Assembly (NCBI GenBank): GCA_002700305.1
Contig: PACZ01000004.1
Location: forward strand, 1 to 64,000
Length of the DNA stretch: 64,000 bases
Reading direction: 5' to 3'
Source: Hyphomonas sp.
GTDB taxonomy: Bacteria; Pseudomonadota; Alphaproteobacteria; Caulobacterales; Hyphomonadaceae
Each line of letters starts with the position of its first letter. The stretch's first letter is position 1. The position numbers were made by a program, and so were the translations under genes. The notes beneath the pieces were generated by a model. That model worked only from the letters and a program-made list of their open reading frames with translations. It ran no database searches and was not told where the DNA came from. Below are positions 1-64,000 of the stretch, one piece after another.

Positions 1-1
1 C

Positions 2-1755
<1,754 letters not shown>

Positions 1756-1765
1756 CGTTCAAGCG

Positions 1766-1786
1766 CTCAAAAATTTTCTTTTTGAG
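1766..1786 (-). promoter_or_regulatory. Inverted repeat upstream of the HNH-like gene
   Basis: Perfect 8-bp inverted repeat CTCAAAAA-N5-TTTTTGAG, 11-31 bases in front of the ATG at 1755. It may be an operator or a leader hairpin of the AT-rich gene. No regulator is recognisable next to it. Confidence 0.4.
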
Positions 1787-1898
1787 AAATAAGGTTGGGC
1801 TTCCCCTATTTAAAGGCTTTCGTCTTTCACCCCAAGAAAGCGCATTGGTTGTTCAGTGAAGCGATACTATCCATCCGAGAGTACCGCGCGGTATGTGC

Positions 1899-1926
1899 GG
1901 TGGGTTAAGCCTTTGGCTATCCCACC
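1899..1926. repeat. Palindromic intergenic repeat (GGTGGG...CCCACC)
   Basis: Hairpin-forming element GGTGGGTTAAGCC-TTT-GGCTATCCCACC, followed by CTACGG. Arms GGTGGG/CCCACC and AGCC/GGCT pair. It resembles REP-type dispersed palindromes of proteobacteria that carry GGTGGGTTA...CCCACC. A short perfect palindrome ACCGCGCGGT (1883-1892) lies just before it. Together with the elements at 2085 and 2220 it fills the stretch 1756-2307, in which I see no convincing gene. Confidence 0.5.
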
Positions 1927-2084
1927 CTACGGCTCTTTCACCGAAACTCCCCACGCGCGTCACCCCCGGCCGCGGAGCGGTCTGGAGGGCCAGCTCTGAA
2001 CGATGCGTCTGGGGGCGTCATGTCCGGGTCGGGGAATGTTGCCGCCGCGCATGACGGACTTTGTTGCTTCGTTCGGAGATGGGT

Positions 2085-2108
2085 CCCCAGACGGCTGCGC
2101 CGTCGGGG
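2085..2108. repeat. Palindromic intergenic repeat, copy A (CCCC...GGGG)
   Basis: Stem CCCC-a-GACGGC, loop TGC, then GCCGTC-GGGG, within the frame tGGGTCCCC...CGGGGATGA. It shares this frame with the element at 2220-2249, so both look like members of one dispersed palindromic family. It is not part of a recognisable gene. Confidence 0.5.
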
Positions 2109-2219
2109 ATGATGCGTGAGGAGAGATTGGGCTCTGTCCCACAGCCGCCGCGTGCCATCCCGGAATTTGCGGCGCAAATATCCGGGCCCCAGATGCGGTG
2201 TGGCGGCTACAGAACTGGG

Positions 2220-2249
2220 TCCCGGAGAAACGCTTCGCGTTTTCCAGGA
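2220..2249. repeat. Palindromic intergenic repeat, copy B (GGGTCCCGGA...CCAGGATGA)
   Basis: Imperfect hairpin: TCCCGGAGAAACGC, loop TTC, then GCGTTTTCCAGGA, preceded by TGG and followed by TGACA. It has the same outline as the element at 2085-2108: TGGGTCCC, stem, TTCGC-type loop, stem, GGATGA. It is typical of short palindromic repeats scattered between genes in alphaproteobacteria. Confidence 0.5.
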
Positions 2250-2307
2250 TGACACCGCGGGGGTCATCTGAGTTCGTCTGACAGGGTGCGGCCCCATCTT
2301 TGTGGGC

Positions 2308-2709
2308 ATGCATCCTGACCTTCAACGCTACTTCAACCATGTCTGGCCACTCTTCTGGCCCTGGCTGGTGTGGAACCTGGTGCGCGTCGCCCGCTGGCAC
2401 GCGCGCACCGGGCGCGAAGCGTTGATGGCGGTCGATTGCTTCGGCAATATCAGGCTGGTCTGCCTGGCCGATGCCCCGCCGCCCGATGATCTCTATACAT
2501 ATGAAGCGCCGCACATTCCGCGCTGGGAACATCCTGCCCTCGGTAGCGATGTGCCCGTCTCGGTTTGCGGCTGCGTGCGCGGCAAGTCCGGCATGATCAT
2601 GCCTGGTCATGACGTGGTCCGTCATGATCCGGTTAAGTCCGGTATGGTCATGCTTAGTCATGACATAGTCCGATATGATCATGGACTGCATGTGCGGGGT
2701 CCGCCGTAA
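2308..2709 (+). CDS. Small hypothetical protein with duplicated 17-residue tail
   Basis: 133 residues from ATG 2308 (a GTG at 2302 is also in frame). I do not recognise the family. The N-terminus is very rich in tryptophan and aromatic residues (WPLFWPWLVWNL), which could sit on or in a membrane. A central part (VDCFGNIRLVCLADAPPPDDLYTYEAP) looks like real protein sequence. The last third is translated from a 51-bp tandem duplication and reads as two related 17-residue units beginning KSGM. No clear ribosome binding site is visible. The N-terminal part looks coding; the tail may be repeat DNA captured into the frame. Confidence 0.45.
   Translation: MHPDLQRYFNHVWPLFWPWLVWNLVRVARWHARTGREALMAVDCFGNIRLVCLADAPPPDDLYTYEAPHIPRWEHPALGSDVPVSVCGCVRGKSGMIMPGHDVVRHDPVKSGMVMLSHDIVRYDHGLHVRGPP
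2584..2685 (+). repeat. 51-bp tandem repeat, two copies
   Basis: Two direct units, 2584-2634 and 2635-2685, identical at 39 of 51 positions by hand count. Both are full of CATGA/TCATG palindromes (for example CATGATCATG). The period is a multiple of three, so the frame of the overlapping small ORF stays open and gains 17 residues per unit. Confidence 0.85.
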
Positions 2710-2830
2710 CCGCCTCCTCCGAATTCAGCTCAATTCACCGGATGGCCCCCGCCATGCCGGCCGCTTGTGCTGGATGGAACACGCGCCGACCTCTTCGCGT
2801 TGATCTTTCACCCAATCAAAGGAGGCCGAA

Positions 2831-3013
2831 ATGTCTGCCCAACAGATCCCCGAACAACAGGCCGCCGGACTTGCGCTGTCTGCGCGCCGTGGCCGTACAT
2901 CGAAATGGCACCTGAAAGGCAAGGCCAAACAGATGTATGACACGCTCAGCATGGAAGAACTGAAGGCGATCGCCGAACCGGATGAGGATAGCGAAACAGG
3001 GCAAAACGCCTGA
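2831..3013 (+). CDS. DUF3008 family small basic protein
   Basis: 60 residues, preceded by a strong AAAGGAGG ribosome binding site 7 bases before the ATG. The pattern QQAAGLALSARRG...KLKGKAKQMYDTLSMEELKAIA fits the DUF3008 family of small basic proteins that are widespread in alphaproteobacteria, with no known role. The N-terminal half is basic and the last 12 residues are acidic. It stands alone between the repeat-tailed small ORF and the pirin gene. A 13-bp tandem repeat begins directly after its stop codon. Confidence 0.8.
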   Translation: MSAQQIPEQQAAGLALSARRGRTSKWHLKGKAKQMYDTLSMEELKAIAEPDEDSETGQNA

Positions 3014-3049
3014 TAATCCGGGCACTTAATCCGGGCACTTATTCCGGGG
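3014..3049 (+). repeat. 13-bp tandem repeat after the DUF3008 gene
   Basis: TAATCCGGGCACT occurs twice head to tail (3014-3026, 3027-3039) and is followed by a decayed third copy, TATTCCGGGG. It starts at the base after the stop codon at 3011-3013. Confidence 0.8.
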
Positions 3050-3148
3050 CGGCATAAGTCTTCTCCGCCGCCCTGCCCTACAGCGCCGCGCACTTCCCGT
3101 CATATTCGCTGCAACACGAAAGCAATACGGCACCTGAAGGAGCCCGAC

Positions 3149-3844
3149 ATGATTGACCTCCGCCCGTTCGACCGCCTCGGCCGTTTCCGCAATGAATGGC
3201 TGGACGCGAACTACCATTTCTCGTTTTCCGGCTATCACGACCCGCACCGCATGGGCGAAGGCGCCCTGCGCGTGTGGAATGATGACACGATCCAGCCGCA
3301 CACCGGCTTTCCGCCGCATGGCCACCAGTCCATGGAAATCATCACCTATGTCCGCAAAGGGGCCATCACCCACAAGGACTCGATGGGCAATACCGGCCGC
3401 ACCGAGGCCGGCGATGTCCAGGTGATGAGCGCCGGGGCCGGCGTGCAGCATTCGGAATGGAATGCCGATGACGAAACCTGCCAGCTGTTCCAGATCTGGA
3501 TCCTGCCGCGCGAACAGGGCGGCCAGCCGGGCTGGGGCACGCGGCAATTCCCCAAAGGCGACCGCTCCGGCAAGTGGACCGTTTTCGCCGCCAAGGATGG
3601 CGAAGACGATGCCCTGCCGATCAAGCAGGACGCAAAGGTCATGGGCGCAACGCTCTGCGCCGGCGACACGCTGGACTATGAGATCACGCCCGGCCGGCAT
3701 GGTTATCTCGTGCTGGCGGCTGGGTCTGTCAGCCTGAATGGCCACATTCTGAAGGCCCGCGACGGGGCTGCCATCACCGGCGCCGAGACGCTGGAGCTGA
3801 AAGGCCTGCAAGACGCCGAGATCGTGTTTGTGGACACGATTTAA
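3149..3844 (+). CDS. Pirin family bicupin (YhhW-type)
   Basis: 231 residues, the same length as E. coli YhhW, a metal-binding bicupin with quercetin 2,3-dioxygenase activity in vitro. The N-terminal cupin keeps the metal ligands His57, His59, His101 and Glu103 (PPHGHQSMEII and GVQHSEW). The C-terminal cupin carries the less conserved second barrel. The ATG has GAAGGAG in front. It stands as a single gene, so the physiological substrate cannot be inferred from neighbours. Cytoplasmic; no signal peptide. Confidence 0.9.
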   Translation: MIDLRPFDRLGRFRNEWLDANYHFSFSGYHDPHRMGEGALRVWNDDTIQPHTGFPPHGHQSMEIITYVRKGAITHKDSMGNTGRTEAGDVQVMSAGAGVQHSEWNADDETCQLFQIWILPREQGGQPGWGTRQFPKGDRSGKWTVFAAKDGEDDALPIKQDAKVMGATLCAGDTLDYEITPGRHGYLVLAAGSVSLNGHILKARDGAAITGAETLELKGLQDAEIVFVDTI

Positions 3845-3922
3845 GCTGCTTCACATCAGCGTGACTTCGGGAACAGGCAGGGCGATGGTAAGTTGATGAC
3901 AGACCCTAATGGAGGTTCTGAC

Positions 3923-4408
3923 ATGAAACTGGTTCCAATCACCGCTATCGCCCTTCTCCTTGCTCCGGCTGCCATGGCCGCGGAAATCAATGTCAGCGTG
4001 TCTGACGATTTCCAGACCAAGCTGCAGGATGACTACGGCACCCGCGAGGGTGACTATCTCTCGAATGAGATCAAGGAAGACCTGACCCGCGAACTCAAGA
4101 AGGCTGGCGTGGATGTCGCCCGGATCGATGTGACCATCATCGATGCCCGCCCGTCCAAGCCGACCTTCAAACAGCTGGGTGACGAGCCCGGCCTCGACTA
4201 TGGCGCCTCGCGCAGCACCGGCGGGATGAAACTCTCCGCCACCGCCTATGACGCCGACGGCACGAAGGAAGGCGAGTATGAGTATTCCTGGTACGAAACC
4301 GACATCCGCCAGACCGGCATCACCACCTGGTATGACGCCAACAAGGCGTCCAACCGGTTTGCCCGGAACTTCGCGGAAGACGTGAAGGAAGGAACGCTCT
4401 CGAACTAG
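3923..4408 (+). CDS. Small exported protein of unknown function
   Basis: 161 residues. The start is set at ATG 3923 because GGAGG lies 6-7 bases upstream and the protein then opens with a clean signal peptide (MKLVPITAIALLLAPAAMA, cleavage likely after AMA). The mature part is about 140 residues, mixed charged, with a segment VDVARIDVTIIDARPSKPT and a run YEYSWYETD. It looks periplasmic and soluble. I do not recognise a named family. A hairpin GTCCTG-ATTA-CAGGAC lies just after the stop, where it meets the convergent queD. Confidence 0.8.
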   Translation: MKLVPITAIALLLAPAAMAAEINVSVSDDFQTKLQDDYGTREGDYLSNEIKEDLTRELKKAGVDVARIDVTIIDARPSKPTFKQLGDEPGLDYGASRSTGGMKLSATAYDADGTKEGEYEYSWYETDIRQTGITTWYDANKASNRFARNFAEDVKEGTLSN

Positions 4409-4420
4409 AGCCTGTCCTGA

Positions 4421-4840
4421 TTACAGGACGAGTTCACACCGCTCGTTGAGGCTGGGGCGCGCCAGAGCGACGCGCTTCAGCCCCGGCAGCGCCTCGCGCA
4501 GGTCTTCAGCGACCCAGAGGCAGATCCGCTCCAGCGTCGGGACTTCAAGCCCGTCGATCTCGTTAAGCAGTTTGTGATCCAGCTTTTCGGCTGTCGCATT
4601 CAGGCAGGCCGTCAGGTGAGAGAAATCCTCCACCCACTGCTCGCCCTCTTTCACGACGCCGGCAACAGTCGCTTCCAGGCGGAAGGAATGGCCGTGCATG
4701 TTCCGGTAAGGATGCCCTTCCGGCTTGCCGCCCATGAAGTGCGCCGCCTCGAAATGCACCGCCTTGGTGATCTCGAACACGCGGCCCTCAGGACTCAGGG
4801 CAGCCCGGTCAGTTTGTGCGTTTGCAAGCTCAGTCGCCAT
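4421..4840 (-). CDS. queD: 6-carboxy-5,6,7,8-tetrahydropterin synthase family protein (QueD)
   Basis: 139 residues, PTPS family. QueD turns dihydroneopterin triphosphate into 6-carboxytetrahydropterin, the first dedicated step to preQ0 and queuosine. The zinc ligands are visible: His34 (HFEAAH) and His49/His51 (MHGHSF). The LDHKLLN motif and C-terminal ARPSLNERCEL fit the family. The cysteine expected four residues before the HGH motif, catalytic in E. coli QueD, is Tyr45 here. The ATG at 4840 lies 46 bases inside the end of queE; an in-frame GTG near residue 21 is an alternative start. Last gene of the queC-queE-queD operon. Confidence 0.88.
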   Translation of the reverse strand: MATELANAQTDRAALSPEGRVFEITKAVHFEAAHFMGGKPEGHPYRNMHGHSFRLEATVAGVVKEGEQWVEDFSHLTACLNATAEKLDHKLLNEIDGLEVPTLERICLWVAEDLREALPGLKRVALARPSLNERCELVL

Positions 4841-5442
4841 TGCGGATTCTTCAGACAGTAAGCAGCGGCAGCCTGCACATTGCGGGCCGCCTCGGAATTG
4901 TCCTTCGGTTGCAGGAAAAAGTGCTGAAAGTCCAGTTCCGTGAACCGTTCGGGCTGCGCTTCGGCCTCATCCTGCGGGTAGACCAGCTTGAGTTCATTAC
5001 CCTTTTTCAGCACGAGCGCCGCATTGGCCTTGGGGCTGACGCAGATCCAGTCGAGCCCTTCCGGCGCCTCGATCGTGCCATTGGTCTCCACCGCAATCTC
5101 GAAGCCTGACGCATGGAGGGCATCGATCAGCGGCGGGTCCAGCTGCAGCAGCGGCTCCCCGCCGGTGCAAACGACATAAGGCCGGCCGTCTGGGCCGGCA
5201 ATGGATGTCCAAATGGAAGCGACCAGCGCGGCAACTTCTCCGGCGGTCCTGTACTTGCCGCCATTCTCTCCGTCGGTGCCGACAAAGTCGGTGTCGCAGA
5301 ACTGGCAGACAGCTTTGGCCCGGTTGCGCTCAAGTCCGCTCCAGAGGTTGCATCCGGCAAAGCGCAGGAACACCGCGGCCCGGCCGGTCTGCGCGCCCTC
5401 CCCTTGCAGGGTGTAGAAAGCTTCCTTGACCGAATAGGTCAT
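4795..5442 (-). CDS. queE: 7-carboxy-7-deazaguanine synthase (QueE)
   Basis: 215 residues, radical SAM enzyme that converts 6-carboxytetrahydropterin to 7-carboxy-7-deazaguanine. The iron-sulfur cluster motif is of the CX14CX2C type (CNLW...VCQFCDTDF). Further family marks are YTLQGEGAQTG near the N-terminus and TGGEPLLQ in the middle. The start ATG at 5440-5442 shares one base with the TGA of queC, a typical translational coupling, so the frame open further upstream is not used. The C-terminus overlaps the queD start by 46 bases. Confidence 0.94.
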   Translation of the reverse strand: MTYSVKEAFYTLQGEGAQTGRAAVFLRFAGCNLWSGLERNRAKAVCQFCDTDFVGTDGENGGKYRTAGEVAALVASIWTSIAGPDGRPYVVCTGGEPLLQLDPPLIDALHASGFEIAVETNGTIEAPEGLDWICVSPKANAALVLKKGNELKLVYPQDEAEAQPERFTELDFQHFFLQPKDNSEAARNVQAAAAYCLKNPQWRLSLQTHKLTGLP

Positions 5443-6158
5443 CACGCGGCCTGCCACCGCTGCCAGCCTGCCGCGCGCAGCTCGCACGCCGGGCAGCTGC
5501 CGCACCCATAGCCCCAGTCGTGCCGGTGTGAGCGGTCGCCGAGATAGCAGGTGTGTGTGTCTTCCACGATCAGGTCGATCAGGGCCTGCCCGGCAAGACC
5601 ATGCGCCATCTCCCAGGTACCCGCCTTGTCTATATACATGAGCGGCGTCTCGATCGTCATCGGCTTGCCCAAACCGAGGCGAAGCGTTTCGGCCTGTGCC
5701 TGGATCGTGTCGTTCCGGCAATCGGGATAGCCGGAATAATCCGTCTCGCACATGCCGCCCACCAGGACGGAAATGCCGCGCCGCACGGCCAGCGCGCCGG
5801 CGAGCGTCAGGAACAGGAGATTGCGGCCCGGCACGAAGGTCGACGGAAGCCCGGCCTCGGTCGTCTCGATGACGACATCATGAGTCATGGCCGTTTCGCC
5901 GAGGCTCTTGAGCACCGTGGCATCGATCATGTGATCGTCGCCAAGCCGCGTTGCCCAAGCCTCCTTGAGGCTCGCCATCCCGATCCGGACTTTTTCACGG
6001 CAGGTCAGTTCCACGGCATGGCGCTGGCCATAGTCGAACCCGATCGTCTCGACCAGGTCAAACCGGTCAAGCGCCCAGGCAAGGCAGGTGGCCGAATCCT
6101 GACCGCCGGAAAAAAGGACAAGGGCCCGGGTGACGGAGGGTGAGGTCTGCGAGGTCAT
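5442..6158 (-). CDS. queC: 7-cyano-7-deazaguanine synthase (QueC)
   Basis: 238 residues. QueC makes preQ0 from 7-carboxy-7-deazaguanine with ATP and ammonia. The PP-loop SGGQDSATC is near residue 17. A C-terminal zinc site is formed by TCYLG and [11 protein letters not shown]. First gene of queC-queE-queD, with one-base overlap to queE. No preQ1-type riboswitch is apparent in the 230 bases between it and the divergent TonB-dependent receptor gene. queF is not in this window, so whether the product goes to queuosine or to deazapurine DNA modification cannot be told here; queuosine is the default. Confidence 0.96.
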
Positions 6159-6237
6159 GGCGCGCCTCTACCAGCCTCTGCTGACCCGGCCAAGACGGGA
6201 AAACTGTGTCATTCCGGACCCGCAACCAAAAATAGTC

Positions 6238-6266
6238 GCCTGTTGACGCTAGGGTAGCCTGTTGAC
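6238..6266 (+). promoter_or_regulatory. Direct repeat GCCTGTTGAC in the queC / receptor intergenic region
   Basis: GCCTGTTGAC occurs at 6238-6247 and again at 6257-6266, 19 bp apart, so both copies lie on about the same face of the helix. Each contains TTGAC(A), and the second could be a -35 hexamer for the receptor gene at 6392. It may be a duplicated promoter element or a regulator half-site pair. Confidence 0.4.
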
Positions 6267-6391
6267 ACGACGGGGCACTCCCCTTTTGTGTAGTATCTGC
6301 AGTGCGCCTGCCAGAAGCGCACCCGGATAAAGACCAACCACACAAACAAAAATCTTGTCCACATAGGATTGGACGAGGGGAGGAAATTGAC

Positions 6392-8965
6392 TTGAAAAGA
6401 ACCCGACAACCGAAGTGCGTCTTGCTGGCAGGTGCCTCTGCCGCCGTATTGAGCCTGATTCAGGCCCCGGCGCTGGCACAGGAAGCTGACGCACCGAACA
6501 CCGCCACCACCGAAGAAGCTGCTCCTCCCGCCGCATCCACACCCGCCGCTGAAGACGACAAACGTCTCGGTGTTGTGCAGGTGACCGCGACGCGCCGCGA
6601 GCAGAGCATCATCGACGTGCCGCTGGCAGTTACCGCCATCAGCCCCCTGGAAATCGAACGCCAGGGCGTGGCCGACCTTCGCTCGCTGGACAATCTCTCA
6701 GCCAGCTTCAACATGAGCTCGACACAGACGGAATCGCAGGGCGCCTCGCTCCGCATCCGCGGCGTCGGCACCACCGGTAACAATATCGGTCTGGAAAGCG
6801 CCGTCGGCGTGTTCCTCGATGGCGTCTACCTGTCACGTCCGGGCGTCGCCCTGGGTGACCTGGTCGACCTGCAGCAGATCGAAGTCCTGCGCGGTCCGCA
6901 GGGCACGCTGTTCGGCCGCAACACGTCTGCCGGTGCCCTGAACATCACGACCAAGGCCCCGAACCTGAAAGAAATGGACGCGTTCGCAAACCTTACGGCC
7001 GGCAATCTCGGCCTGGTGAACGTCCAGGGCGGGTTCAGCACACCGATCGTGGAAGACAAGCTGGCGGTCCGCCTGTCCGGCGCCTACCGTACGCGCGACG
7101 CGCTGGCAGAAAGCACGACGGGTGCGGAAAGCTACACGCGGGACCGCTGGATCGTGCGCGGACAAGCCCTGTGGCAGATCAATCCGGACGCCTCGCTGCG
7201 GATCATAGCGGACTATTCCGAAGCCGATGAGCAGTGCTGCGATGCCCCGGTCGTCTATGACCCACTGGGCGATGCCGGCATCTATGCGGCTGTCGGCCTG
7301 CCGGCGGATGGCGGTGTGCTTGAGTCCGGCTTCCGGGCCCAGAAGAAAGGCATCACCAACGGCGAGCAATTCCAGAACCCGTTCGAACAGTCCGGCATCT
7401 CTGCCACGCTGGAGTGGGATCTTGGCCCGGCGGACATGACCTATATCGGCGCGTACCGCAGCTTCAAGGCTGAATCCATTCAGCACTCTGACTTTGTCGG
7501 GCTCGACGTGTTCCAGGTCGGCGACAACTCCACCCCGTTCGCCTCGCCGGACGTCCAGCCCTCCTATGACGACATCAAGACCACGACCCATGAACTCCGG
7601 TTCCAGGGCCTTGCCTTCGATGGCCGTCTCGACTGGCTGCTCGGTGCCTACTACTCGGAAGAGGAGATCGAGGAGCGCGCGCTGATGACTCTCGGCGGCG
7701 ACTATGGCCGGTATGTGTCGGCGCTGTTCGTGCCGTCCCTCGGTGCCGCCACGGTTGCCACGGGTTTCGGCGGCAACATTCCGGCCGCGCTCGGCGGTGT
7801 AGACCCGGCCGGCAGCTATGCCGACAACCTCTACACTCAGGACGCCGAGTCCATGTCGATCTTTACGCACAATGTGTTCGAGATCACGGACGGGCTGAAC
7901 CTGACGGTTGGCCTGCGCTATGTCGAAGAGACCAAGGATGGCGCCTTCGACCAGCTGTCCGCCAGCTCACCGACCTGTGTGAACATTGCCAACGGCCTGC
8001 TGGCTGGTGCCTATCCGGGAACGCTCGCGGCCCTCGCCCAGAGCGCGCTCGGAGCGACCTGCTTCCCGTTCGCGACCGAAGCAGACACGCCGGCGTCCGC
8101 CTTCCTTCCGCTGCCGCGGACCTTCTCCGACAAGTTCGAAGACGAGGAACTGGTCTACACGGTCAAGATCGGGGCACGGCTCACGGATGATGTGAACTTC
8201 TATGCCGGCCTGACCCATGGCTTCAAATCCGGCGGCTTCAACCTCGACTCAACGGCCGCGGCCGGCGGGGCGGATCCGCGCTTCGATTCCGAAAAGATCG
8301 ACGCACTTGAAGCCGGCTTGAAAGGCATCTTCAACGATGGCCGCGGACGGTTTGACTTCGCCGTGTTCCGTCAGGAAATGGAGGACTTCCAGGTTCTCGA
8401 ATTCACCGGCGTCCAGTTCCAGACGTTCAACGTCCCGAAAGTGGTCAGCAACGGCTTCGAACTGGAAGTCCAGAATGCGCTGACGGACCGTCTGAGCACG
8501 AATGCCGCCATCACCTACACCGATGCCTACTATCCTGAGGATTGCGCACCGGGCGGGTTTGACCCGTCAAACCCGGTGAACCGCCTGTGCGGTTTCAAAC
8601 TGACCAATGCCCCGGAATGGGTTGGTCTGCTCGGATTGACCTGGGAAGACCAGCTGCCAAACGGCATGGGCTATTTCCTGACCGGCAACATGCGCACTGA
8701 GTCGGAACGCCGGACATCCACCCAGGCCGTCGATGACACTGGCGTGCCACTCGAAGATGACTGGCAGGCCGAGAACACGAAACTGAACCTTCGCGCGGGC
8801 ATCTCCTCGGCAGATGAACGTTGGACCTTTGAGGTCTGGGGGAACAATGTGTTCGACGAGTCGACCAAGGCGGTGACCTTCAGCATTCCTCTGCGCGGCC
8901 CTGCCCGCGGGGTCTACCTGCAGGAACCGGCCACTTATGGTGTGACTTTGAGGACACGCTTCTAG
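6392..8965 (+). CDS. TonB-dependent receptor
   Basis: 857-residue outer membrane active transporter driven by TonB-ExbBD. The start is taken as TTG at 6392: the leader GAGGGGAGGAAA in front of it is repeated before the next receptor, and the protein then opens with MKRTRQPKCVLLAGAS and a signal peptide ending APALAQ. A plug domain follows (QVTATRREQSIIDVPLAVTA; VEVLRGPQGTLFGRNTSAG-like stretch), then a 22-strand barrel that ends in an aromatic residue (TLRTRF). It is the Sphingomonad/Caulobacter style receptor class often used for sugars or plant and algal compounds; the substrate is unknown. A strong terminator follows. Confidence 0.93.
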   Translation: MKRTRQPKCVLLAGASAAVLSLIQAPALAQEADAPNTATTEEAAPPAASTPAAEDDKRLGVVQVTATRREQSIIDVPLAVTAISPLEIERQGVADLRSLDNLSASFNMSSTQTESQGASLRIRGVGTTGNNIGLESAVGVFLDGVYLSRPGVALGDLVDLQQIEVLRGPQGTLFGRNTSAGALNITTKAPNLKEMDAFANLTAGNLGLVNVQGGFSTPIVEDKLAVRLSGAYRTRDALAESTTGAESYTRDRWIVRGQALWQINPDASLRIIADYSEADEQCCDAPVVYDPLGDAGIYAAVGLPADGGVLESGFRAQKKGITNGEQFQNPFEQSGISATLEWDLGPADMTYIGAYRSFKAESIQHSDFVGLDVFQVGDNSTPFASPDVQPSYDDIKTTTHELRFQGLAFDGRLDWLLGAYYSEEEIEERALMTLGGDYGRYVSALFVPSLGAATVATGFGGNIPAALGGVDPAGSYADNLYTQDAESMSIFTHNVFEITDGLNLTVGLRYVEETKDGAFDQLSASSPTCVNIANGLLAGAYPGTLAALAQSALGATCFPFATEADTPASAFLPLPRTFSDKFEDEELVYTVKIGARLTDDVNFYAGLTHGFKSGGFNLDSTAAAGGADPRFDSEKIDALEAGLKGIFNDGRGRFDFAVFRQEMEDFQVLEFTGVQFQTFNVPKVVSNGFELEVQNALTDRLSTNAAITYTDAYYPEDCAPGGFDPSNPVNRLCGFKLTNAPEWVGLLGLTWEDQLPNGMGYFLTGNMRTESERRTSTQAVDDTGVPLEDDWQAENTKLNLRAGISSADERWTFEVWGNNVFDESTKAVTFSIPLRGPARGVYLQEPATYGVTLRTRF

Positions 8966-8993
8966 CCTCTCGTAAGGTACAAATTTGCATCCT

Positions 8994-9028
8994 GAGCGGT
9001 GTCCGGGCCCGGACACCGCTCATTTTTT
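8994..9028 (+). terminator. Rho-independent terminator after the first receptor
   Basis: Perfect 28-bp palindrome (GAGCGGTGTCCGGG and its complement) followed by CA and six T. It lies 28 bases after the stop codon and separates the two receptor genes. Confidence 0.9.
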
Positions 9029-9188
9029 GCCTTTACGTAGGGTCCACTGGGCCAAACGTTCCAACTGAAAATATTGACTTTCCCTCGCGGCTGCCATTCG
9101 ATGGATTCTGAAGCACGTCCGAAAAGAGACGGCTCAAAGAACAGCTCGAAGCCAGCAATCCCGCCGGCCCGAGGGGAGGAAAAATTAA

Positions 9189-12083
9189 ATGACCAAATAC
9201 AGAGACTCGAAATGTGTCTGGTTGGCTGGCGCATCCGTGTTGGCCATGGGGCTGCTGGCACCCGCTGCCGTCGCCCAGGAGGAAGGCGAAAGCACAAGAA
9301 CACTTTCCACCGTTACCGTGACGACCCAGAAGGTCGAGGAATCCATTCAGGATGTTCCAATCGCGGTCTCGGCGTTTGACGAAGAAGCGCTTGAGCGCCT
9401 CCAGCTGACCGGCGGTCCGGACCTCGTCAAATCCATCCCGAACGTGACCTTCACCAAAGGCAACTTCACGGGCTTCAACTTCAAGATCCGCGGCATTGGT
9501 GTGGACTCGGTCGCCCAGTCTGGCGACGCCGGGGTTGGTGTCCACCAGAACGATGTCCCGCTGACAGCGAACCGCCTGTTCGAAGCGGAATTCTACGATG
9601 TTGAACGGGTCGAGGTTCTGCGTGGTCCGCAGGGTACACTGTACGGACGGAACGCCACTGGCGGTGTGTTCAACCTGATCACCGCCAAGCCGGTGCTCGG
9701 TGAGTTCCAGGCAGATGCTGAACTGACCTATGGCAACGAAAATACGTTCAAAGCGAAGGGCATGGTCAACCTGCCGCTTGGCGAAAAGGCCGCCTTGCGC
9801 CTCGCGGGCTCGCTTCTCCAGCGCGACGGCTATGTGAAAAACTCCGTCACGGGCAACGATATCGATGACCGTGACCTCTCCAGCTTCCGGGCGACTTTCG
9901 CAGTGGAACCGACCGACAATCTGCGCGGCTGGGTTTCCTACGAACACTTCGAAGAAGATGACAGCCGCCTGCGCGCCGGCAAGCAGCTTTGTAAAAAGGA
10001 TCCGGGCTTCGATACCTTTGCCGGTATCCCGGTCTCTGCTTTCGACCAGCTCGTAACTTCGCTTGGCTGTCAGGATGCTCCGCTCAGCCAGTCGAACGAC
10101 CGGGTGAACTCGCAGGCAACACTTGGCGGCGGTCTTGCCATCACGGCCGGTCTGCTGAACGGCGACGCCTTCACAGATCCGGTGAACCCGGACCTGCGCA
10201 CCATCGAATCTGCTTTCGATCCGATCTACAAAGCAGACCAGGACCTGATCACCTGGAAGGGTGAATGGAACGTCACCGACAGCCTGCTGTTCACCTATCT
10301 CGGCAGCCACAATGAAAGCTCGGTTCAGTCGATCGAAGACTACAACAAGATCGCCCCGACCATTGCCTTCAATGAAACAGCTGGCCCATTCGCAGCTGTC
10401 CCGGCCCTCTATCCGCTCCTGTTCCCGGGCGGTGTCGTGTCTGACCCGGAACTTGGCGTTTCCAACCTCTTCCGTACGTTCGACCAATCGGGCGGCGGCA
10501 GTGACCAGGACACGCACGAGCTTCGTCTGCAGTCTGACTTCGACGGACCGATCAACTTCAATCTCGGCGCCATCAAGGTCGATTTCGAAGCAATTGATCC
10601 GTATGACAGCACAGCCGGATATTACGTGCTCTCAAACTCTCTGACGGCCCTGACCCAGCTGAATAACGCTGCTGGTGGAGCCTTCTTCGGCGGCAATGTG
10701 CCGCTCGACTCCGGCAGCACGGACAATCTCGGACTGTTCAACGGCACGATGAACGGTGATGGCGGCGAATACTTCCGGTCCCTGTCTCCTTACCGCCTCG
10801 ATTCGACTGCTGTCTTCGGCGAGACGTACTATCAGGCAACGGACAATCTGAAGTTCACCCTTGGCCTGAGATATACGACCGACAAAAAGGAACAGGATGT
10901 CATTCCGACCTTCCTGTTCACGCCGCAAGCACCGGGTGCAGACCCGCTGCAACCGTCGCCGATCGTGGGTGCTGACCCGGATGATGGCGGAGATGGCAGC
11001 CTGAACACCGAAGACAAGGAAACCACCGGCCGCTTTGGTGTCGACTGGTCACCGGATCTCGGCTTCACCGACGAAACACTTATCTATGGTGTTTACTCGA
11101 AAGGCTACAAAGGCGGCGGCATCAACCCTCCGCAGCCTGCCGGTGCAAACCTGTTTTCGCAAACCTTCGATCCTGAATTCGTGAACTCGATCGAAATCGG
11201 TACGAAGAACACGCTTGGTGGCGGGGTTGCCCAGCTCAACCTGACCGGGTTCCATTATGATTATGAAGGCTACCAGATCACCCAGATCATCAACCGGTCT
11301 TCAGTGAACACCAACATCGACGCCAAGATCAAAGGCCTCGAAGTTGAGTTCCTCTGGACCCCGGCGGACAACTGGTTGCTCACGGCAAATCTGGGTATTC
11401 TGGATACTGAGATCCAGGATGCATATGGCATCGACGTTCTTGATCGTGCCAATGGCCGGTCTGACCTCGTTGTGCTGAAAAACGCTTCGAGCTTCGCAAA
11501 CTGCGTGGTTTCGGCCCAGGGTTACGCAACGGTTCTCGGTGCTATTCAGGGCGGTCTGCTCAATCCGGGTGACACGCGCGGTCTCTGCACCGGTGCCTTC
11601 TCCGGCCAAGAAGCGGCGTTCGGACTTGACGGTGTGACCGTGAGCTACACGGACAGCAACGGAAACGTCCAAACGGCGAATGCACTTGAGCCGTTCGAAG
11701 GAGACGCGAAGAGCCTCGATGGGAATAATCTCCCGGGCGCTCCGGACACGACGCTGAACCTCGCTGCTGAATATACTCTCCCGGCCCTCGGCAATTCGAA
11801 CTGGGATATGACGATCCGCGGCGACTACTACTATCAGGCGGACAGCGTCAGCCGGATCTGGAACACGCAGCGTGACCAACTCGACTCCTGGTCGAACGTC
11901 AACCTGTCGATCCTCTTCAACAATGAAGAGAGCGGCTGGGGCGTGGAAGTGTTCGCCAAGAACCTGACGGATGAGGAAGTCATCACGGGTAACTACCTGA
12001 CCGACGACTCCTCCGGCCTGTTCACCAACGTCTTCCTGACAGAACCGGCGCTTTATGGCGTCACGGTCAAGAAGTCCTGGTAA
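9189..12083 (+). CDS. TonB-dependent receptor
   Basis: 964-residue outer membrane receptor. ATG 9189 has GAGGGGAGGAAA upstream and gives MTKYRDSKCVWLAGAS with a signal peptide ending AAVAQ. The opening is similar to that of the preceding receptor, so the pair may be old paralogues. Plug motifs are STVTVTTQKVEESIQDVPIAVSA and RVEVLRGPQGTLYGRNATGG. The barrel ends with aromatic Trp (VKKSW). It is transcribed on its own between two terminators. The nearest downstream gene encodes a PQQ-type sugar dehydrogenase, which hints weakly at carbohydrate use. Substrate unknown. Confidence 0.93.
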   Translation: MTKYRDSKCVWLAGASVLAMGLLAPAAVAQEEGESTRTLSTVTVTTQKVEESIQDVPIAVSAFDEEALERLQLTGGPDLVKSIPNVTFTKGNFTGFNFKIRGIGVDSVAQSGDAGVGVHQNDVPLTANRLFEAEFYDVERVEVLRGPQGTLYGRNATGGVFNLITAKPVLGEFQADAELTYGNENTFKAKGMVNLPLGEKAALRLAGSLLQRDGYVKNSVTGNDIDDRDLSSFRATFAVEPTDNLRGWVSYEHFEEDDSRLRAGKQLCKKDPGFDTFAGIPVSAFDQLVTSLGCQDAPLSQSNDRVNSQATLGGGLAITAGLLNGDAFTDPVNPDLRTIESAFDPIYKADQDLITWKGEWNVTDSLLFTYLGSHNESSVQSIEDYNKIAPTIAFNETAGPFAAVPALYPLLFPGGVVSDPELGVSNLFRTFDQSGGGSDQDTHELRLQSDFDGPINFNLGAIKVDFEAIDPYDSTAGYYVLSNSLTALTQLNNAAGGAFFGGNVPLDSGSTDNLGLFNGTMNGDGGEYFRSLSPYRLDSTAVFGETYYQATDNLKFTLGLRYTTDKKEQDVIPTFLFTPQAPGADPLQPSPIVGADPDDGGDGSLNTEDKETTGRFGVDWSPDLGFTDETLIYGVYSKGYKGGGINPPQPAGANLFSQTFDPEFVNSIEIGTKNTLGGGVAQLNLTGFHYDYEGYQITQIINRSSVNTNIDAKIKGLEVEFLWTPADNWLLTANLGILDTEIQDAYGIDVLDRANGRSDLVVLKNASSFANCVVSAQGYATVLGAIQGGLLNPGDTRGLCTGAFSGQEAAFGLDGVTVSYTDSNGNVQTANALEPFEGDAKSLDGNNLPGAPDTTLNLAAEYTLPALGNSNWDMTIRGDYYYQADSVSRIWNTQRDQLDSWSNVNLSILFNNEESGWGVEVFAKNLTDEEVITGNYLTDDSSGLFTNVFLTEPALYGVTVKKSW

Positions 12084-12106
12084 CAGGTTCACTCTCTTAC
12101 AGAATT

Positions 12107-12134
12107 GGGCGGCCCGGCCAGGGCCGCCCTTTTT
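12107..12134 (+). terminator. Rho-independent terminator after the second receptor
   Basis: Nine-bp stem GGGCGGCCC / GGGCCGCCC with loop GGCCA, then TTTTT. It begins 23 bases after the receptor stop. Confidence 0.9.
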
Positions 12135-12208
12135 ATTTGGCCCCTGCCCCGGCCTGACCTATGTTGGCCATTGATACCCTTTTAACGACCAATCCTGGGA
12201 GACGCCCA

Positions 12209-13345
12209 ATGCGCCCGATCCTTGCCGGTTTTGTTTCCGCCGTTGCGCTTGCAGCCTGTGGCTCCGGATCCGCAGCTGCCCCCGTTGCGCCTGACGTCAG
12301 CAGCGACGTGCAGGTCACCCTGACCCCTGTTGTCGAAGCCGAGTTTCCATGGGGGCTGGCCTTCCTGCCGAACGGCGACCTCCTGTTCACCGAAAAAGAC
12401 GGCGGCCTGAACTATGTGGCCGGCGGCGAAGGCGAAGCCACACAGGTGACCGGCATGCCCCCTGCCCTGACCGAGGGCCAGGGCGGCTATTTCGGCATCA
12501 CGCTGGATCCGGATTTTGACTCCAACCGCCTGATCTATGTCGCCTATGCCGAGGGAACAGAGGCCGACAACGGTACCGCCGTCATCAGAGCCCGTCTGAG
12601 CGACGATCATGCCTCTCTGGAGGATATCACCGAGATTTTCCGGGCCGACTCCCGCGATACGGCCTATCATTTCGGCGGCCGCCTGCAATTCGCCAATGAC
12701 GGGACACTGTTCGTCTCACTGGGCGAAGGCTTCAAATACATGAAAGACGCTCAAGATCCCAAGATCACTCATGGATCCCTCATTCGCATCAATTCCGATG
12801 GCACCATTCCGGCTGATAATCCGTTTGCCGATGGAGTAGATGGGAACCCCGCCGTGTACTCCTACGGACACCGCAACATTCAGGGCCTTTATTACGACAG
12901 ATCCGAAGGCACGCTCTACGAAACCGAGCACGGCCCCAAAGGCGGCGATGAATTCAACATCATCAAGCCCGGTGCGAATTATGGCTGGCCGGTCATCACC
13001 TATGGCGTCAACTATGACGGCACGATCATTACCGAACAGACCGAGAAGGAGGGCATGGAGCAGCCGCTCACCTATTGGGTGCCGTCCATCGCCCCATCCG
13101 GCCTGACGCGTCTCACCAGCGATGTTTATCCCGGCTGGAAGGGTGACTTCTTCGTTGGCGGCATGAACGGCCCGGCGGGGCTGGAACTTGTCCGCCTGCG
13201 GCTGGAAGACGGCAAGGTGACCGAGCGCGAAAACCTGTTCAAGGACGAATACGCCATCCGCGATGTGGTTCAGGCGCCAAACGGCCACCTCTACGTCGCA
13301 ACGAAAGACTTGGACGGAATTTTCCGCGTCGACCTCGCCGACTAG
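12209..13345 (+). CDS. PQQ-dependent sugar dehydrogenase-like lipoprotein (YliI/Asd type)
   Basis: 378 residues from ATG 12209, chosen for its TGGGAGA ribosome site and because it opens with a lipoprotein signal (lipobox LAAC, acylated Cys near residue 17). The rest is a beta-propeller of the soluble aldose/glucose dehydrogenase family. It has FPWGLAFLPNGDLLFTEKDG, AYHFGGRLQFANDGTLFVSLG, YSYGHRNIQGLYYD, ETEHGPKGGDEFNII and GANYGWPV. These are the blades that hold PQQ and the active-site His in YliI. Likely periplasmic and membrane-tethered, oxidising sugars. Single gene. Confidence 0.9.
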   Translation: MRPILAGFVSAVALAACGSGSAAAPVAPDVSSDVQVTLTPVVEAEFPWGLAFLPNGDLLFTEKDGGLNYVAGGEGEATQVTGMPPALTEGQGGYFGITLDPDFDSNRLIYVAYAEGTEADNGTAVIRARLSDDHASLEDITEIFRADSRDTAYHFGGRLQFANDGTLFVSLGEGFKYMKDAQDPKITHGSLIRINSDGTIPADNPFADGVDGNPAVYSYGHRNIQGLYYDRSEGTLYETEHGPKGGDEFNIIKPGANYGWPVITYGVNYDGTIITEQTEKEGMEQPLTYWVPSIAPSGLTRLTSDVYPGWKGDFFVGGMNGPAGLELVRLRLEDGKVTERENLFKDEYAIRDVVQAPNGHLYVATKDLDGIFRVDLAD

Positions 13346-13351
13346 ACCCGG

Positions 13352-13960
13352 CTACTCGCTTGTCCGGCGGGCGCGCAACGCGGCAGCGAGCGTGCCATCG
13401 TCCAGATGGTCCAGCTCTCCGCCCACCGGCACACCGTGAGCGAGATAGGTTATCTGCACGCCCTTGCCTGCCAGCTGGTCGGCAACATAATGCGCCGTGT
13501 TCTGGCCCTCGAACGTGGCATTCAGCGCCAGAATCACCTCACGGATGCCGCCGGTATCCACGCGGGAAATGAGCGTGGGAATGTTGAGGTCATCCGGCGT
13601 GACACCATCCACGGCGGACATGACCCCGCCGAGGACATGATACCGCCCCTTGTACGACCCGCCCCGCTCCAGCGCCCAAAGGTCCGGCACGTCCTCCACC
13701 ACGCAGATCAGCCCTTCATCGCGCCCGCCTGACTGGCAGACCGCGCAAGGCTGCAGCGTGTCGTAATTCCCGCAGACTTCACACTTCTCGATCCGGTGAC
13801 CGGCATCGGACATCGCTTCGGCCAGCGGCAGGAGCAGTGTGTCGCGCTGCTTCAGAAGGAACAGGGCCGCACGGCGCGCAGATCGCGGGCCGAAGCCCGG
13901 AAGCCGGGACATCAGCTCAATAAGGCGGAGAATCTCAGGGCCGGCAGATCGCTGTGACAT
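13352..13960 (-). CDS. recR: Recombination mediator protein RecR
   Basis: 202 residues. RecR with RecO loads RecA at gaps. The order is an N-terminal HhH region ([18 protein letters not shown]), a C4 zinc finger ([16 protein letters not shown]), a TOPRIM domain ([30 protein letters not shown]) and a C-terminal [28 protein letters not shown] 13960 ([10 protein letters not shown]) matches the usual alphaproteobacterial start. In-frame ATGs at 13978 (with GAGGCGG upstream) and 13990 are alternatives. In many relatives recR follows dnaX and ybaB; here neither is adjacent. Confidence 0.94.
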
Positions 13961-14077
13961 GGCCCCAATGTCAGGCATTTGCCGCCTCATGCAAGCCCGG
14001 ACCGCACGAAAACCGGAGCCCGAACGAAAACGCCCCGGCGTGAAGGCCGGGGCGCTTATTCCGTCGATGGGAAAGGT

Positions 14078-14791
14078 TTATGCCGCCTCTTCGACCTCTT
14101 TGGTCTTCGAGCTCGGGCGCGGATCGCGCAGCACATAGCCACGGCCCCAGACCGTTTCGATATAATGGTTACCGCCGGTGGCCTGCTGAAGCTTCTTGCG
14201 GAGCTTACAGATGAAGACGTCGATAATCTTCAGTTCCGGCTCGTCCATGCCACCATAGAGGTGGTTCAGGAACATTTCCTTGGTCAGTGTCGTGCCCTTC
14301 CGGAGGGAGAGCAGTTCGAACATCTGGTATTCCTTACCGGTGAGGTGCACGCGGTCGCCGTCCACTTCCACCGTCTTCGCGTCGAGGTTCACCAGGATCT
14401 CACCGGTGCGGATCACGCTCTCGGCATGGCCTTTGGAGCGGCGCACAATCGCGGTGATACGGGCGATCAGCTCGTCCTTGTTGAACGGCTTGGTGAGGTA
14501 ATCGTCAGCGCCATAGCCCAGCGTGCGGACTTTCGCCTCGATGTCCGGGTTCCCGGAGAGGATCATGACCGGCGTGTTCACGCGGCCCATGCGCAGCTGT
14601 TTGAGGACGTCATAGCCGGAGATGTCGGGCAGAGACAGATCGAGGATGATCATGTCGTACTCGTAGACCTTGCCCAGATCGACACCTTCTTCACCGAGGT
14701 CTGTGGTGTAGATGTTGAAGCCAGCAGACTTCAGCATCAGCTCGATGGAACGCGCGACGGCGCTATCGTCTTCAATTAGCAGGACGCGCAT
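14078..14791 (-). CDS. ctrA: Cell-cycle response regulator CtrA
   Basis: 237 residues, OmpR-type response regulator and master cell-cycle regulator of Caulobacterales and related orders. Receiver domain: acidic pocket EDD at 7-9, phosphoacceptor Asp51 (ILDLSLPD) and Lys in LTKPFNKDE. The winged-helix domain contains the CtrA hallmarks [31 protein letters not shown] and [11 protein letters not shown]. The protein ends in Glu-Glu-Ala-Ala, in line with the Ala-Ala end that ClpXP uses to degrade Caulobacter CtrA. GANTC sites and TTAAC half-sites lie upstream, as expected for CcrM and CtrA control. ChpT and SciP are encoded in the same window. Confidence 0.97.
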
Positions 14792-14925
14792 GTGTCGTCT
14801 CCCGAATCAGCCTAACGACAAGCTAGTCGTTTTTATTAACTCTGAGAATCCTATAGGCTGTTTCTTTAACACTAGTTAACAGAGCCCTGCGATTCCCCGC
14901 GAAATCCCCCAAATCTTCACACAGA
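14792..14925 (-). promoter_or_regulatory. ctrA upstream region with three GANTC sites and TTAAC half-sites
   Basis: The 134 bases in front of ctrA contain GAATC at 14804-14808, GAATC at 14846-14850 and GATTC at 14891-14895 (all GANTC, the CcrM target). They also contain TTAAC at 14836-14840, 14866-14870 and 14876-14880. The last two are spaced TTAA-N6-TTAA, one base short of the CtrA consensus TTAA-N7-TTAA. In Caulobacter the ctrA P1 promoter is methylation-sensitive and CtrA-regulated; the same logic is inferred here. Confidence 0.55.
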
Positions 14926-15768
14926 TTAATTTCCCAACTCCGCCGCCTGAGCATTCCCGATCAGCATTTGGCTGATGGCAATGGCATCCTGGATCGGCTG
15001 AGCCTGAGGATCTGTGGAAATCAGTGTTTTCTGGCAGCGGATCGCATCGCGGACCTTCGGGTCGCGGATCACCACACCAGCGAGATGCGGGCGGAAGCCG
15101 AGGAATGTCTGGCAGGCCCGGGCAATCGCCTCATAAGTCCGTTGTCCGGCAGCACGGCTGTCAGCCTGGTTGATGCAGACCACCGGCTCGACATTCGGCG
15201 CATAGCCCCGCAGCACCTTGATGAAGGCGTAAGCATCGGTCATCGATGTCGGCTCGTCGGTAATCACCATCAGGGCCTTGTCGGCCGCACGGGCAAGCCG
15301 CATGCAGTTCGCCTCGATCCCGGCGCCCAGGTCCACAACGACCTGGTCATATTGCAGGGCCAGCGCGGAGAGGCCGGCAGCAAGGCGGGCAACTTCTTCC
15401 GGCGGCAGTTCGGCCAGCGCACCGGACCCTGACCGTCCCGGCAGCACATCGAATCCGCCATCGGCAGCGCCGCCATCAACCGGCGTAACCGCATCGTCGA
15501 GTTCGACCCAGCCGGCGATCACGGCGGCAAGGTCAGTCTCCGGCGCGATCCCGAGCTGGACATCGACATTGGCGAGGCCAAGGTCACCATCCACCAGCAG
15601 GGTCCGTTTCCCGGCCTGGGCAAAGGCTGAGGCCAGCGTGATGGCCATGAACGTCTTGCCGACGCCGCCCTTCCCGCTCGCAACAGCAATGATCGAGGCA
15701 GGTTCCACCCGCCGCGGTGTAGGCCGCGGTGCCGGACGTTCCTGCGATTTGCGCATCATGAAACTCAT
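14926..15768 (-). CDS. flhG: FlhG-like MinD/ParA family ATPase
   Basis: 280 residues. The deviant Walker A motif KGGVGKT is at 33-39. The A' motif LLVDGDLGLANVD, the switch-like VVVDLGAGIEANC and TDEPTSMTDAYA are typical of FlhG/FleN/YlxH, which with FlhF set flagellar number and place. A basic tail (RKSQERPAPRPTPRR) precedes the ATPase domain. The gene starts four bases after the flhF-like stop and has AAGGAG upstream, so the two are co-transcribed. Unlike its partner, all ATPase motifs look intact. Confidence 0.85.
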   Translation of the reverse strand: MSFMMRKSQERPAPRPTPRRVEPASIIAVASGKGGVGKTFMAITLASAFAQAGKRTLLVDGDLGLANVDVQLGIAPETDLAAVIAGWVELDDAVTPVDGGAADGGFDVLPGRSGSGALAELPPEEVARLAAGLSALALQYDQVVVDLGAGIEANCMRLARAADKALMVITDEPTSMTDAYAFIKVLRGYAPNVEPVVCINQADSRAAGQRTYEAIARACQTFLGFRPHLAGVVIRDPKVRDAIRCQKTLISTDPQAQPIQDAIAISQMLIGNAQAAELGN

Positions 15769-15772
15769 TGGA

Positions 15773-16783
15773 TTACGCGGCTCCTTTCAGGGCGATCACG
15801 TCGCCCGGGGCGTCTTCCATCAACAGGGCGGCAAGGCGCATGGGCGCTGCCGGTACCAGCCCGCCGCCGATAAACGGCGTGACGGCAAGATGTGAGAAGG
15901 CAATGCCGGCCGACGACAGGGCAGATATGGCCCCGCCCCTCCTTCGGACAACATCGAGTTTGGTCAGAATGGCCCGCTTGACGCCAGCCCGGGCAAAACC
16001 GCGGGCCGCTTCCATCTGATCGTCCGGATGGCCTTCTGCTGACATGACCAGAACGGGCTCGGCACGGATGACAGAGATCAGGTCCTGCAGGCTGGCCATG
16101 TCATCATCATCGAACGGGTTGATCGCCGGCAGGTCGATCACGCAGCGGCGGTTTTCTGATTTCAGTGTTTTCAGCGTTGCGAACAGGTTGTCCGGCGAAT
16201 GACAGGTGCGGATCTGGCCCTTTTCCAGTTCCAGATAGGCAGCCAGCTGGTCGCCACCGGCGGTGCCATCGAGGTCAGCCGCCACGGGGGCGACCTCGGC
16301 GCGTGCCATGGCAGCGCGGCGGGTCAGCTTTGCCGCAGTCGCGGTGCGGCCATGCCCAGGCGGGCCGACCAGCACAATGTCGCGATCAAGGCGCGCCGGA
16401 AGCGGATCGCAGGTCACGATACGGGCGAGGCCCTCAGCGATCGCCTCTTCCGGATCGCTCAGCTTCTGAATGCGGCCGGCACCTTCAGCCGCGACGCGGT
16501 CAGCAAAGCGCTTCGGTGCCCCGTGCCAGCTCAGCGCATCGCGCACGCGGCTGTACAAGGGGTTTTCGGTGCCGCGGCCATGTCCGCCACCACGGCTGTC
16601 GCGCAGGAACAGCGGCTCATTCGGCACCATGCCGACGCCGCCCATCTTGTCGACCGCCGCACGCACTTCAACACCACCATCGATTTCGCGCTCGGACAGG
16701 ATCACCGCATCGGCACCCATCTCGGCAAAAATCATCGCCTTGGCAGCCTCGAAGGTCTCGGCGGCGAACATCTTCATACGCAT
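15773..16783 (-). CDS. flhF: FlhF-like SRP-type GTPase with altered nucleotide-binding motifs
   Basis: 336 residues. The N-terminus MRMKMFAAETFEAAKAMIFAEMGADAVILSER is the usual FlhF/SRP-GTPase opening. An NG-like domain begins near residue 110. The P-loop reads G140-PPGHGRT147, with Arg146 where SRP GTPases have the essential Lys. The DTAGR motif is replaced by DLPA (217-220). The G4 motif TKLD (274-277) and the GGAISALSSAGIAF region remain. FlhF normally recruits the MS-ring to the cell pole as a GTP-dependent dimer; GTP hydrolysis is doubtful here. It is upstream of flhG and downstream of fliN, with a 213-base gap to fliN that holds no other gene. AAGGACG precedes the start. Confidence 0.8.
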   Translation of the reverse strand: MRMKMFAAETFEAAKAMIFAEMGADAVILSEREIDGGVEVRAAVDKMGGVGMVPNEPLFLRDSRGGGHGRGTENPLYSRVRDALSWHGAPKRFADRVAAEGAGRIQKLSDPEEAIAEGLARIVTCDPLPARLDRDIVLVGPPGHGRTATAAKLTRRAAMARAEVAPVAADLDGTAGGDQLAAYLELEKGQIRTCHSPDNLFATLKTLKSENRRCVIDLPAINPFDDDDMASLQDLISVIRAEPVLVMSAEGHPDDQMEAARGFARAGVKRAILTKLDVVRRRGGAISALSSAGIAFSHLAVTPFIGGGLVPAAPMRLAALLMEDAPGDVIALKGAA

Positions 16784-16996
16784 ACGGCGGCGTCCTTACT
16801 CTCGAACAGGCCCGCCTTCCCCGCGCCCCAGACGCGAACGGGCCATACTCTCCCGTAACCATTAGTGTCGTCTAAAGGTTAACAAATTCCTCTTCGGCGT
16901 TAGGAATTGCCGAATTCGGAAGAGGGAAACAGCCCGCTCATGCAGCGCCGTCTGCGACAGGCTGCAACGCATTGTTAACCATGGGTTTTCCCGGAA

Positions 16997-17263
16997 CTAC
17001 GCGGCTTCGCGCGAGTCGACGATCTCAGACAAGGTGACGCCCAGTTGCCCATCGGCAACAACAAGGCGCCCGCGCGCCATCAGCCGGTCGGACACATAGA
17101 TCTCGACCGGTTCATCCGTCCGCCGCTCCAGCGCGACAACGTCTTCAGGGGCCATGGCGACCAATTCTTCCATCGGCATGCGCACTTCACCCAGCACCAC
17201 GTCCACGCGCACAGGCACATCCATGAGGGTTTTCTGCAGGGCAGGATTGGCAGGCTTGGTCAT
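16997..17263 (-). CDS. fliN: Flagellar motor switch protein FliN
   Basis: 88 residues, SpoA/C-ring domain protein at the distal edge of the flagellar switch, where CheY-P acts and FliH docks. The motifs LMDVPVRVDVVLGEVRMPMEELVAM and VEIYVSDRLMARGRLVVADGQLGVTLSEIV are typical. It is shorter than Caulobacter FliN, with only a short N-terminal arm. The start overlaps the flbE stop by four bases (ATGA). Last gene of the fliF-fliG-flbE-fliN run. Confidence 0.93.
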   Translation of the reverse strand: MTKPANPALQKTLMDVPVRVDVVLGEVRMPMEELVAMAPEDVVALERRTDEPVEIYVSDRLMARGRLVVADGQLGVTLSEIVDSREAA

Positions 17264-17679
17264 GATCCATCCTTCTCGGTCGGAGTGGAGTTCTGGCTGA
17301 ATTCCCGGCTTTGTGCAAACAGGTCTCCCTGTCCGTCCACGATCCGCTGGGCCGTCGCCGTGACGAGGCGCAGGGCCGACTGCCGGAAACCGTCCGAATA
17401 GGCGCTCGTTTCCAGATGCTGGGCCAGAGATACAAGATTCGCCAGCGCCTCAGTCAGGTTCTCTGTCAGCTGCTTCAGGCGTGCAGCCTGTTCGTCATGC
17501 TTCAGTGACATGGCCGCGGCATGCGCCTCGGCCCGCGCTTCGGTCAGCAGCATGGCCAGGTCCGGCGCGGAGAGTGTGATCTTTTCCTCAACCGGCGGTG
17601 CGAACACTTCTGGCTCGGGCTGCGGGTTGAAGTCGCTGCGAAAATCAAACGGTTGAAGGGATTTGACGGCCCGCTGCAT
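17260..17679 (-). CDS. flbE: FliH-like flagellar assembly protein (FlbE)
   Basis: 139 residues. It stands in the position of Caulobacter flbE, the FliH homologue, between fliG and fliN. FliH links the export ATPase FliI to the C-ring and the gate. An acidic, proline-rich N-terminus is followed by a long helical part with alanine-rich and charged repeats (LLTEARAEAHAAAMSLKHDEQAARLKQLTENLTEAL), consistent with the FliH coiled coil. The sequence alone is weakly diagnostic; position and ATGA overlaps with both neighbours carry the call. It is shorter than most FliH proteins (about 200-230 residues). Confidence 0.75.
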   Translation of the reverse strand: MQRAVKSLQPFDFRSDFNPQPEPEVFAPPVEEKITLSAPDLAMLLTEARAEAHAAAMSLKHDEQAARLKQLTENLTEALANLVSLAQHLETSAYSDGFRQSALRLVTATAQRIVDGQGDLFAQSREFSQNSTPTEKDGS

Positions 17680-18611
17680 CAGTCGACCAGCTCATCATCT
17701 TCGACCTGGCCATCGGCCCGGATGTCACCGCGCTGCTTAAGCGTGCGGGCGAGCTCGACCAGTTCCTGCCGGGCGGTTTCGATCTCGCTGCGGCGGATCG
17801 GGCCAAGTGAGGCGATCTCTTCGCGCAGCAGGTCGCCTGCGCGCTGGGTCATGTTTGCAAAGAAGACAGCAGACGTATCCGGGCGCGCGCCTTTCAGGGC
17901 CACAACGAGTACCGCACGATCGGCCGCCGACAGCAGGGTCTGCAGCCCCGCCGCATCGAGACCAGACAGATCGTCGAAAGTGAACATCAGCGCGCGCACC
18001 TTCTCGCCAGCCCCCGGTTCGGCATGGTCGAGCGCGGCAAGGAAAGTCTTTTCGGACCGGCTGTCGAGACGGTCGAAGATACGGGCAACACGTTCATGCC
18101 CGTTTGCCTGCCCCCCACCCGCATGCGCGGACAGGATTGCTTCAAGCCGGGTTTCGAACGCGGACAGGGCCGCCGGATGAACCGGGCCGAGATTGAGAAG
18201 CCGCTGCATGGCATCGATCGCCAGCCGCGGCGGCAACGCCCGCAACAGGCGCGCAGATGTCTCACCTGGCAGGCGCGACAGGACCAGCGCCACGGTCTGG
18301 GCATGCTCATCCGAAAACAGGCCAGCCAGCGTCTCCGTTCCGGCATCTGCCAGACGCCGCCAGACCGATGCACCGGACTCGGCCGGCTGGCGCAGGCGGC
18401 GGTGCGCTTCCATGAACTGCGAAACCGCCTCGGTTTCACCCTCCGGCGACGGGCCGAGCGTGTCCATGGCGGCGGTCAGCGCCTGAACTTCGGATTTGGA
18501 GAGTTCCGCCCAGATCGGCGCAGCATCCGGGCCAAGGGCCCGCATCAGGCGTGCAGACCGCATCAGACCATCGGCTGGCGTCTCGCCCCGGGTGATTGCC
18601 AGCGCGCTCAT
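17679..18611 (-). CDS. fliG: Flagellar motor switch protein FliG
   Basis: 310 residues, C-ring protein that binds FliF through its N-domain and faces the stators with its C-domain. The middle-domain EHPQ motif reads E102-H-A-Q105 (Pro to Ala). The C-domain is well kept: LMFTFDDLSGLD, ALKGARP, MTQRAGDLLREEIASLGPIRRSEIE. The charged torque residues of E. coli FliG (Lys in LKGA, Arg in QRA, two acids in REE, Arg in IRR) all have counterparts. This suggests a working motor. It overlaps fliF (18608-18611) and flbE by ATGA junctions. Confidence 0.93.
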   Translation of the reverse strand: MSALAITRGETPADGLMRSARLMRALGPDAAPIWAELSKSEVQALTAAMDTLGPSPEGETEAVSQFMEAHRRLRQPAESGASVWRRLADAGTETLAGLFSDEHAQTVALVLSRLPGETSARLLRALPPRLAIDAMQRLLNLGPVHPAALSAFETRLEAILSAHAGGGQANGHERVARIFDRLDSRSEKTFLAALDHAEPGAGEKVRALMFTFDDLSGLDAAGLQTLLSAADRAVLVVALKGARPDTSAVFFANMTQRAGDLLREEIASLGPIRRSEIETARQELVELARTLKQRGDIRADGQVEDDELVD

Positions 18612-19270
18612 GCATTGCCTCCATTGCCGCTCATCCAGGCGCGGACCACGTGGGCGGCACGGCCGGGATCCCGGCGGGCAAGGTCGGCGGCGTCTTCGTC
18701 ACGTATCGGCGCGGAGCGAACGGCCGGTTCAGCAGATTGCGCGGGCATGCGTGCAGGCAACGTTTCCTGCATCAGCTCGACCGGCGCCTCTTCCCGGCGG
18801 TCGGACCTGACCCCGATCCAGCCGGAAAGTCCGGCCAGCAAGGCCAGCAGAGACAGCTCGGCCCAGTCGCGCGGCAATGGCGCGCTGCTCACACCAGGCG
18901 CAAAGGCGGCACGCTGGAGGTCCACGCGCTCGCCCTTGGCAGCATCGAGTCCGGCAGCGAGGGCAATAGTATTTGAGAGCGCCGCCTCGTCTACGCCGGC
19001 GCTGGCATCCACCAGCAACAAGACCTGACGGACGCCGCCCGGCTGGCGCACAAGGGAAATGCGGACATGCCCCTGCCCCGCCATGGCTTCGGCCACGGAG
19101 AGAAGAGAGGCTTCAGACTGGGAGAGCGGACCGGGCGAGGCTGGCGCGCGGCTCATCACCTCGCTGCCGCGCCAGGCAAGCAGGCCGAGGGCCACCGCGC
19201 ATGCCGCGAACGCGAGCGCCCGTGTGGAAGGCGTCGCGCCGCGCGAAATACCGGTTGCTACGTGCGCCAT
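18608..19270 (-). CDS. fliF: Strongly shortened FliF (MS-ring) protein
   Basis: 220 residues in the fliF position; typical FliF has about 530-560. One membrane segment lies at about 17-33 and a second at about 138-154. Between them residues 50-124 resemble the RBM3 core of FliF (LL.VAEAMAGQGHVRISLV, then QVLLLVDASAGVDEAALSNTIALAAGLDAAKGERVDL). The cytoplasmic end 199-220 (DPGRAAHVVRAWM) resembles the FliG-binding tail. RBM1, RBM2 and the beta-collar insertion are missing. The frame is clean, the ATGA coupling to fliG is intact and no FliF remnant lies upstream, so a sequencing frameshift is unlikely. A CtrA-box-like site lies 60 bases upstream. Confidence 0.78.
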   Translation of the reverse strand: MAHVATGISRGATPSTRALAFAACAVALGLLAWRGSEVMSRAPASPGPLSQSEASLLSVAEAMAGQGHVRISLVRQPGGVRQVLLLVDASAGVDEAALSNTIALAAGLDAAKGERVDLQRAAFAPGVSSAPLPRDWAELSLLALLAGLSGWIGVRSDRREEAPVELMQETLPARMPAQSAEPAVRSAPIRDEDAADLARRDPGRAAHVVRAWMSGNGGNA

Positions 19271-19329
19271 ACTGGACTCCCGCCACCCGGAGGATTCCGG
19301 ATGCTTTCGCCAGAGTTAACGGGGCGCCC

Positions 19330-19345
19330 GTAAATTTGGGTTTAA
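19330..19345 (-). promoter_or_regulatory. Candidate CtrA-binding site of the fliF operon
   Basis: On the minus strand the sequence reads TTAA-ACCCAAA-TTTAC, against the CtrA consensus TTAA-N7-TTAAC (one mismatch). It lies 60-75 bases in front of the fliF start. CtrA activates the fliF operon in Caulobacter and SciP, encoded directly upstream here, antagonises such promoters. Confidence 0.6.
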
Positions 19346-19352
19346 CAGCGGC

Positions 19353-19625
19353 CTAGCGGCGATACTGTTGCAGGCGGGTCGTGCGCAGGCCTTTGGTGCC
19401 GTGACGCAGGTAGAGACGCTCCCAGCCTTCGAACTCTTCATCCGTCAGATTGTAACGGTCGCAGGCGGCCTTGCGGCTCAGCAGGCCACCGGCAACGGCG
19501 GCAACCACTTCAGCCTTGCGGCGCGTGACCCAACGGGAAATGTTCGGCGACGGGAGATCCGCCATGGTGAGCTTCTGGCCATCCGGGCCTTTCACGCTCG
19601 TCGGTTTTGCATTCTGCTGTTCCAT
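19353..19625 (-). CDS. sciP: CtrA inhibitor SciP (DUF1153)
   Basis: 90 residues. SciP binds DNA/CtrA and blocks recruitment of RNA polymerase at CtrA-activated promoters early in the cell cycle. The whole conserved core is present: VKGPDGQKLTMADLP, SRWVTRRKAEVVAAVAGGLLSRKAACDRYNLTDEEFEGW and KGLRTTRLQQYR. ATG 19625 is preferred; a TTG at 19643 is in frame. It sits next to fliF on the same strand, as in Caulobacter, where sciP lies close to fliF. An inverted repeat GTAAC-CC-GTTAC lies at 19712-19723 upstream. Confidence 0.95.
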   Translation of the reverse strand: MEQQNAKPTSVKGPDGQKLTMADLPSPNISRWVTRRKAEVVAAVAGGLLSRKAACDRYNLTDEEFEGWERLYLRHGTKGLRTTRLQQYRR

Positions 19626-19831
19626 ATCCACACCATCTTCCAATAGAGGGCAGGCACTCCTTCTGGAGAGCCCGGAATATGGACACTACGCGCTTCCCCT
19701 TAAGCCCACGCGTAACCCGTTACGAGACTTTGCGGCTGGGCATTAGGAGGATGTTTGGAAAACTGTTCCGCCCCGGCACACCGGGCGAGACTCTGCAGGA
19801 AACATTACACGATTGAGAAAAATCTGCGGCG

Positions 19832-20917
19832 TCAGGGCAGCAATTCGAGAGCATTATTGTCCCGCGCCTGCGCCGCGTGACGGCGCAACATGGTCAGGAA
19901 CATCTGGTCGCCACGCTCCGTCTGCTTCACCAGCATCGCCGCCCCGAATGCCACCGACATGCCATAGAAACATGTGTAGCGGTAATGGTCATAGAGCGCG
20001 TCAAACCCGTAATCCGTGACGCCCTCGTCCTGCAGCCGGGCATGATAGTAGCGCAGCAGGGCCTGCTCATGCTTTGGCCGGTCTTCCCGTGTCAGTCCGG
20101 CCCCGATGAAATAGGCCACATCGCTGGCCGGCGCGCCCTTGCCCGCCGTTTGCCAGTCCACCACGGCCAGAGGTTTCGGCGCGCCCGGCTTGCCGAACAG
20201 CATATTGTCCAGGCGATAGTCATTATGCGTCAGGGCAAATGGCCCTTCCGCCTGCTCCAGCTGCATGCGCGGCAGGGCCTCGGCATAAGCATCCCCCACT
20301 TCGATGACATCCGGCGTGAGAGACGCGCTATAGCGATCCTTGAAGCCGGTCCACAACATGGCAACCTGTTCTGGGCTCATTGCCGGGGGGGGCGCCGCGC
20401 TGGTGCCCTGCAGCCAGGGATGGGTATCGAGGGTCTCGTCATTCCAATAGGCCGCGTGCAGGATCGCCGCAGCATCCATCGCACGTTCGGCTTCGGCCAC
20501 GCTACAGCCAGAGAGCTGGTCCCCCTGCTCGGACGGCGCCATGTCTTCCATGATCAGGGCGAAACGGTTCGTTTCGGGGTCGTAGTCGGTGTAGAGCGCT
20601 TCCGGCGTGATGCGTCCCGCCACTTTCGGGAAAGTCCGGTAGAAATTCACCTCACGCTCGTAGTGGCCAAGCATCTTGGCCGTCATCAGGCTGGCATCGC
20701 TGCCCGACGGGAATTTCCCGACCAGGGTCGCAGGCGCGCCGTCTCCCTTGCGGGCATAGTCGAAGACGAAACGGACATTCTCGCCGATCTGTCCGGTGCC
20801 GATAGACTTGGCGGTGAGGCCGGAGACCTCCGCATCGATGCCTATTTCTTCGAAAAGCTGGTTGAACCAGTCCGGCGTGAGTTCAAGGGGATTGGTGTCG
20901 AGGCCGGGTCGGCTCAT
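19832..20917 (-). CDS. Phosphotransferase (APH/ecdysteroid-kinase-like) family protein
   Basis: 361 residues with an aminoglycoside-phosphotransferase/choline-kinase fold. It has a Brenner-type motif LTHNDYRLDNMLFG with catalytic Asp and Asn, and VVDWQTAGKG as the DxD/DFG-like metal site. Such proteins are common in Caulobacterales and Sphingomonadales and often act on small hydroxylated or lipid-like compounds; the substrate is unknown. The start at ATG 20917 has GGAGGAA upstream, so the gene overlaps the preceding TetR-like gene by 35 bases. The longer open frame upstream is not used. Confidence 0.85.
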   Translation of the reverse strand: MSRPGLDTNPLELTPDWFNQLFEEIGIDAEVSGLTAKSIGTGQIGENVRFVFDYARKGDGAPATLVGKFPSGSDASLMTAKMLGHYEREVNFYRTFPKVAGRITPEALYTDYDPETNRFALIMEDMAPSEQGDQLSGCSVAEAERAMDAAAILHAAYWNDETLDTHPWLQGTSAAPPPAMSPEQVAMLWTGFKDRYSASLTPDVIEVGDAYAEALPRMQLEQAEGPFALTHNDYRLDNMLFGKPGAPKPLAVVDWQTAGKGAPASDVAYFIGAGLTREDRPKHEQALLRYYHARLQDEGVTDYGFDALYDHYRYTCFYGMSVAFGAAMLVKQTERGDQMFLTMLRRHAAQARDNNALELLP

Positions 20918-21539
20918 GGGGTTCCTCCGCATCGTCGGGCTCTGTCGGCCCGCTCTTTGATTTTTTGGGCATATATTTCTGCAGGCGCAGCATCCGCTCC
21001 TCCGCGGCGCGCAGGGCCTTGTCCAGCGCGGCCATGGTGAGGGCGGAGTCGCCATTCTTGTCCTTGCGCCAGGCACGTTCGGTCTGCGCGATGACGAATG
21101 CGATGGCCGCTACTTTGAGGCCCAGCGGGGCGCCGCTGTCATCGTCGAGGCCAGCCGAGGCAAGCGCCCAATGCGCGCTGGCAGCCCTGTGCGACGGCAG
21201 GCGCAGCAACAGGCGCGGCGTGCGCTCCCGGTCCCGCATAAGCGCCACGGCGCCGGCGCGGTGGTCCTCCATCGCCTCGAAGCGCAGCATGATGACATCA
21301 AACAGGCGCTCACGCGGGGAATCCCCGCCCGGCGGACCTTCTGCCGACATGGCCCGGTCGAAATACGCGTCGAAGGCATTGGCGAGGTCGTCGCGCGTGA
21401 CGCCGTAAAACTCGCTCAGCGGCAGGCCGGTCTCTTCAGCGATGGCAGACAGTGTGATGTCGCCCCAGGGCGTGTCCTCTGCGAGGCGCAGCGCGGCGAG
21501 GAGGCGCAGTTCGACGATGTCGCCAGTCTCCGCCTCCAT
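20883..21539 (-). CDS. TetR-like / COQ9-like protein
   Basis: 218 residues. Residues 10-60 form a TetR-like helix-turn-helix (LLAALRLAEDTPWGDITLSAIAEETGLPLSEFYGVTRDDL). The body (RLFDVIMLRFEAMEDHRAGAVALMRD) also recalls the COQ9 fold, itself a TetR relative. The C-terminus is charged and proline-rich. It lies in a tight run with ybjN-like, proC and the phosphotransferase genes. Transcriptional regulator or lipid-binding COQ9-type protein cannot be decided from the sequence. Confidence 0.7.
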   Translation of the reverse strand: MEAETGDIVELRLLAALRLAEDTPWGDITLSAIAEETGLPLSEFYGVTRDDLANAFDAYFDRAMSAEGPPGGDSPRERLFDVIMLRFEAMEDHRAGAVALMRDRERTPRLLLRLPSHRAASAHWALASAGLDDDSGAPLGLKVAAIAFVIAQTERAWRKDKNGDSALTMAALDKALRAAEERMLRLQKYMPKKSKSGPTEPDDAEEPHEPTRPRHQSP

Positions 21540-21554
21540 GGTGCTGTTTCACTC

Positions 21555-22361
21555 CTAATCGGTGTCGCGAGACAGCTCCCGGTCGCGGTTCGCAGCGGCG
21601 CGGATAGCCTTTCGCATCAGGATAGGCATCCCACCCTCATCCATAAGGATGTCAAGGGCCGCCTGGGTGGTGCCGCCGGGTGAGGTGACCGCTTTTCTGA
21701 GGGCACTTGGCGCTTCGTCTGACTGCACCATCAGGGCGGCCGCGCCTTCTATGGTGAGCGCGGCGAGCTGTTCGGCGAGGTCTGCCGGCAGGCCCTCTGC
21801 CATGGCGGCATCGGCCATGGCTTCAGCCATCAGGAAGACATAGGCGGGGCCGCTGCCTGAGAGGCCAGTGACGACGGACATGTGTTTTTCGTCGACCGGA
21901 CCGATGACTTCGCCCAGCGGCTTCAGCAGTTTTCCGGCGATTTCGAGCTGCTTCGCCATGACTATATCGGACTTCGCCATGACCGAGACGCCCTTGCCGA
22001 TGGCTCCGGGCGTGTTTGGCATGACCCGGATGACATGACCTGTGCCTAGGCGCTCGGTCAGCTGTTTGAGACGCGTCCCGGCCATGATGGAGAGGACCAG
22101 CGTTTGCGGCCCGATCCATGGCTTCAGGCTCTCGGCCATTTTCGGGAAGAGCTGCGGCTTTACCGCAATGACCAGCACGTCCACCGGCTCGGGCTCAGGG
22201 TTCAGCGCGATCTTGCCGGCCTCGGCCCAGGCGGAGACGGTTTCGGTCGGCTTCGGGTCCTGGATGCGGATGTCGGGCTTGCCCCGCCCGGCCAGCCAGC
22301 CGCTGGCGAGCGCGGCGCCCATCCGGCCTGCCCCGATCAAGGCGATCGCTGGGGCGGCCAT
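21555..22361 (-). CDS. proC: Pyrroline-5-carboxylate reductase
   Basis: 268 residues; last step of proline synthesis, NAD(P)H-dependent reduction of pyrroline-5-carboxylate. The Rossmann motif ALIGAGRMGAALASGWL opens the protein. VKPQLFPKMAESL, SIMAGTRLKQL, VIRVMPNTPGAIGKGVSVM and TGLSGSGPAYVFLMAEAMADAAMAEGL follow, and the C-terminus has TSPGGTTQAAL. The length is normal. It starts five bases after the YbjN gene stop. Confidence 0.96.
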   Translation of the reverse strand: MAAPAIALIGAGRMGAALASGWLAGRGKPDIRIQDPKPTETVSAWAEAGKIALNPEPEPVDVLVIAVKPQLFPKMAESLKPWIGPQTLVLSIMAGTRLKQLTERLGTGHVIRVMPNTPGAIGKGVSVMAKSDIVMAKQLEIAGKLLKPLGEVIGPVDEKHMSVVTGLSGSGPAYVFLMAEAMADAAMAEGLPADLAEQLAALTIEGAAALMVQSDEAPSALRKAVTSPGGTTQAALDILMDEGGMPILMRKAIRAAANRDRELSRDTD

Positions 22362-22365
22362 CGCC

Positions 22366-22869
22366 TCAGGCTTCGCCGTGGGTTTCGAACATCACCGCAT
22401 CGATGGCATCGCGCGGGGATTTTCCGGCCCAGATCAGGAAGTTGAAAGCAGGGATGAACCGCTCCACCGCGCTGACGGCGGCGGCCATCGTGCTGCGCAC
22501 TTCGCCCAGCGTCGGCTCGTCCCGGTCCATCATCGGGAACGTATAGCGGAAAATGATCACACCCTCATCGGCCCAGTAGTCGAAATGGCCGAGCCAGAGG
22601 CGTTCGTTCGCCATCATGATCAGTTCGGCAATCTGGGTGCGGCGCGCCGTTTGCGGCTTCACGTCCAGCGTCATCGAGAAATGGATCGCGGCCGGGTCCG
22701 GCCGATAGGCAAACAGCGATCCGAGATCGCCCCAGCGGGTTTCGGCAACGGCCTGCAGCGTACCTTCTTCGTCGCGCTCCGCCTGCCAGCCGCCCTCTTC
22801 GAGCGCCTGTTCGACCCGTTCCAGCGGGTCGATCATGTTATATTCATTGCGGGTCAGACCGACAGTCAT
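22366..22869 (-). CDS. YbjN domain protein
   Basis: 167 residues, YbjN fold, a type III chaperone-like domain of unknown precise role, common next to proC in alphaproteobacteria. Typical elements are IDPLERVEQALEEGGW, a segment ending MMANERLWLGHFDYWADEGVIIFRY, and the helical C-terminus. A GAGGGGAG ribosome site precedes ATG 22869. It is likely the first gene of the run through proC. Confidence 0.85.
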   Translation of the reverse strand: MTVGLTRNEYNMIDPLERVEQALEEGGWQAERDEEGTLQAVAETRWGDLGSLFAYRPDPAAIHFSMTLDVKPQTARRTQIAELIMMANERLWLGHFDYWADEGVIIFRYTFPMMDRDEPTLGEVRSTMAAAVSAVERFIPAFNFLIWAGKSPRDAIDAVMFETHGEA

Positions 22870-22999
22870 TTACGCTCCCCTCGCAGACTTTGTTATCGGG
22901 ACAGGATTCGTCCCTCTGCGCTATCCCCACGCATAGGCCATGCATACCCCCCTCAGCCGCGAGGTCCATCCGCTTCAACAGTTACGGGAGGCGCAGGAC

Positions 23000-23257
23000 T
23001 CAGTTGTCGCCCTGATTTGCGGCGGCTTCCAGCTCGGCCACACGCTTTTCAAGCGCCTCGACCTTTTCGAGGGCCGAGACGGCCAGTGCCTTCAGCGCCT
23101 CGACTTCGTCGCGCCCGGCCAGGTCCATATCGGCGATCATGCCCCGTACGCGGGACTGGGCCGCCGTCTTCGCTTCCTCGCCTGCGGTCCGGGCCGCGCC
23201 GAGCGCGCCGGTCATCAGACCTGCAATGTCATCGAGCAGTGGATTTGTCGTCGCCAT
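23000..23257 (-). CDS. ubiK: Ubiquinone biosynthesis accessory factor UbiK (BMFP/YqiC family)
   Basis: 85 residues, small membrane-fusogenic coiled-coil protein. The N-terminus MATTNPLLDDIAGLMTGALGAARTAGEEAK and the C-terminal coiled coil (ALAVSALEKVEALEKRVAELEAA) match the BMFP family. UbiK helps UbiJ in aerobic ubiquinone synthesis in E. coli. The start at 23257 has AAGGAG upstream; a longer open frame further upstream is a shadow. Divergent from lgt with about 90 bases between them. Confidence 0.88.
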   Translation of the reverse strand: MATTNPLLDDIAGLMTGALGAARTAGEEAKTAAQSRVRGMIADMDLAGRDEVEALKALAVSALEKVEALEKRVAELEAAANQGDN

Positions 23258-23346
23258 GAGGCTACTCCTTCGCGCGCGGGTGGCTGACCTTGTCTGCCGC
23301 TTTCCGTAACAGATAGGTCCGGGGCAAGACAGGGAAAAGAGGCCGC

Positions 23347-24303
23347 ATGTTTGACACGATGACGCTGCTGGGGGCGCACCTGGCCGCGGGTGCCCTTTCA
23401 TTCCCTGAAATGAGCCCCGCCCTCTTCTCGATCGATTTCGGTTTTCTCGGCCTCGGCAAGTTCCATCTGCGCTGGTACGCGCTGGGCTATATGGCCGGGA
23501 TCGGCCTCGCCTGGTGGTATGCCGCGGCAATGATCAGGCGCCCGGCCCTGTTCGGGGGGCAAAGCCCGCTGACCAAGGACCAGCTGGACGACATCATGTT
23601 CTGGATCATCCTGGGCATCATCCTCGGCGGACGGCTCGGCTATATCCTCTTCTACATGGTGCCCTACCAGTTCGACGTCCTGATGAAGGATCCAGGCACG
23701 ATCCTGCGGATCTGGGATGGGGGCATGTCCTTCCATGGCGGGATTTCCGGCGTCGCGGTCGCGCTTGTCTACTTCGCCTGGTCGCGGAAGGTCAGCCTCT
23801 ATTCCATCGGTGACATTGCCGGTGTCGTGGCGCCGATCGGCATCGGCCTCGTCCGGATCGCGAACTTCATCAATGCCGAACTCTATGGTCGCCATACGGA
23901 CTCGCCCTGGGGCATGGTGTTCCCGGAAGGCATCGTGCGCGGCTCCACGCCGCCGGCCTATAACTGGGAGACGGGCCAATGGGTCTATACCGGCTTCGAG
24001 ACGGCACGCTTCCCCAGCCAACTGTATGAATCAGCGCTGGAAGGCTGGCTGCCCCTGATTGTGCTCTCCATCCTGATCTGGCGTTTCGGCGCATTGAAGC
24101 GGCCGGGCCTCGTCGCGGTCCTGTTCCTCCTGATGTACGCCTTCGGGCGCACCGTAGTGGAGAATTTCCGTATGCCGGACAGTTTCGTGCACGGCCTGCC
24201 CGAATGGCTGACCATGGGCCAGATCCTGTCCATCCCGATGTGGCTGGGCGGGGCGTGGCTCGTCTGGCATGCGCTGAAGCCGAAGGCCCCGAAAGACGCG
24301 TGA
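23347..24303 (+). CDS. lgt: Prolipoprotein diacylglyceryl transferase
   Basis: 318 residues, inner membrane enzyme that puts diacylglycerol on the lipobox Cys. Several membrane segments are visible. The Lgt signature WDGGMSFHGGISGV, then GLVRIANFINAELYGRHTDSPWGMVFP, and ARFPSQLYESALEGW are all present, with the conserved His and Arg. The stop TGA overlaps the GTG start of the next gene (GTGA). Confidence 0.97.
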   Translation: MFDTMTLLGAHLAAGALSFPEMSPALFSIDFGFLGLGKFHLRWYALGYMAGIGLAWWYAAAMIRRPALFGGQSPLTKDQLDDIMFWIILGIILGGRLGYILFYMVPYQFDVLMKDPGTILRIWDGGMSFHGGISGVAVALVYFAWSRKVSLYSIGDIAGVVAPIGIGLVRIANFINAELYGRHTDSPWGMVFPEGIVRGSTPPAYNWETGQWVYTGFETARFPSQLYESALEGWLPLIVLSILIWRFGALKRPGLVAVLFLLMYAFGRTVVENFRMPDSFVHGLPEWLTMGQILSIPMWLGGAWLVWHALKPKAPKDA

Positions 24304-25346
24304 CCCTGAAAGAGCGCCTCATCCGCCTGATTGAAACGGGCGGCCCGATCCCTGTGTCGACCTATATGCAGCTCTGCCTGCATGACACGGCGCAGGGCTA
24401 TTACGCGACCCGCCCTGGCATCGGGAAGGATTTCATCACCGCGCCCGAAATCAGCCAGATCTTCGGGGAGCTGATCGGCCTGTGGCTGGTGCATGAGTGG
24501 AAGGCGCTGGGATCGCCGGACGAGATCCGCATCGTCGAGATCGGCCCCGGCCGCGGCGTCCTGATGCAGGACGCGCTGCGCCTCGCCATGGTCGCCGGCG
24601 GCGAGGACTTCGCCCGCGCCATGCGCGTGACCCTCGTGGAACCCGCCCCCGCCATGCGCGAGATCCAGCGTGAAGCGCTCGCTGCGGCCCAGCCGGACTT
24701 TGCCGCGACACTCGCGGAAGTGCCCGCCGGGCCAATGCTGCTGGTGGCCAATGAATATCTCGATTGCCTGCCCGCCCGGCAGTTCCGCAAGGACGGCAAT
24801 GGCTGGCGCGAATGCGTGATCGGACTGGATGCGGACAATGGGCTCGTCTTCGGCCTCGCCGCCGACGAACAGGCCGCCCCGGAAGGCGCCGCTGAGACAA
24901 GCGCCGTGGTCGAAGTGCAGACCGGCCTCGACATCCTGCTGGCAGACCTCGTCACGCGGCCCGATCCGTTCCGGGCCCTGTTCGTGGATTACGGCCCGTC
25001 AGATGTCGCGCCGGGCGATAGCCTCCGTTCGTACAAGGATGGCCAGCAGGTGAGCCCGCTTGCCCTGCCCGGCGAGTCCGACCTGACGGTGGACGTCGAT
25101 TTCGGGCGGCTGGCACGCCTCGCCCGCAAGATCGGATTGGATGTTGCCGGCCCGGCCCCGCAAGGCATGTTCCTGCTGGGCCTCGGCGCGCAGGCGCGGC
25201 TCAATCAGCTGGTGAAGGCAAACCCGGACGATGCCGAAGCCATGTTCAATGCCGCCCAGCGCCTGATCGACCCGAAAGACATGGGCGAACGCTTCAAGGC
25301 CATCTGTCTCTCTTCCAGCGGCCTGCCGACGCCTGCGGGGTTCTAG
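24300..25346 (+). CDS. SAM-dependent methyltransferase, MidA/NDUFAF7 family
   Basis: 348 residues. In mitochondria NDUFAF7 methylates an arginine of complex I; bacterial members lie next to lgt in many alphaproteobacteria. Marks: GPIPVSTYMQLCLHDTAQGYYATRPGIGKDFITAPEISQIFGELIGLW, the SAM motif VEIGPGRGVLMQDAL, and ANEYLDCLPARQF. The GTG at 24300 is the start because it overlaps the lgt stop and begins the conserved N-terminus. The gene's end overlaps the convergent yjbQ by four bases. Confidence 0.9.
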   Translation: MTLKERLIRLIETGGPIPVSTYMQLCLHDTAQGYYATRPGIGKDFITAPEISQIFGELIGLWLVHEWKALGSPDEIRIVEIGPGRGVLMQDALRLAMVAGGEDFARAMRVTLVEPAPAMREIQREALAAAQPDFAATLAEVPAGPMLLVANEYLDCLPARQFRKDGNGWRECVIGLDADNGLVFGLAADEQAAPEGAAETSAVVEVQTGLDILLADLVTRPDPFRALFVDYGPSDVAPGDSLRSYKDGQQVSPLALPGESDLTVDVDFGRLARLARKIGLDVAGPAPQGMFLLGLGAQARLNQLVKANPDDAEAMFNAAQRLIDPKDMGERFKAICLSSSGLPTPAGF

Positions 25347-25765
25347 CCTTCCAGTAAGTGCGCCACCACGCGGCGGGTGTGCGGGGTATCGCGGTGCTCG
25401 AACAGGTAAAGCCCCTGCCAGGTGCCGAGCGCCATGCGGCCGCCGAAAACCGGAATGGAGAGCGATGTCTGCGTCAGTGCGGCCTTGATATGGGCGGGCA
25501 TATCGTCCGGCCCCTCGGTGCGGTGTTCCAGATAGCTCATGGAAGGATCGTTCGCCGGTGGCACGAGACGGCGGAAGAAGGCTTTCAGATCGGCCTGCAC
25601 GTCGGGGTCCGCATTCTCCTGCACCAGAAGGGAGCAGGACGTGTGCTGGCAGAACAGGGTCAGCAACCCATCGCCGCCTGCGGCGTTTGACAGGAAGTGC
25701 TGGATGGCCGGGGTGAATTCATAGAGCCCCTGTCCGGTTGTTCTGAGCGTGATTGTATCGTGCAT
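25343..25765 (-). CDS. yjbQ: YjbQ family (UPF0047) protein
   Basis: 140 residues. The compact YjbQ fold is shown by GDGLLTLFCQHTSCSLLVQENADP, then DMPAHIKAALTQTSLSIPVFGGRMALGTWQGLYLFEHRD. Members show weak thiamine phosphate synthase activity and are widespread; the true role is unclear. ATG 25765 starts the conserved part; a TTG at 25792 is in frame but adds a non-conserved stretch. Convergent with the methyltransferase gene. Confidence 0.9.
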   Translation of the reverse strand: MHDTITLRTTGQGLYEFTPAIQHFLSNAAGGDGLLTLFCQHTSCSLLVQENADPDVQADLKAFFRRLVPPANDPSMSYLEHRTEGPDDMPAHIKAALTQTSLSIPVFGGRMALGTWQGLYLFEHRDTPHTRRVVAHLLEG

Positions 25766-25874
25766 GCGGGTTGCTCTGAGGTCGATGGTCAAACGGACTG
25801 GTTCGTCCTCGCATGGATGCTAGGATAGCTGCAATGGCCGGGCGCGGCGCCCGGCGGATCTGAGGAGTGGGTCG

Positions 25875-26726
25875 ATGCGCTGGCAAGGTGGACGCAAAGG
25901 CGGAAATATCGAGGACCGGCGCGGCATGGGCCCCGGCAAGGTGGCGGGCGGCGGTATCGGTGTCATCATCATCGCGCTGATCGGCTATTTCGTGCTGGGT
26001 CTGGAGCCTGAGGAAGTTGCCCAGATCGTCGGCGACCAGTCGGCAGGCAACGCGGCCAGCACGCAGGAAGGCGTCCGGGGCACACCGGAAGACGAAGCGG
26101 GCCAGTTCGTCGACATCATCGGCGCCAATATCAATGATGTGTGGAGCCAGGCGCTCCGCGGCTATCGCGCGCCGACCGTCGTGCTCTACGAACAAGGCAC
26201 CGGCACAGGCTGCGGCTATGGCCAGGCCGCCATGGGGCCGTTCTACTGCCCGGCTGACCAGACCGTCTATCTCGACCTCGGCTTCTGGCAGGACATGCAG
26301 ACCCAGCTCGGCGCCTCCGGGGCTGACTTCGCCAAGGCTTACGTGATCGCGCATGAGTTTGGCCACCATGTTCAGAAGCTGACCGGCGCCAGCGACAAGG
26401 TGCGCCAGGCCCAGCAGGCTGCCCGCAGCCAGGAAGAGGCCAATGCCTGGTCCATCGCGCTGGAACTGCAGGCCGACTGCTATGCCGGTGTCTGGGCAGC
26501 CCATGCTGCGCAGGTCTCAGACGGCGCGGTTGCGCTGGAACCGGGCGATGTCGAGGAGGGCCTGCGCACCGCCCAGGCCATCGGCGACGACATGATCCAG
26601 AAGCGCATGACCGGCAAGGTGACGCCGGAAGCCTTCACCCATGGCACGGCGGACCAGCGGGTCGAATGGCTGCGCCGCGGTCTTACCACCGGCGATCCGA
26701 ATGCCTGCGATACGTTCAGCCAGTAA
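25875..26726 (+). CDS. ypfJ: Neutral zinc metallopeptidase YpfJ family
   Basis: 283 residues. The short cytoplasmic N-terminus is rich in Gly and Arg (RWQGGRKGGNIEDRRGMG), then comes one membrane helix (VIIIALIGYFVLG). The outer domain has the zinc motif HEFGHHVQ, an upstream YCPADQTVYLDLGFW and downstream SIALELQADCYAGVW. This matches the YpfJ/zinc_peptidase family. Single gene; substrate not known. Confidence 0.92.
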   Translation: MRWQGGRKGGNIEDRRGMGPGKVAGGGIGVIIIALIGYFVLGLEPEEVAQIVGDQSAGNAASTQEGVRGTPEDEAGQFVDIIGANINDVWSQALRGYRAPTVVLYEQGTGTGCGYGQAAMGPFYCPADQTVYLDLGFWQDMQTQLGASGADFAKAYVIAHEFGHHVQKLTGASDKVRQAQQAARSQEEANAWSIALELQADCYAGVWAAHAAQVSDGAVALEPGDVEEGLRTAQAIGDDMIQKRMTGKVTPEAFTHGTADQRVEWLRRGLTTGDPNACDTFSQ

Positions 26727-26838
26727 AGGCAGCCTTCAGCCAACCTGCGGTGAACACGTCAGTTTTCCTCATTGCTGCGCCCCGGCCCCTCCCCTAAAGA
26801 CGGCGGAGAGAACGCAGGTACACGAGTGAGGAAACGAC

Positions 26839-28125
26839 ATGACCGACACACCGCAGGGCTTTGACACGCTGGCCATTCACGCAGGCACCGAGGCCGACCC
26901 GGCCACCGGCGCGCGCCAGGTACCGATCTATCAGACGACGGCTTATGTCTTCCGCGATGCCGACCATGCTGCGGCCCTCTTCGGCCTGCAGGAAGTCGGC
27001 TACATCTATTCCCGCCTGACCAACCCGACGATCGGCGCGCTGCAAAACCGCATCGCCGCGCTGGAAGGCGGCGCGGGCGCGGTCTGCTGCTCGTCCGGCC
27101 ATGCGGCGCAGATCATGGCGCTGTTCCCGCTGATGGCGCCCGGCCGCAATATTGTGGCCTCGACGCGCCTCTATGGCGGCACGATCACCCAGTTCAGCCA
27201 GACCTTCAAACGCTTCGGCTGGTCGTGCACCTTTGTCGACTTCGACGATCTGGACGCCGTGAAAGCCGCGATCGATGACGACACCCGCGCCATCTTCTGC
27301 GAGACCATCGCAAACCCCGGCGGCTATATCACCGATCTCGACGCCGTTGCAGCCATCGCGGACGAGGCCGGCATTCCGCTGATCGTCGACAATACGACGG
27401 CCACCCCCTACCTCTGCCGCCCGATTGATCATGGCGCGACCCTGGTGGTGCACTCGCTAACGAAATACATGACCGGCAACGGCACGGTCACCGGCGGCGT
27501 GGTGGTCGATTCCGGCAAGTTCGACTGGTCGGCCAGCGACAAGTTCCCCTCCCTCTCCCAGCCGGAACCGGCCTATCACGGCCTCACCTTCCACGAGACG
27601 TTCGGCCCGGCCGCCTTCACTTTCCACGGCATCGCCATCGGCCTGCGTGACCTGGGCATGACGATGAACCCGCAAGGTGCGCACTACACGCTGATGGGCA
27701 TCGAGACCCTGTCGCTGCGCATGGAGAAACACATTGCCAATGCGAAGAAGATCGCCGCCTGGCTGGAAGGGCACGAGGCCGTCGCAGGCGTCACCTATGC
27801 CGGGCTCGACAGCTCCCCCTACAAGGACCGCATCCCGAAAATCTGCCCGAAAGGCGCTGGCGCGCTGTTCACTGTGCAGCTGAAGGGCGGCTACACGGCA
27901 TGCACCAAGTTCGTGGCAGGGCTGAACCTGTTCAGTCACGTTGCGAACCTTGGCGATGCCCGCTCGCTGGTCATCCACCCAGCCTCGACCACGCACCGTC
28001 AGTTGACGGAAGAGCAGCAGATCGCCGCCGGCGCCTCGCCGGACACGGTCCGCCTCTCCATCGGCATCGAAGATGCCGACGATTTGATCGCCGATCTGGA
28101 CCAGGCCCTGAAAGCGGCGGGCTGA
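26839..28125 (+). CDS. metY: O-acetylhomoserine sulfhydrylase, PLP enzyme
   Basis: 428 residues, Cys/Met metabolism PLP family. It makes homocysteine from O-acetylhomoserine and sulfide, with possible cysteine synthase side activity. Marks are QGFDTLAIHAGTEADPATGARQVPIYQTTAYVF at the N-terminus, YSRLTNPT, CCSSGHAAQIM, and the PLP lysine in HSLTKYMTGNG. The length is that of MetY rather than MetB/MetZ (about 390-400). A strong terminator follows. A LysR regulator of the CysB/YeiE kind and the yeiH exporter gene lie next, suggesting a sulfur-related neighbourhood. Confidence 0.94.
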   Translation: MTDTPQGFDTLAIHAGTEADPATGARQVPIYQTTAYVFRDADHAAALFGLQEVGYIYSRLTNPTIGALQNRIAALEGGAGAVCCSSGHAAQIMALFPLMAPGRNIVASTRLYGGTITQFSQTFKRFGWSCTFVDFDDLDAVKAAIDDDTRAIFCETIANPGGYITDLDAVAAIADEAGIPLIVDNTTATPYLCRPIDHGATLVVHSLTKYMTGNGTVTGGVVVDSGKFDWSASDKFPSLSQPEPAYHGLTFHETFGPAAFTFHGIAIGLRDLGMTMNPQGAHYTLMGIETLSLRMEKHIANAKKIAAWLEGHEAVAGVTYAGLDSSPYKDRIPKICPKGAGALFTVQLKGGYTACTKFVAGLNLFSHVANLGDARSLVIHPASTTHRQLTEEQQIAAGASPDTVRLSIGIEDADDLIADLDQALKAAG

Positions 28126-28150
28126 CGCCGTCCCCTCCGGTAAAGACAAA

Positions 28151-28176
28151 GGGCAGCCCATTGGCTGCCCTTTTTT
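28151..28176 (+). terminator. Rho-independent terminator after metY
   Basis: GGGCAGCC-CATT-GGCTGCCC followed by six T. It lies between metY and the convergent LysR gene and ends metY transcription. Confidence 0.92.
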
Positions 28177-28197
28177 ACGGCGGTCAGATTGGACCGC

Positions 28198-29067
28198 TCA
28201 GAGTCCCAACAGCACGTCTGCTGCCTTGCTCAGCCGGCGCTCCTTGTGGTGGAGCGCATAAAAATGGCGGACCGGGAGGGACATGTTCACGGCCACCAGG
28301 TCGCCGCGGGCAATCAGGGGCGCAACCACCGCACCTGAAACCGCCGCCACACCGGACGTGCCGCGGATGGCCGAGACAACGGCCTCATTGGACGGCAGTT
28401 CCAGCGCGATGGTCAGGTCCGCCTGCGCAAGCCCTCGCCCGGCAAGCGCGTCCATCAGCGCCGCCCGCGTGCCGGAGCCCGCTTCCCGCATCACCCATTT
28501 CGCCGCAGCAAGGTCCGTATCCGAGAGTGGGTGTCCATCTGCAAACGGATGTTTGCGGTCGGTTACGACCATCATCGCGTCCCTTGCCACCAGCCTGACA
28601 TGCAGGGCGGGTGCATCGATCTCGCCTTCAATGAAGCCTAGCTCGGCCTGCCCGTTCAGAACGGCATCGGCGACACTCCGGGTATTGCCGACCTCCAGAC
28701 GGACGTCGATCCCCGGATGATCGTCATGAAAGCGCATCAGGCGCGGCGGCAGCCAGTAATTCGCAATCGTCTGGCTGGCCTGTGCACGCAGCGTGCCGCG
28801 GCGCAACTCGCCCAGTTCGCTTAGCACCAGCCCCGCTGCCTCAGCCCGCGCCAAGGTCGCCTTCGCCTCGCCCAGAAAGACACGGCCCGCTTCCGTCAGC
28901 TCAATGCCGCGCCCCACCCGGTCGAACAGCGCCACATTGTAATATGCCTCCAGCACCCGGATCGACGCGCTGACGGCCGAGGCCGTCAGACCGATATCTG
29001 CCGCTGCACGGGTCAGATGCTCCCGCTCGGCCACGGCCACGAAAATGCGCAATTGTTCGAGGGTCAT
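28198..29067 (-). CDS. LysR family regulator (YeiE-like)
   Basis: 289 residues. N-terminal winged helix (TLEQLRIFVAVAEREHLTRAAADIGLTASAVSASIRVLEAYYNVALFDRVGR), then the LysR substrate-binding domain. ATG 29067 is preferred over TTG 29079. The gene is divergent from yeiH, the common arrangement of LysR genes with their target. A 16-base inverted repeat lies in the gap. The ligand is not visible; sulfite or another sulfur compound is a guess from the YeiH/YeiE pairing. Confidence 0.9.
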   Translation of the reverse strand: MTLEQLRIFVAVAEREHLTRAAADIGLTASAVSASIRVLEAYYNVALFDRVGRGIELTEAGRVFLGEAKATLARAEAAGLVLSELGELRRGTLRAQASQTIANYWLPPRLMRFHDDHPGIDVRLEVGNTRSVADAVLNGQAELGFIEGEIDAPALHVRLVARDAMMVVTDRKHPFADGHPLSDTDLAAAKWVMREAGSGTRAALMDALAGRGLAQADLTIALELPSNEAVVSAIRGTSGVAAVSGAVVAPLIARGDLVAVNMSLPVRHFYALHHKERRLSKAADVLLGL

Positions 29068-29103
29068 CTCTTCGTCCAATTTTTTCGAATGGTATGTACA
29101 TGA

Positions 29104-29119
29104 TTATTCGTTAGAATAA
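29104..29119. promoter_or_regulatory. Candidate LysR operator
   Basis: Perfect inverted repeat TTATTC-GTTA-GAATAA, which contains the T-N11-A signature of LysR sites, in the 100-base gap between the divergent LysR and yeiH genes. It is centred about 45 bases from the LysR start and about 56 bases before yeiH. Confidence 0.65.
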
Positions 29120-29167
29120 CATGATTGATGCTGGCATCTGTTTTCCGTCCAGAGAAAGGCGGAAACC

Positions 29168-30178
29168 ATGCTGTTCCAGCGCACCCGATCCATCATGCCC
29201 GGCCTCGTGCTGGCGGCGCTGATCGCCCTGCTGGCAGCGGGGCTGCAAGTGGCGGAAGTGCAGGTGTTCGGCCGCGCCTGGTTTGAGGCGCTGGTGCTGG
29301 CGATCCTGCTGGGCGTGGCGTTCCATACGATTTTCGGCCTGCACGACCAGCTGCGCCCCGGCGTGCACTTTTCCTCGAAACTGTTGCTGGAGGCGGCCAT
29401 CGTGCTGCTTGGCGCCTCTGTCAGCGCCGCGGCCATCGGCAAAGCGGGCCTGCCGCTGGTGGCGGCGATTGCCGGGGTCGTCTTCGCGGCCATCGCGATC
29501 AGCTATGGCATCGGACGCGTGATCGGCCTGCCGCACAAGCTGGCGCTTCTGGTCGCCTGCGGAAATTCGATCTGCGGCAACTCCGCCATCGTCGCGGCCG
29601 CGCCGGTGATCGAGGCAGAGTCGGAACATGTCACGGCCTCCATCGCCTTTACCGCCGCCCTCGGCATTCTCGTCGTTCTGTTCCTGCCCCTGTTCAAGCT
29701 GCAACTGGATATGAGCGAACGGCAATATGGCGTGCTGGCGGGCCTGACCGTCTATGCCGTGCCGCAGGTGCTGGCCGCAACGGCGCCTGTGGGCCTTCTC
29801 TCGACGCAGGTGGGCACGCTGGTCAAACTGATCCGTGTGCTGTTGCTTGGTCCGGTGATCCTGTTGCTCGGCCTTGCGGGCGGAAAAGCGGCAGGCGCCA
29901 GCCGCCCGGGCCTCAGCCGCCTCGTGCCGTGGTTCATCATCGGCTTCCTCGCCATGATGGCCCTGCGCAGCGCCAACCTGATCCCGGCAGCCGCCCTGCC
30001 CCCGATCGCGGCGGCCTCAACGCTGCTCACCCTTGTTTCGATGGCGGCCCTCGGCCTGATGGTAGATCTGCGCGCCGTCCTCGCCAGCGGCGGACGTGTG
30101 CTGACCGCCGGGGTGCTCTCACTTGCCGTCCTGATCGGCGCCAGCTTCCTCGTTCTGACGGGGCTGCACATCCAATAA
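29168..30178 (+). CDS. yeiH: YeiH/UPF0324 family membrane protein, putative anion (sulfate) exporter
   Basis: 336 residues with about ten membrane segments, YeiH/Cons_hypoth698 family. Characteristic pieces are FEALVLAILLGVAFHTIF, GVHFSSKLLLEAAIVLLGASVS, and the signature ACGNSICGNSAIVAAAPVI. The family is annotated as putative sulfate exporter without firm proof. Divergent from a LysR regulator with an operator-like palindrome between them. Confidence 0.9.
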   Translation: MLFQRTRSIMPGLVLAALIALLAAGLQVAEVQVFGRAWFEALVLAILLGVAFHTIFGLHDQLRPGVHFSSKLLLEAAIVLLGASVSAAAIGKAGLPLVAAIAGVVFAAIAISYGIGRVIGLPHKLALLVACGNSICGNSAIVAAAPVIEAESEHVTASIAFTAALGILVVLFLPLFKLQLDMSERQYGVLAGLTVYAVPQVLAATAPVGLLSTQVGTLVKLIRVLLLGPVILLLGLAGGKAAGASRPGLSRLVPWFIIGFLAMMALRSANLIPAAALPPIAAASTLLTLVSMAALGLMVDLRAVLASGGRVLTAGVLSLAVLIGASFLVLTGLHIQ

Positions 30179-30276
30179 AGGGTGCGGGTTGAACCAGATA
30201 GAAGAAATTCAACCAAAGCGTTCAACCCGACATAAGCGCTTGTCTGTCATCATCGCCTGCTCGGAAAGGGCCGGTG

Positions 30277-30828
30277 ATGATTTCAGAAGACATACGCACT
30301 TCGTTGAAGATGGCAGCGCAAGCCTGGTCACCGGCCTCACCGGCTCAGACAGGTGTGTATGCAGTCTACCTGAACGACGGCGCCAATCTGCCTGAACTCG
30401 ATATTCCGCCGGACGGACTGCTCTATGTCGGCATGACGAAAAAGGGGTTTGCCGCGCGGGACCATTTCTATCCGCAGAACGGATCGAGCGGCAGCACGCT
30501 CCGGCGCTCCCTGGGCGCCCTCCTGAAGGACGACCTGAATCTGACCGCCCTGCCCCGGGATAAATCCGGCCGATGGCAGAGCCACTATAATTACCGCTTC
30601 CCGGTCGAGGGCGAAGCGGCCCTGTCGGAATGGATGTTCCGCTCACTGATGCTCGCGCGCATCCCATTCGAAGGCGACATTGCCGCCGCCGAGGGCAAGC
30701 TGATTGCCCTCCTCAAACCGCCGTTGAACCTGACAGGATGGTCAAACAAGCAACGCGCCATGTTGCTTGATTGCCGCCGTGTCTGCGCGATGGAAGCGAA
30801 ACAGGCATTGGGCGCATCTGCAGCCTGA
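30277..30828 (+). CDS. GIY-YIG nuclease-like protein
   Basis: 183 residues. The domain shows G-V-Y (residues 26-28) and Y-V-G (50-52) in place of GIY...YIG, an Arg shortly after (AARDHF), a Glu in LSEWMFRSLML and the C-terminal PPLN. This is the catalytic layout of GIY-YIG nucleases. The insert between motifs is longer than in UvrC or SLX1. ATG 30277 has AAAGGG upstream. Standalone members of this type are often of unknown role (repair or defence). The neighbours give no hint. Confidence 0.75.
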   Translation: MISEDIRTSLKMAAQAWSPASPAQTGVYAVYLNDGANLPELDIPPDGLLYVGMTKKGFAARDHFYPQNGSSGSTLRRSLGALLKDDLNLTALPRDKSGRWQSHYNYRFPVEGEAALSEWMFRSLMLARIPFEGDIAAAEGKLIALLKPPLNLTGWSNKQRAMLLDCRRVCAMEAKQALGASAA

Positions 30829-30850
30829 GACGTCTGATAAAGAGCAAAAC

Positions 30851-30884
30851 AAAAAAAGGCAGCCAATTGGCGGCCCTTTTCTTT
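30851..30884. terminator. Bidirectional terminator between GIY-YIG and DUF1254 genes
   Basis: Stem GGCAGCC-AATT-GGCGGCC (one mismatch) flanked by seven A on the left and TTTTCTTTT on the right. It can end the convergent genes on both sides. Confidence 0.7.
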
Positions 30885-30901
30885 TGGGTCTCCGGATGGC
30901 G

Positions 30902-32368
30902 TTACTGCTTCTGCCAGTTTTCCGGGAACCATTCCTTGCTGAGGATTTCTTCGGTCGGCCCGTAAATCCGCATGACGATGTTCAACTGGATATCCTTGTC
31001 CCGGGTGCTCGGAATCCAGTTGGGGACATAGTCAGCGTCCTTCGGCGGTTCCGGCGAAATGAAGAGACGAAGTGATCCGTCCTCCTCATATTTCAGGCCC
31101 GGCGTGTTGTCGCCGATCCGGAACTTGTCCCAATCATTCGCAATCAGCTGCGCCGTTGCCATATCGTACAGGGTGATGGACCAGAACTCCTTGACGGGAG
31201 GCGGTGACGCAAGCCGCAGCTCATAGGACTCCCCGCCCGTCATATTCTTCCGATCCGAATCCAGCGTCGTGGTGATGTAGACGGACTCCTCTTTCACGTT
31301 CACGAGGATGCCGTACTCCGTCAGCGCTGCCCGCAGCAGCCACGACCAGTCTGGCGTGGAGACCTCCGGCGGGGTCATGCTCCAGCCACGCAGGCGAGAT
31401 GCCAGAGGAGTCGTCCGGATCATGCGCTGGCTATCCCGCGCCGTTTCCTTCAGCCCCGCCATAAAGACCGGATTGGGCTCCAGGCCGGCGCCCGGAATGA
31501 TTTCCTCGAAGATATCCGCCGCGTAGGCATCTTTTCCGTAAGGCGGATTGCGCCGGAGGATTTCGCGGTAATTGTCGAAAATCGCGAGCGTTTGCCGCGC
31601 ATTCGGGTCGATCAGTTCATAGCTCTGCCCCGGCACGCTGCTGCCTGGCACTGGTACGTCCGTCATCGTGCTCAGCGGCGCCACCTCTACCGCATCGAGA
31701 AGGGCCTGCGCCTTTGCCACGTCTTCCGGGATTTCGGGACTCACACGGATACGCCCGAGCAGCGCCACTGTGTTTGTCGGCGAGTCCAGGCGAATGACGC
31801 CCTCAGGCAATGCCCCCTGCCAGCCCGGACCGACCAGCGCGACCTGCTGGCCACCTTGCGGATAATGCTGGCGCGAGACGTTGGCGATAATGTTGTGCCA
31901 GGCATCCACGAACATGAAGGTGTAATAGCGGCCATCCTCGATCGGCGGGATCGTCAGGATCTGCGGCTGCTCCGCGAGATCGAAAAAGGACACGATGTTC
32001 AGGACATCAAGGTTCGGCGTGACATAGATCTCGTCGTCGGCAGTGGGCGGATCACGATATTTGAGGAGCGAATTGATCTTCGCTCCGTTCTTGAGGACGA
32101 AGTCACGCTCTTCCAGGATCATGCGCCAGCGGCCGTAGAACCAGAGATAGGCCTGCCCGCCGAGATCATAAGCGTGTTTCTCGGCAAACTCGATCACAGG
32201 ATACGGTTCCACATCGCCCAGTTCGGAGACGGATGCATCGCCCATTCCGGAGGTCGCAGCGCGAATGCCGACGGACAAAGTCCGGTTTTTTGCAACGATG
32301 ACGGCAGTCAGCGCGCATGCGGCGATCAGGATCACCCCCATTACAACGCTAGTCAGGATACGCTTCAA
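30902..32368 (-). CDS. DUF1254/DUF1214 domain exported protein
   Basis: 488 residues. TTG at 32368 is the start, with GAGGGGG just upstream; no better ATG exists. An N-terminal membrane anchor or signal (MKRILTSVVMGVILIAACALTAVIVA) is followed by a DUF1254 region (YVTPNLDVLNIVSFFDLAEQPQILTIP, RYYTFMFVDAWHNIIANVS) and a C-terminal DUF1214 region (YELRLASPPPVKEFWSITLYDM, LFISPEPPKDADYVPNWIP). Proteins of this type are found widely in proteobacteria with no firm biochemical role. Monocistronic. Confidence 0.9.
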   Translation of the reverse strand: MKRILTSVVMGVILIAACALTAVIVAKNRTLSVGIRAATSGMGDASVSELGDVEPYPVIEFAEKHAYDLGGQAYLWFYGRWRMILEERDFVLKNGAKINSLLKYRDPPTADDEIYVTPNLDVLNIVSFFDLAEQPQILTIPPIEDGRYYTFMFVDAWHNIIANVSRQHYPQGGQQVALVGPGWQGALPEGVIRLDSPTNTVALLGRIRVSPEIPEDVAKAQALLDAVEVAPLSTMTDVPVPGSSVPGQSYELIDPNARQTLAIFDNYREILRRNPPYGKDAYAADIFEEIIPGAGLEPNPVFMAGLKETARDSQRMIRTTPLASRLRGWSMTPPEVSTPDWSWLLRAALTEYGILVNVKEESVYITTTLDSDRKNMTGGESYELRLASPPPVKEFWSITLYDMATAQLIANDWDKFRIGDNTPGLKYEEDGSLRLFISPEPPKDADYVPNWIPSTRDKDIQLNIVMRIYGPTEEILSKEWFPENWQKQ

Positions 32369-32466
32369 CTTAAGCCCCCTCGTGTTTGCTCTCCAAGGGC
32401 TGATGTATAGGCCGCACGCAATTTAATGCAATCGCATTACTGTGACCGGCGGATACGGTGAAGACA

Positions 32467-32497
32467 CAAAAAAACGGGCGCCGAAGCGCCCGTTTTG
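32467..32497 (-). terminator. rpoD terminator
   Basis: On the minus strand: ACGGGCGC-TTCG-GCGCCCGT followed by TTTTTTT. A UUCG-type tetraloop with perfect 8-bp stem, 35 bases after the rpoD stop. Confidence 0.92.
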
Positions 32498-32531
32498 TCG
32501 TGGCAATGCCGGCCCGGTCCCGGGCCAAAAA

Positions 32532-34520
<1,989 letters not shown>

Positions 34521-34584
34521 TCACTCTCTCTCCCGTGACATACGGCGCGCTCGCCCCGCCATACATCTCAAAGTTCCGTGCTTT

Positions 34585-36465
34585 TCAGCTTTCGCCGACT
34601 TTTCCTGCTGCCTCGTTCATGCGGGCCCTCAAAGCCCTGCGTTCCGCGACGAGCTGGTGCTTCCGCCGCCAGGCTGATGGCGACGACGTAGCATCTGCGC
34701 CAGCATCATCCATGCCAGCGTCAGCGTCCTGCTCAGCGGAACGACCTGCAACCATGTATTGCTCGAGGGCAATGAGCCATTCCCGTGCCTCGGGTCCGTC
34801 GACCGCTATCGGAGGCGTCTGGGGATATTCGTTGAGCAGACTGGCAGCGCGCATGTTCCCTGCTTCCGCTAAATGGGCGCTCAATGCCCCGCGGTCAATA
34901 GGTTTTCCTGCATCTGCGAAATCAAGCACGGCATCGCGCAGCAGGCTGACATCCGGATCGGCAAAAGCCGCCGCTGCAAGCGTTTCGGCGCCGAGGTCAA
35001 GCAGCTCCGGCGTATCGACCGCGCGCACTACCTGGCCGAGGCCGCGCAGTTTGGCCGGCGCGCCGCCTTTAAGCTCCACCTGCCCCTGTTCGCCTGAGGC
35101 GGGAAACTGTCCCGTTCCGGTGCGCTTCCTGTAGTCGCCACTGCCTTTTGGCTTGCCGCGGGCAGCCTGGCGGATTTGCCAGAAATGGTCCCGCATGCGG
35201 GATTTGAGGTCGCGTTCATACGCCGCGCGAACACCCGGATGCTGGATCTGGGCGGCTGCCGCCATCAGGCGCGCCTCCAGGCCGGCCTGGCGCTCCGGCG
35301 TGTCCAGCGGCTCGGCATCCCGCTCGCGCATCCAGAGCAGTTCGGACATCGCAATCCGCCCCTCAAGCGCATCCGACATGGCGCCGGGGCCGCGTGCGCG
35401 GATCAAATCGTCCGGATCCATGCCGTCCGGCAGCAGCACGAAGAACAGGGAACGCCCCGGCTCGACATGCGGGAGTGCCCGGTCGATCGCGCGATAGGCC
35501 GCGCCCAGTCCGGCACGGTCACCATCAAAGCAGAGGACAGGTTCCGGCCCGGCTTTCCAGATCAGGCTCAGCTGGTCTTCCGTCAGCGCCGTGCCCAGCG
35601 GGGCGACGGACATGCCAAAGCCCGCTTCGGCCAGCGCGATGGCGTCCATATAGCCTTCGCAGACGATGAGGCCACCGCCTTCGCCGCTGCCCAGCGCCTC
35701 GCGCGCCGTCTTGAATCGGTAAAGCACACGGGATTTGTGGAAGAGCGGCGTGTCGCCAGAGTTCAGGTATTTCGGCTTGGCGTCTGCTTGCAGCGCCCTG
35801 CCCCCGAACGCGATGATCCCGCCGCGCACATCGGCGATGGGGAACATGAGGCGGCCACGGAACGCGTCGTACGGTTCACCGCCCCGGTCGCTTTCCTTGG
35901 CGAGGCCGGCCTCGAGAATCTCTTTTGTGGAGAAGCCTGCAGATTTCAGATGGTCGATCGTCTTGCGCCAGTCGTCCGGGGCGTAGCCGAGCCGGTGGCG
36001 TTTCCACGCGGCGGGCCTGAGGCCGCGTCCTTCCAGATAGGTCCGCGCGGCTGCGCCTTCGGAAGAGTTCAGCCGGTCTTCGAAATAGGCCGCCGCTGCC
36101 TCACACACGGCCTGCAGCCGCTTGCGGTGATCATATTCCTCGGCGGCCTGGGGGCTCGCCTTCGGCAGCTGCATGCCCGCTTCTTCGGCGAGCTTTTCAA
36201 CAGCCTCCATGAAGGACAGCCGCTCGGTTTCCATGACGAAGCTGATGACATCGCCGCCAATGCCGGAGGAGAAATCCTTGAAGATGCGTTTCTGGTCGTT
36301 GACGTAGAAGCTCGGCGATTTCTCATTGGTGAAGGGCGACAGGCCGACCCATTCCTTGCCCTTCTTGGTGAGCTTCACCTTGCGGCCGATCACGTCCGAA
36401 GGCCGGATACGGGCCTTCAGCTCCTCAACGAAGCCATCAGGGATGCGGATGGAAGGTGGTGCCAT
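34585..36465 (-). CDS. dnaG: DNA primase DnaG
   Basis: 626 residues; makes RNA primers at the fork. Starting at ATG 36465 it begins MAPPSIRIPDGFVEELKARI. The zinc-ribbon region has the right frame (VGLSPFTNEKSPSFYVND...FKDFSSGIGGDVISFVM) but all four CHC2 ligands are replaced (Ser, Thr, Asp, Ser). The RNA polymerase core is normal: GYAPDDW, FRGRLMFPIADVRGGIIAFGGRAL, and the TOPRIM motifs VCEGYMDAIAL and FDGDRAG. A helicase-binding C-terminal region follows. An in-frame ATG at 36513 would add 16 residues. Confidence 0.95.
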   Translation of the reverse strand: MAPPSIRIPDGFVEELKARIRPSDVIGRKVKLTKKGKEWVGLSPFTNEKSPSFYVNDQKRIFKDFSSGIGGDVISFVMETERLSFMEAVEKLAEEAGMQLPKASPQAAEEYDHRKRLQAVCEAAAAYFEDRLNSSEGAAARTYLEGRGLRPAAWKRHRLGYAPDDWRKTIDHLKSAGFSTKEILEAGLAKESDRGGEPYDAFRGRLMFPIADVRGGIIAFGGRALQADAKPKYLNSGDTPLFHKSRVLYRFKTAREALGSGEGGGLIVCEGYMDAIALAEAGFGMSVAPLGTALTEDQLSLIWKAGPEPVLCFDGDRAGLGAAYRAIDRALPHVEPGRSLFFVLLPDGMDPDDLIRARGPGAMSDALEGRIAMSELLWMRERDAEPLDTPERQAGLEARLMAAAAQIQHPGVRAAYERDLKSRMRDHFWQIRQAARGKPKGSGDYRKRTGTGQFPASGEQGQVELKGGAPAKLRGLGQVVRAVDTPELLDLGAETLAAAAFADPDVSLLRDAVLDFADAGKPIDRGALSAHLAEAGNMRAASLLNEYPQTPPIAVDGPEAREWLIALEQYMVAGRSAEQDADAGMDDAGADATSSPSAWRRKHQLVAERRALRARMNEAAGKVGES

Positions 36466-36524
36466 CCGGTCAGGATACCGCGTTCCCGCCTCCGGGGAAA
36501 CGCAGCTTTTCACGTCTTCCCACG

Positions 36525-36553
36525 AAAAGAGGGCCCGGCAGTGCCGGACCCTC
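36525..36553 (-). terminator. Terminator-like hairpin between the PRC-barrel gene and dnaG
   Basis: Stem GAGGGtCCGGCA / TGCCGGgCCCTC on the minus strand followed by TTTTCGTG. It should separate PRC-barrel gene transcription from dnaG. Confidence 0.75.
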
Positions 36554-36576
36554 CTCTACTCTACTGAACCGGTGGC

Positions 36577-37341
36577 TTATTGATCGGCCGGCAGCACTTT
36601 GGCGTGGGCAAAGGCGTCTGCATCCACATCGATCAACAGGCTGCCATCACCGTCACCCTGTTCGATGGTCAGCGTATCGGCATCGACGACGAATTTCGTC
36701 GTTGCGGCGAGGCCGTCAGAGATGACGACGTATTCCGGCGTGCCGTCCGTTTTCATGATGAAATCGTTCACCCGGGCAAGCGTGTCACCAAAGGCCAGCG
36801 AAGCCGTCGTGCCCATCGCTTCGGATGCCAGGCGATAGTCGTCCACGCCGTTCTGTTCAAATTCCGGGAGGCTTTCCAGCGACGCTTCAGAATAGGTCAC
36901 GCGTACGTCCGGCTCGCCCTCGTCGGCGACGTTCTCAATCGTCGCGCTGTCGAACCCGATGGCATGAAGCGTGCCGCCGACACCGGCCACACCGCCTTCA
37001 CGGACGATCAGTTTCGGCGTGTCACCAGCTTCGCCAATCCAGACATCTGCCACGGTGGCGATTTCCTCGCCGACGGGGTTCAGGACTTCAGATCCGATCA
37101 GGCTGGAAGCGAACAGCTCATCCGGCGCCATTGTGTATGTGTCGCGGGCTGCGGGCTCAATTTCGGCCCGGGTCATTTCTTTCAGGTCAGCAGCGTGTTC
37201 GTCCTTGACCTGGTCCGGCGTGGCCGCTGCCGTTTCCATTGCCACCGGCGGCGTTGTCTCTGCATGGCTGGCCGCTTGCGAACAGGCGGCGGTGCCCATC
37301 ATCAGGGCGATCGCGGAGGCGGTAAAAAGAAGGGGTTTCAT
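36577..37341 (-). CDS. PRC-barrel domain lipoprotein
   Basis: 254 residues from ATG 37341 (AAGGACG upstream). It has a lipoprotein signal with lipobox TAAC, a spacer rich in Ala, Thr and Glu, and two PRC-barrel-like repeats: about 55-135 (SSLIGSEVLNPVGEEIATVADVWIGEAGDTPKLIVREGG) and about 170-240 (FGDTLARVNDFIMKTDGTPEYVVISDG). PRC barrels are beta-barrel modules that bind proteins or RNA; periplasmic lipoprotein versions are common in alphaproteobacteria with unknown roles. It stands between the YqeY gene and dnaG, but a terminator follows it. Confidence 0.85.
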   Translation of the reverse strand: MKPLLFTASAIALMMGTAACSQAASHAETTPPVAMETAAATPDQVKDEHAADLKEMTRAEIEPAARDTYTMAPDELFASSLIGSEVLNPVGEEIATVADVWIGEAGDTPKLIVREGGVAGVGGTLHAIGFDSATIENVADEGEPDVRVTYSEASLESLPEFEQNGVDDYRLASEAMGTTASLAFGDTLARVNDFIMKTDGTPEYVVISDGLAATTKFVVDADTLTIEQGDGDGSLLIDVDADAFAHAKVLPADQ

Positions 37342-37428
37342 GTGGTCGTCCTTTCCATGGCTTGTGCGGGAAAGAACGGGCACGTGCTTCGGAATGTTCC
37401 GAAGGTTAAGAAGGTTTCACTGAAGGGA

Positions 37429-37899
37429 TCAGCTGGCGCGTGAAAGCGCCTTGCGGACAGCCTTGCCGGCGGCGCCGGTCTCGATCAGGCCGGGATAACG
37501 CTCCTTGAGCGCGCTCATGCAGCGGCCGAGATCCTTGAGCTTCGAGGCACCAAGGTCCGTCACGATCTCATCCACGGCCGAGTCCAGGGCCTTGCCCTGC
37601 AGGGGAACCGGCAGGAATTGCTGGATGATCTCAATTTCCTCACGCTCGCGGATGGCTTCTTCGAGCCGGCCAGCATCTTCATGCTCGCGGGCTGCCACTT
37701 CGCGCTGGGCGACCATGGTCTCGAGCACGCGCCGAACATCGGCATCCGGGCAGCCTTCGCCTGCCCCGCGCCCGCGGGCACACACGTCCCGGTCGCGCAC
37801 GGCGCAATCGATCAGGCGCAGCGTCGCAAGACGAACGCCTGGCTGGCCCTGCTCAATTTCTGATTTGAGGGCATTTGCAATGCGCGCCTTAAGCGACAT
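37429..37899 (-). CDS. GatB/YqeY domain protein
   Basis: 156 residues, YqeY family, similar to the tRNA-binding tail of GatB. It starts MSLKARIANALKSEIEQGQPGVRLATLRLIDCAVRDRD and ends in the YqeY core (REREEIEIIQQFLPVPL, GRCMSALKERYPGLIETGAAGKAVRKAL). In many alphaproteobacteria it lies directly before dnaG-rpoD; here the PRC-barrel gene intervenes. ATG 37899 fits family starts; upstream ATGs are in frame but not conserved. Three extra cysteines (CARGRGAGEGC region) are unusual. Divergent from carA. Confidence 0.9.
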   Translation of the reverse strand: MSLKARIANALKSEIEQGQPGVRLATLRLIDCAVRDRDVCARGRGAGEGCPDADVRRVLETMVAQREVAAREHEDAGRLEEAIREREEIEIIQQFLPVPLQGKALDSAVDEIVTDLGASKLKDLGRCMSALKERYPGLIETGAAGKAVRKALSRAS

Positions 37900-38059
37900 C
37901 AATCCACTCACATCTTCTCGGCCCATGCCGTGATTTGCCTCATATTGCCCTGCCGCATCACTCGCTTGACGCCGCAGAGACTCCGCCCCAATACACCGGA
38001 CGAACTTCATGCGGATGGGTTAACGAGACCCTACGCGGCGTCCGGGAGGTGTGACAAAT

Positions 38060-39247
38060 ATGTCCTACATGGCCAAAACTCAAGCGGTGACATCAGCCAC
38101 CGGAGCAATTGCCCTCGCAGACGGCACCGTTTTCCTGGGTCACGGAACAGGAGCAGAAGGCATCCACACCGGAGAATTGTGTTTTAATACAGCGATTACG
38201 GGCTATCAGGAGATCCTGACCGACCCGTCCTACGCCTCGCAAATCGTCCTCTTCACATTTCCCCATATCGGCAATGTCGGCGCCAATGGCGAAGACAATG
38301 AAGAGTCCTCAGACCCCGCTTCCCATGCGGCCCGGGGCGCCATTTTCCGCGAGCCGATCACCGCGCCTTCGAACTGGCGGTCCACCGAAACCTTCGAATC
38401 ATGGCTGCAGAAACGCGGCATTGTCGGCCTTTCGGGCGTCGATACCCGCGCGATCACGCGGCTGATCCGCGAAAAAGGCATGCAAAAGGCGGCTATCTGC
38501 CACCAGCCTGGCGGAAATATCGACCTTGATGCGCTGATTGAGACAGCCCGCGCCTGGGAAGGCCTGGAGACAGCTGACCTGGCGGCTGATGTCGATACGA
38601 ACACTGAATTCGAGAACTCCGAGAGCCTCTGGCAGCCGGAAACCGGTTACGGGCACCTCGATGCGCCTGGCTTCCATGTCGTCGTGGTCGATTTCGGTGT
38701 CAAAAAGAACATCCTGCGCAATCTGGCCAATGTCGGCGTGCGCGCGACCGTGGTGAACGGCGACGCCTCATTTGAGGACATCGCCTCGCACAAGCCGGAT
38801 GGCGTGGTATTCTCCAACGGCCCCGGTGATCCGGCGGCAACGATCCAGCGCTCCGGCGACATGATCCGCGCCGTCATCGACAGCGGCCTGCCGATCCTCG
38901 GGATCTGCCTCGGTCACCAGCTGCTGGCCCTCGCCCTTGGCGCAAAGACAATGAAAATGGCGCAGGGCCATCACGGTGCAAACCATCCGGTGAAGGACCT
39001 CTCCACCGGCAAGGTCGAGATCGTGTCGATGAACCATGGTTTCACGGTTGACCCGGCCACCCTGCCCTCCGGCGTGGAAGAGAGCCACCGCTCGCTGTTC
39101 GATGGAACCAATTCGGGCCTCGCTGTAAAGGACCGGCCGATCATCTCGGTTCAGCATCACCCCGAAGCCAGCCCCGGCCCGCAGGACAGTTTCTACCTGT
39201 TCCAGCGGTTTGCGGATCTGATGGATCAACACCGGGCCGGAAAATAG
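38060..39247 (+). CDS. carA: Carbamoyl-phosphate synthase small subunit
   Basis: 395 residues; the glutaminase subunit that feeds ammonia to CarB for pyrimidine and arginine synthesis. The N-terminal domain has [37 protein letters not shown]. The class I amidotransferase domain has the nucleophile Cys in [15 protein letters not shown] and the His-Glu pair in [13 protein letters not shown] 38060 has GGGAGGT upstream; GTG 38051 is too close to that site. carB follows 4.5 kb downstream rather than adjacent. Confidence 0.97.
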
Positions 39248-39273
39248 TCCGCCCCCTTTGAAAGTTCAGGGCC

Positions 39274-39945
39274 ATGACGGCCATTGCCTGTGAGGCCCCA
39301 TTGCCCGGCGACAATCGCCTGGGCGCAATTTTGGGTGACCTGTCCTCAAAGGGCTGGAGCTGGCAGCCGCACATGCTGCCGGACTCATTGTATCATGCCC
39401 TGCGCGCAGAAGTTCTGGCAGCCAATTCAGAGGACGATCTGGCGCCCGCCGGGATCGGCCGGGAAACCGACTATCAGCTGGACAGAACGATCCGCAAATC
39501 CCGGATTGCCTGGATGGATGGCTCGACCCCCGCGCAGGCAGGTTTCCTGCAGTGGGCGGAACAGCTGCGCCTGTCTCTCAATCAAGCACTCATGATCGGC
39601 ATGTTCGAATTCGAGGCCTGTTTCGCGGTTTACCGGCCAGGCGAATTCTACGACCGCCACCTCGACAGCTTTGAAGGCGCCCGCAACCGGGTGGTCTCTC
39701 TGGTCGTCTACCTGAATGATGACTGGCACGCCGAGAATGGCGGTGCGCTCGTGGTCTGGCCGGAAGGGGCCGACGAGGCCGCAGAGCCCGCCGCGCGCCT
39801 GCTGCCGGAGAAGGCCGGGGTTGTGTTCATGCTGTCGGAAACTGTTCCGCATGCCGTTGAAGTGACACATGCATCCCGTTTCGGCATTGCGGCCTGGTGG
39901 CGTGTGAACCCGTCCATTCAGGGACACATCGATCCGCTCGCCTAG
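39274..39945 (+). CDS. 2-oxoglutarate/Fe(II) oxygenase, prolyl-4-hydroxylase-like
   Basis: 223 residues. The iron-binding triad is visible: His129-x-Asp131 (YDRHLD) and His193 (VPHAVEV), with Arg202 (SRFGI) for 2-oxoglutarate. The surrounding sequence (FEACFAVYRPGEFYDRHLDSF, RVVSLVVYLNDDW, ENGGALVVW) matches the bacterial SM-20/PHD-type subfamily. The target could be a protein proline, such as on a translation factor; that is inference. It starts 26 bases after carA and ends overlapping the convergent TetR gene by four bases. Confidence 0.88.
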   Translation: MTAIACEAPLPGDNRLGAILGDLSSKGWSWQPHMLPDSLYHALRAEVLAANSEDDLAPAGIGRETDYQLDRTIRKSRIAWMDGSTPAQAGFLQWAEQLRLSLNQALMIGMFEFEACFAVYRPGEFYDRHLDSFEGARNRVVSLVVYLNDDWHAENGGALVVWPEGADEAAEPAARLLPEKAGVVFMLSETVPHAVEVTHASRFGIAAWWRVNPSIQGHIDPLA

Positions 39946-40529
39946 TTCAGGTTTCGAACCATGATTTCGAAGGCCTCATAGACCTCGTCGGGGCTCAGCC
40001 CGTCGACCCCTTCGGCAAGCGCAAACCCGGCTCCATTGAGCGCCGACTGAATGAGGACCGCGTAGGAGTTCACACGGCGCGGATCGATCCGGCCCCGCTC
40101 TGCAAGCACTTCAATCGCCCTGTGGACGTTGCTTTGACCAAGGTCGCGATTGGACTCGTACCAACCCTGAAGACCAAGCACGACCGGCCCTTCATATAGC
40201 ACGATCTTGAAGTATTCCGGGCGGGCAGCCCATTTGAGATAGACCCGGGCGCCGGTCAGAAACTGAATATAGGGATCATCCTCCCCACTCATCTTGCGCG
40301 CTTCGGATAGAGCCTCCTCTCCCATCCGGGTTTGCAGGTCTGTCCAGACCTCGCGGAACAGATCGAGCTTGCTGGGGAAGTGGTGGAAAAGTGCGCCTTT
40401 CGTAACGCCGGCTTCAGAAACGATGCTGGCGATGCTGGCATTATATCCGTCTTCGGCAAATCTGTGCCGGGCCGCCTCAAGGATGGCGGCGCGCGTAATC
40501 TCAGCCTGTTCTGCAGTTCGCCTTGGCAT
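39942..40529 (-). CDS. TetR/AcrR family transcriptional regulator
   Basis: 195 residues. The N-terminal helix-turn-helix is classic: ILEAARHRFAEDGYNASIASIVSEAGVTKGALFHHFPSKLDLFREVW. The ligand domain includes DPYIQFLTGARVYLKWAARPEYFKIVLYEGPVVLG. An inverted repeat TACCA-A-TGGTA lies 29-39 bases upstream of its start and is a likely autoregulatory site. The regulated genes are not clear; no transporter is adjacent. Confidence 0.92.
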   Translation of the reverse strand: MPRRTAEQAEITRAAILEAARHRFAEDGYNASIASIVSEAGVTKGALFHHFPSKLDLFREVWTDLQTRMGEEALSEARKMSGEDDPYIQFLTGARVYLKWAARPEYFKIVLYEGPVVLGLQGWYESNRDLGQSNVHRAIEVLAERGRIDPRRVNSYAVLIQSALNGAGFALAEGVDGLSPDEVYEAFEIMVRNLN

Positions 40530-40557
40530 AGGGCATTTTTTCGTTGCTGCCCTATCA

Positions 40558-40568
40558 TACCAATGGTA
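40558..40568. promoter_or_regulatory. Candidate TetR operator
   Basis: TACCA-A-TGGTA inverted repeat within ATACCAATGGTAC, just upstream of the TetR gene start at 40529. The size and place suit a TetR half-site pair. Confidence 0.5.
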
Positions 40569-40680
40569 CGTAACTTTTCAAAGCGCTTCGGAGACTTTTC
40601 CTTGCCCGGAGCACCCTTTTGGAACCGCGTATGTATTGTGCTGGGTGGGACTGGCCGCAGGCTAGCGCGGGACGCCAACG

Positions 40681-40718
40681 AACTGCGCCCGCCTGAAAAG
40701 GCCTGGGCGCAGTTTTGT
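40681..40718 (+). terminator. Strong plus-strand hairpin in the TetR / M48 gap
   Basis: Perfect 10-bp outer stem AACTGCGCCC / GGGCGCAGTT, inner stem GCCT/AGGC with GAAA tetraloop, then TTTTGTGT. It looks like a Rho-independent terminator on the plus strand, yet both flanking genes are on the minus strand. It may end an unannotated short RNA. Confidence 0.55.
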
Positions 40719-40771
40719 GTCGGGCGGTCATTCGAAACAATTGGCCGGACCCGACTCCCGGCTGGCAATCT

Positions 40772-41743
40772 CTAGCGAAGCGGTCCGCATCGGCGCTCGA
40801 ATTCGGCGATCGCGTCAGGCATCCATTTGCGGAAATTCTCCGCACGCGTCTCGCTGGCCGGGTGCGTGCTCATCCATTCGGGCGGTCGCTGGCCACCGCC
40901 GATCTTCCCCATGCGCTGCCACAGTTCCGGCGCCTCACGCGGGTCGTAACAGGCCCGTACCAGCAGATCGAGGCCGATCTTGTCCGCCTCGGTCTCGTGC
41001 TCGCGGGAAAATTTGAGCATCCCGCCTTGAGCGGCGATCCCGAAGGCCTGCATGATCGCGCGTTGCTGTGAGGGGTCCATGTCTCCCATCGACATGCCGA
41101 CAGCCACCTGTCCGACCTGCATCACCTGCTGCTGGCTCATCCGCTCTGCCCCGTGATGGGCGAGCGCGTGACCTATCTCATGCCCCATCACCACGGCCAG
41201 CTTGTCCGGGTCGGCCAGATCATCCAGATCGACCCGGCCATTATAGTCACCGGTGATGTCCAGAATGCCGGTATAGACCGCAACATATCCGCCCGGCAGG
41301 CAGAAGGCGTTCGGCGTTGCTGACTGGACGACATAATAGGTCCAGTCGAATGTCTCTGCGACCGGCGTGAAGGCATAGCCCTCATCCAGCAATTCCCGCT
41401 CAAGCTCGACCGCGGCCGCCTGGAGCCGTGCCCCGATCTCGCGCACTGTGGCGGTCAGCTGCGCCGCCTCTCCCGAACAGTTCCCGCCCGCACATAATAC
41501 CGTGTTGCCCTGACTCTGCTCCTGATTGAGGATCTGCAGATAGGATTGCTGGCCCAGCTCGACCTCCCGCTCGACCGGGATCGTGTTCAGTTGTGTCCGT
41601 CCGGAAAACGGCACAGGCTTCTGGTTCATCTGCCAGTAGAGGAAGAGCCCGATGGCGGCGATCAGCAGTAAGCCAAAGCGGCTGCGCAGAAGACGCGCGA
41701 TCCCTCCACCGCCTCGATACATCCCGCCTGGTTGTGTCGGCAT
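40772..41743 (-). CDS. M48-type zinc metallopeptidase
   Basis: 323 residues. N-terminal membrane anchor at about 23-37 (FGLLLIAAIGLFLYW), then a periplasmic M48 domain with H188-E-I-G-H192, the second zinc side in REHETEADKIGLDLL, and SATPNAFCLPGGYVAVYTGIL, a typical M48C element. A pair of cysteines (Cys84, Cys89) lies in the N-terminal part. The relatives include BepA/LoiP-type outer membrane quality control proteases. Start ATG 41743 has GAGGGGC upstream; the long frame open further upstream is a shadow. Confidence 0.92.
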   Translation of the reverse strand: MPTQPGGMYRGGGGIARLLRSRFGLLLIAAIGLFLYWQMNQKPVPFSGRTQLNTIPVEREVELGQQSYLQILNQEQSQGNTVLCAGGNCSGEAAQLTATVREIGARLQAAAVELERELLDEGYAFTPVAETFDWTYYVVQSATPNAFCLPGGYVAVYTGILDITGDYNGRVDLDDLADPDKLAVVMGHEIGHALAHHGAERMSQQQVMQVGQVAVGMSMGDMDPSQQRAIMQAFGIAAQGGMLKFSREHETEADKIGLDLLVRACYDPREAPELWQRMGKIGGGQRPPEWMSTHPASETRAENFRKWMPDAIAEFERRCGPLR

Positions 41744-41863
41744 GCGCACGCCCCTCGTCCTCCACAATCCTGAGTGTCTCTTCCCTGTTAGCGGACCCCG
41801 CTGATCTGGAAAAGCACCCGCCGCACGCTTTGCGTTCCCCGCCGGACCGATTATGTAGCGATC

Positions 41864-42601
41864 ATGACTGAGACACCTGCCAACCAGCCCAAGCTCGAGA
41901 TCCGGATTATCCCGGTCACGCCCCTGCAGCAGAATACGTCCATGATCTGGTCGACCGAGACCAAGGAAGGCGTTTTCGTCGACCCGGGTGGTGAGATCGA
42001 CAAGCTGATGGGCGCTGCAGAACAGTTCGGCGTGAAGATTGTCGCGGTCTGGCTGACCCACGGCCATATGGACCACGCAGGCGCTGCTGCGGCCGTGGCA
42101 GAGCGGACCGGCTGTCCCATCATCGGCCCGCACGAGGACGACCAGTGGCTGCTGGATGAGATCGAAACGCAGGGCGCAAAATACGGCATCAAGGACGGCC
42201 GGAACGTCAAACCGGACCGGTATCTGCACGATGGCGATGTCCTCGACCTGGCCGGCAACAAGTTTGGCGTCGTGCATACGCCCGGGCACACGCCGGGCCA
42301 TGTGGTGATCTATTCCCAGGAGGGCGGACTCGCCTTTGTCGGCGATGTGCTTTTCCGCGGCTCGGTCGGACGGACGGATTTTCCGCGCGGCAATCATCAG
42401 CAGCTGATCGACTCGATCACCGGCAAGCTCTGGCCGCTCGGCGAGCAGATGCGCTTCGTGCCCGGCCACGGCCCGCTCTCGACCTTCGGACAAGAGCGTC
42501 AGGACAACCCGTTCGTCGCTGACGCGGTCACCGGCTACGAGGGCACCGAGAAACAGGCTCCGGACGAGATCAGCCAGAAGCTTTCCAAGCGCTGGAGCTG
42601 A
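41864..42601 (+). CDS. Metallo-beta-lactamase fold hydrolase (GloB/YcbL-like)
   Basis: 245 residues, MBL-fold glyoxalase II-like hydrolase. The zinc motif THGHMDHAG is near residue 66, and HTPGHTPGHVVI, FVGDVLFRGSVGRTDFP and the late His in FVPGHGPLS complete the site. The length and motif spacing are like YcbL or GloC, type II glyoxalase-like enzymes, rather than classical GloB. Divergent from the M48 gene; likely monocistronic. Confidence 0.9.
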   Translation: MTETPANQPKLEIRIIPVTPLQQNTSMIWSTETKEGVFVDPGGEIDKLMGAAEQFGVKIVAVWLTHGHMDHAGAAAAVAERTGCPIIGPHEDDQWLLDEIETQGAKYGIKDGRNVKPDRYLHDGDVLDLAGNKFGVVHTPGHTPGHVVIYSQEGGLAFVGDVLFRGSVGRTDFPRGNHQQLIDSITGKLWPLGEQMRFVPGHGPLSTFGQERQDNPFVADAVTGYEGTEKQAPDEISQKLSKRWS

Positions 42602-42700
42602 CGGGTCCGGTCAAGTCTCTGAATTCATTGTAATGTTGTACGGGGAACCGGCCCGGGGGCCAACCGTTGTTGCGGTCATAGCCACCCGAAAGGACCCGAT

Positions 42701-43039
42701 ATGACCCTCCCAGTGAAACTGATGGCCATTGGTGCCAGCGCAGCCATTCTGGCTGCCTGTACTTCTACCGGCACAACCGAACGCAACGCAGCCTATGGCG
42801 CTGCCGCAGGGGCCGTTGCAGGCGCCGTGATCGGCAACAATGTCGGCGATGGCGATGCGGAACGCGGCGCCATCATCGGTGGTGCACTTGGCGGCGCAGC
42901 CGGCGCAGCGAAAGGCTGCACGGAGGCCGAAGACTGCGACATGCCCGGTGTGAAAGACCAGGAAACCGAGCGAGATTCCGACGGTGACGGCGTGGCAAAC
43001 GCCTATGACCGCTACCCTTATGACCGCTCGCGCTGGTAA
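42701..43039 (+). CDS. Glycine-zipper lipoprotein
   Basis: 112 residues. Lipoprotein signal with lipobox LAAC (acylated Cys near 20). Then a glycine zipper (AAYGAAAGAVAGAVIGNNVGDGDAERGAIIGGALGGAAGAAKG), as in SlyB/YMGG outer membrane proteins, and a disulfide-capable pair C-x-x-x-x-C. The C-terminus has a calcium-binding thrombospondin-3-like motif (DSDGDGVANAYDRYPYD). AAAGGACC precedes the ATG. Outer membrane localisation is likely. Confidence 0.9.
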   Translation: MTLPVKLMAIGASAAILAACTSTGTTERNAAYGAAAGAVAGAVIGNNVGDGDAERGAIIGGALGGAAGAAKGCTEAEDCDMPGVKDQETERDSDGDGVANAYDRYPYDRSRW

Positions 43040-43061
43040 CCCGCGGCACAATTAACTGACC

Positions 43062-43095
43062 GACGGCCCCGTTCCAGGTGAACGGGGTCGTCCTT
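43062..43095 (+). terminator. Hairpin after the glycine-zipper lipoprotein
   Basis: GAC..CCCCGTTC / GAACGGGG..GTC stem followed by CCTTT. The T tract is short, so efficiency is uncertain. Confidence 0.55.
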
Positions 43096-43205
43096 TGCCG
43101 GCACTCAAAAAAAGCGACAGGAATGCAAAACTAAATGGGAACCAGATCCACCTTGGCGCGTTTCTGACGGACTGTATCTGTAGCGGTTTGCTCAAGGAGT
43201 GCGGC

Positions 43206-43685
43206 ATGGCCCCACCTCACCTGTCTTCGACATTGTCTGTTTTGACACAGCGGGAACCCACCTCCCCCGAAACGGAGGTGAGGACCCGTGTCTTCGCCTG
43301 GTGCTCTGCGTGGAGCAGCATCGACGGCAAGCTGCCTACCGAAAAGCTACGCGAAATTGTCACAGACGGCCCAGTCCGGATGGTAACGGATTTCGGAGGG
43401 CACATGACAGTCAATGTTTCGCTCGGCTCTTATTGCGCCTTCTGGTCGTCACTGGTGTCGGAGACCTTCTGCGAATGGTCCCTCATGATCGATTCCCCGA
43501 TTGATGTGACGATCTCCGGCGATATGGCCGTAGCGGAGTTCCACACGCGCCTTCAGGGAATGACGCATGAGAACGACGGGAAATCCCAACGCCAGCATTC
43601 CCGGCAAATGTTCGAATACGCCCGCGGCGTCTGGCGCCTCGTCCAGGAGCAGACGACAATCGTCCACGAAGAGGCATGTCTCTGA
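43206..43685 (+). CDS. NTF2/SnoaL-like small protein
   Basis: 159 residues from ATG 43206 (AAGGAG upstream; the frame is open further to 43095 but without a site). The pattern of about 120 residues (VFAWCSAWSSIDGKLPTEKLREIVTDGPVRMVTDFGGHMTVNVSLGSYCAFW ... AEFHTRLQGMTHENDGKSQRQHSRQMFEYARGVWRLVQEQTT) looks like the NTF2-like/DUF4440 fold, which is a pocket for small molecules or for dimerisation. No catalytic set can be recognised. Function unknown. Confidence 0.65.
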   Translation: MAPPHLSSTLSVLTQREPTSPETEVRTRVFAWCSAWSSIDGKLPTEKLREIVTDGPVRMVTDFGGHMTVNVSLGSYCAFWSSLVSETFCEWSLMIDSPIDVTISGDMAVAEFHTRLQGMTHENDGKSQRQHSRQMFEYARGVWRLVQEQTTIVHEEACL

Positions 43686-43811
43686 CCTCGTTCAGGCAAA
43701 CAGAAACCACCAACTTACTGCAGCGGGCGCCGACTTTCTGTCCACTCTTACCTTGCCCAAGCCTCCGACTCTGCTATGACGCAGCCGTTTGACCGCGAGG
43801 AGTAGGGGCAC

Positions 43812-46800
43812 ATGCCAAAGCGCACAGATATCAGCTCCATTCTCGTCATTGGCGCCGGACCGATCATCATCGGACAGGCCTGCGAATTCGATTATTCGGG
43901 CGTCCAGGCGGTGAAGGCCCTCAAGGATGAAGGCTACCGCGTCATCCTCGTCAACTCGAATCCGGCCACGATCATGACGGACCCGGGGCTGGCCGACGCG
44001 ACCTATATCGAACCGATCACGCCGGAAATCGTCGAAAAGATCATCATCGAAGAAAAGCCAGATGCGCTGCTGCCCACGATGGGCGGTCAGACCGCGCTGA
44101 ACTGCGCGCTGGACCTGCATTATGCGGGCATTCTGGAGAAGCACGGCGTCGAGCTCATCGGCGCCAAGGCGGACGCCATTGAAATGGCTGAAGACCGCGC
44201 CCTCTTCCGCGAAGCGATGGACCGGATCGGCCTGGAAAATCCGCGCGCGACAATTGTCTCCTCGCCAAGAAAGGCCGACGGCAAATACGACCGGATTGAA
44301 GGTCTTAAGCGCGCCATGGATGCGCTGGAAACCGTTGGTCTGCCCGCCATCATCCGTCCGGCCTTCACGCTCGGCGGCACGGGCGGCGGCGTTGCCTACA
44401 ATGTTGAGGAGTATGAAGAGATCTGCCGCTCGGGCCTCGCGGCGTCTCCCAATGCGCAGATCCTCGTCGACGAGAGCCTGCTCGGCTGGAAAGAATATGA
44501 GATGGAGGTCGTCCGCGACAAGGCGGACAATGCCATCATTATCTGCTCCATCGAGAACATTGACCCGATGGGTGTCCACACCGGCGACTCCATCACCGTC
44601 GCCCCTGCCCTGACCCTCACCGACAAGGAATATCAGGTGATGCGTAACGCGTCGCTTGCCGTGCTGCGCGAGATCGGTGTCGAGACCGGCGGCTCGAATG
44701 TCCAGTTCGCAGTGAACCCCGCAGACGGGCGCCTGGTCGTCATCGAGATGAACCCGCGCGTGTCGCGCTCCTCCGCGCTGGCGTCCAAGGCAACTGGTTT
44801 CCCGATTGCGAAAGTCGCCGCGAAGCTGGCGGTCGGCTACACGCTGGATGAGCTGGACAATGACATCACCGGTGTGACGCCTGCCTCTTTCGAGCCGACC
44901 ATCGACTATGTCGTCACCAAGATCCCGCGTTTCGCTTTCGAAAAGTACAAGGGCACGGAACCCGTCCTGACCACGGCGATGAAGTCCGTCGGCGAGGCGA
45001 TGGCGATTGGCCGGAACTTCAAGGAAAGCCTTCAGAAGGCGCTGAACTCCCTCGAAACGGGGCTGACCGGCCTGAACGAGCTGTCCTTCGAGAATGAAAC
45101 GAAACTGCGCGCTGCTCTGGCGATCCAGTCGCCGGATCGTCTGCGTGTCGTCGCCGAGGCGTTCCGCATGGGTCTCAGCGTCGACGACGTCTACGCCATC
45201 ACATCGATCGACAAATGGTTCCTGCGCCAGATCGAGGAAATTGTCGCCGCAGAGAAAACGATCCGCGCGCAAGGCCTGCCGGATAGCGCGTTCGCAATGA
45301 CCGACCTCAAGGCGATGGGCTTCTCCGACAAGCGCCTCGCTGAACTGACGGGCAACACGGAAGAAGCCGTGCGTGACCAGCGCCACGCGCTGGACGTCCG
45401 CCCGGTTTACAAGCGCATCGACACCTGCGCGGCCGAATTCGCTGCCAAGACGCCTTATCTCTACTCCACCTATGAGCACCCGCTGTTCGGTCAGGAAAAG
45501 GCAGACTGCGAAGCCCTACCGACCGCCCGCGAGAAAGTCGTCATTCTTGGCGGCGGCCCGAACCGGATCGGCCAGGGGATCGAGTTCGACTATTGCTGCT
45601 GCCATGCCGCCTTCGCCATGGAAGACCTCGGCATGGAGTCGATCATGGTGAACTGTAACCCGGAAACGGTGTCTACAGACTATGATACGTCCGCCCGCCT
45701 CTATTTCGAGCCGCTGACCGACGAGCACGTGCTCGAGATCATTCACAAGGAAAGCGGCACCGGCCATCTGCGCGGCGTGATCGTCCAGTTTGGCGGCCAG
45801 ACCCCGCTGAAGCTCGCCAATCCGCTGCATCAGCAGAACATTCCGATCCTCGGGACAAGTCCGGCTTCGATTGACCTGGCCGAAGACCGCGAGCAGTTCG
45901 CTGCCCTCCTGGACAAGCTCGGCATCCAGCAGGCCCCGTCACGAACCGCGCGCAGCGTGGACGAAGCGCAGATCAAGGCGAACGAGATCGGCTACCCGGT
46001 CATGCTCCGGCCGAGCTTCGTGCTTGGCGGCCGTGCCATGGAGATTGCCCGCAACGATGAAGATCTGCGCAAGTTCGCTGCCGAAGCGCTCCAGGTTTCC
46101 GGCGATGCGTCTCTCTTCATCGACCGCTATCTCTCGGACGCCACCGAGGTGGATGTCGATGCGATCTGCGACGGCGAGAACGTCCATGTCGCAGGCATCA
46201 TGGAGCATATCGAGGAAGCCGGCGTGCATTCCGGCGATTCCGCATGTGTGCTTCCGCCCTTCACGCTTTCGCCCGCCCTGCAGGGCCGGCTCGCCGAGCA
46301 GACGATCGCGCTCGCCCGCGCGCTGGACGTGCGTGGACTGATCAACATCCAGTTCGCCGTGAAAGGCGAAGAGATATACGTTCTGGAAGCCAACCCGCGC
46401 GCCAGCCGGACCGTCCCGTTTGTCGCCAAGGCCGTTGGTGCGCCGATTGCCGGCATCGCCGCGAAAGTGATGGCGGGTGAGAAGCTCACCGCGTTTGACC
46501 TGACCCACGCCAATCCGCGCCGGATTGCCGTTAAAGAAGCCGTGTTCCCCTTCGCCCGCTTCCCGGGTGTCGACCCGCAGCTTGGCCCGGAAATGCGCTC
46601 TACCGGCGAAGTCATGGGCTGGGACGATGATTTCGGCACCGCCTTCCTGAAAAGCCAGCTCGGTTGCGGCGTGGTTCTCCCAGCGGAAGGTGCCGTCTTC
46701 ATTTCGGTGAAGGATTCGGACAAGACCGGCGTCATCGAGGCGGCGCGCGAGCTCATCAACCTGGGCTTCACCCTGGTGGCCACGTCTGGCACGGCGGCTC

Positions 46801-47075
46801 ACCTGGAAGCCGAAGGCCTGCCGGTCAGCTCGATCAACAAGGTCAATGAGGGCCAGCCCCACATTGTGGATGCCATGATCAATGGCGACATCCAGCTGGT
46901 GTTCAACACGACGGAAGGCGCAACATCCATTGCAGATAGCGCCTCGATCCGCCGGACGGCGGTGGCCCGGAAGATTCCGTACTACACGACGCTCGCCGCA
47001 TCGATGGCGTCTGTTCGCGCCATCACCAGCATGAAGTCACGGGAAATCTCCGTGCGTGCCTTGCAATCGGCGTGA
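43812..47075 (+). CDS. carB: Carbamoyl-phosphate synthase large subunit
   Basis: 1087 residues, normal length. Two homologous ATP-grasp halves: first half with [46 protein letters not shown], second with [49 protein letters not shown]. The oligomerisation domain lies in between. The C-terminal MGS-like allosteric domain ends [41 protein letters not shown]. Separated from carA by five genes. greA follows. Confidence 0.98.
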
Positions 47076-47141
47076 CAACCCCCACTTGACGACGCTGACA
47101 TTTACGACAACGATTTTCGCCCAATTACAGAGGTGACCCCA

Positions 47142-47615
47142 ATGGAACGCATCCCCATGACCGCAGAAGGCCATGCTGCGCTTCAAACTGAGCTGAAAAA
47201 CCTCAAATCGGTTGAGCGCCCGAATATTATCGCGGCGATTGCTGAAGCGCGCGCCCACGGCGACCTGTCGGAAAACGCCGAATACCATGCCGCCAAAGAG
47301 AAGCAGAGCTTCATCGAGGGTCGTATCAGCGAACTGGACGACAAGCTCGCCCGCGCTGACGTGATCGATGTGTCAAAGCTGACAGGCGGGAAGATCCGCT
47401 TTGGAGCCACGGTCTCCCTGATCGACGTCGATTCCGAAGAAGAGTCCTCCTACAAGATCGTCGGTGACGACGAGGCGAATGTGAAGGAAGGCAAGATCTC
47501 CATCTCCTCCCCCATCGCCCGTGCCCTGATCGGCAAGGAAGAAGGCGACGAGGCTGAAGTCGCGGCACCTTCGGGGGCTCGGGCCTACGAAATCGTCAAA
47601 GTCGAGTACCGGTAA
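47142..47615 (+). CDS. greA: Transcription elongation factor GreA
   Basis: 157 residues; rescues backtracked RNA polymerase by stimulating transcript cleavage. N-terminal coiled coil with the acidic tip ([27 protein letters not shown]), C-terminal FKBP-like domain ([44 protein letters not shown]). ATG 47142 has AGAGGTGA upstream; GTG 47133 is inside that site. The next gene starts one base after its stop, so the two are likely coupled. carB-greA order is common in this group. Confidence 0.97.
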
Positions 47616-48692
47616 ATGTCCGGGCCGGGACCGCTCGGACCCTCAGTCTGGGCGGTCTCCGATGGCCGCGCAGGCAACGCCGCCCAGGTGCGTGCCGTGG
47701 TGCAGGCCCTGGGCGAGACACGCCGCTGGATGAAGATCGGTCACATTCCTGGCGAAGGGCACCGCCCTGACCCGGTCGTCCTGACCCCGCGCGCGCCGTG
47801 GACCTGGCTTCCGGCCGATACCTGGCCCTCCCCCCTGTCCGCCCTGCCTGCGAAACAACGCACGCTCCTGCAACCGCCCTGGCCCACAGTCTGGATCGCC
47901 GCCGGGCGCCGTTCGGCTGCGTTCAGCCGGGCGGTACGTGACTGGTCCGGCGGACGGACACTGACGGTCCAGATTCTTGACCCACACATTGCACCCGACA
48001 ATTTCGACCTGCTGGTCACACCCGCGCATGACGGTGTGACAGGACCGAACGTCATTCAGACGATCGGATCCCCCTCCTATTTTTCACCGCACACAATAGA
48101 AGACGCTGGCCAGGCCTTTGCCGACCTCGCAGACGAACGCGGCAAGAGTGCAATTGTCATTCTGGGCGGTGACAGCAAGGCGCACCAATTCACCGAGGCT
48201 TCAGCCCAGCGCCTCGACAGCCAGCTGCGCGCCCTGGCCGGTCTTGGCTGGCGCCTGCGCATCACCGCGTCCCGCCGAACCCCCGATCCGGTCCGCGCGC
48301 GGTTCCGTCGTATGGCCGATGAAATCGGCGCAAAATTCTGGTCCGGTACGGATGATGGTCCGAACCCCTACATCGCCTGGCTGACCTTCTCCGACGTTGC
48401 GATTGTGACCGAAGACAGCGCCAACATGCTGTCTGATGCCACCTGGCATGGTCTGCCGCTGCACATCGCCAGACTGGAAGGCCGCTCGGAAAAGTTCGAC
48501 AAGCTCCACGAAAGCCTGATCGGGCATGGCGCGGCCCGCTGGTTCGACGGCACGCTGGAAACCTGGACCTATACACCGCTACGGGAAGCCGACCGGGTTG
48601 CCGAAGCGATTGTCGACAAACTGCTTGAGCGATACCCCCAACCGGATATGGGGCAGTCCGACAAAGTGGCCGCCCCGGACTGGCTGAGCTGA
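47616..48692 (+). CDS. ELM1/GtrOC1 family protein, glycosyltransferase-like
   Basis: 358 residues, mitochondrial-fission ELM1-like family found in plants and alphaproteobacteria. The N-terminal SVWAVSDGRAGNAAQVRAVVQALGE, the middle LLVTPAHDGVTGPNVIQTIGSPSYFSP and GGDSKAHQFTE, and the C-terminal NPYIAWLTFSDVAIVTEDSANMLSDATWHGLPLHI show the family, which resembles a GT-B fold. The bacterial role is not established; cell envelope glycan work is plausible. The ATG follows the greA stop directly (TAAATG). Confidence 0.88.
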   Translation: MSGPGPLGPSVWAVSDGRAGNAAQVRAVVQALGETRRWMKIGHIPGEGHRPDPVVLTPRAPWTWLPADTWPSPLSALPAKQRTLLQPPWPTVWIAAGRRSAAFSRAVRDWSGGRTLTVQILDPHIAPDNFDLLVTPAHDGVTGPNVIQTIGSPSYFSPHTIEDAGQAFADLADERGKSAIVILGGDSKAHQFTEASAQRLDSQLRALAGLGWRLRITASRRTPDPVRARFRRMADEIGAKFWSGTDDGPNPYIAWLTFSDVAIVTEDSANMLSDATWHGLPLHIARLEGRSEKFDKLHESLIGHGAARWFDGTLETWTYTPLREADRVAEAIVDKLLERYPQPDMGQSDKVAAPDWLS

Positions 48693-48763
48693 TCTTTCCG
48701 ATTCCGGTTTTTCTTGCGTTTTAAAACTGTCTGAGGCCATATAATGGCGACCTTGGGGGGCGA

Positions 48764-49495
48764 ATGACGCGCGAAATGGAGTCTCTTAAACAGTGCTTCC
48801 GGGCTTACCGTGACGCGCAGACGTTCCGGGATCTTCGCATTGCGGCGACAGCTTTTTACGACTCCATGCACGTCGTAATGGCAAGCTATTTCCATTATCC
48901 GCCCGTCGGCGCACATGATTTTGACGGACAGATCCAGGTCGACCAATTTGGCTATCCGGAAGCCTGGCGGAAAACCTATCTTGAAGAAAAACTGCACCTG
49001 AGCGACCCACTCGCCCGGCGGGCAGCGAGTTTCACCCGTCCGCACTTCTGGTCAGAGATTCCTACACTGCCAAACCTGACCGAGGACGAGCTCGAATACG
49101 TCAAGCGCGTGTCGGTACAGAATCTGGGCGAAGGTCTGGGCATCCCGCTCTTCGGACCGGCCGGCCGGCATGGATATGCTGCGCTTGGTTTTGGAAGCAA
49201 TGGTCGCCCGCCGCCGGACGACGTTCTTGTGTTGCAGGCAAGCGCCCAAATGGGGCACCTCGCCTATTGCCGCCTGTTGTTACGCGATCTTCCGAACGGC
49301 ACCAATCTGTCTGCCAGGGAAAGGGAAATCCTCCGCTGGGTCGCCCGTGGCCGGACGAACTCACAGATTGCCGAAGTGCTTCACCTCTCCCGCAATACCG
49401 TCGAGACCTATATCCGGCGCTGTTTCGACAAGCTCGATGTGAATGACCGGGTTTCGGCCGCTCTGCGCGGCATTGCCCTCGGCATGGTGGACTGA
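48764..49495 (+). CDS. LuxR-type quorum-sensing regulator without adjacent LuxI (solo)
   Basis: 243 residues. N-terminal autoinducer-binding domain keeps the acyl-homoserine-lactone contact residues in order: Trp (YPEAW), Tyr (KTYLEE), Asp-Pro (HLSDPLA) and Trp (HFWSEI). The C-terminal LuxR helix-turn-helix is complete (LSAREREILRWVARGRTNSQIAEVLHLSRNTVETYIRRCFDKLDVNDRVSAA). GGGGGGCGA precedes the ATG. Neighbours (an ELM1-like gene and mnmA) are housekeeping, and no luxI-like synthase is in the window, so it is called a solo. Signal and targets are unknown. Confidence 0.92.
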   Translation: MTREMESLKQCFRAYRDAQTFRDLRIAATAFYDSMHVVMASYFHYPPVGAHDFDGQIQVDQFGYPEAWRKTYLEEKLHLSDPLARRAASFTRPHFWSEIPTLPNLTEDELEYVKRVSVQNLGEGLGIPLFGPAGRHGYAALGFGSNGRPPPDDVLVLQASAQMGHLAYCRLLLRDLPNGTNLSAREREILRWVARGRTNSQIAEVLHLSRNTVETYIRRCFDKLDVNDRVSAALRGIALGMVD

Positions 49496-49502
49496 CCAGG
49501 GC

Positions 49503-50687
49503 TCATGCAGCGACAACCCGCTCATCCGCCGGAATGGCCTTGAGGATGAACCCGCCGCCCAGAATACGCGTACTGCCATCCGGGTCATACAGAACTGCCG
49601 CCTGACCGCGTGCAACACCCTCTTCCGGTGCGTCGAACCAGATCACCGGCGTACCGTCATGCCAACCAAGCCGGGCCGCAACGGGCGGGCGTGTCGACCG
49701 CACACGGACGAGCACAGGTGCCCCGGCATCTGCCGCAGCTTCGAGACTTCCAGGCCCGATCCAGTTCAGTTCTTCCAGCAACAGGCCAGATGTCATCAGC
49801 GCTTCGCGCGGTCCGACAATCACCCGGCGGTTCGGCGCGTCGATCTTCACTACGAAGAGCGGTTCTCCCGTCGCAACGCCAAGCCCGCGGCGCTGGCCGA
49901 TCGTGTAGTGGATAACCCCATTATGTTCGCCCAGAATACGGCCATCGAGATGCACAATGTCTCCACCGCGCCCGGCGCCGGGGCGGAGTTTCTCGACCAC
50001 GTTTGCGTAGGATCCTTCAGGCACGAAACAGATGTCCTGGCTGTCGGGCTTGGAAGCGACCGGCAGGCTGAACCGGTCAGCCAGTTCGCGGACTTCCGTC
50101 TTCGGAAGATCGCCCAGCGGGAAACGCAGGAATTCCAGCTGTTCGCGTGTCGTCGCAAACAGGAAGTATGACTGGTCGCGCGAAGCATCGGCGGCCCGGT
50201 GCAGTTCCGGCCCGTCCGCCCCTTCGGTGCGGCGGATGTAGTGACCGGTCGCCAGGCAATCTGCACCGAGGTCTTTCGCCGTTTTCAGCAGATCCGAAAA
50301 CTTGACGGTCTGATTACAACGGATACAGGGGATCGGCGTTGATCCGGCAAGATAGGTGTCGGCGAAATCTTCCATCACCTGCTCGCGGAACTTCGACTCA
50401 TAATCCAGCACATAGTGCGGGATGCCGATCATGTCGGCCACGTTCCGTGCGTCGTGGATGTCCTGTCCGGCGCAGCAGGCGCCCTTCTTCTCGATGGCTG
50501 CGCCGTGGTCGTACAGCTGCAGCGTGATCCCGATCACGTCATAGCCTTCGGCTTTCAGCATGGCGGCGACCACGGAACTGTCGACCCCGCCTGACATGGC
50601 GGCGACCACGCGGGTGTCAGCCGGTGCTTTCGCAAATCCAAGGGAATTGATGCCGCCCGTCCAGGCAGCCGTTTTCGTATCGGTCAT
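49503..50687 (-). CDS. mnmA: tRNA-specific 2-thiouridylase MnmA
   Basis: 394 residues; puts sulfur on U34 of Lys, Glu and Gln tRNAs. The PP-loop [15 protein letters not shown], a catalytic Cys in [15 protein letters not shown] with TGHYIR, and the second Cys in [13 protein letters not shown] are present. The C-terminal barrels include [18 protein letters not shown]. It has ACCTRxxKG-like spacing normal for the family. Convergent with the LuxR gene (seven bases apart). Confidence 0.96.
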
Positions 50688-50778
50688 CTCTCACTCCCAC
50701 CGGGTTCAAGGCCCGGAGCAGCCAAGGTTGAGGCGCGCATATAGCGGCAAGAGAGGCGAAGGTGAAGGGGCGGCCTGT

Positions 50779-51624
50779 TCAGGCTGCAGAGGTGGCGGAT
50801 TTTGGACCGCTGCCGGATGCTACCCAGCTGCCGCGGAAATCGCGCGACGGTTCCAGTTGATTGGTCAGGCCAATCAGGCTTTCCCCCTGCCCCAGGATGA
50901 TGTGCCCGCCCGGCACAAGCTGAGCTGCCAGATTGTCCGCAACCCGGCTACGGGCAGACCGGTCCATGCCGGACAGGACATTGCGGCACAGGATGACGTC
51001 GAACTTGCCGAGGCCGCCAGCGCTTTCCAGCAGATTGTGCTGGCGGAAGCTGACCTTGCTGCGCAGGGCCTCCGAAATCTCCCACTGGCCACTGTCGGTA
51101 CGGGTGAAATGCTCCATCAGCCTGTGGATGGAGAGGCCTTTCTGGACTTCGTAATGCCCGAACCTGCCAGCGCGAGCCCGTTCGACAGTTGCCTTGCAAA
51201 GATCGGTGGACAGGATCTCGATCTTCGCGCCGCGCAGGGCCGCTGGCGGGTCATCCTCCAGCAGCATGGCGAGCGAATAGGCTTCCTGGCCCGTCGAGCC
51301 GCCAGCAATCCAGACCTTCAGCCGGCCCGTATTGCCCGCTTTCAGACGCATCGGCAGGATGTCGGTGACCAGCCGGTGCAGCGTGTCCCGCTCCCGGAAG
51401 AACCATGTATCCTTGGAAACCAGCGCCGCGGCACATTCTGCAGCGAACACCGGATTGGCCCGCGATTTCAGGCAGTGAACCAGATCCTCGAGCGATCCGA
51501 AGCCTTCACGGCGTGCAATCGGCGCAAGCCGGGCTTCAATCAGGTAGGATTTTGATCGCGGAATCGCCTGACCCGACCCTTTCAGGGCCAGATCTGCCAA
51601 TTCGTTGAATACCCCATCCTGCAT
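50779..51624 (-). CDS. cheR: Chemotaxis protein methyltransferase CheR
   Basis: 281 residues. CheR methylates glutamates on chemoreceptors using SAM. The N-terminal helical domain (YLIEARLAPIARREGFGSLEDLVHCL, VSKDTWFFRERD) is followed by the SAM site LKVWIAGGSTGQEAYSLAMLLED and FDVILCRNVLSGMD. ATG 51624 has GGAGCG upstream. It lies before the CheY-like gene on the same strand, with 68 bases between. The rest of a chemotaxis operon is not here. The tail shows no tetratricopeptide receptor-binding part. Confidence 0.93.
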   Translation of the reverse strand: MQDGVFNELADLALKGSGQAIPRSKSYLIEARLAPIARREGFGSLEDLVHCLKSRANPVFAAECAAALVSKDTWFFRERDTLHRLVTDILPMRLKAGNTGRLKVWIAGGSTGQEAYSLAMLLEDDPPAALRGAKIEILSTDLCKATVERARAGRFGHYEVQKGLSIHRLMEHFTRTDSGQWEISEALRSKVSFRQHNLLESAGGLGKFDVILCRNVLSGMDRSARSRVADNLAAQLVPGGHIILGQGESLIGLTNQLEPSRDFRGSWVASGSGPKSATSAA

Positions 51625-51692
51625 AATTCGCTCCGGTCCCGGGCTGATGCGTTGCAAAAGTTACCGGTACAGCAAGGATTGTTAAGAAATAC

Positions 51693-52058
51693 TTAGATCA
51701 GCCCGACTTCGGCAAACTTGCTTTCGAGAATTTCGGCGTCGAAGGGCTTCATAATAAACTCGTCGGCACCCGACCTGAGGGCCTCGCCAACGTGTTCGGC
51801 ATCATTCTCGATTGAGCAGAACATGACAACCGGCTTTTTCCCGCCTTCTTCCCGGCGAAGGGCGCGAAGAAAGTCGAGTCCGTTCATGACCGGCATGTTC
51901 CAGTCCAGCAGGACGGCGTCCGGCATCTGTTTACGGCAAATATCCAGCGCTTCCGAGCCATTGCCGGCCTCCGTTACTTCAAAGCGCATGTCCTTGATAA
52001 TACGGGCAGCCACCTTCCGAACCACCCGCGAGTCGTCAACGATCAGACACGTTTTCAT
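51693..52058 (-). CDS. Single-domain CheY-like response regulator
   Basis: 121 residues, receiver domain only. Asp8/Asp9, phosphoacceptor Asp52 (LLDWNMPVM) and Lys104 (IMKPFD) are all present. In the CheY activation position a Ser82 follows Cys81. There is no output domain, so it may signal like CheY or CpdR/DivK; it lies between cheR and chpT, so both chemotaxis and cell-cycle relays are possible. It does not carry the DivK-type N-terminus. ChpT is the phosphotransferase for CtrA and CpdR, so a link is thinkable. Confidence 0.9.
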   Translation of the reverse strand: MKTCLIVDDSRVVRKVAARIIKDMRFEVTEAGNGSEALDICRKQMPDAVLLDWNMPVMNGLDFLRALRREEGGKKPVVMFCSIENDAEHVGEALRSGADEFIMKPFDAEILESKFAEVGLI

Positions 52059-52145
52059 GAACTACATCCCCACTGGGAACCCAACTCCCGACGCTCGCCG
52101 AAGTGTCTTAACATAAACTTTCCATCCCCGCATGATGAAGCAGGC

Positions 52146-52793
52146 TCAGCCTTCGGCGCGCAGTCCCGTAACCATGAAGATGACCTGGTTCTCGCTGGAC
52201 TTGGCGGTCAGCTCGCCAGCGAGGCCATCCGAGATCATTTTGGTGAAAAGCGCCTGAATGTTTTCCGCCCGCCAGCCCTCTTCCGGCTCGGTGCCTTCGA
52301 TCGCCGCCGTTACCTCGCTCTTCAGGCGGGCGCGGTCGCCCTTCGCGGTCAGGGTGATGGTCAGCCCGCCCGCTTCGCTGCGGATACGGACGCTGACCAC
52401 GCCGCCGCGCGGAAGGGACTCTACCGCCATCATGACGAGGTTCATCATCAGGCGCGCATGAGAAAAGCTCAGATGATCGGCCTGTATATCCCACTCCACA
52501 CTCGGCTTGTGGCTCTTGACGAAGGCTTCGGTAATCTTGCGGGCTTCGTGAATGTCCGCCGCGCCGGCATTCAGACCGATGGAACCGAATGCGTAGCGAA
52601 GGAACTGGATACGCGCGGCCGCTTTCTCCGCCCCGTCATGCAGCAGCGCTTCGGCCTGCTCTTTCATTTCATGGTCCCCCGGCTCGCCCATGAGGTCGAG
52701 CGCGTTGGTGACCGAGGACACCGGCGAGACAAGGTCGTGGCAAATACGCGACGCAACGTACGCCGAAAGGCGCGCAGGATCGATCGATGACAT
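52146..52793 (-). CDS. chpT: Histidine phosphotransferase ChpT
   Basis: 215 residues from ATG 52793. ChpT passes phosphate from CckA to CtrA and CpdR. The phospho-His is His19 in ASRICHDLVSPVSSVTNALDLM. The rest is the degenerate histidine-kinase CA-like domain (SFSHARLMMNLVMMAVESLPRGGVVSVRIR, GDRARLKSEVTAAIEG, EEGWRAENIQALFTKMISDG). It is on the same strand as cheY-like and cheR, 87 bases upstream of the cheY-like gene. With ctrA and sciP in the window, most of the CtrA relay except CckA is present. Confidence 0.93.
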   Translation of the reverse strand: MSSIDPARLSAYVASRICHDLVSPVSSVTNALDLMGEPGDHEMKEQAEALLHDGAEKAAARIQFLRYAFGSIGLNAGAADIHEARKITEAFVKSHKPSVEWDIQADHLSFSHARLMMNLVMMAVESLPRGGVVSVRIRSEAGGLTITLTAKGDRARLKSEVTAAIEGTEPEEGWRAENIQALFTKMISDGLAGELTAKSSENQVIFMVTGLRAEG

Positions 52794-52895
52794 AGTCAGC
52801 CCTGTAGGTAATAGTGTGGCAATGGCGGCAGGATTGGGTGCTCCGCCGTCTCTGTCAATCAAAGCTGCGTGAAGTTCCCGTCACAGCGGCAGAGA

Positions 52896-53135
52896 TCACA
52901 CCGAAGGGTCATCCGGACGGTCAATATCGTCATGGCCCGAGCGGGCGGAATAAAATGTGAGGAAAAACAATCCACCGGAGAGACCAACGGTCATCACGGC
53001 CCCGATGATATAGGCTGCCCAGCCATGCCCGCTGATCCCGTCGGATCCTCCCATCCAGAAACGTGGCATGACGGCCAGTACAACTGCGAGAACAGCAAGA
53101 CAGGCGAAAACGATGGCGATGGCTTTGCGTGACAT
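52896..53135 (-). CDS. Small membrane protein with two transmembrane helices
   Basis: 79 residues. Two membrane helices: about 5-23 (AIAIVFACLAVLAVVLAVM) and about 41-64 (AYIIGAVMTVGLSGGLFFLTFYS), joined by a Gly-rich loop (GGSDGISGHG), with an acidic soluble tail. It looks like a small accessory membrane protein of unknown role. It lies between chpT and ydbL on the same strand; distance to ydbL is 44 bases. Confidence 0.75.
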   Translation of the reverse strand: MSRKAIAIVFACLAVLAVVLAVMPRFWMGGSDGISGHGWAAYIIGAVMTVGLSGGLFFLTFYSARSGHDDIDRPDDPSV

Positions 53136-53179
53136 GCGCCCTACCCTAGAGCCGCGGCCGGGGCGGGCAAGTCACGATA

Positions 53180-53527
53180 TCATTTGCGTTTCCAGACGCC
53201 GGACTCGTCCATGTAATACTCGCCGGCATCGAGCTTCTCGATCTGCTTTTCGCCGGTCAGTCGGGCAACCTGCGCCGGGGTCGTGCCGGTCTGCGCCGCA
53301 ACTTCGGCATATTTGGCCGCGCGGCGATTGTTGATCTCGTTCACTTTGCGAACCAGCGATGGGTCTGCCGTGCCGACCACACCGAGAAGGCCATCAATGG
53401 TCTCTCCCACCTGCCCCGCATCGATTGCGGCATCGATCACCGGGTCACCGGCAAAAGCGGCAGGTGCCATTGCAAAGGATGCAATGGCGAAAACGGTAGC
53501 AGCTGCGAATGTACGAAGGGATGTCAT
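53180..53527 (-). CDS. ydbL: YdbL family (DUF1318) periplasmic protein
   Basis: 115 residues with a signal peptide (MTSLRTFAAATVFAIASFAMAPAAFA) and the DUF1318 domain. It has GLLGVVGTADPSLVRKVNEINNRRAAKYAEVAAQTG, the VARLTGEKQIEKLDAGEYYMDESGVWKRK end and the expected size. YdbL is the periplasmic chaperone-like partner that modulates the YdbH-YnbE bridge. The gene is adjacent to ynbE (20 bases) and ydbH (reading order ydbH-ynbE-ydbL, minus strand). Confidence 0.92.
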   Translation of the reverse strand: MTSLRTFAAATVFAIASFAMAPAAFAGDPVIDAAIDAGQVGETIDGLLGVVGTADPSLVRKVNEINNRRAAKYAEVAAQTGTTPAQVARLTGEKQIEKLDAGEYYMDESGVWKRK

Positions 53528-53546
53528 GCTGTCTCTCCTCTCTTCG

Positions 53547-53732
53547 CTAGAACAGGTCCGGATTGTCTGCGATCAGCTCTTCGACTTCCTTGTCGAGGAT
53601 GATGCGGACCTCCTGGGTAATGTTCAGATCGATTTTGATCGGCTTGTCCGACGGTTCAATCTTTATCGTATGCGTGCAGGCGGCCAGGATAGCAAATCCG
53701 GCGCCGGCGAGGAGCGTGTTTCGTAAGGTCAT
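53547..53732 (-). CDS. ynbE: YnbE-like outer membrane lipoprotein
   Basis: 61 residues, tiny lipoprotein with lipobox LAAC (acylated Cys at residue 19). The mature part (THTIKIEPSDKPIKIDLNITQEVRIILDKEVEELIADNPDLF) forms the beta-strand and helix that add to the end of YdbH. It is the outer-membrane anchor of the YdbH-YnbE lipid bridge. Position between ydbH and ydbL confirms the call. Confidence 0.93.
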   Translation of the reverse strand: MTLRNTLLAGAGFAILAACTHTIKIEPSDKPIKIDLNITQEVRIILDKEVEELIADNPDLF

Positions 53733-53809
53733 GGGCGTGATGGCCTCCTTGGATCTGAGGCCACCATGCCATGACCCGGCTTAACGTCAATCAAGGACAT
53801 GGTTGTTCG

Positions 53810-56800
53810 TCATTCATCTTCCGAGATTTTGAGCCCGCGGTCCGTCAAAACCTCCTCGACCACAAAATCCGTGAGTTTCTGCTGATTGGTGTAGAACTGG
53901 CTGGAGCGGAACAGTTCTGCCAGGGCCGAGTCCACGGCAATGTTGAACTCGAATGGCTGGCCTTTCAGGATGTGGGCATTCTGTCCGTAGGTGATGTCAT
54001 TCCGGCTTTTACCAGCCAGTTTCAAGGTGATCTTCACCCGGTCGGCGACGTCTCCATCGAGCCCGACTTCCAGCACCGTGAAATCGAAATCCTTCAGAGC
54101 CTCGAAGGCCAGCCGGACATTGGCGTCGGCTTGCGCGGCGGAGTCTGCGGCGTTGCCAAGATAGGCGACCCGCCCGCCGCCATCGTCGGCCAGAAGACGC
54201 GCATCCCGGATAAGGACTTTTGATCGCTCCACATCGATTGGGAACCTGCCAGAGACGCTGCCTTCGGCCTCGATCTTGGGCAGTTTCAGGATACGGACGA
54301 GTTCCGCAAGATCGATTGCATCCGCCGTGACCTCGACATGTTGCGTGTCCGCACCGAGCGTCCAGTCGAACGGTGAGAGCGCAAGCTTGCCGCCGGCGAA
54401 TGGGAAGGCAGCCGACTCGACTACCAGAACTTTTCCGCCGGACAAGGCGAACACGATACGACCATCCCTCAGGGGGACGCCCGGATTCATGCCGCCAATC
54501 GTCAACACCTGGGTCGGCGCGGTGGAGAGGGTGAACAAATCATCGAAATGGACCGAACCATTGACATTCTCGACCCGGCCAAGCCGTGTTGTCTGGAAGC
54601 CGAAATCCGAGACCGATACATCCGCTATTCCGGCAAGGCGTCCGCCATCGATCACTACGTCCGATACGGCTGCCATACGGCCTGACGCATCCGTGTAAAC
54701 ACCGCGCAGAAGCTCCGACAACATCACAGGCTGCAAGCCGCCCTTGCGGAATTCCAGCGGCCGTGTCGCCACACGCGCCGTCCCGTCAAGGGTCAGGACA
54801 TTGATGTCGGCTGTAATCTCCCCGACCCCAACATCATTCGCCTGCAGACGAAGCGGACCGCTCAGGGCCAGCTGCCACTCATGCATCTCGGCTGTCAGGT
54901 CTGCAAGAAGCGGCTGGTAGACGGGATCATCCCGAAAATCACGGATCAGGACTGAGCTGCCCGCCAGGTCACCCGACAGCCCACCGGATCCGATCTCCCC
55001 ATCGAAACGGATTTCCCCGGCGGTGACTTTTGCCGGAATCAGCGTTCCGCCAAACACCGTGCTGCCAAGCGTTGCGGAGAGTGCAGGCGTCTTGCCTTTC
55101 GCTGTGACGAGCCGAACGCGCGGACCTGCACCATCAACCGACAAGGTGCGGTCGCCGATATCCATTGGCAGGCCAATATCAGGAGACGACAGCGACAGGC
55201 TGAATTGCTTGCTGACAGACCAGTCGACTGCCGCATCGCTCAGATTGAGCACCCCGGTGACGGACTTGGACTGAAACGGCCAGGACACGTTACCAAGAGA
55301 CGCCGTGCCCGCCGCATCACCGGCACCGGGTTTCATGAAGACGCCCCTGCGTGGGCAGAAGTTCAGCCGGTTTGGCTGGAAGACAACCCCGCCAAGCGTC
55401 AGCCCTTGCGTTTCAAAAGTCAGGCAAGGGTCGTTGATGGGTTCGACACGCAACCCCGTCTCTGTATTACTCACCTGCACGGTGCCGGTCAGCCGCGAAT
55501 GGTCGAGAGTCAGGCCAAGCACCGGCCCGGACAGGGTCACCGCCCCGCCTGCGGTCACATGAAGGTCTTCTGGCCTTGAACGGACCTGAAGCGCGTCCAG
55601 ATCAACGCCAAACTGCGTTCCGTTCACGGACCATGGTGAGAGCTCGACCGACTTGGCAGCAAGAAGCAGCCCATCCGGCCCGAAGGTCAGCGCGTCCAGG
55701 TCCGTCACCAGTTCAGGGGCACCGCCGCCCTGCAGTGAAAGACGGCCAGTAATCGACGCCTGCCCGTGATGAAGGCTGAACCAGGGCGCGTCAGTGCGCT
55801 GGGAAACCGTCAGCTTCAGCCCGCTTTTCGATGCCAGCAATGCAGTGTCCTGTGCATCGAAGGCCAGGCCATTCTCAGAAAGGCTGACCGTCACGTTCGT
55901 TTCTGCGTCAAACGCAGACAAGGCCCGCCGGAAAGCTACCCTCAGACTGTCGCCATGGGCCGTCAGGGGCACGGGCAATTTCACACGGCTCAGCAGGGGT
56001 TCGGCAGTCTCCTCTGACAGCGCTGTCCCGGTCGTGGCAACCGGTCCTGCAAATCGCAAACCGTCTGCTTTTGACCAGGAGACATCCCCCACGGCAGAAA
56101 CCTGGTCGGCCCGCCCCTGAGGGACTGTGGCAGACAACAGGCTCACTTCCAGCGGCCCTGCGAAGACATCATCCGACTTCCGAAGGGAGGTTTCGAGGCG
56201 CGCAGCCTCAGCAGCATAGGCCGCCCAATGCACCTTCCCCGCATCCAATTGCATGTCCGCTTCGGTCAGGGCGTCGAGTACACCGTCGATCGACACGTCT
56301 GCCAGACGATGCAGTTTCGCATGCCCGCCGGTTTGCAGCGCGGTCAGTTCAAACCCCTTGCCCGTCGCTTCTGCGATCTGGCCGTCCCAGACAAGTTGCG
56401 CCGGCGCGTCATCCGTGATGCCCGCCTCAAGACTGGCAACAAGCTCTGCATCCGTCAGGTTCACATCGTCCGTGCGCAATGCTTCGAGGGTGACATTTAC
56501 GCGCCCTTCAAGCTGGCCATCCCTTGCTGTCAGTTCAGCCACGCCGCCAGACCAGCGGACATATCCCTGAGGTTCGTCCAGGCTGGCCGGCTCGAGAACG
56601 AGGGAGGCCTGCCCGTTTTGCGGAAACTGCCCGCTCGCCGTGAAATTGGCGCGGACGTCTCCGGCACTCGTTCCGATCAGGATACGGCCATCGCGAATGT
56701 CGAGGACGGGCAAGGCTGCGCTGCCGCCACCTCCGGCGCCGGACGGCACAAGCCGCTCCAGCCCGTAAAAGCCGATCTGCCCGTCGGACAGCGCTCCGCG

Positions 56801-57163
56801 CACCACAGGTGCATCCAGCTCAACCGCTTCAACACGCGGGGAAAGAACACCGGGCCAGTCCAGCCGGACCTGAACCCGAGCAGCCTCGAACGCCTTGTGC
56901 CCCTGCCCTGTGACCGACAGGTCTTCGATGACAGCGCCGCTCAGGCCCAGGCTGTCGAAACGGCTGGAACAGATCAGATTCCGCTCGGCACACCATCCGG
57001 CCAGCACCTGGCGGGCCACCGTCTTGCGCAGGCCCCAGCCGGCCAGCCCGGCAATCAGGATCAGCAACCCAACCGCCAGCAGGATCCGCCGCGCCCAGCG
57101 TGCGGGCACCGGCGGCGTCCGGTCAGCGGTTTTGTTTAAATCTCCGTCATCTGGTAGCGTCAC
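53810..57163 (-). CDS. ydbH: YdbH family intermembrane AsmA-like lipid-bridge protein
   Basis: 1117 residues, longer than E. coli YdbH (about 880). N-terminal cytoplasmic stretch and one membrane helix (ARRILLAVGLLILIAGLAGWGL), then a long beta-rich repeat-type periplasmic region of the AsmA/DUF748 kind (VRLDWPGVLSPRVEAVELDAPVVRG, and many amphipathic strand pairs). A conserved C-terminal region contains VGLDGDVADRVKITLKLAGKSR. The family forms a hydrophobic groove between inner and outer membrane for phospholipid transport. The start is GTG 57163. It is the first gene of ydbH-ynbE-ydbL. Confidence 0.93.
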   Translation of the reverse strand: MTLPDDGDLNKTADRTPPVPARWARRILLAVGLLILIAGLAGWGLRKTVARQVLAGWCAERNLICSSRFDSLGLSGAVIEDLSVTGQGHKAFEAARVQVRLDWPGVLSPRVEAVELDAPVVRGALSDGQIGFYGLERLVPSGAGGGGSAALPVLDIRDGRILIGTSAGDVRANFTASGQFPQNGQASLVLEPASLDEPQGYVRWSGGVAELTARDGQLEGRVNVTLEALRTDDVNLTDAELVASLEAGITDDAPAQLVWDGQIAEATGKGFELTALQTGGHAKLHRLADVSIDGVLDALTEADMQLDAGKVHWAAYAAEAARLETSLRKSDDVFAGPLEVSLLSATVPQGRADQVSAVGDVSWSKADGLRFAGPVATTGTALSEETAEPLLSRVKLPVPLTAHGDSLRVAFRRALSAFDAETNVTVSLSENGLAFDAQDTALLASKSGLKLTVSQRTDAPWFSLHHGQASITGRLSLQGGGAPELVTDLDALTFGPDGLLLAAKSVELSPWSVNGTQFGVDLDALQVRSRPEDLHVTAGGAVTLSGPVLGLTLDHSRLTGTVQVSNTETGLRVEPINDPCLTFETQGLTLGGVVFQPNRLNFCPRRGVFMKPGAGDAAGTASLGNVSWPFQSKSVTGVLNLSDAAVDWSVSKQFSLSLSSPDIGLPMDIGDRTLSVDGAGPRVRLVTAKGKTPALSATLGSTVFGGTLIPAKVTAGEIRFDGEIGSGGLSGDLAGSSVLIRDFRDDPVYQPLLADLTAEMHEWQLALSGPLRLQANDVGVGEITADINVLTLDGTARVATRPLEFRKGGLQPVMLSELLRGVYTDASGRMAAVSDVVIDGGRLAGIADVSVSDFGFQTTRLGRVENVNGSVHFDDLFTLSTAPTQVLTIGGMNPGVPLRDGRIVFALSGGKVLVVESAAFPFAGGKLALSPFDWTLGADTQHVEVTADAIDLAELVRILKLPKIEAEGSVSGRFPIDVERSKVLIRDARLLADDGGGRVAYLGNAADSAAQADANVRLAFEALKDFDFTVLEVGLDGDVADRVKITLKLAGKSRNDITYGQNAHILKGQPFEFNIAVDSALAELFRSSQFYTNQQKLTDFVVEEVLTDRGLKISEDE

Positions 57164-57353
57164 TGACTCATCCGGCTTGCATCCGGCTCTCTCTGGAAAC
57201 TAGACTCTTGCCTGAAAGGGGAATTCCTTTCCGGCCGCGTTTCAAAAGCCTTAATAGGCAAAGGCGATAACAATTTGGCGAATAAAAGTCCGCTTGCACG
57301 GGAGTTGCAGGCGGGATGCCAAGGGTGGCGACAAAAATGGAGGGGCTTGCACC

Positions 57354-58727
57354 ATGCAAGACACTCAACAAACGACCAAGACCCAGGCGCCCGCGCGTTC
57401 GACCCTGTCGCATGGCGTAAAGAGCCTCGTGGCCTTGCTGGTTCTGGGAACGGGATCTGCCATTGCAGGTCTCCTGATTGCCGGACCCAACGGTCAGAAC
57501 GGCCCGGGCGCAGCTGAGGCGGCGCCTGCCCCGCCGCCATTGGCAACAACACTGTTGACCGCGACAGACATCGAACCGCCCGCCAGCCCGCTTCAGACTG
57601 TCAGCGGTGAACTGGCCCGCCGGGAAACGCTCACGGGCCTCGTCCAGCGCCTCGGCGCCCCGGCCGATGAAGCCGCAGGGGCGCTCCAGACCCTGTATGA
57701 CGACGAACTCCTAGACCCGAGACGTCTGCGGCCGGGGCTTGAGGCAGAGGTCTTCCTCGACAACGGCCATCTGCGCGCCCTGAACGTGAAGGCGGAAGCT
57801 GGCCGGAACCTGTTCATCACCCGCAGCGCAGACGGCGGCTGGACGGCCGCCGCCCTCAATGCCCGGCTGACCCCGCACTATCACCGCGTTGGCGCGCCAA
57901 TCGAGACATCGATCTATGAGACGGCCCTCAAGCTCGGTGCCGGCGACCAGCAAGTGGTCGATTATGCCTCGGTCTTTGCATATGACCTTGACTTTCAAAG
58001 GGAAATTCACCCCGGCGACTCCTTTGAAATGGTGTACGAAACGTACACCGATGAGGCCGGGCACCCGGTGAAGACCGGAAACCTGATCTACGCATCGCTG
58101 AACGGCCAGGCCCTGACGCGCAGCTTCTACCGCTTCACACCATCCGACGATGGTGAGACAGATTACTTTGATTTCAATGGCGAAAGCGCCACAAAGTTCC
58201 TGATGAAGACGCCGATCAACGGCGCGCGGCTGTCATCCTCCTTCAGCAACCGCGTCCACCCGATCTCGGGCTATACCCGCCTGCACAAGGGCACGGACTT
58301 TGCCGCACCGACCGGTACGCCGGTCTATGCCGCCGGCAATGGCACCATTGAATGGGCTGCCCGCCGCGGCGGCTATGGCAATTACATCGTCGTGCGCCAC
58401 GCCAATGGCTACAAGACGGCCTATGCGCACCTGTCGCGCTATGCCCGCGGCCTGAGAAAGGGCCGCCATGTGCGCCAGGGCGACATCATTGGCTATGTCG
58501 GATCAACAGGGGCCTCCACCGGACCACACCTGCACTATGAGGTGTACATCAATGGCAAGCCGGTGAACGCGATGAAACTCAAGCTGCCCACCGGCCGCAA
58601 GCTGGCCGAAACACCGGCCATGCTGGAAGAATTCCTCGAAGCCCGCGATGCCATCGACGCCATCCGGGGCGAGCAGGACACGCCCCGCCTCAGCGTCTCC
58701 CTGCCCTCCAACCCGCCGTCGCCATAG
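57354..58727 (+). CDS. M23 (LytM) family peptidoglycan endopeptidase
   Basis: 457 residues. N-terminal membrane anchor (SLVALLVLGTGSAIAGLLIAG), a middle part with LysM/OapA-like features (LARRETLTGLVQRLGAPADEA), then the M23 domain: FSNRVHPISGYTRLHKGTDFAAPTGTPVYAAGNG with catalytic His and Asp, HLSRYARGLRKGRHVRQGDIIGYVGSTGASTGPHLHYEV with the HxH. All zinc and catalytic residues are present, so it is an active-type enzyme or a MepM-type hydrolase. ATG 57354 has GGAGGGG upstream. Divergent from ydbH. Confidence 0.93.
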   Translation: MQDTQQTTKTQAPARSTLSHGVKSLVALLVLGTGSAIAGLLIAGPNGQNGPGAAEAAPAPPPLATTLLTATDIEPPASPLQTVSGELARRETLTGLVQRLGAPADEAAGALQTLYDDELLDPRRLRPGLEAEVFLDNGHLRALNVKAEAGRNLFITRSADGGWTAAALNARLTPHYHRVGAPIETSIYETALKLGAGDQQVVDYASVFAYDLDFQREIHPGDSFEMVYETYTDEAGHPVKTGNLIYASLNGQALTRSFYRFTPSDDGETDYFDFNGESATKFLMKTPINGARLSSSFSNRVHPISGYTRLHKGTDFAAPTGTPVYAAGNGTIEWAARRGGYGNYIVVRHANGYKTAYAHLSRYARGLRKGRHVRQGDIIGYVGSTGASTGPHLHYEVYINGKPVNAMKLKLPTGRKLAETPAMLEEFLEARDAIDAIRGEQDTPRLSVSLPSNPPSP

Positions 58728-58733
58728 GTCGCC

Positions 58734-60695
58734 TTAATTCGCTGGCAGTTGGCGCTGCAGGAAATCGAGACTGTTCAGCAGGACATTATAGCGGCCCACA
58801 GAGGTGCGCAGATAATGGTCCTCACCCTCAATCTCGATGAACTCCAGATCGATCGCTCCGTTTGCGGCCCTGCGGAAATTTTCACTTTGCTTGAATGGCA
58901 CGGTCCCGTCTTCGCGGCTTGCGATCATCATCACCGGAACGCTGTATTCTGCCGTGCGGTCCACCGGCGTGATGCGGTGGCGGTCTTCATTTGACGAAAA
59001 CCTGTCCGCGCCGAGATAACGTTCGATATAGTTGGAATAGAAAGAGTTTGAATCGCTTTCGCCCATCATGCCGAAGGGGTCCGTTACGGCGTTTACGGCC
59101 ACGACGCATTTCACGGCACCGGACTCTTGCAAAGGCAGCATCAGGGCCGCGTAGCCCCCATAACTCGCCCCCGCGACGCACGCCTCACCAGGCAGCGAAA
59201 GCCCCTGTTCGACAGCCCAGGCTGCGCCATCCGCCACATCCAGAACCATCTGGTCTCCATACTCGCCATAGCCGGCATTACGGAAATCCAGACCGAAGCC
59301 TGCCGAACCGCGGAAGTTTGGCTGCAGCACGGCATAGCCTGCCGCGGCATAGGCCTGCGCCCACCAGTCAAAACTCAGCGTGTCCCGGGTTTCCGGTCCG
59401 CCATGCGGCATCAGGATCAGCGGAAACGGACCATCCGCCCGCGTCTTGCCCGGCGGCAGCGTCAGGTAAGCCGGGATCTCCAGCCCGTCGCGCGCCGTAT
59501 AGGAGACCGGTTCGATGTGACCAAGCTCTCTGCCATCAAGGTGCGGGGCAATGTTTCCGAGCGGAGACAGCGCTCCGCTCTGGGGTTCGAAGAGGAAATA
59601 ATCCAGCGGCTTGCCCGGATATTCCACCTTCACGACCGTGTAGGCTTTGTTGTCCGACCATGACTCTGCAGTCACGGAAGCATCCGGGAATGCACCGGAG
59701 ATTGCCTCCACCTGCCCCTTCAGATCGGGATCCTCGAGAATCTGAACCGTAAAGTCATCCGGATACTCGTAGCCAACGACATCGCGCATACGCGCATCGA
59801 TTACCGGAGAGACGAGACCGCCATAGCTGTCGACAGGCGTCAGCGTGCCATCGCTGAGGGCCATCCGGAACAAGCCGTAAGGTTCCCCTTCTGACAGGAA
59901 GACGATCAGGTTCTCCCCGGATGTATCCAGTCCCCATACCGACAGCGGATTAAAATCCAGACGTTCTCTCTTGAAGATTGTCTTACCGCCAGCTTCAACC
60001 GAAACCTCGTGTCCCAGCGAGCCATTGTCCCGATAACTGATCTCAGCAATGAAATCTCCGTCGGGGCTTACAACCGCATCAATCACATTGTTGCGGAGCT
60101 TTTTGCGAATCTTTGATTTCCCCGAAGCCAGATTCACTTCCATCAGGTTGAAGACATAGTTGGGCGCGACCTTGACCTTCCGGTCGACATTCGTTGGCCC
60201 CTCATCAAGATAAACAATCGCAAAGTCCACCTTTCCTTCCTTGGACGGAAGGATGGCCGCAAGATCATTGGTATCAAGCCAGGCGCGATTGTCCCGCAAA
60301 AGCATAACAGGCTTTGGATCATTGATGTTGAATGCAACGGCTCGCTCGAACGTGTAATTGCGTAGTCCATTGCTTGTCTGCAATGTCTCATACATTTCCA
60401 CATCCAAAACCAAAGTGTCATCACTGGCCCAGTAATGATCAACCATCCGGGCGCCCGCCATTTTCGGAAGAATGACGGCGTCGCCGCCATTCATCAGGTC
60501 GAAGACGCAAATCGTGTGGAGGTTCATGGGCGAGCATTCGGCTGCCAAATGCACACCATCCGGAGAGATCTGCGGATGGCCCATCGCATCCGCGCGGCCG
60601 AACAGTTCAGCAATGTCGCCGGCCGTTTCTGCCGAAGCGGGCATGGCACACAAAGCGATCGCGCAGGCCGAAGCCAGCAAGCTGTAAATTTTCAC
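58734..60695 (-). CDS. S9 family prolyl oligopeptidase-type peptidase
   Basis: 653 residues. GTG 60695 is the start: GGGAGGG lies six bases upstream and the protein then opens with a signal peptide (VKIYSLLASACAIALCAMPASA). An N-terminal beta-propeller is followed by the alpha/beta hydrolase domain with LMPHGGPETRDTLSFDWWAQAYAAAGYAVLQPNFRGSAGFG. The catalytic Ser is in AGASYGGYAAL, the Asp in REDGTVPF and the His in GEDHYLR. Periplasmic dipeptidyl or acylaminoacyl peptidase is likely. Convergent with the M23 gene. Confidence 0.93.
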   Translation of the reverse strand: MKIYSLLASACAIALCAMPASAETAGDIAELFGRADAMGHPQISPDGVHLAAECSPMNLHTICVFDLMNGGDAVILPKMAGARMVDHYWASDDTLVLDVEMYETLQTSNGLRNYTFERAVAFNINDPKPVMLLRDNRAWLDTNDLAAILPSKEGKVDFAIVYLDEGPTNVDRKVKVAPNYVFNLMEVNLASGKSKIRKKLRNNVIDAVVSPDGDFIAEISYRDNGSLGHEVSVEAGGKTIFKRERLDFNPLSVWGLDTSGENLIVFLSEGEPYGLFRMALSDGTLTPVDSYGGLVSPVIDARMRDVVGYEYPDDFTVQILEDPDLKGQVEAISGAFPDASVTAESWSDNKAYTVVKVEYPGKPLDYFLFEPQSGALSPLGNIAPHLDGRELGHIEPVSYTARDGLEIPAYLTLPPGKTRADGPFPLILMPHGGPETRDTLSFDWWAQAYAAAGYAVLQPNFRGSAGFGLDFRNAGYGEYGDQMVLDVADGAAWAVEQGLSLPGEACVAGASYGGYAALMLPLQESGAVKCVVAVNAVTDPFGMMGESDSNSFYSNYIERYLGADRFSSNEDRHRITPVDRTAEYSVPVMMIASREDGTVPFKQSENFRRAANGAIDLEFIEIEGEDHYLRTSVGRYNVLLNSLDFLQRQLPAN

Positions 60696-60771
60696 GAAAA
60701 CCCTCCCGCATTCCTGTCCAACAGGAGTACGAATGCGGGAGGGATCAATCAAGCGTAGAAGCTGCTGATCG

Positions 60772-63387
60772 TCAGTTCAGAACGGCTGCGCCCTTGGCGA
60801 AGTCGTTCGGGACGCCGTTGATGGAGAGCTGGTCGCCCTCCACGCCGATCTTGATGGTTTCGCCATCATGGATGCGGCCTTCCAGCAGCAACCGGGCCAG
60901 CGGGTCCTGAAGTTCCTTCTGGATGACACGCTTCAGCGGACGTGCCCCATAGACCGGGTCATAGCCGCGGGCGGCCAGCCAGTTGCGGGCATCGAGGCTG
61001 AGCTCCAGCTTCATCTTCCGGTCTTTCAGCAGGCCTTCGAGACGTTCCATCTGGATATCGACGATATGGTCGATCTCGCCGCGGCCAAGCCGCTTGAAGA
61101 AGACGATCTCGTCAATCCGGTTGATGAACTCCGGACGGAAGTGCGCCCGGATGGCACTCATCACCGAATCTTTCGCGCTCTCGGAGATGTCCCCTTCCTC
61201 ACCGGAGGCCAGGGCATCGGCGCCGAGGTTCGACGTCATGATGATGATCGTGTTCTTGAAGTCCACGGTCCGGCCCTGGCCATCCGTCAGACGGCCATCG
61301 TCCAGCACCTGCAACAGTGTGTTGAACAGGTCCGGGTGCGCCTTCTCGACCTCGTCGAACAGGACAACCTGATAAGGACGCCGGCGGACCGCTTCGGTCA
61401 GCACGCCGCCTTCATCATAACCGACATAGCCCGGAGGCGCGCCGATCAGGCGGGCCACGGAGTGTTTCTCCGAGAATTCCGACATGTCGAGCCGCAGGAT
61501 CGCCGTGTCGTCGTCGAACATGAATTCGGCGAGCGCCTTGGTCAGCTCCGTCTTACCGACACCGGTCGGACCGACAAACAGGAACGAGCCGATCGGGCGG
61601 TTCGGATCCTGCAGGCCGGCACGCGCACGGCGCACGGCGTTCGACACAGCTTCAAGCGCCGGGTCCTGGCCAACAACCCGCTTGCGCAAGGCGTCTTCCA
61701 TCTTCAGCAGCTTTTCGCGTTCGCCTTCCATCATCTTGTCAACGGGGATACCCGTCCACTTCGAGACAACGGCCGCAATGTCTTCCGGCTTCACAACTTC
61801 GGAGACCACACCGCCGCCACCGTCTTCACGGCTTTCGGTTTCCTGAATCAGTTTTTCCAGCTGCGGAATGGTCGAGAATTTGAGCTCCGACGCCTTGGTC
61901 AAGTCACCCTGACGCTGGGCTTCGGCCATTTCGGCATAGGCCCGGTCCAGCTGCTCCTTGGCGGTGGCAGCGCCTTTCAGCTTGTTCTTCTCGGCGCTCC
62001 AGGCTGTTGTCAGCTCATCGGAATGGGCCTGCAATTCTGCAATCTCTTCCTCAAGCGTGTTGAGCCGGTCTTTGGAGGCCGCGTCCTTTTCTTTCTTCAG
62101 CGCTTCGGCTTCGATCTTCAGCTGCAGCAGGCGCCGGTCGATCTCATCGAGCTCTTCCGGCTTGGAGTCGACCTGCATGCGCAGGCGCGAGGCCGCCTCA
62201 TCCATCAGGTCGATGGCCTTGTCCGGCAGGAAGCGGTCGGTGATGTAGCGGTGCGACAGCGTCGCGGCCGATACGATCGCCGCATCCGAAACGCGCACGC
62301 CATGGTGCGCCTCATAGCGGCCTTTCAGACCACGGAGGATCGAGATCGTGTCTTCCACGGTCGGCTCGTCCACGAACACGGCCATGAAGCGACGGGCAAG
62401 CGCCGGATCGCCTTCGACATATTTGCGGTATTCATCCAGCGTCGTAGCGCCCACACAGTGAAGCTCACCGCGGGCCAGCGCGGGTTTCAGGAGGTTCGAG
62501 GCATCCATTGCCCCGTCGCCCTTCCCGGCCCCGACCAGCGTGTGCATCTCGTCGATGAACAGGATGACGCCGCCTTCGGCCTGCTGCACTTCGTTCAGCA
62601 CGGCTTTCAGGCGTTCCTCGAACTCACCGCGGAACTTCGCCCCGGCGATCAGCGCGCCCATGTCGAGGGCCAGTAGCTTCTTGTCCTTCAGGCTTTCCGG
62701 CACATCGCCATTGACGATACGCAGGGCAAGGCCTTCGGCAATCGCCGTCTTACCCACCCCGGGCTCACCGATGAGGACCGGGTTGTTCTTGGTCCGGCGG
62801 GACAGGACCTGGATCGTGCGGCGGATTTCCTCGTCGCGGCCGATGACCGGGTCGAGCTTGCCGTCACGCGCATCCTGAGTCAGGTCGCGGGCATATTTCT
62901 TGAGGGCCTCGTAGCCTTCTTCGGCATTGGCGCTGTCGGCCGTGCGGCCCTGGCGCAGCTGGGCAATCGCCCCTTCAAGCGCTTTAGGCGTCACGCCGGC
63001 ATCTTTGAGAACATCTGCAGCCGGATCACCAGAAAGACCTGCAATGGCCAGCAAAAGGCGTTCCGTCGTGACAAAGGAATCCCCGGCTTTCTTGGCGCCG
63101 GCTTCGGCGTCCTGGAACAGCTTCGCACCCGCCTGCTCAAGGCGCAGGCCGGTGTTGGAACCGGAGACTTTCGGGATTTTTCCAAGGGCGGTATCGACGC
63201 CCTGAACCACGAGTTCCGGCCGGCCGCCGCTCGCACGGATGAGGTTCACGGCCATCTGGTCGCGATCCTCCAGCATTTCTTTCAGGACATGGGCAGGTGT
63301 CAGCACCTGATGGCCCGCCGCCAATGCGGCTGTCTGAGCGCCCTGGATAATGGCCCGGGCCCGCTCGGTATATTGCTCAATATTCAT
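60772..63387 (-). CDS. clpB: ATP-dependent disaggregase ClpB
   Basis: 871 residues, Hsp100 disaggregase that works with DnaK. The N-domain ([25 protein letters not shown]) is followed by the first AAA+ domain ([18 protein letters not shown]), the middle coiled-coil domain (about 400-530) and the second AAA+ domain ([22 protein letters not shown]). The M-domain marks it as ClpB and not ClpA. AAGGGG precedes the ATG. No clear heat-shock sigma-32 promoter was found in the short gap upstream. The preceding gene on the same strand is the DUF4167 gene, a normal order for alphaproteobacteria. Confidence 0.98.
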
Positions 63388-63523
63388 CTATGATCCCCTT
63401 TCAAAGGCAGATTTGTTTCGGGATTCCGGCACCCCGCTTAGCGGCAGCGCCATTATCCGTCACAGCCAATGTGGGAACAGATTCCAGTGTTGCAACTCCC
63501 CTGCGGCGGGAAGGCCCACACAA

Positions 63524-63556
63524 GAAAAAGCCCGGCGGCCAGAGGCACACCGGGCT
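63524..63556 (-). terminator. Terminator between the DUF4167 gene and clpB
   Basis: Stem AGCCCGG / CCGGGCT with a 14-base loop, followed on the minus strand by TTTTTC. It lies 30 bases after the DUF4167 gene stop. Confidence 0.7.
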
Positions 63557-63582
63557 ATTTGCCTGCGGCGGGGTCTCGCCCC

Positions 63583-63999
63583 TTAGTCGGTGGTTTCGGC
63601 AGACGGTTCTGCTTCTGCATCCTTGGCCTTGCGGCGGCCACGGGAAACAGTCTTCAGGACACCATCGGACGGATCGGAATCGTCTGATCCCTCATCTTCC
63701 CCGCTCTTATAGGTTTTCCGGCGCGGACTCTTGCGGCGGGCTTTGGGCTTTTCATCCTTGTCATCATCCGAGGAGGCGCTCGACTCATCAGAGGCCTTGT
63801 CCTCGTCAATGACGCGCATGGCGTCATCTCCGTTATCGTCCTGCTTGGGCGGCGGATTGCGGCGCTCGACGCTGGCTTCCGTCTTTTCCGCCTCATCCTT
63901 GCCGGACTCATTGGAATTATCGTCCCCGTCATTACGGGAATTATCGCGGCGGTTCTGGTCGCGGTCATCCCGGTTGCCGCCGCGCTGTTGCTGCTGGCG
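63583..63999 (-). CDS. DUF4167 protein, C-terminal low-complexity part (5' end outside window)
   Basis: The frame is open to the right edge, giving at least 138 codons. The visible part is charged and low in complexity: RQQQQRGGNRDDRDQNRRDN, then Asp/Glu/Lys-rich stretches and basic patches (KARRKSPRRK, SRGRRKAK). This resembles the disordered C-terminus of DUF4167 proteins, which lie in front of clpB in many alphaproteobacteria. The conserved N-terminal DUF4167 domain itself must lie outside the window, so the call rests on composition and position. Confidence 0.65.
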   Translation of the reverse strand, partial: RQQQQRGGNRDDRDQNRRDNSRNDGDDNSNESGKDEAEKTEASVERRNPPPKQDDNGDDAMRVIDEDKASDESSASSDDDKDEKPKARRKSPRRKTYKSGEDEGSDDSDPSDGVLKTVSRGRRKAKDAEAEPSAETTD

Positions 64000-64000
64000 A

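Follow-up and report, generated by a model that had tools for sequence, protein, structure and literature searches.

By gene order, the short fliF gene found in Hyphomonas sp. has taken the place that a full-length fliF holds in sister genera, in the slot sciP-fliF-fliG-fliH-fliN, and it is part of a reduced second set of genes for rotor and stator which is distributed over four loci of the genome. These rotor and stator genes very probably constitute a conserved unit with a function other than swimming, and the short FliF is probably the membrane anchor of a reduced flagellar motor that carries no filament.

In the 64,000-nucleotide stretch of DNA analyzed (the window) the short fliF lies on the minus strand, with its ATG at 19270 and its stop codon ending at 18608, it encodes 220 aa, and its 3' end shares an ATGA overlap with the start of fliG (17679..18611, minus strand). 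A previous reading of the letters of the window (the sequence-only reading) had proposed a gene of 220 residues at 18608-19270 in the fliF slot, with ATGA coupling to fliG and a clean frame that is kept as a gene. Position and coupling were confirmed, on the minus strand, and the maintenance of the gene is borne out by its relatives: 29 of 30 copies, the one in the window included, are intact and encode 219-226 aa, and dN/dS of the short FliF is 0.09-0.24 in 15 pairs. The 30th copy (L028), from H. oceanitis, is frameshifted and was left out of both the short-FliF alignment, which used 29 of the 30 copies, and the selection test; H. oceanitis (L028/L063) is the one species with such a frameshift. 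A base-call error or a concealed longer frame was rejected after comparison of the 30 copies, because the open frame upstream of the whole copies extends merely 0-201 nt. The possibility of a pseudogene was rejected as well, since dN/dS values show constraint on the short FliF and on its partner genes. Many of the 30 named records with a short fliF are from Hyphomonas, and a search of plasmids for the short FliF gave no match.

The structure predicted for the short FliF from 29 homologs is of moderate confidence (pLDDT 71, pTM 0.41) and contains, in this order, a first membrane helix at residues 16-40 (19151..19225), an RBM-like helix/strand fold at residues 51-121 (18908..19120), a second membrane helix at residues 133-160 (18791..18874; also supported by profile comparison), a low-confidence linker and two small C-terminal helices at residues 192-213 (18632..18697), all encoded on the minus strand. 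Residues 51-121 probably represent an RBM3-like ring-building domain without the collar, as no long insertion is present in the predicted structure. The best PDB match of the model in Foldseek is the RBM3/collar region of Salmonella FliF (6sd1; probability 1.00, E 0.04), with the caveat that no match reached E 0.001 or better and that unrelated proteins of lower probability have similar E values. Comparison of profiles by hhalign, in which the short FliFs were aligned with 16 full-length FliFs from sister genera and families, gave a probability of 95% (E 3.6e-8 for one comparison) over residues 65-159, a segment that covers some of RBM3 plus the second membrane helix, while control alignments of FliG, FliM, FliH and MotA gave 0.1-0.9%. 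A profile of 17 short FliFs also matches full-length FliFs weakly at 28 places (E 1e-5 to 1e-3), 25 of them over the second half of FliF, and the full-length FliF of the same genome is among the matches (E 2e-4). Searched against PDB sequences, the short-FliF profile ranks TMH4C4 first (E 0.0028) and FliF second (E 0.042), and a weak match to 6scn extends into the C-terminal tail (E 0.04). This tail carries the motif RDPxRAAxVVRxWM, conserved among short FliFs, which by eye resembles the end of most of the 16 full-length FliFs (HPDES..IIRxWL) and is therefore a candidate FliG-binding segment. The single short-FliF protein has no match to Pfam or NCBIfam families at E up to 1, PF01514 included, and PF08345 is touched by only six of the 29 homologs (best E 0.063). 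The FliF-domain check proposed in the sequence-only reading finds no match for the single protein against families and a match for profiles against profiles, and its description of two membrane helices, an RBM3-like core without a collar, a FliG-binding-like end and missing RBM1 and RBM2 agrees with structure prediction, Foldseek, hhalign, the resemblance of the tails and the lack of a PF01514 match. Judged by its sequence, the short FliF is a FliF cut down to RBM3 and a FliG-binding-like tail, with no trace of RBM1 and RBM2.

The genes around the short fliF form a run on the minus strand of the window: sciP, short fliF, fliG, fliH-like, fliN, flhF-like, flhG-like and ctrA. The first gene of the conserved slot, sciP (19353..19643, 96 aa), encodes an inhibitor of CtrA and matches the equivalog NF051866 above its cut-off. 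FliG, of 310 aa, has the domains FliG_N, FliG_M and FliG_C and is shortened between the N and M domains. By family match and alignment, the fliH-like gene (17260..17679, 139 aa) is missing the domain with which full-length FliH ends and which binds FliI; reduced FliHs are 120-139 aa long in the rows aligned, compared to 207-224 aa in sister genera, and they retain the N-terminus and end with Q-x-[DNE]-L-F in all 11 cases. Family matches also identify fliN (16997..17263, 88 aa), the flhF-like gene (15773..16783, 336 aa), in which alignment shows the Walker A lysine changed to arginine, as in all seven reduced-type copies aligned, and the flhG-like gene of a MinD-type ATPase (14926..15768, 280 aa; Walker A KGGVGKT in the translation). 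The run ends with ctrA (14078..14791; equivalog NF045991), a neighbor which we do not claim as a motor part. A putative CtrA-box-like element, TTAA-N7-TTTA, was detected by motif comparison 75 nt upstream of the short fliF (19331..19345, minus strand). TTAA-N7-TTAA, which we take to be the CtrA-box consensus, occurs with no or one mismatch in 30/30 regions upstream of short fliF genes (five exact), mostly at -74 to -80, and in 119 of 3000 windows drawn at random from these loci, although the 30 upstream sequences are related to each other. Such an element would fit cell-cycle timing.

Gene order connects the short form with the full-length genes of other genera. Among the 16 stretches compared that surround a full-length FliF in a sister genus or family, sciP precedes fliF in 15, fliG and fliN follow in all 16, and 14 have a FliH-like ORF of 207-224 aa between fliG and fliN; the FliH picks in the stretches L075 and L079 are wrong and carry no weight. 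The order sciP, short fliF, fliG, fliH-like and fliN is the same in all 30 named loci, and by its place in this slot the short FliF is orthologous to fliF. In one sister stretch checked beyond fliN (L076), a sigma-54 activator, presumably in what is the flbD position in Caulobacter, and FlhA precede flhF and flhG, while in the window flhF directly follows fliN with neither a sigma-54 activator nor flhA. The genes flhF and flhG follow fliN in 17/30 named short-fliF loci, with no match in the remaining 13, where some contigs end early; three stretches from genus g4 contain the full run through ctrA, and the g8 stretch lacks flhF and flhG. The short form and the sister-type full-length FliF were never found together in the genomes checked, as assigned by score class and, where stretches were fetched, by gene order. 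In the FliG tree 13 reduced FliGs form one clade (support 100/100) next to 12 sister-type FliGs; the single second-system row in this tree lies on a branch of 10 and says little.

The short fliF is not the base of the organism's only flagellum, because a cluster with a full-length FliF is located on contig C6, outside the window. PF01514 matches once in the genome (3.52 Mb, 56 contigs, 99.9% complete), in this FliF of 503 aa, which carries PF01514 and PF08345. The cluster holds FliP, FlhA, FlhB, FliR, FliI, FlgB, FlgC, FliG, FliN, rod/hook genes, MotA and MotB, together with ORFs that by eye resemble FliL, FliH, FlgI, FlgK and FlgE, and it contains the single FliP of the genome. The short FliF as sole FliF of the genome was consequently rejected, and the flagellum of this organism need not be built on the short protein; a second full-length fliF is what the sequence-only reading had named as a refutation of its proposal. 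A related proposal, that of a base without the M-ring domains which surround the export gate, survives in part: the missing domains fit the sequence, but this motor apparently lacks the export gate that such a base would surround.

The other parts of the reduced set are situated at separate loci. On contig C14 a FliM-like gene (359 aa) adjoins dksA, and the two are neighbors in 5/5 carriers examined; in G042, the sole sister genome with dksA in view, flgH, flgA, flgG, flgF, fliL and one more ORF lie between dksA and fliM. The middle domain of the FliM-like protein is below Pfam detection and its sequence profile finds FliM first in the PDB at an E of only 0.14. The model predicted from 17 homologs (pLDDT 68, pTM 0.49) matches solved FliM and C-ring chains with E 1.8e-12 and a target TM of up to 0.73 for chains of the FliM middle domain. 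A reduced MotB of 228 aa, compared to 305 aa in G042, is encoded on contig C11 among the same kinds of neighbors; in the genomes G000, G018 and G058, motB sits in the neighborhood of the single motB of G042. A second MotA (301 aa) is on contig C16, and motA of G018 has neighbors in common with G042 to one side and with the Hyphomonas genome analyzed here to the other, with the reservation that the motA and motB neighborhood links include overlapping antisense frames and their count is overstated. Reduced MotAs do not nest with MotAs of the sister genera in a tree, and their origin rests on gene order and not on this tree. All six kinds of parts (FliF, FliG, FliM, FliN, MotA and MotB) were found among the carriers, several of them shortened, while flhA, flgF, flgG, flgA, flgH and fliL are not present at the reduced-set loci examined.

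The sequence-only reading had asked for the short form in related genomes, and it proved to be widespread. A search with the single protein found it in 48/101 genomes, the source genome included, and the 17-row profile in 73/105 genomes of the family (41 of genus g1, 26 of g4, three of g8, two of g2 and one of g9), a count which includes a partial match in G125 (E 2.8e-7) and a match at a contig edge in G048, and excludes G053, matched only through a full-length FliF of 624 aa. The listed genomes without a profile match are one of g1, three of g4, one of g2 and 15 of five other genera; 11 further ones are not listed. Several of the named relatives are metagenome bins. In a panel of 22 genomes, a weaker-scoring type of MotA and MotB and a FliM-like gene were found in 17/17 carriers, where the reduced MotA/MotB is the second pair in 12 and the only pair in five; three of the non-carriers have one MotA and one MotB and two have none. 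In G041 (97% complete) a FliN-like gene next to sciP is all that remains of the slot, and no short FliF, FliG, FliH, MotA or MotB was found in that genome. The FliG match of G055 is split.

Most carriers of the short FliF also possess the full-length FliF of a second flagellum; PF01514 is absent from 8/101 genomes. In five carriers from three genera, G018 and G058 (both 99% complete), G022 (93%), G056 (88%) and G050 (86%), searches for full-length FliF, FliP and the rod/hook family gave no match. All five retain short FliF, FliG, FliN, FliM-like, MotA and MotB. Genus g2 is the strongest case, as 3/3 of its genomes are without FliF (PF01514), FliP or rod genes. In the source genome the second system forms a single cluster. 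The absence of FliF, FliP and rod genes is therefore one event for each genome, and one assembly gap could explain it in any one of them. G022 is the weakest case and may reflect such a gap, since G001, its near sister in the MotA tree, has rod genes; G001 (84% complete) is without FliF and FliP, and was not counted.

The rotor and stator gene set is, by codon comparisons, under purifying selection. Between the g2 genomes G050 and G056, at dS 0.8-2.0, dN/dS is 0.19 for FliF, 0.14 for FliG, 0.13 for FliH, 0.05 for FliN, 0.08 for FliM, 0.04 for MotA and 0.14 for MotB, and the comparison of G018 with G022, which covers six of these genes (all but FliH), gives 0.12-0.32. In these two distant pairs the short FliF ranks first or second among the parts in its rate of change (56-59% identity, dN/dS 0.19 and 0.27). 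MotA alone has dN/dS 0.02-0.12 in four pairs. Residues that matter for torque are kept as well. According to excerpts of PMC7564593, Arg90 and Glu98 of MotA pair with Asp289 and Arg281 of FliG; an R90-like R or K and an E98-like E are present in 15/15 reduced MotAs, and in 13/13 reduced FliGs the positions equivalent to K264, R281 and 289 (K, R and E) are kept, as had been suggested earlier for the fliG in the window, with R or K at 297 in 13/13 and an acidic residue at 288 in 11/13 (non-acidic in 2/13). The channel Asp of MotB is present in 10/10 reduced copies, the sister MotB of L139 not being among the rows compared. A scan of two MotBs and two MotAs showed Pfam domains in them, among these the plug-family N-terminus and, in both of these reduced MotBs, the peptidoglycan-binding OmpA domain.

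If the reduced set works as a motor, the short FliF would form an S-ring-like ring in the membrane, and its tail would hold a C-ring of FliG, FliM and FliN. Stators of MotA and MotB, anchored in the cell wall, would engage FliG and push it by proton flow. We lean towards the view that the set does assemble and generate torque. With nothing outside to turn, its output would probably be a signal, in that stator engagement and proton flux could inform the control of adhesion and c-di-GMP about load, contact with a surface or the proton motive force; sensing of surface or load is the likeliest main role, though at less than even odds. We infer that each protein shed the part which faced a missing partner, as FliF is without RBM1, RBM2 and collar and FliH without its C-terminal domain, while FliF keeps a FliG-type tail and FliG its torque domain. 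Excerpts of PMC8092281 describe the MS-ring as the housing of the export gate, with RBM1 and RBM2 building its inner M-ring. Our fuller and still tentative proposal, to which we would give somewhat less than even chances, is a stand-alone rotor and stator of the inner membrane, without secretion system or filament, which Hyphomonas and related genera have retained as a sensor or actuator based on torque, and whose FliF ring dispenses with the M-ring domains once the export gate is gone. The mechanical adhesion pathway of Caulobacter requires MotAB with a conducting MotB, DgcB and assembly of the rotor in the inner membrane, and it does not work with MotB D33N (PMC7885107, in part); its signaling persists in late mutants that have neither hook nor filament (excerpts of PMC7885107 and PMC11580411). 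The rotor and stator parts kept here are the ones on which this pathway relies.

Other explanations of the same genes have to be weighed against the filament-less motor. The reduced rotor proteins could be in the service of the second flagellum, by adding subunits to its rings, as a polar docking site or in its placement together with FlhF and FlhG, which place polar flagella. Such service would agree with the full-length FliF of most carriers and with flhF and flhG following fliN in 17/30 named loci and in the three g4 stretches, but we regard it as rather improbable: five carriers are without the families of that flagellum while two pairs still show constraint, the FlhF Walker A lysine is replaced in 7/7 reduced-type copies, 13/30 named loci have no flhF/flhG match (some contigs ending early), and a distinct MotA/MotB pair would be superfluous. 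That the genes are functionless, decaying remnants of an ancestral flagellum is very improbable. It is true that FliF, FliH, FliG, FliN and MotB are shorter than their counterparts in sister genera, that one species carries a frameshift and that in G041 the slot is reduced to a FliN-like gene. Against decay stand dN/dS values of 0.04-0.32 at dS of about 0.8-2 in two distant pairs, the retention of the short fliF in 73/105 genomes and of the separate loci together, the kept torque and channel residues and the single clade of reduced FliGs.

Two further explanations accept that the set is functional. It could be a scaffold or landmark that does not rotate, with FliF, FliG, FliN and FliH at the pole, for example for cell polarity, budding or growth of the prostheca, from which Hyphomonas buds; the CtrA-box-like element and the sciP and ctrA neighbors suggest the cell-cycle timing that would suit this role. 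We consider it unlikely, as both stator proteins keep channel Asp, peptidoglycan-binding domain and rotor-facing charges, all superfluous for a passive scaffold. The same torque residues and wall anchor of MotB would be expected if the stators, via the reduced rotor, drive or shear some component of the periplasm or the cell surface, delivering work and not a signal, for which MotAB-like gliding motors offer a comparison in spirit. This too has a low probability in our estimation, given that there is no candidate load, that rod/hook genes were not found in the five carriers and that no conserved extra gene was recognized beside the reduced set in the stretches read.

If the reading of the reduced set as a motor without a filament is true, evolution can uncouple the flagellar motor from both swimming and protein export, and the seven genes would offer a natural minimal rotor-stator set for reconstitution. 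For Hyphomonas, no description of either a short FliF or a motor lacking the filament was found in the literature searched, with subscription papers and most preprints outside its scope, and fliF, fliG and motA do not occur in the main text of PMC12700997, on Caulobacterales. The "hat" complex, imaged by cryo-ET in H. neptunium among others, was rejected as an identity of the short FliF, since excerpts of PMC9380563 conclude, on the basis of an H. pylori mutant, that the hat is something other than FliF. SpoIIIAG, a protein without a FliG tail, is not named among the 50 Foldseek matches listed for the short-FliF model. It shares with the short FliF the idea of a ring on an RBM3-type domain, in its case a sporulation ring (excerpts of PMC8092281). 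FliF itself (TIGR00206; PF01514 and PF08345) has in common with the short protein the two membrane helices, the RBM3-type fold, a FliG-binding-like C-terminal motif and the slot after sciP and before fliG, and differs by the presence of RBM1, RBM2 and collar and by its length, 540-604 aa in the 16 sister FliFs compared to 220 aa. The reduced set resembles the flagellar rotor and stator in its FliF, FliG, FliM, FliN, MotA and MotB with their torque-coupling charges and channel Asp, but the loci examined are without genes for export gate, rod, ring or hook, and several parts are shortened. In a survey of rotor genes without filament genes, 11% of non-motile species had at least one such gene, while here a whole rotor and stator is accompanied by evidence from gene order and selection. 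The closest parallel is the Caulobacter delta-flgH mutant, hook-less and rotor-complete, which signals through MotAB and DgcB and has the same minimal parts without hook and filament; it is a laboratory mutant of a full flagellum, whereas the reduced set, read from its rotor and stator genes alone, is a natural state in several genera.

The flhF-like gene of the reduced operon (15773-16783, minus strand) encodes a protein whose Walker A motif reads GPPGHGRT, with the lysine replaced by arginine, and this form is common to the protein encoded here and all seven aligned copies from relatives (loci L045, L049, L050, L051, L055, L091 and L094). By contrast, GKT is found in 8 of 8 FlhFs from the sister genera, which carry a full-length fliF in the same slot. 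Judged from these sequences, the reduced-operon FlhF is perhaps a former GTPase that now acts as a binding protein.

The sister genera also possess additional FliN-like genes with frames of 98-101 aa (e.g. genome G042, contig C11, 8561; G049, C1, 920721; G054, C1, 646858), which may represent FssF, a C-ring surface-sensing protein. Each Hyphomonas genome of the panel gave at most two FliN-sized and at most two FliM-sized matches.

Third-position GC of the ORFs in the second flagellar cluster, on contig C6 of the genome to which the window belongs (loci L038 and L039), is about 0.58-0.76, while the loci fetched on C11 and C14 lie somewhat higher, mostly at 0.71-0.87. The lower values on C6 are compatible with lateral acquisition of this cluster.

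In H. oceanitis SCH89 (L028, L063) the short fliF carries a frameshift between residues 157 and 171, and on contig C199 of genome G055 the FliG_C match is divided over two frames; either may reflect sequencing error or decay. In genome G041 (L188), where no FliF, FliP or rod genes were detected, sciP and a gene judged mutM-like by eye have just a FliN-like gene between them. FliN is thereby retained, but neither the remaining slot genes nor MotA or MotB turned up in this genome. Four records titled Acidobacteria or Candidatus Sulfopaludibacter (L061, L068, L070, L071) show Hyphomonas-type gene order, and two of them, L061 and L070, also cluster with a sequence from Hyphomonas in the tree of FliG proteins; they are probably misnamed bins.

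The reduced FliH (fliH-like gene at 17260-17679, minus strand) retains a C-terminal Q-x-[DNE]-L-F in all 11 rows despite the loss of the preceding domain. Among sister FliHs, Q-x-[DNE]-[LI]-F is present in 9 of 16 rows, two of the 16 being wrong picks. The terminal Q-x-[DNE]-L-F resembles the sliding-clamp-binding motif QL[SD]LF.
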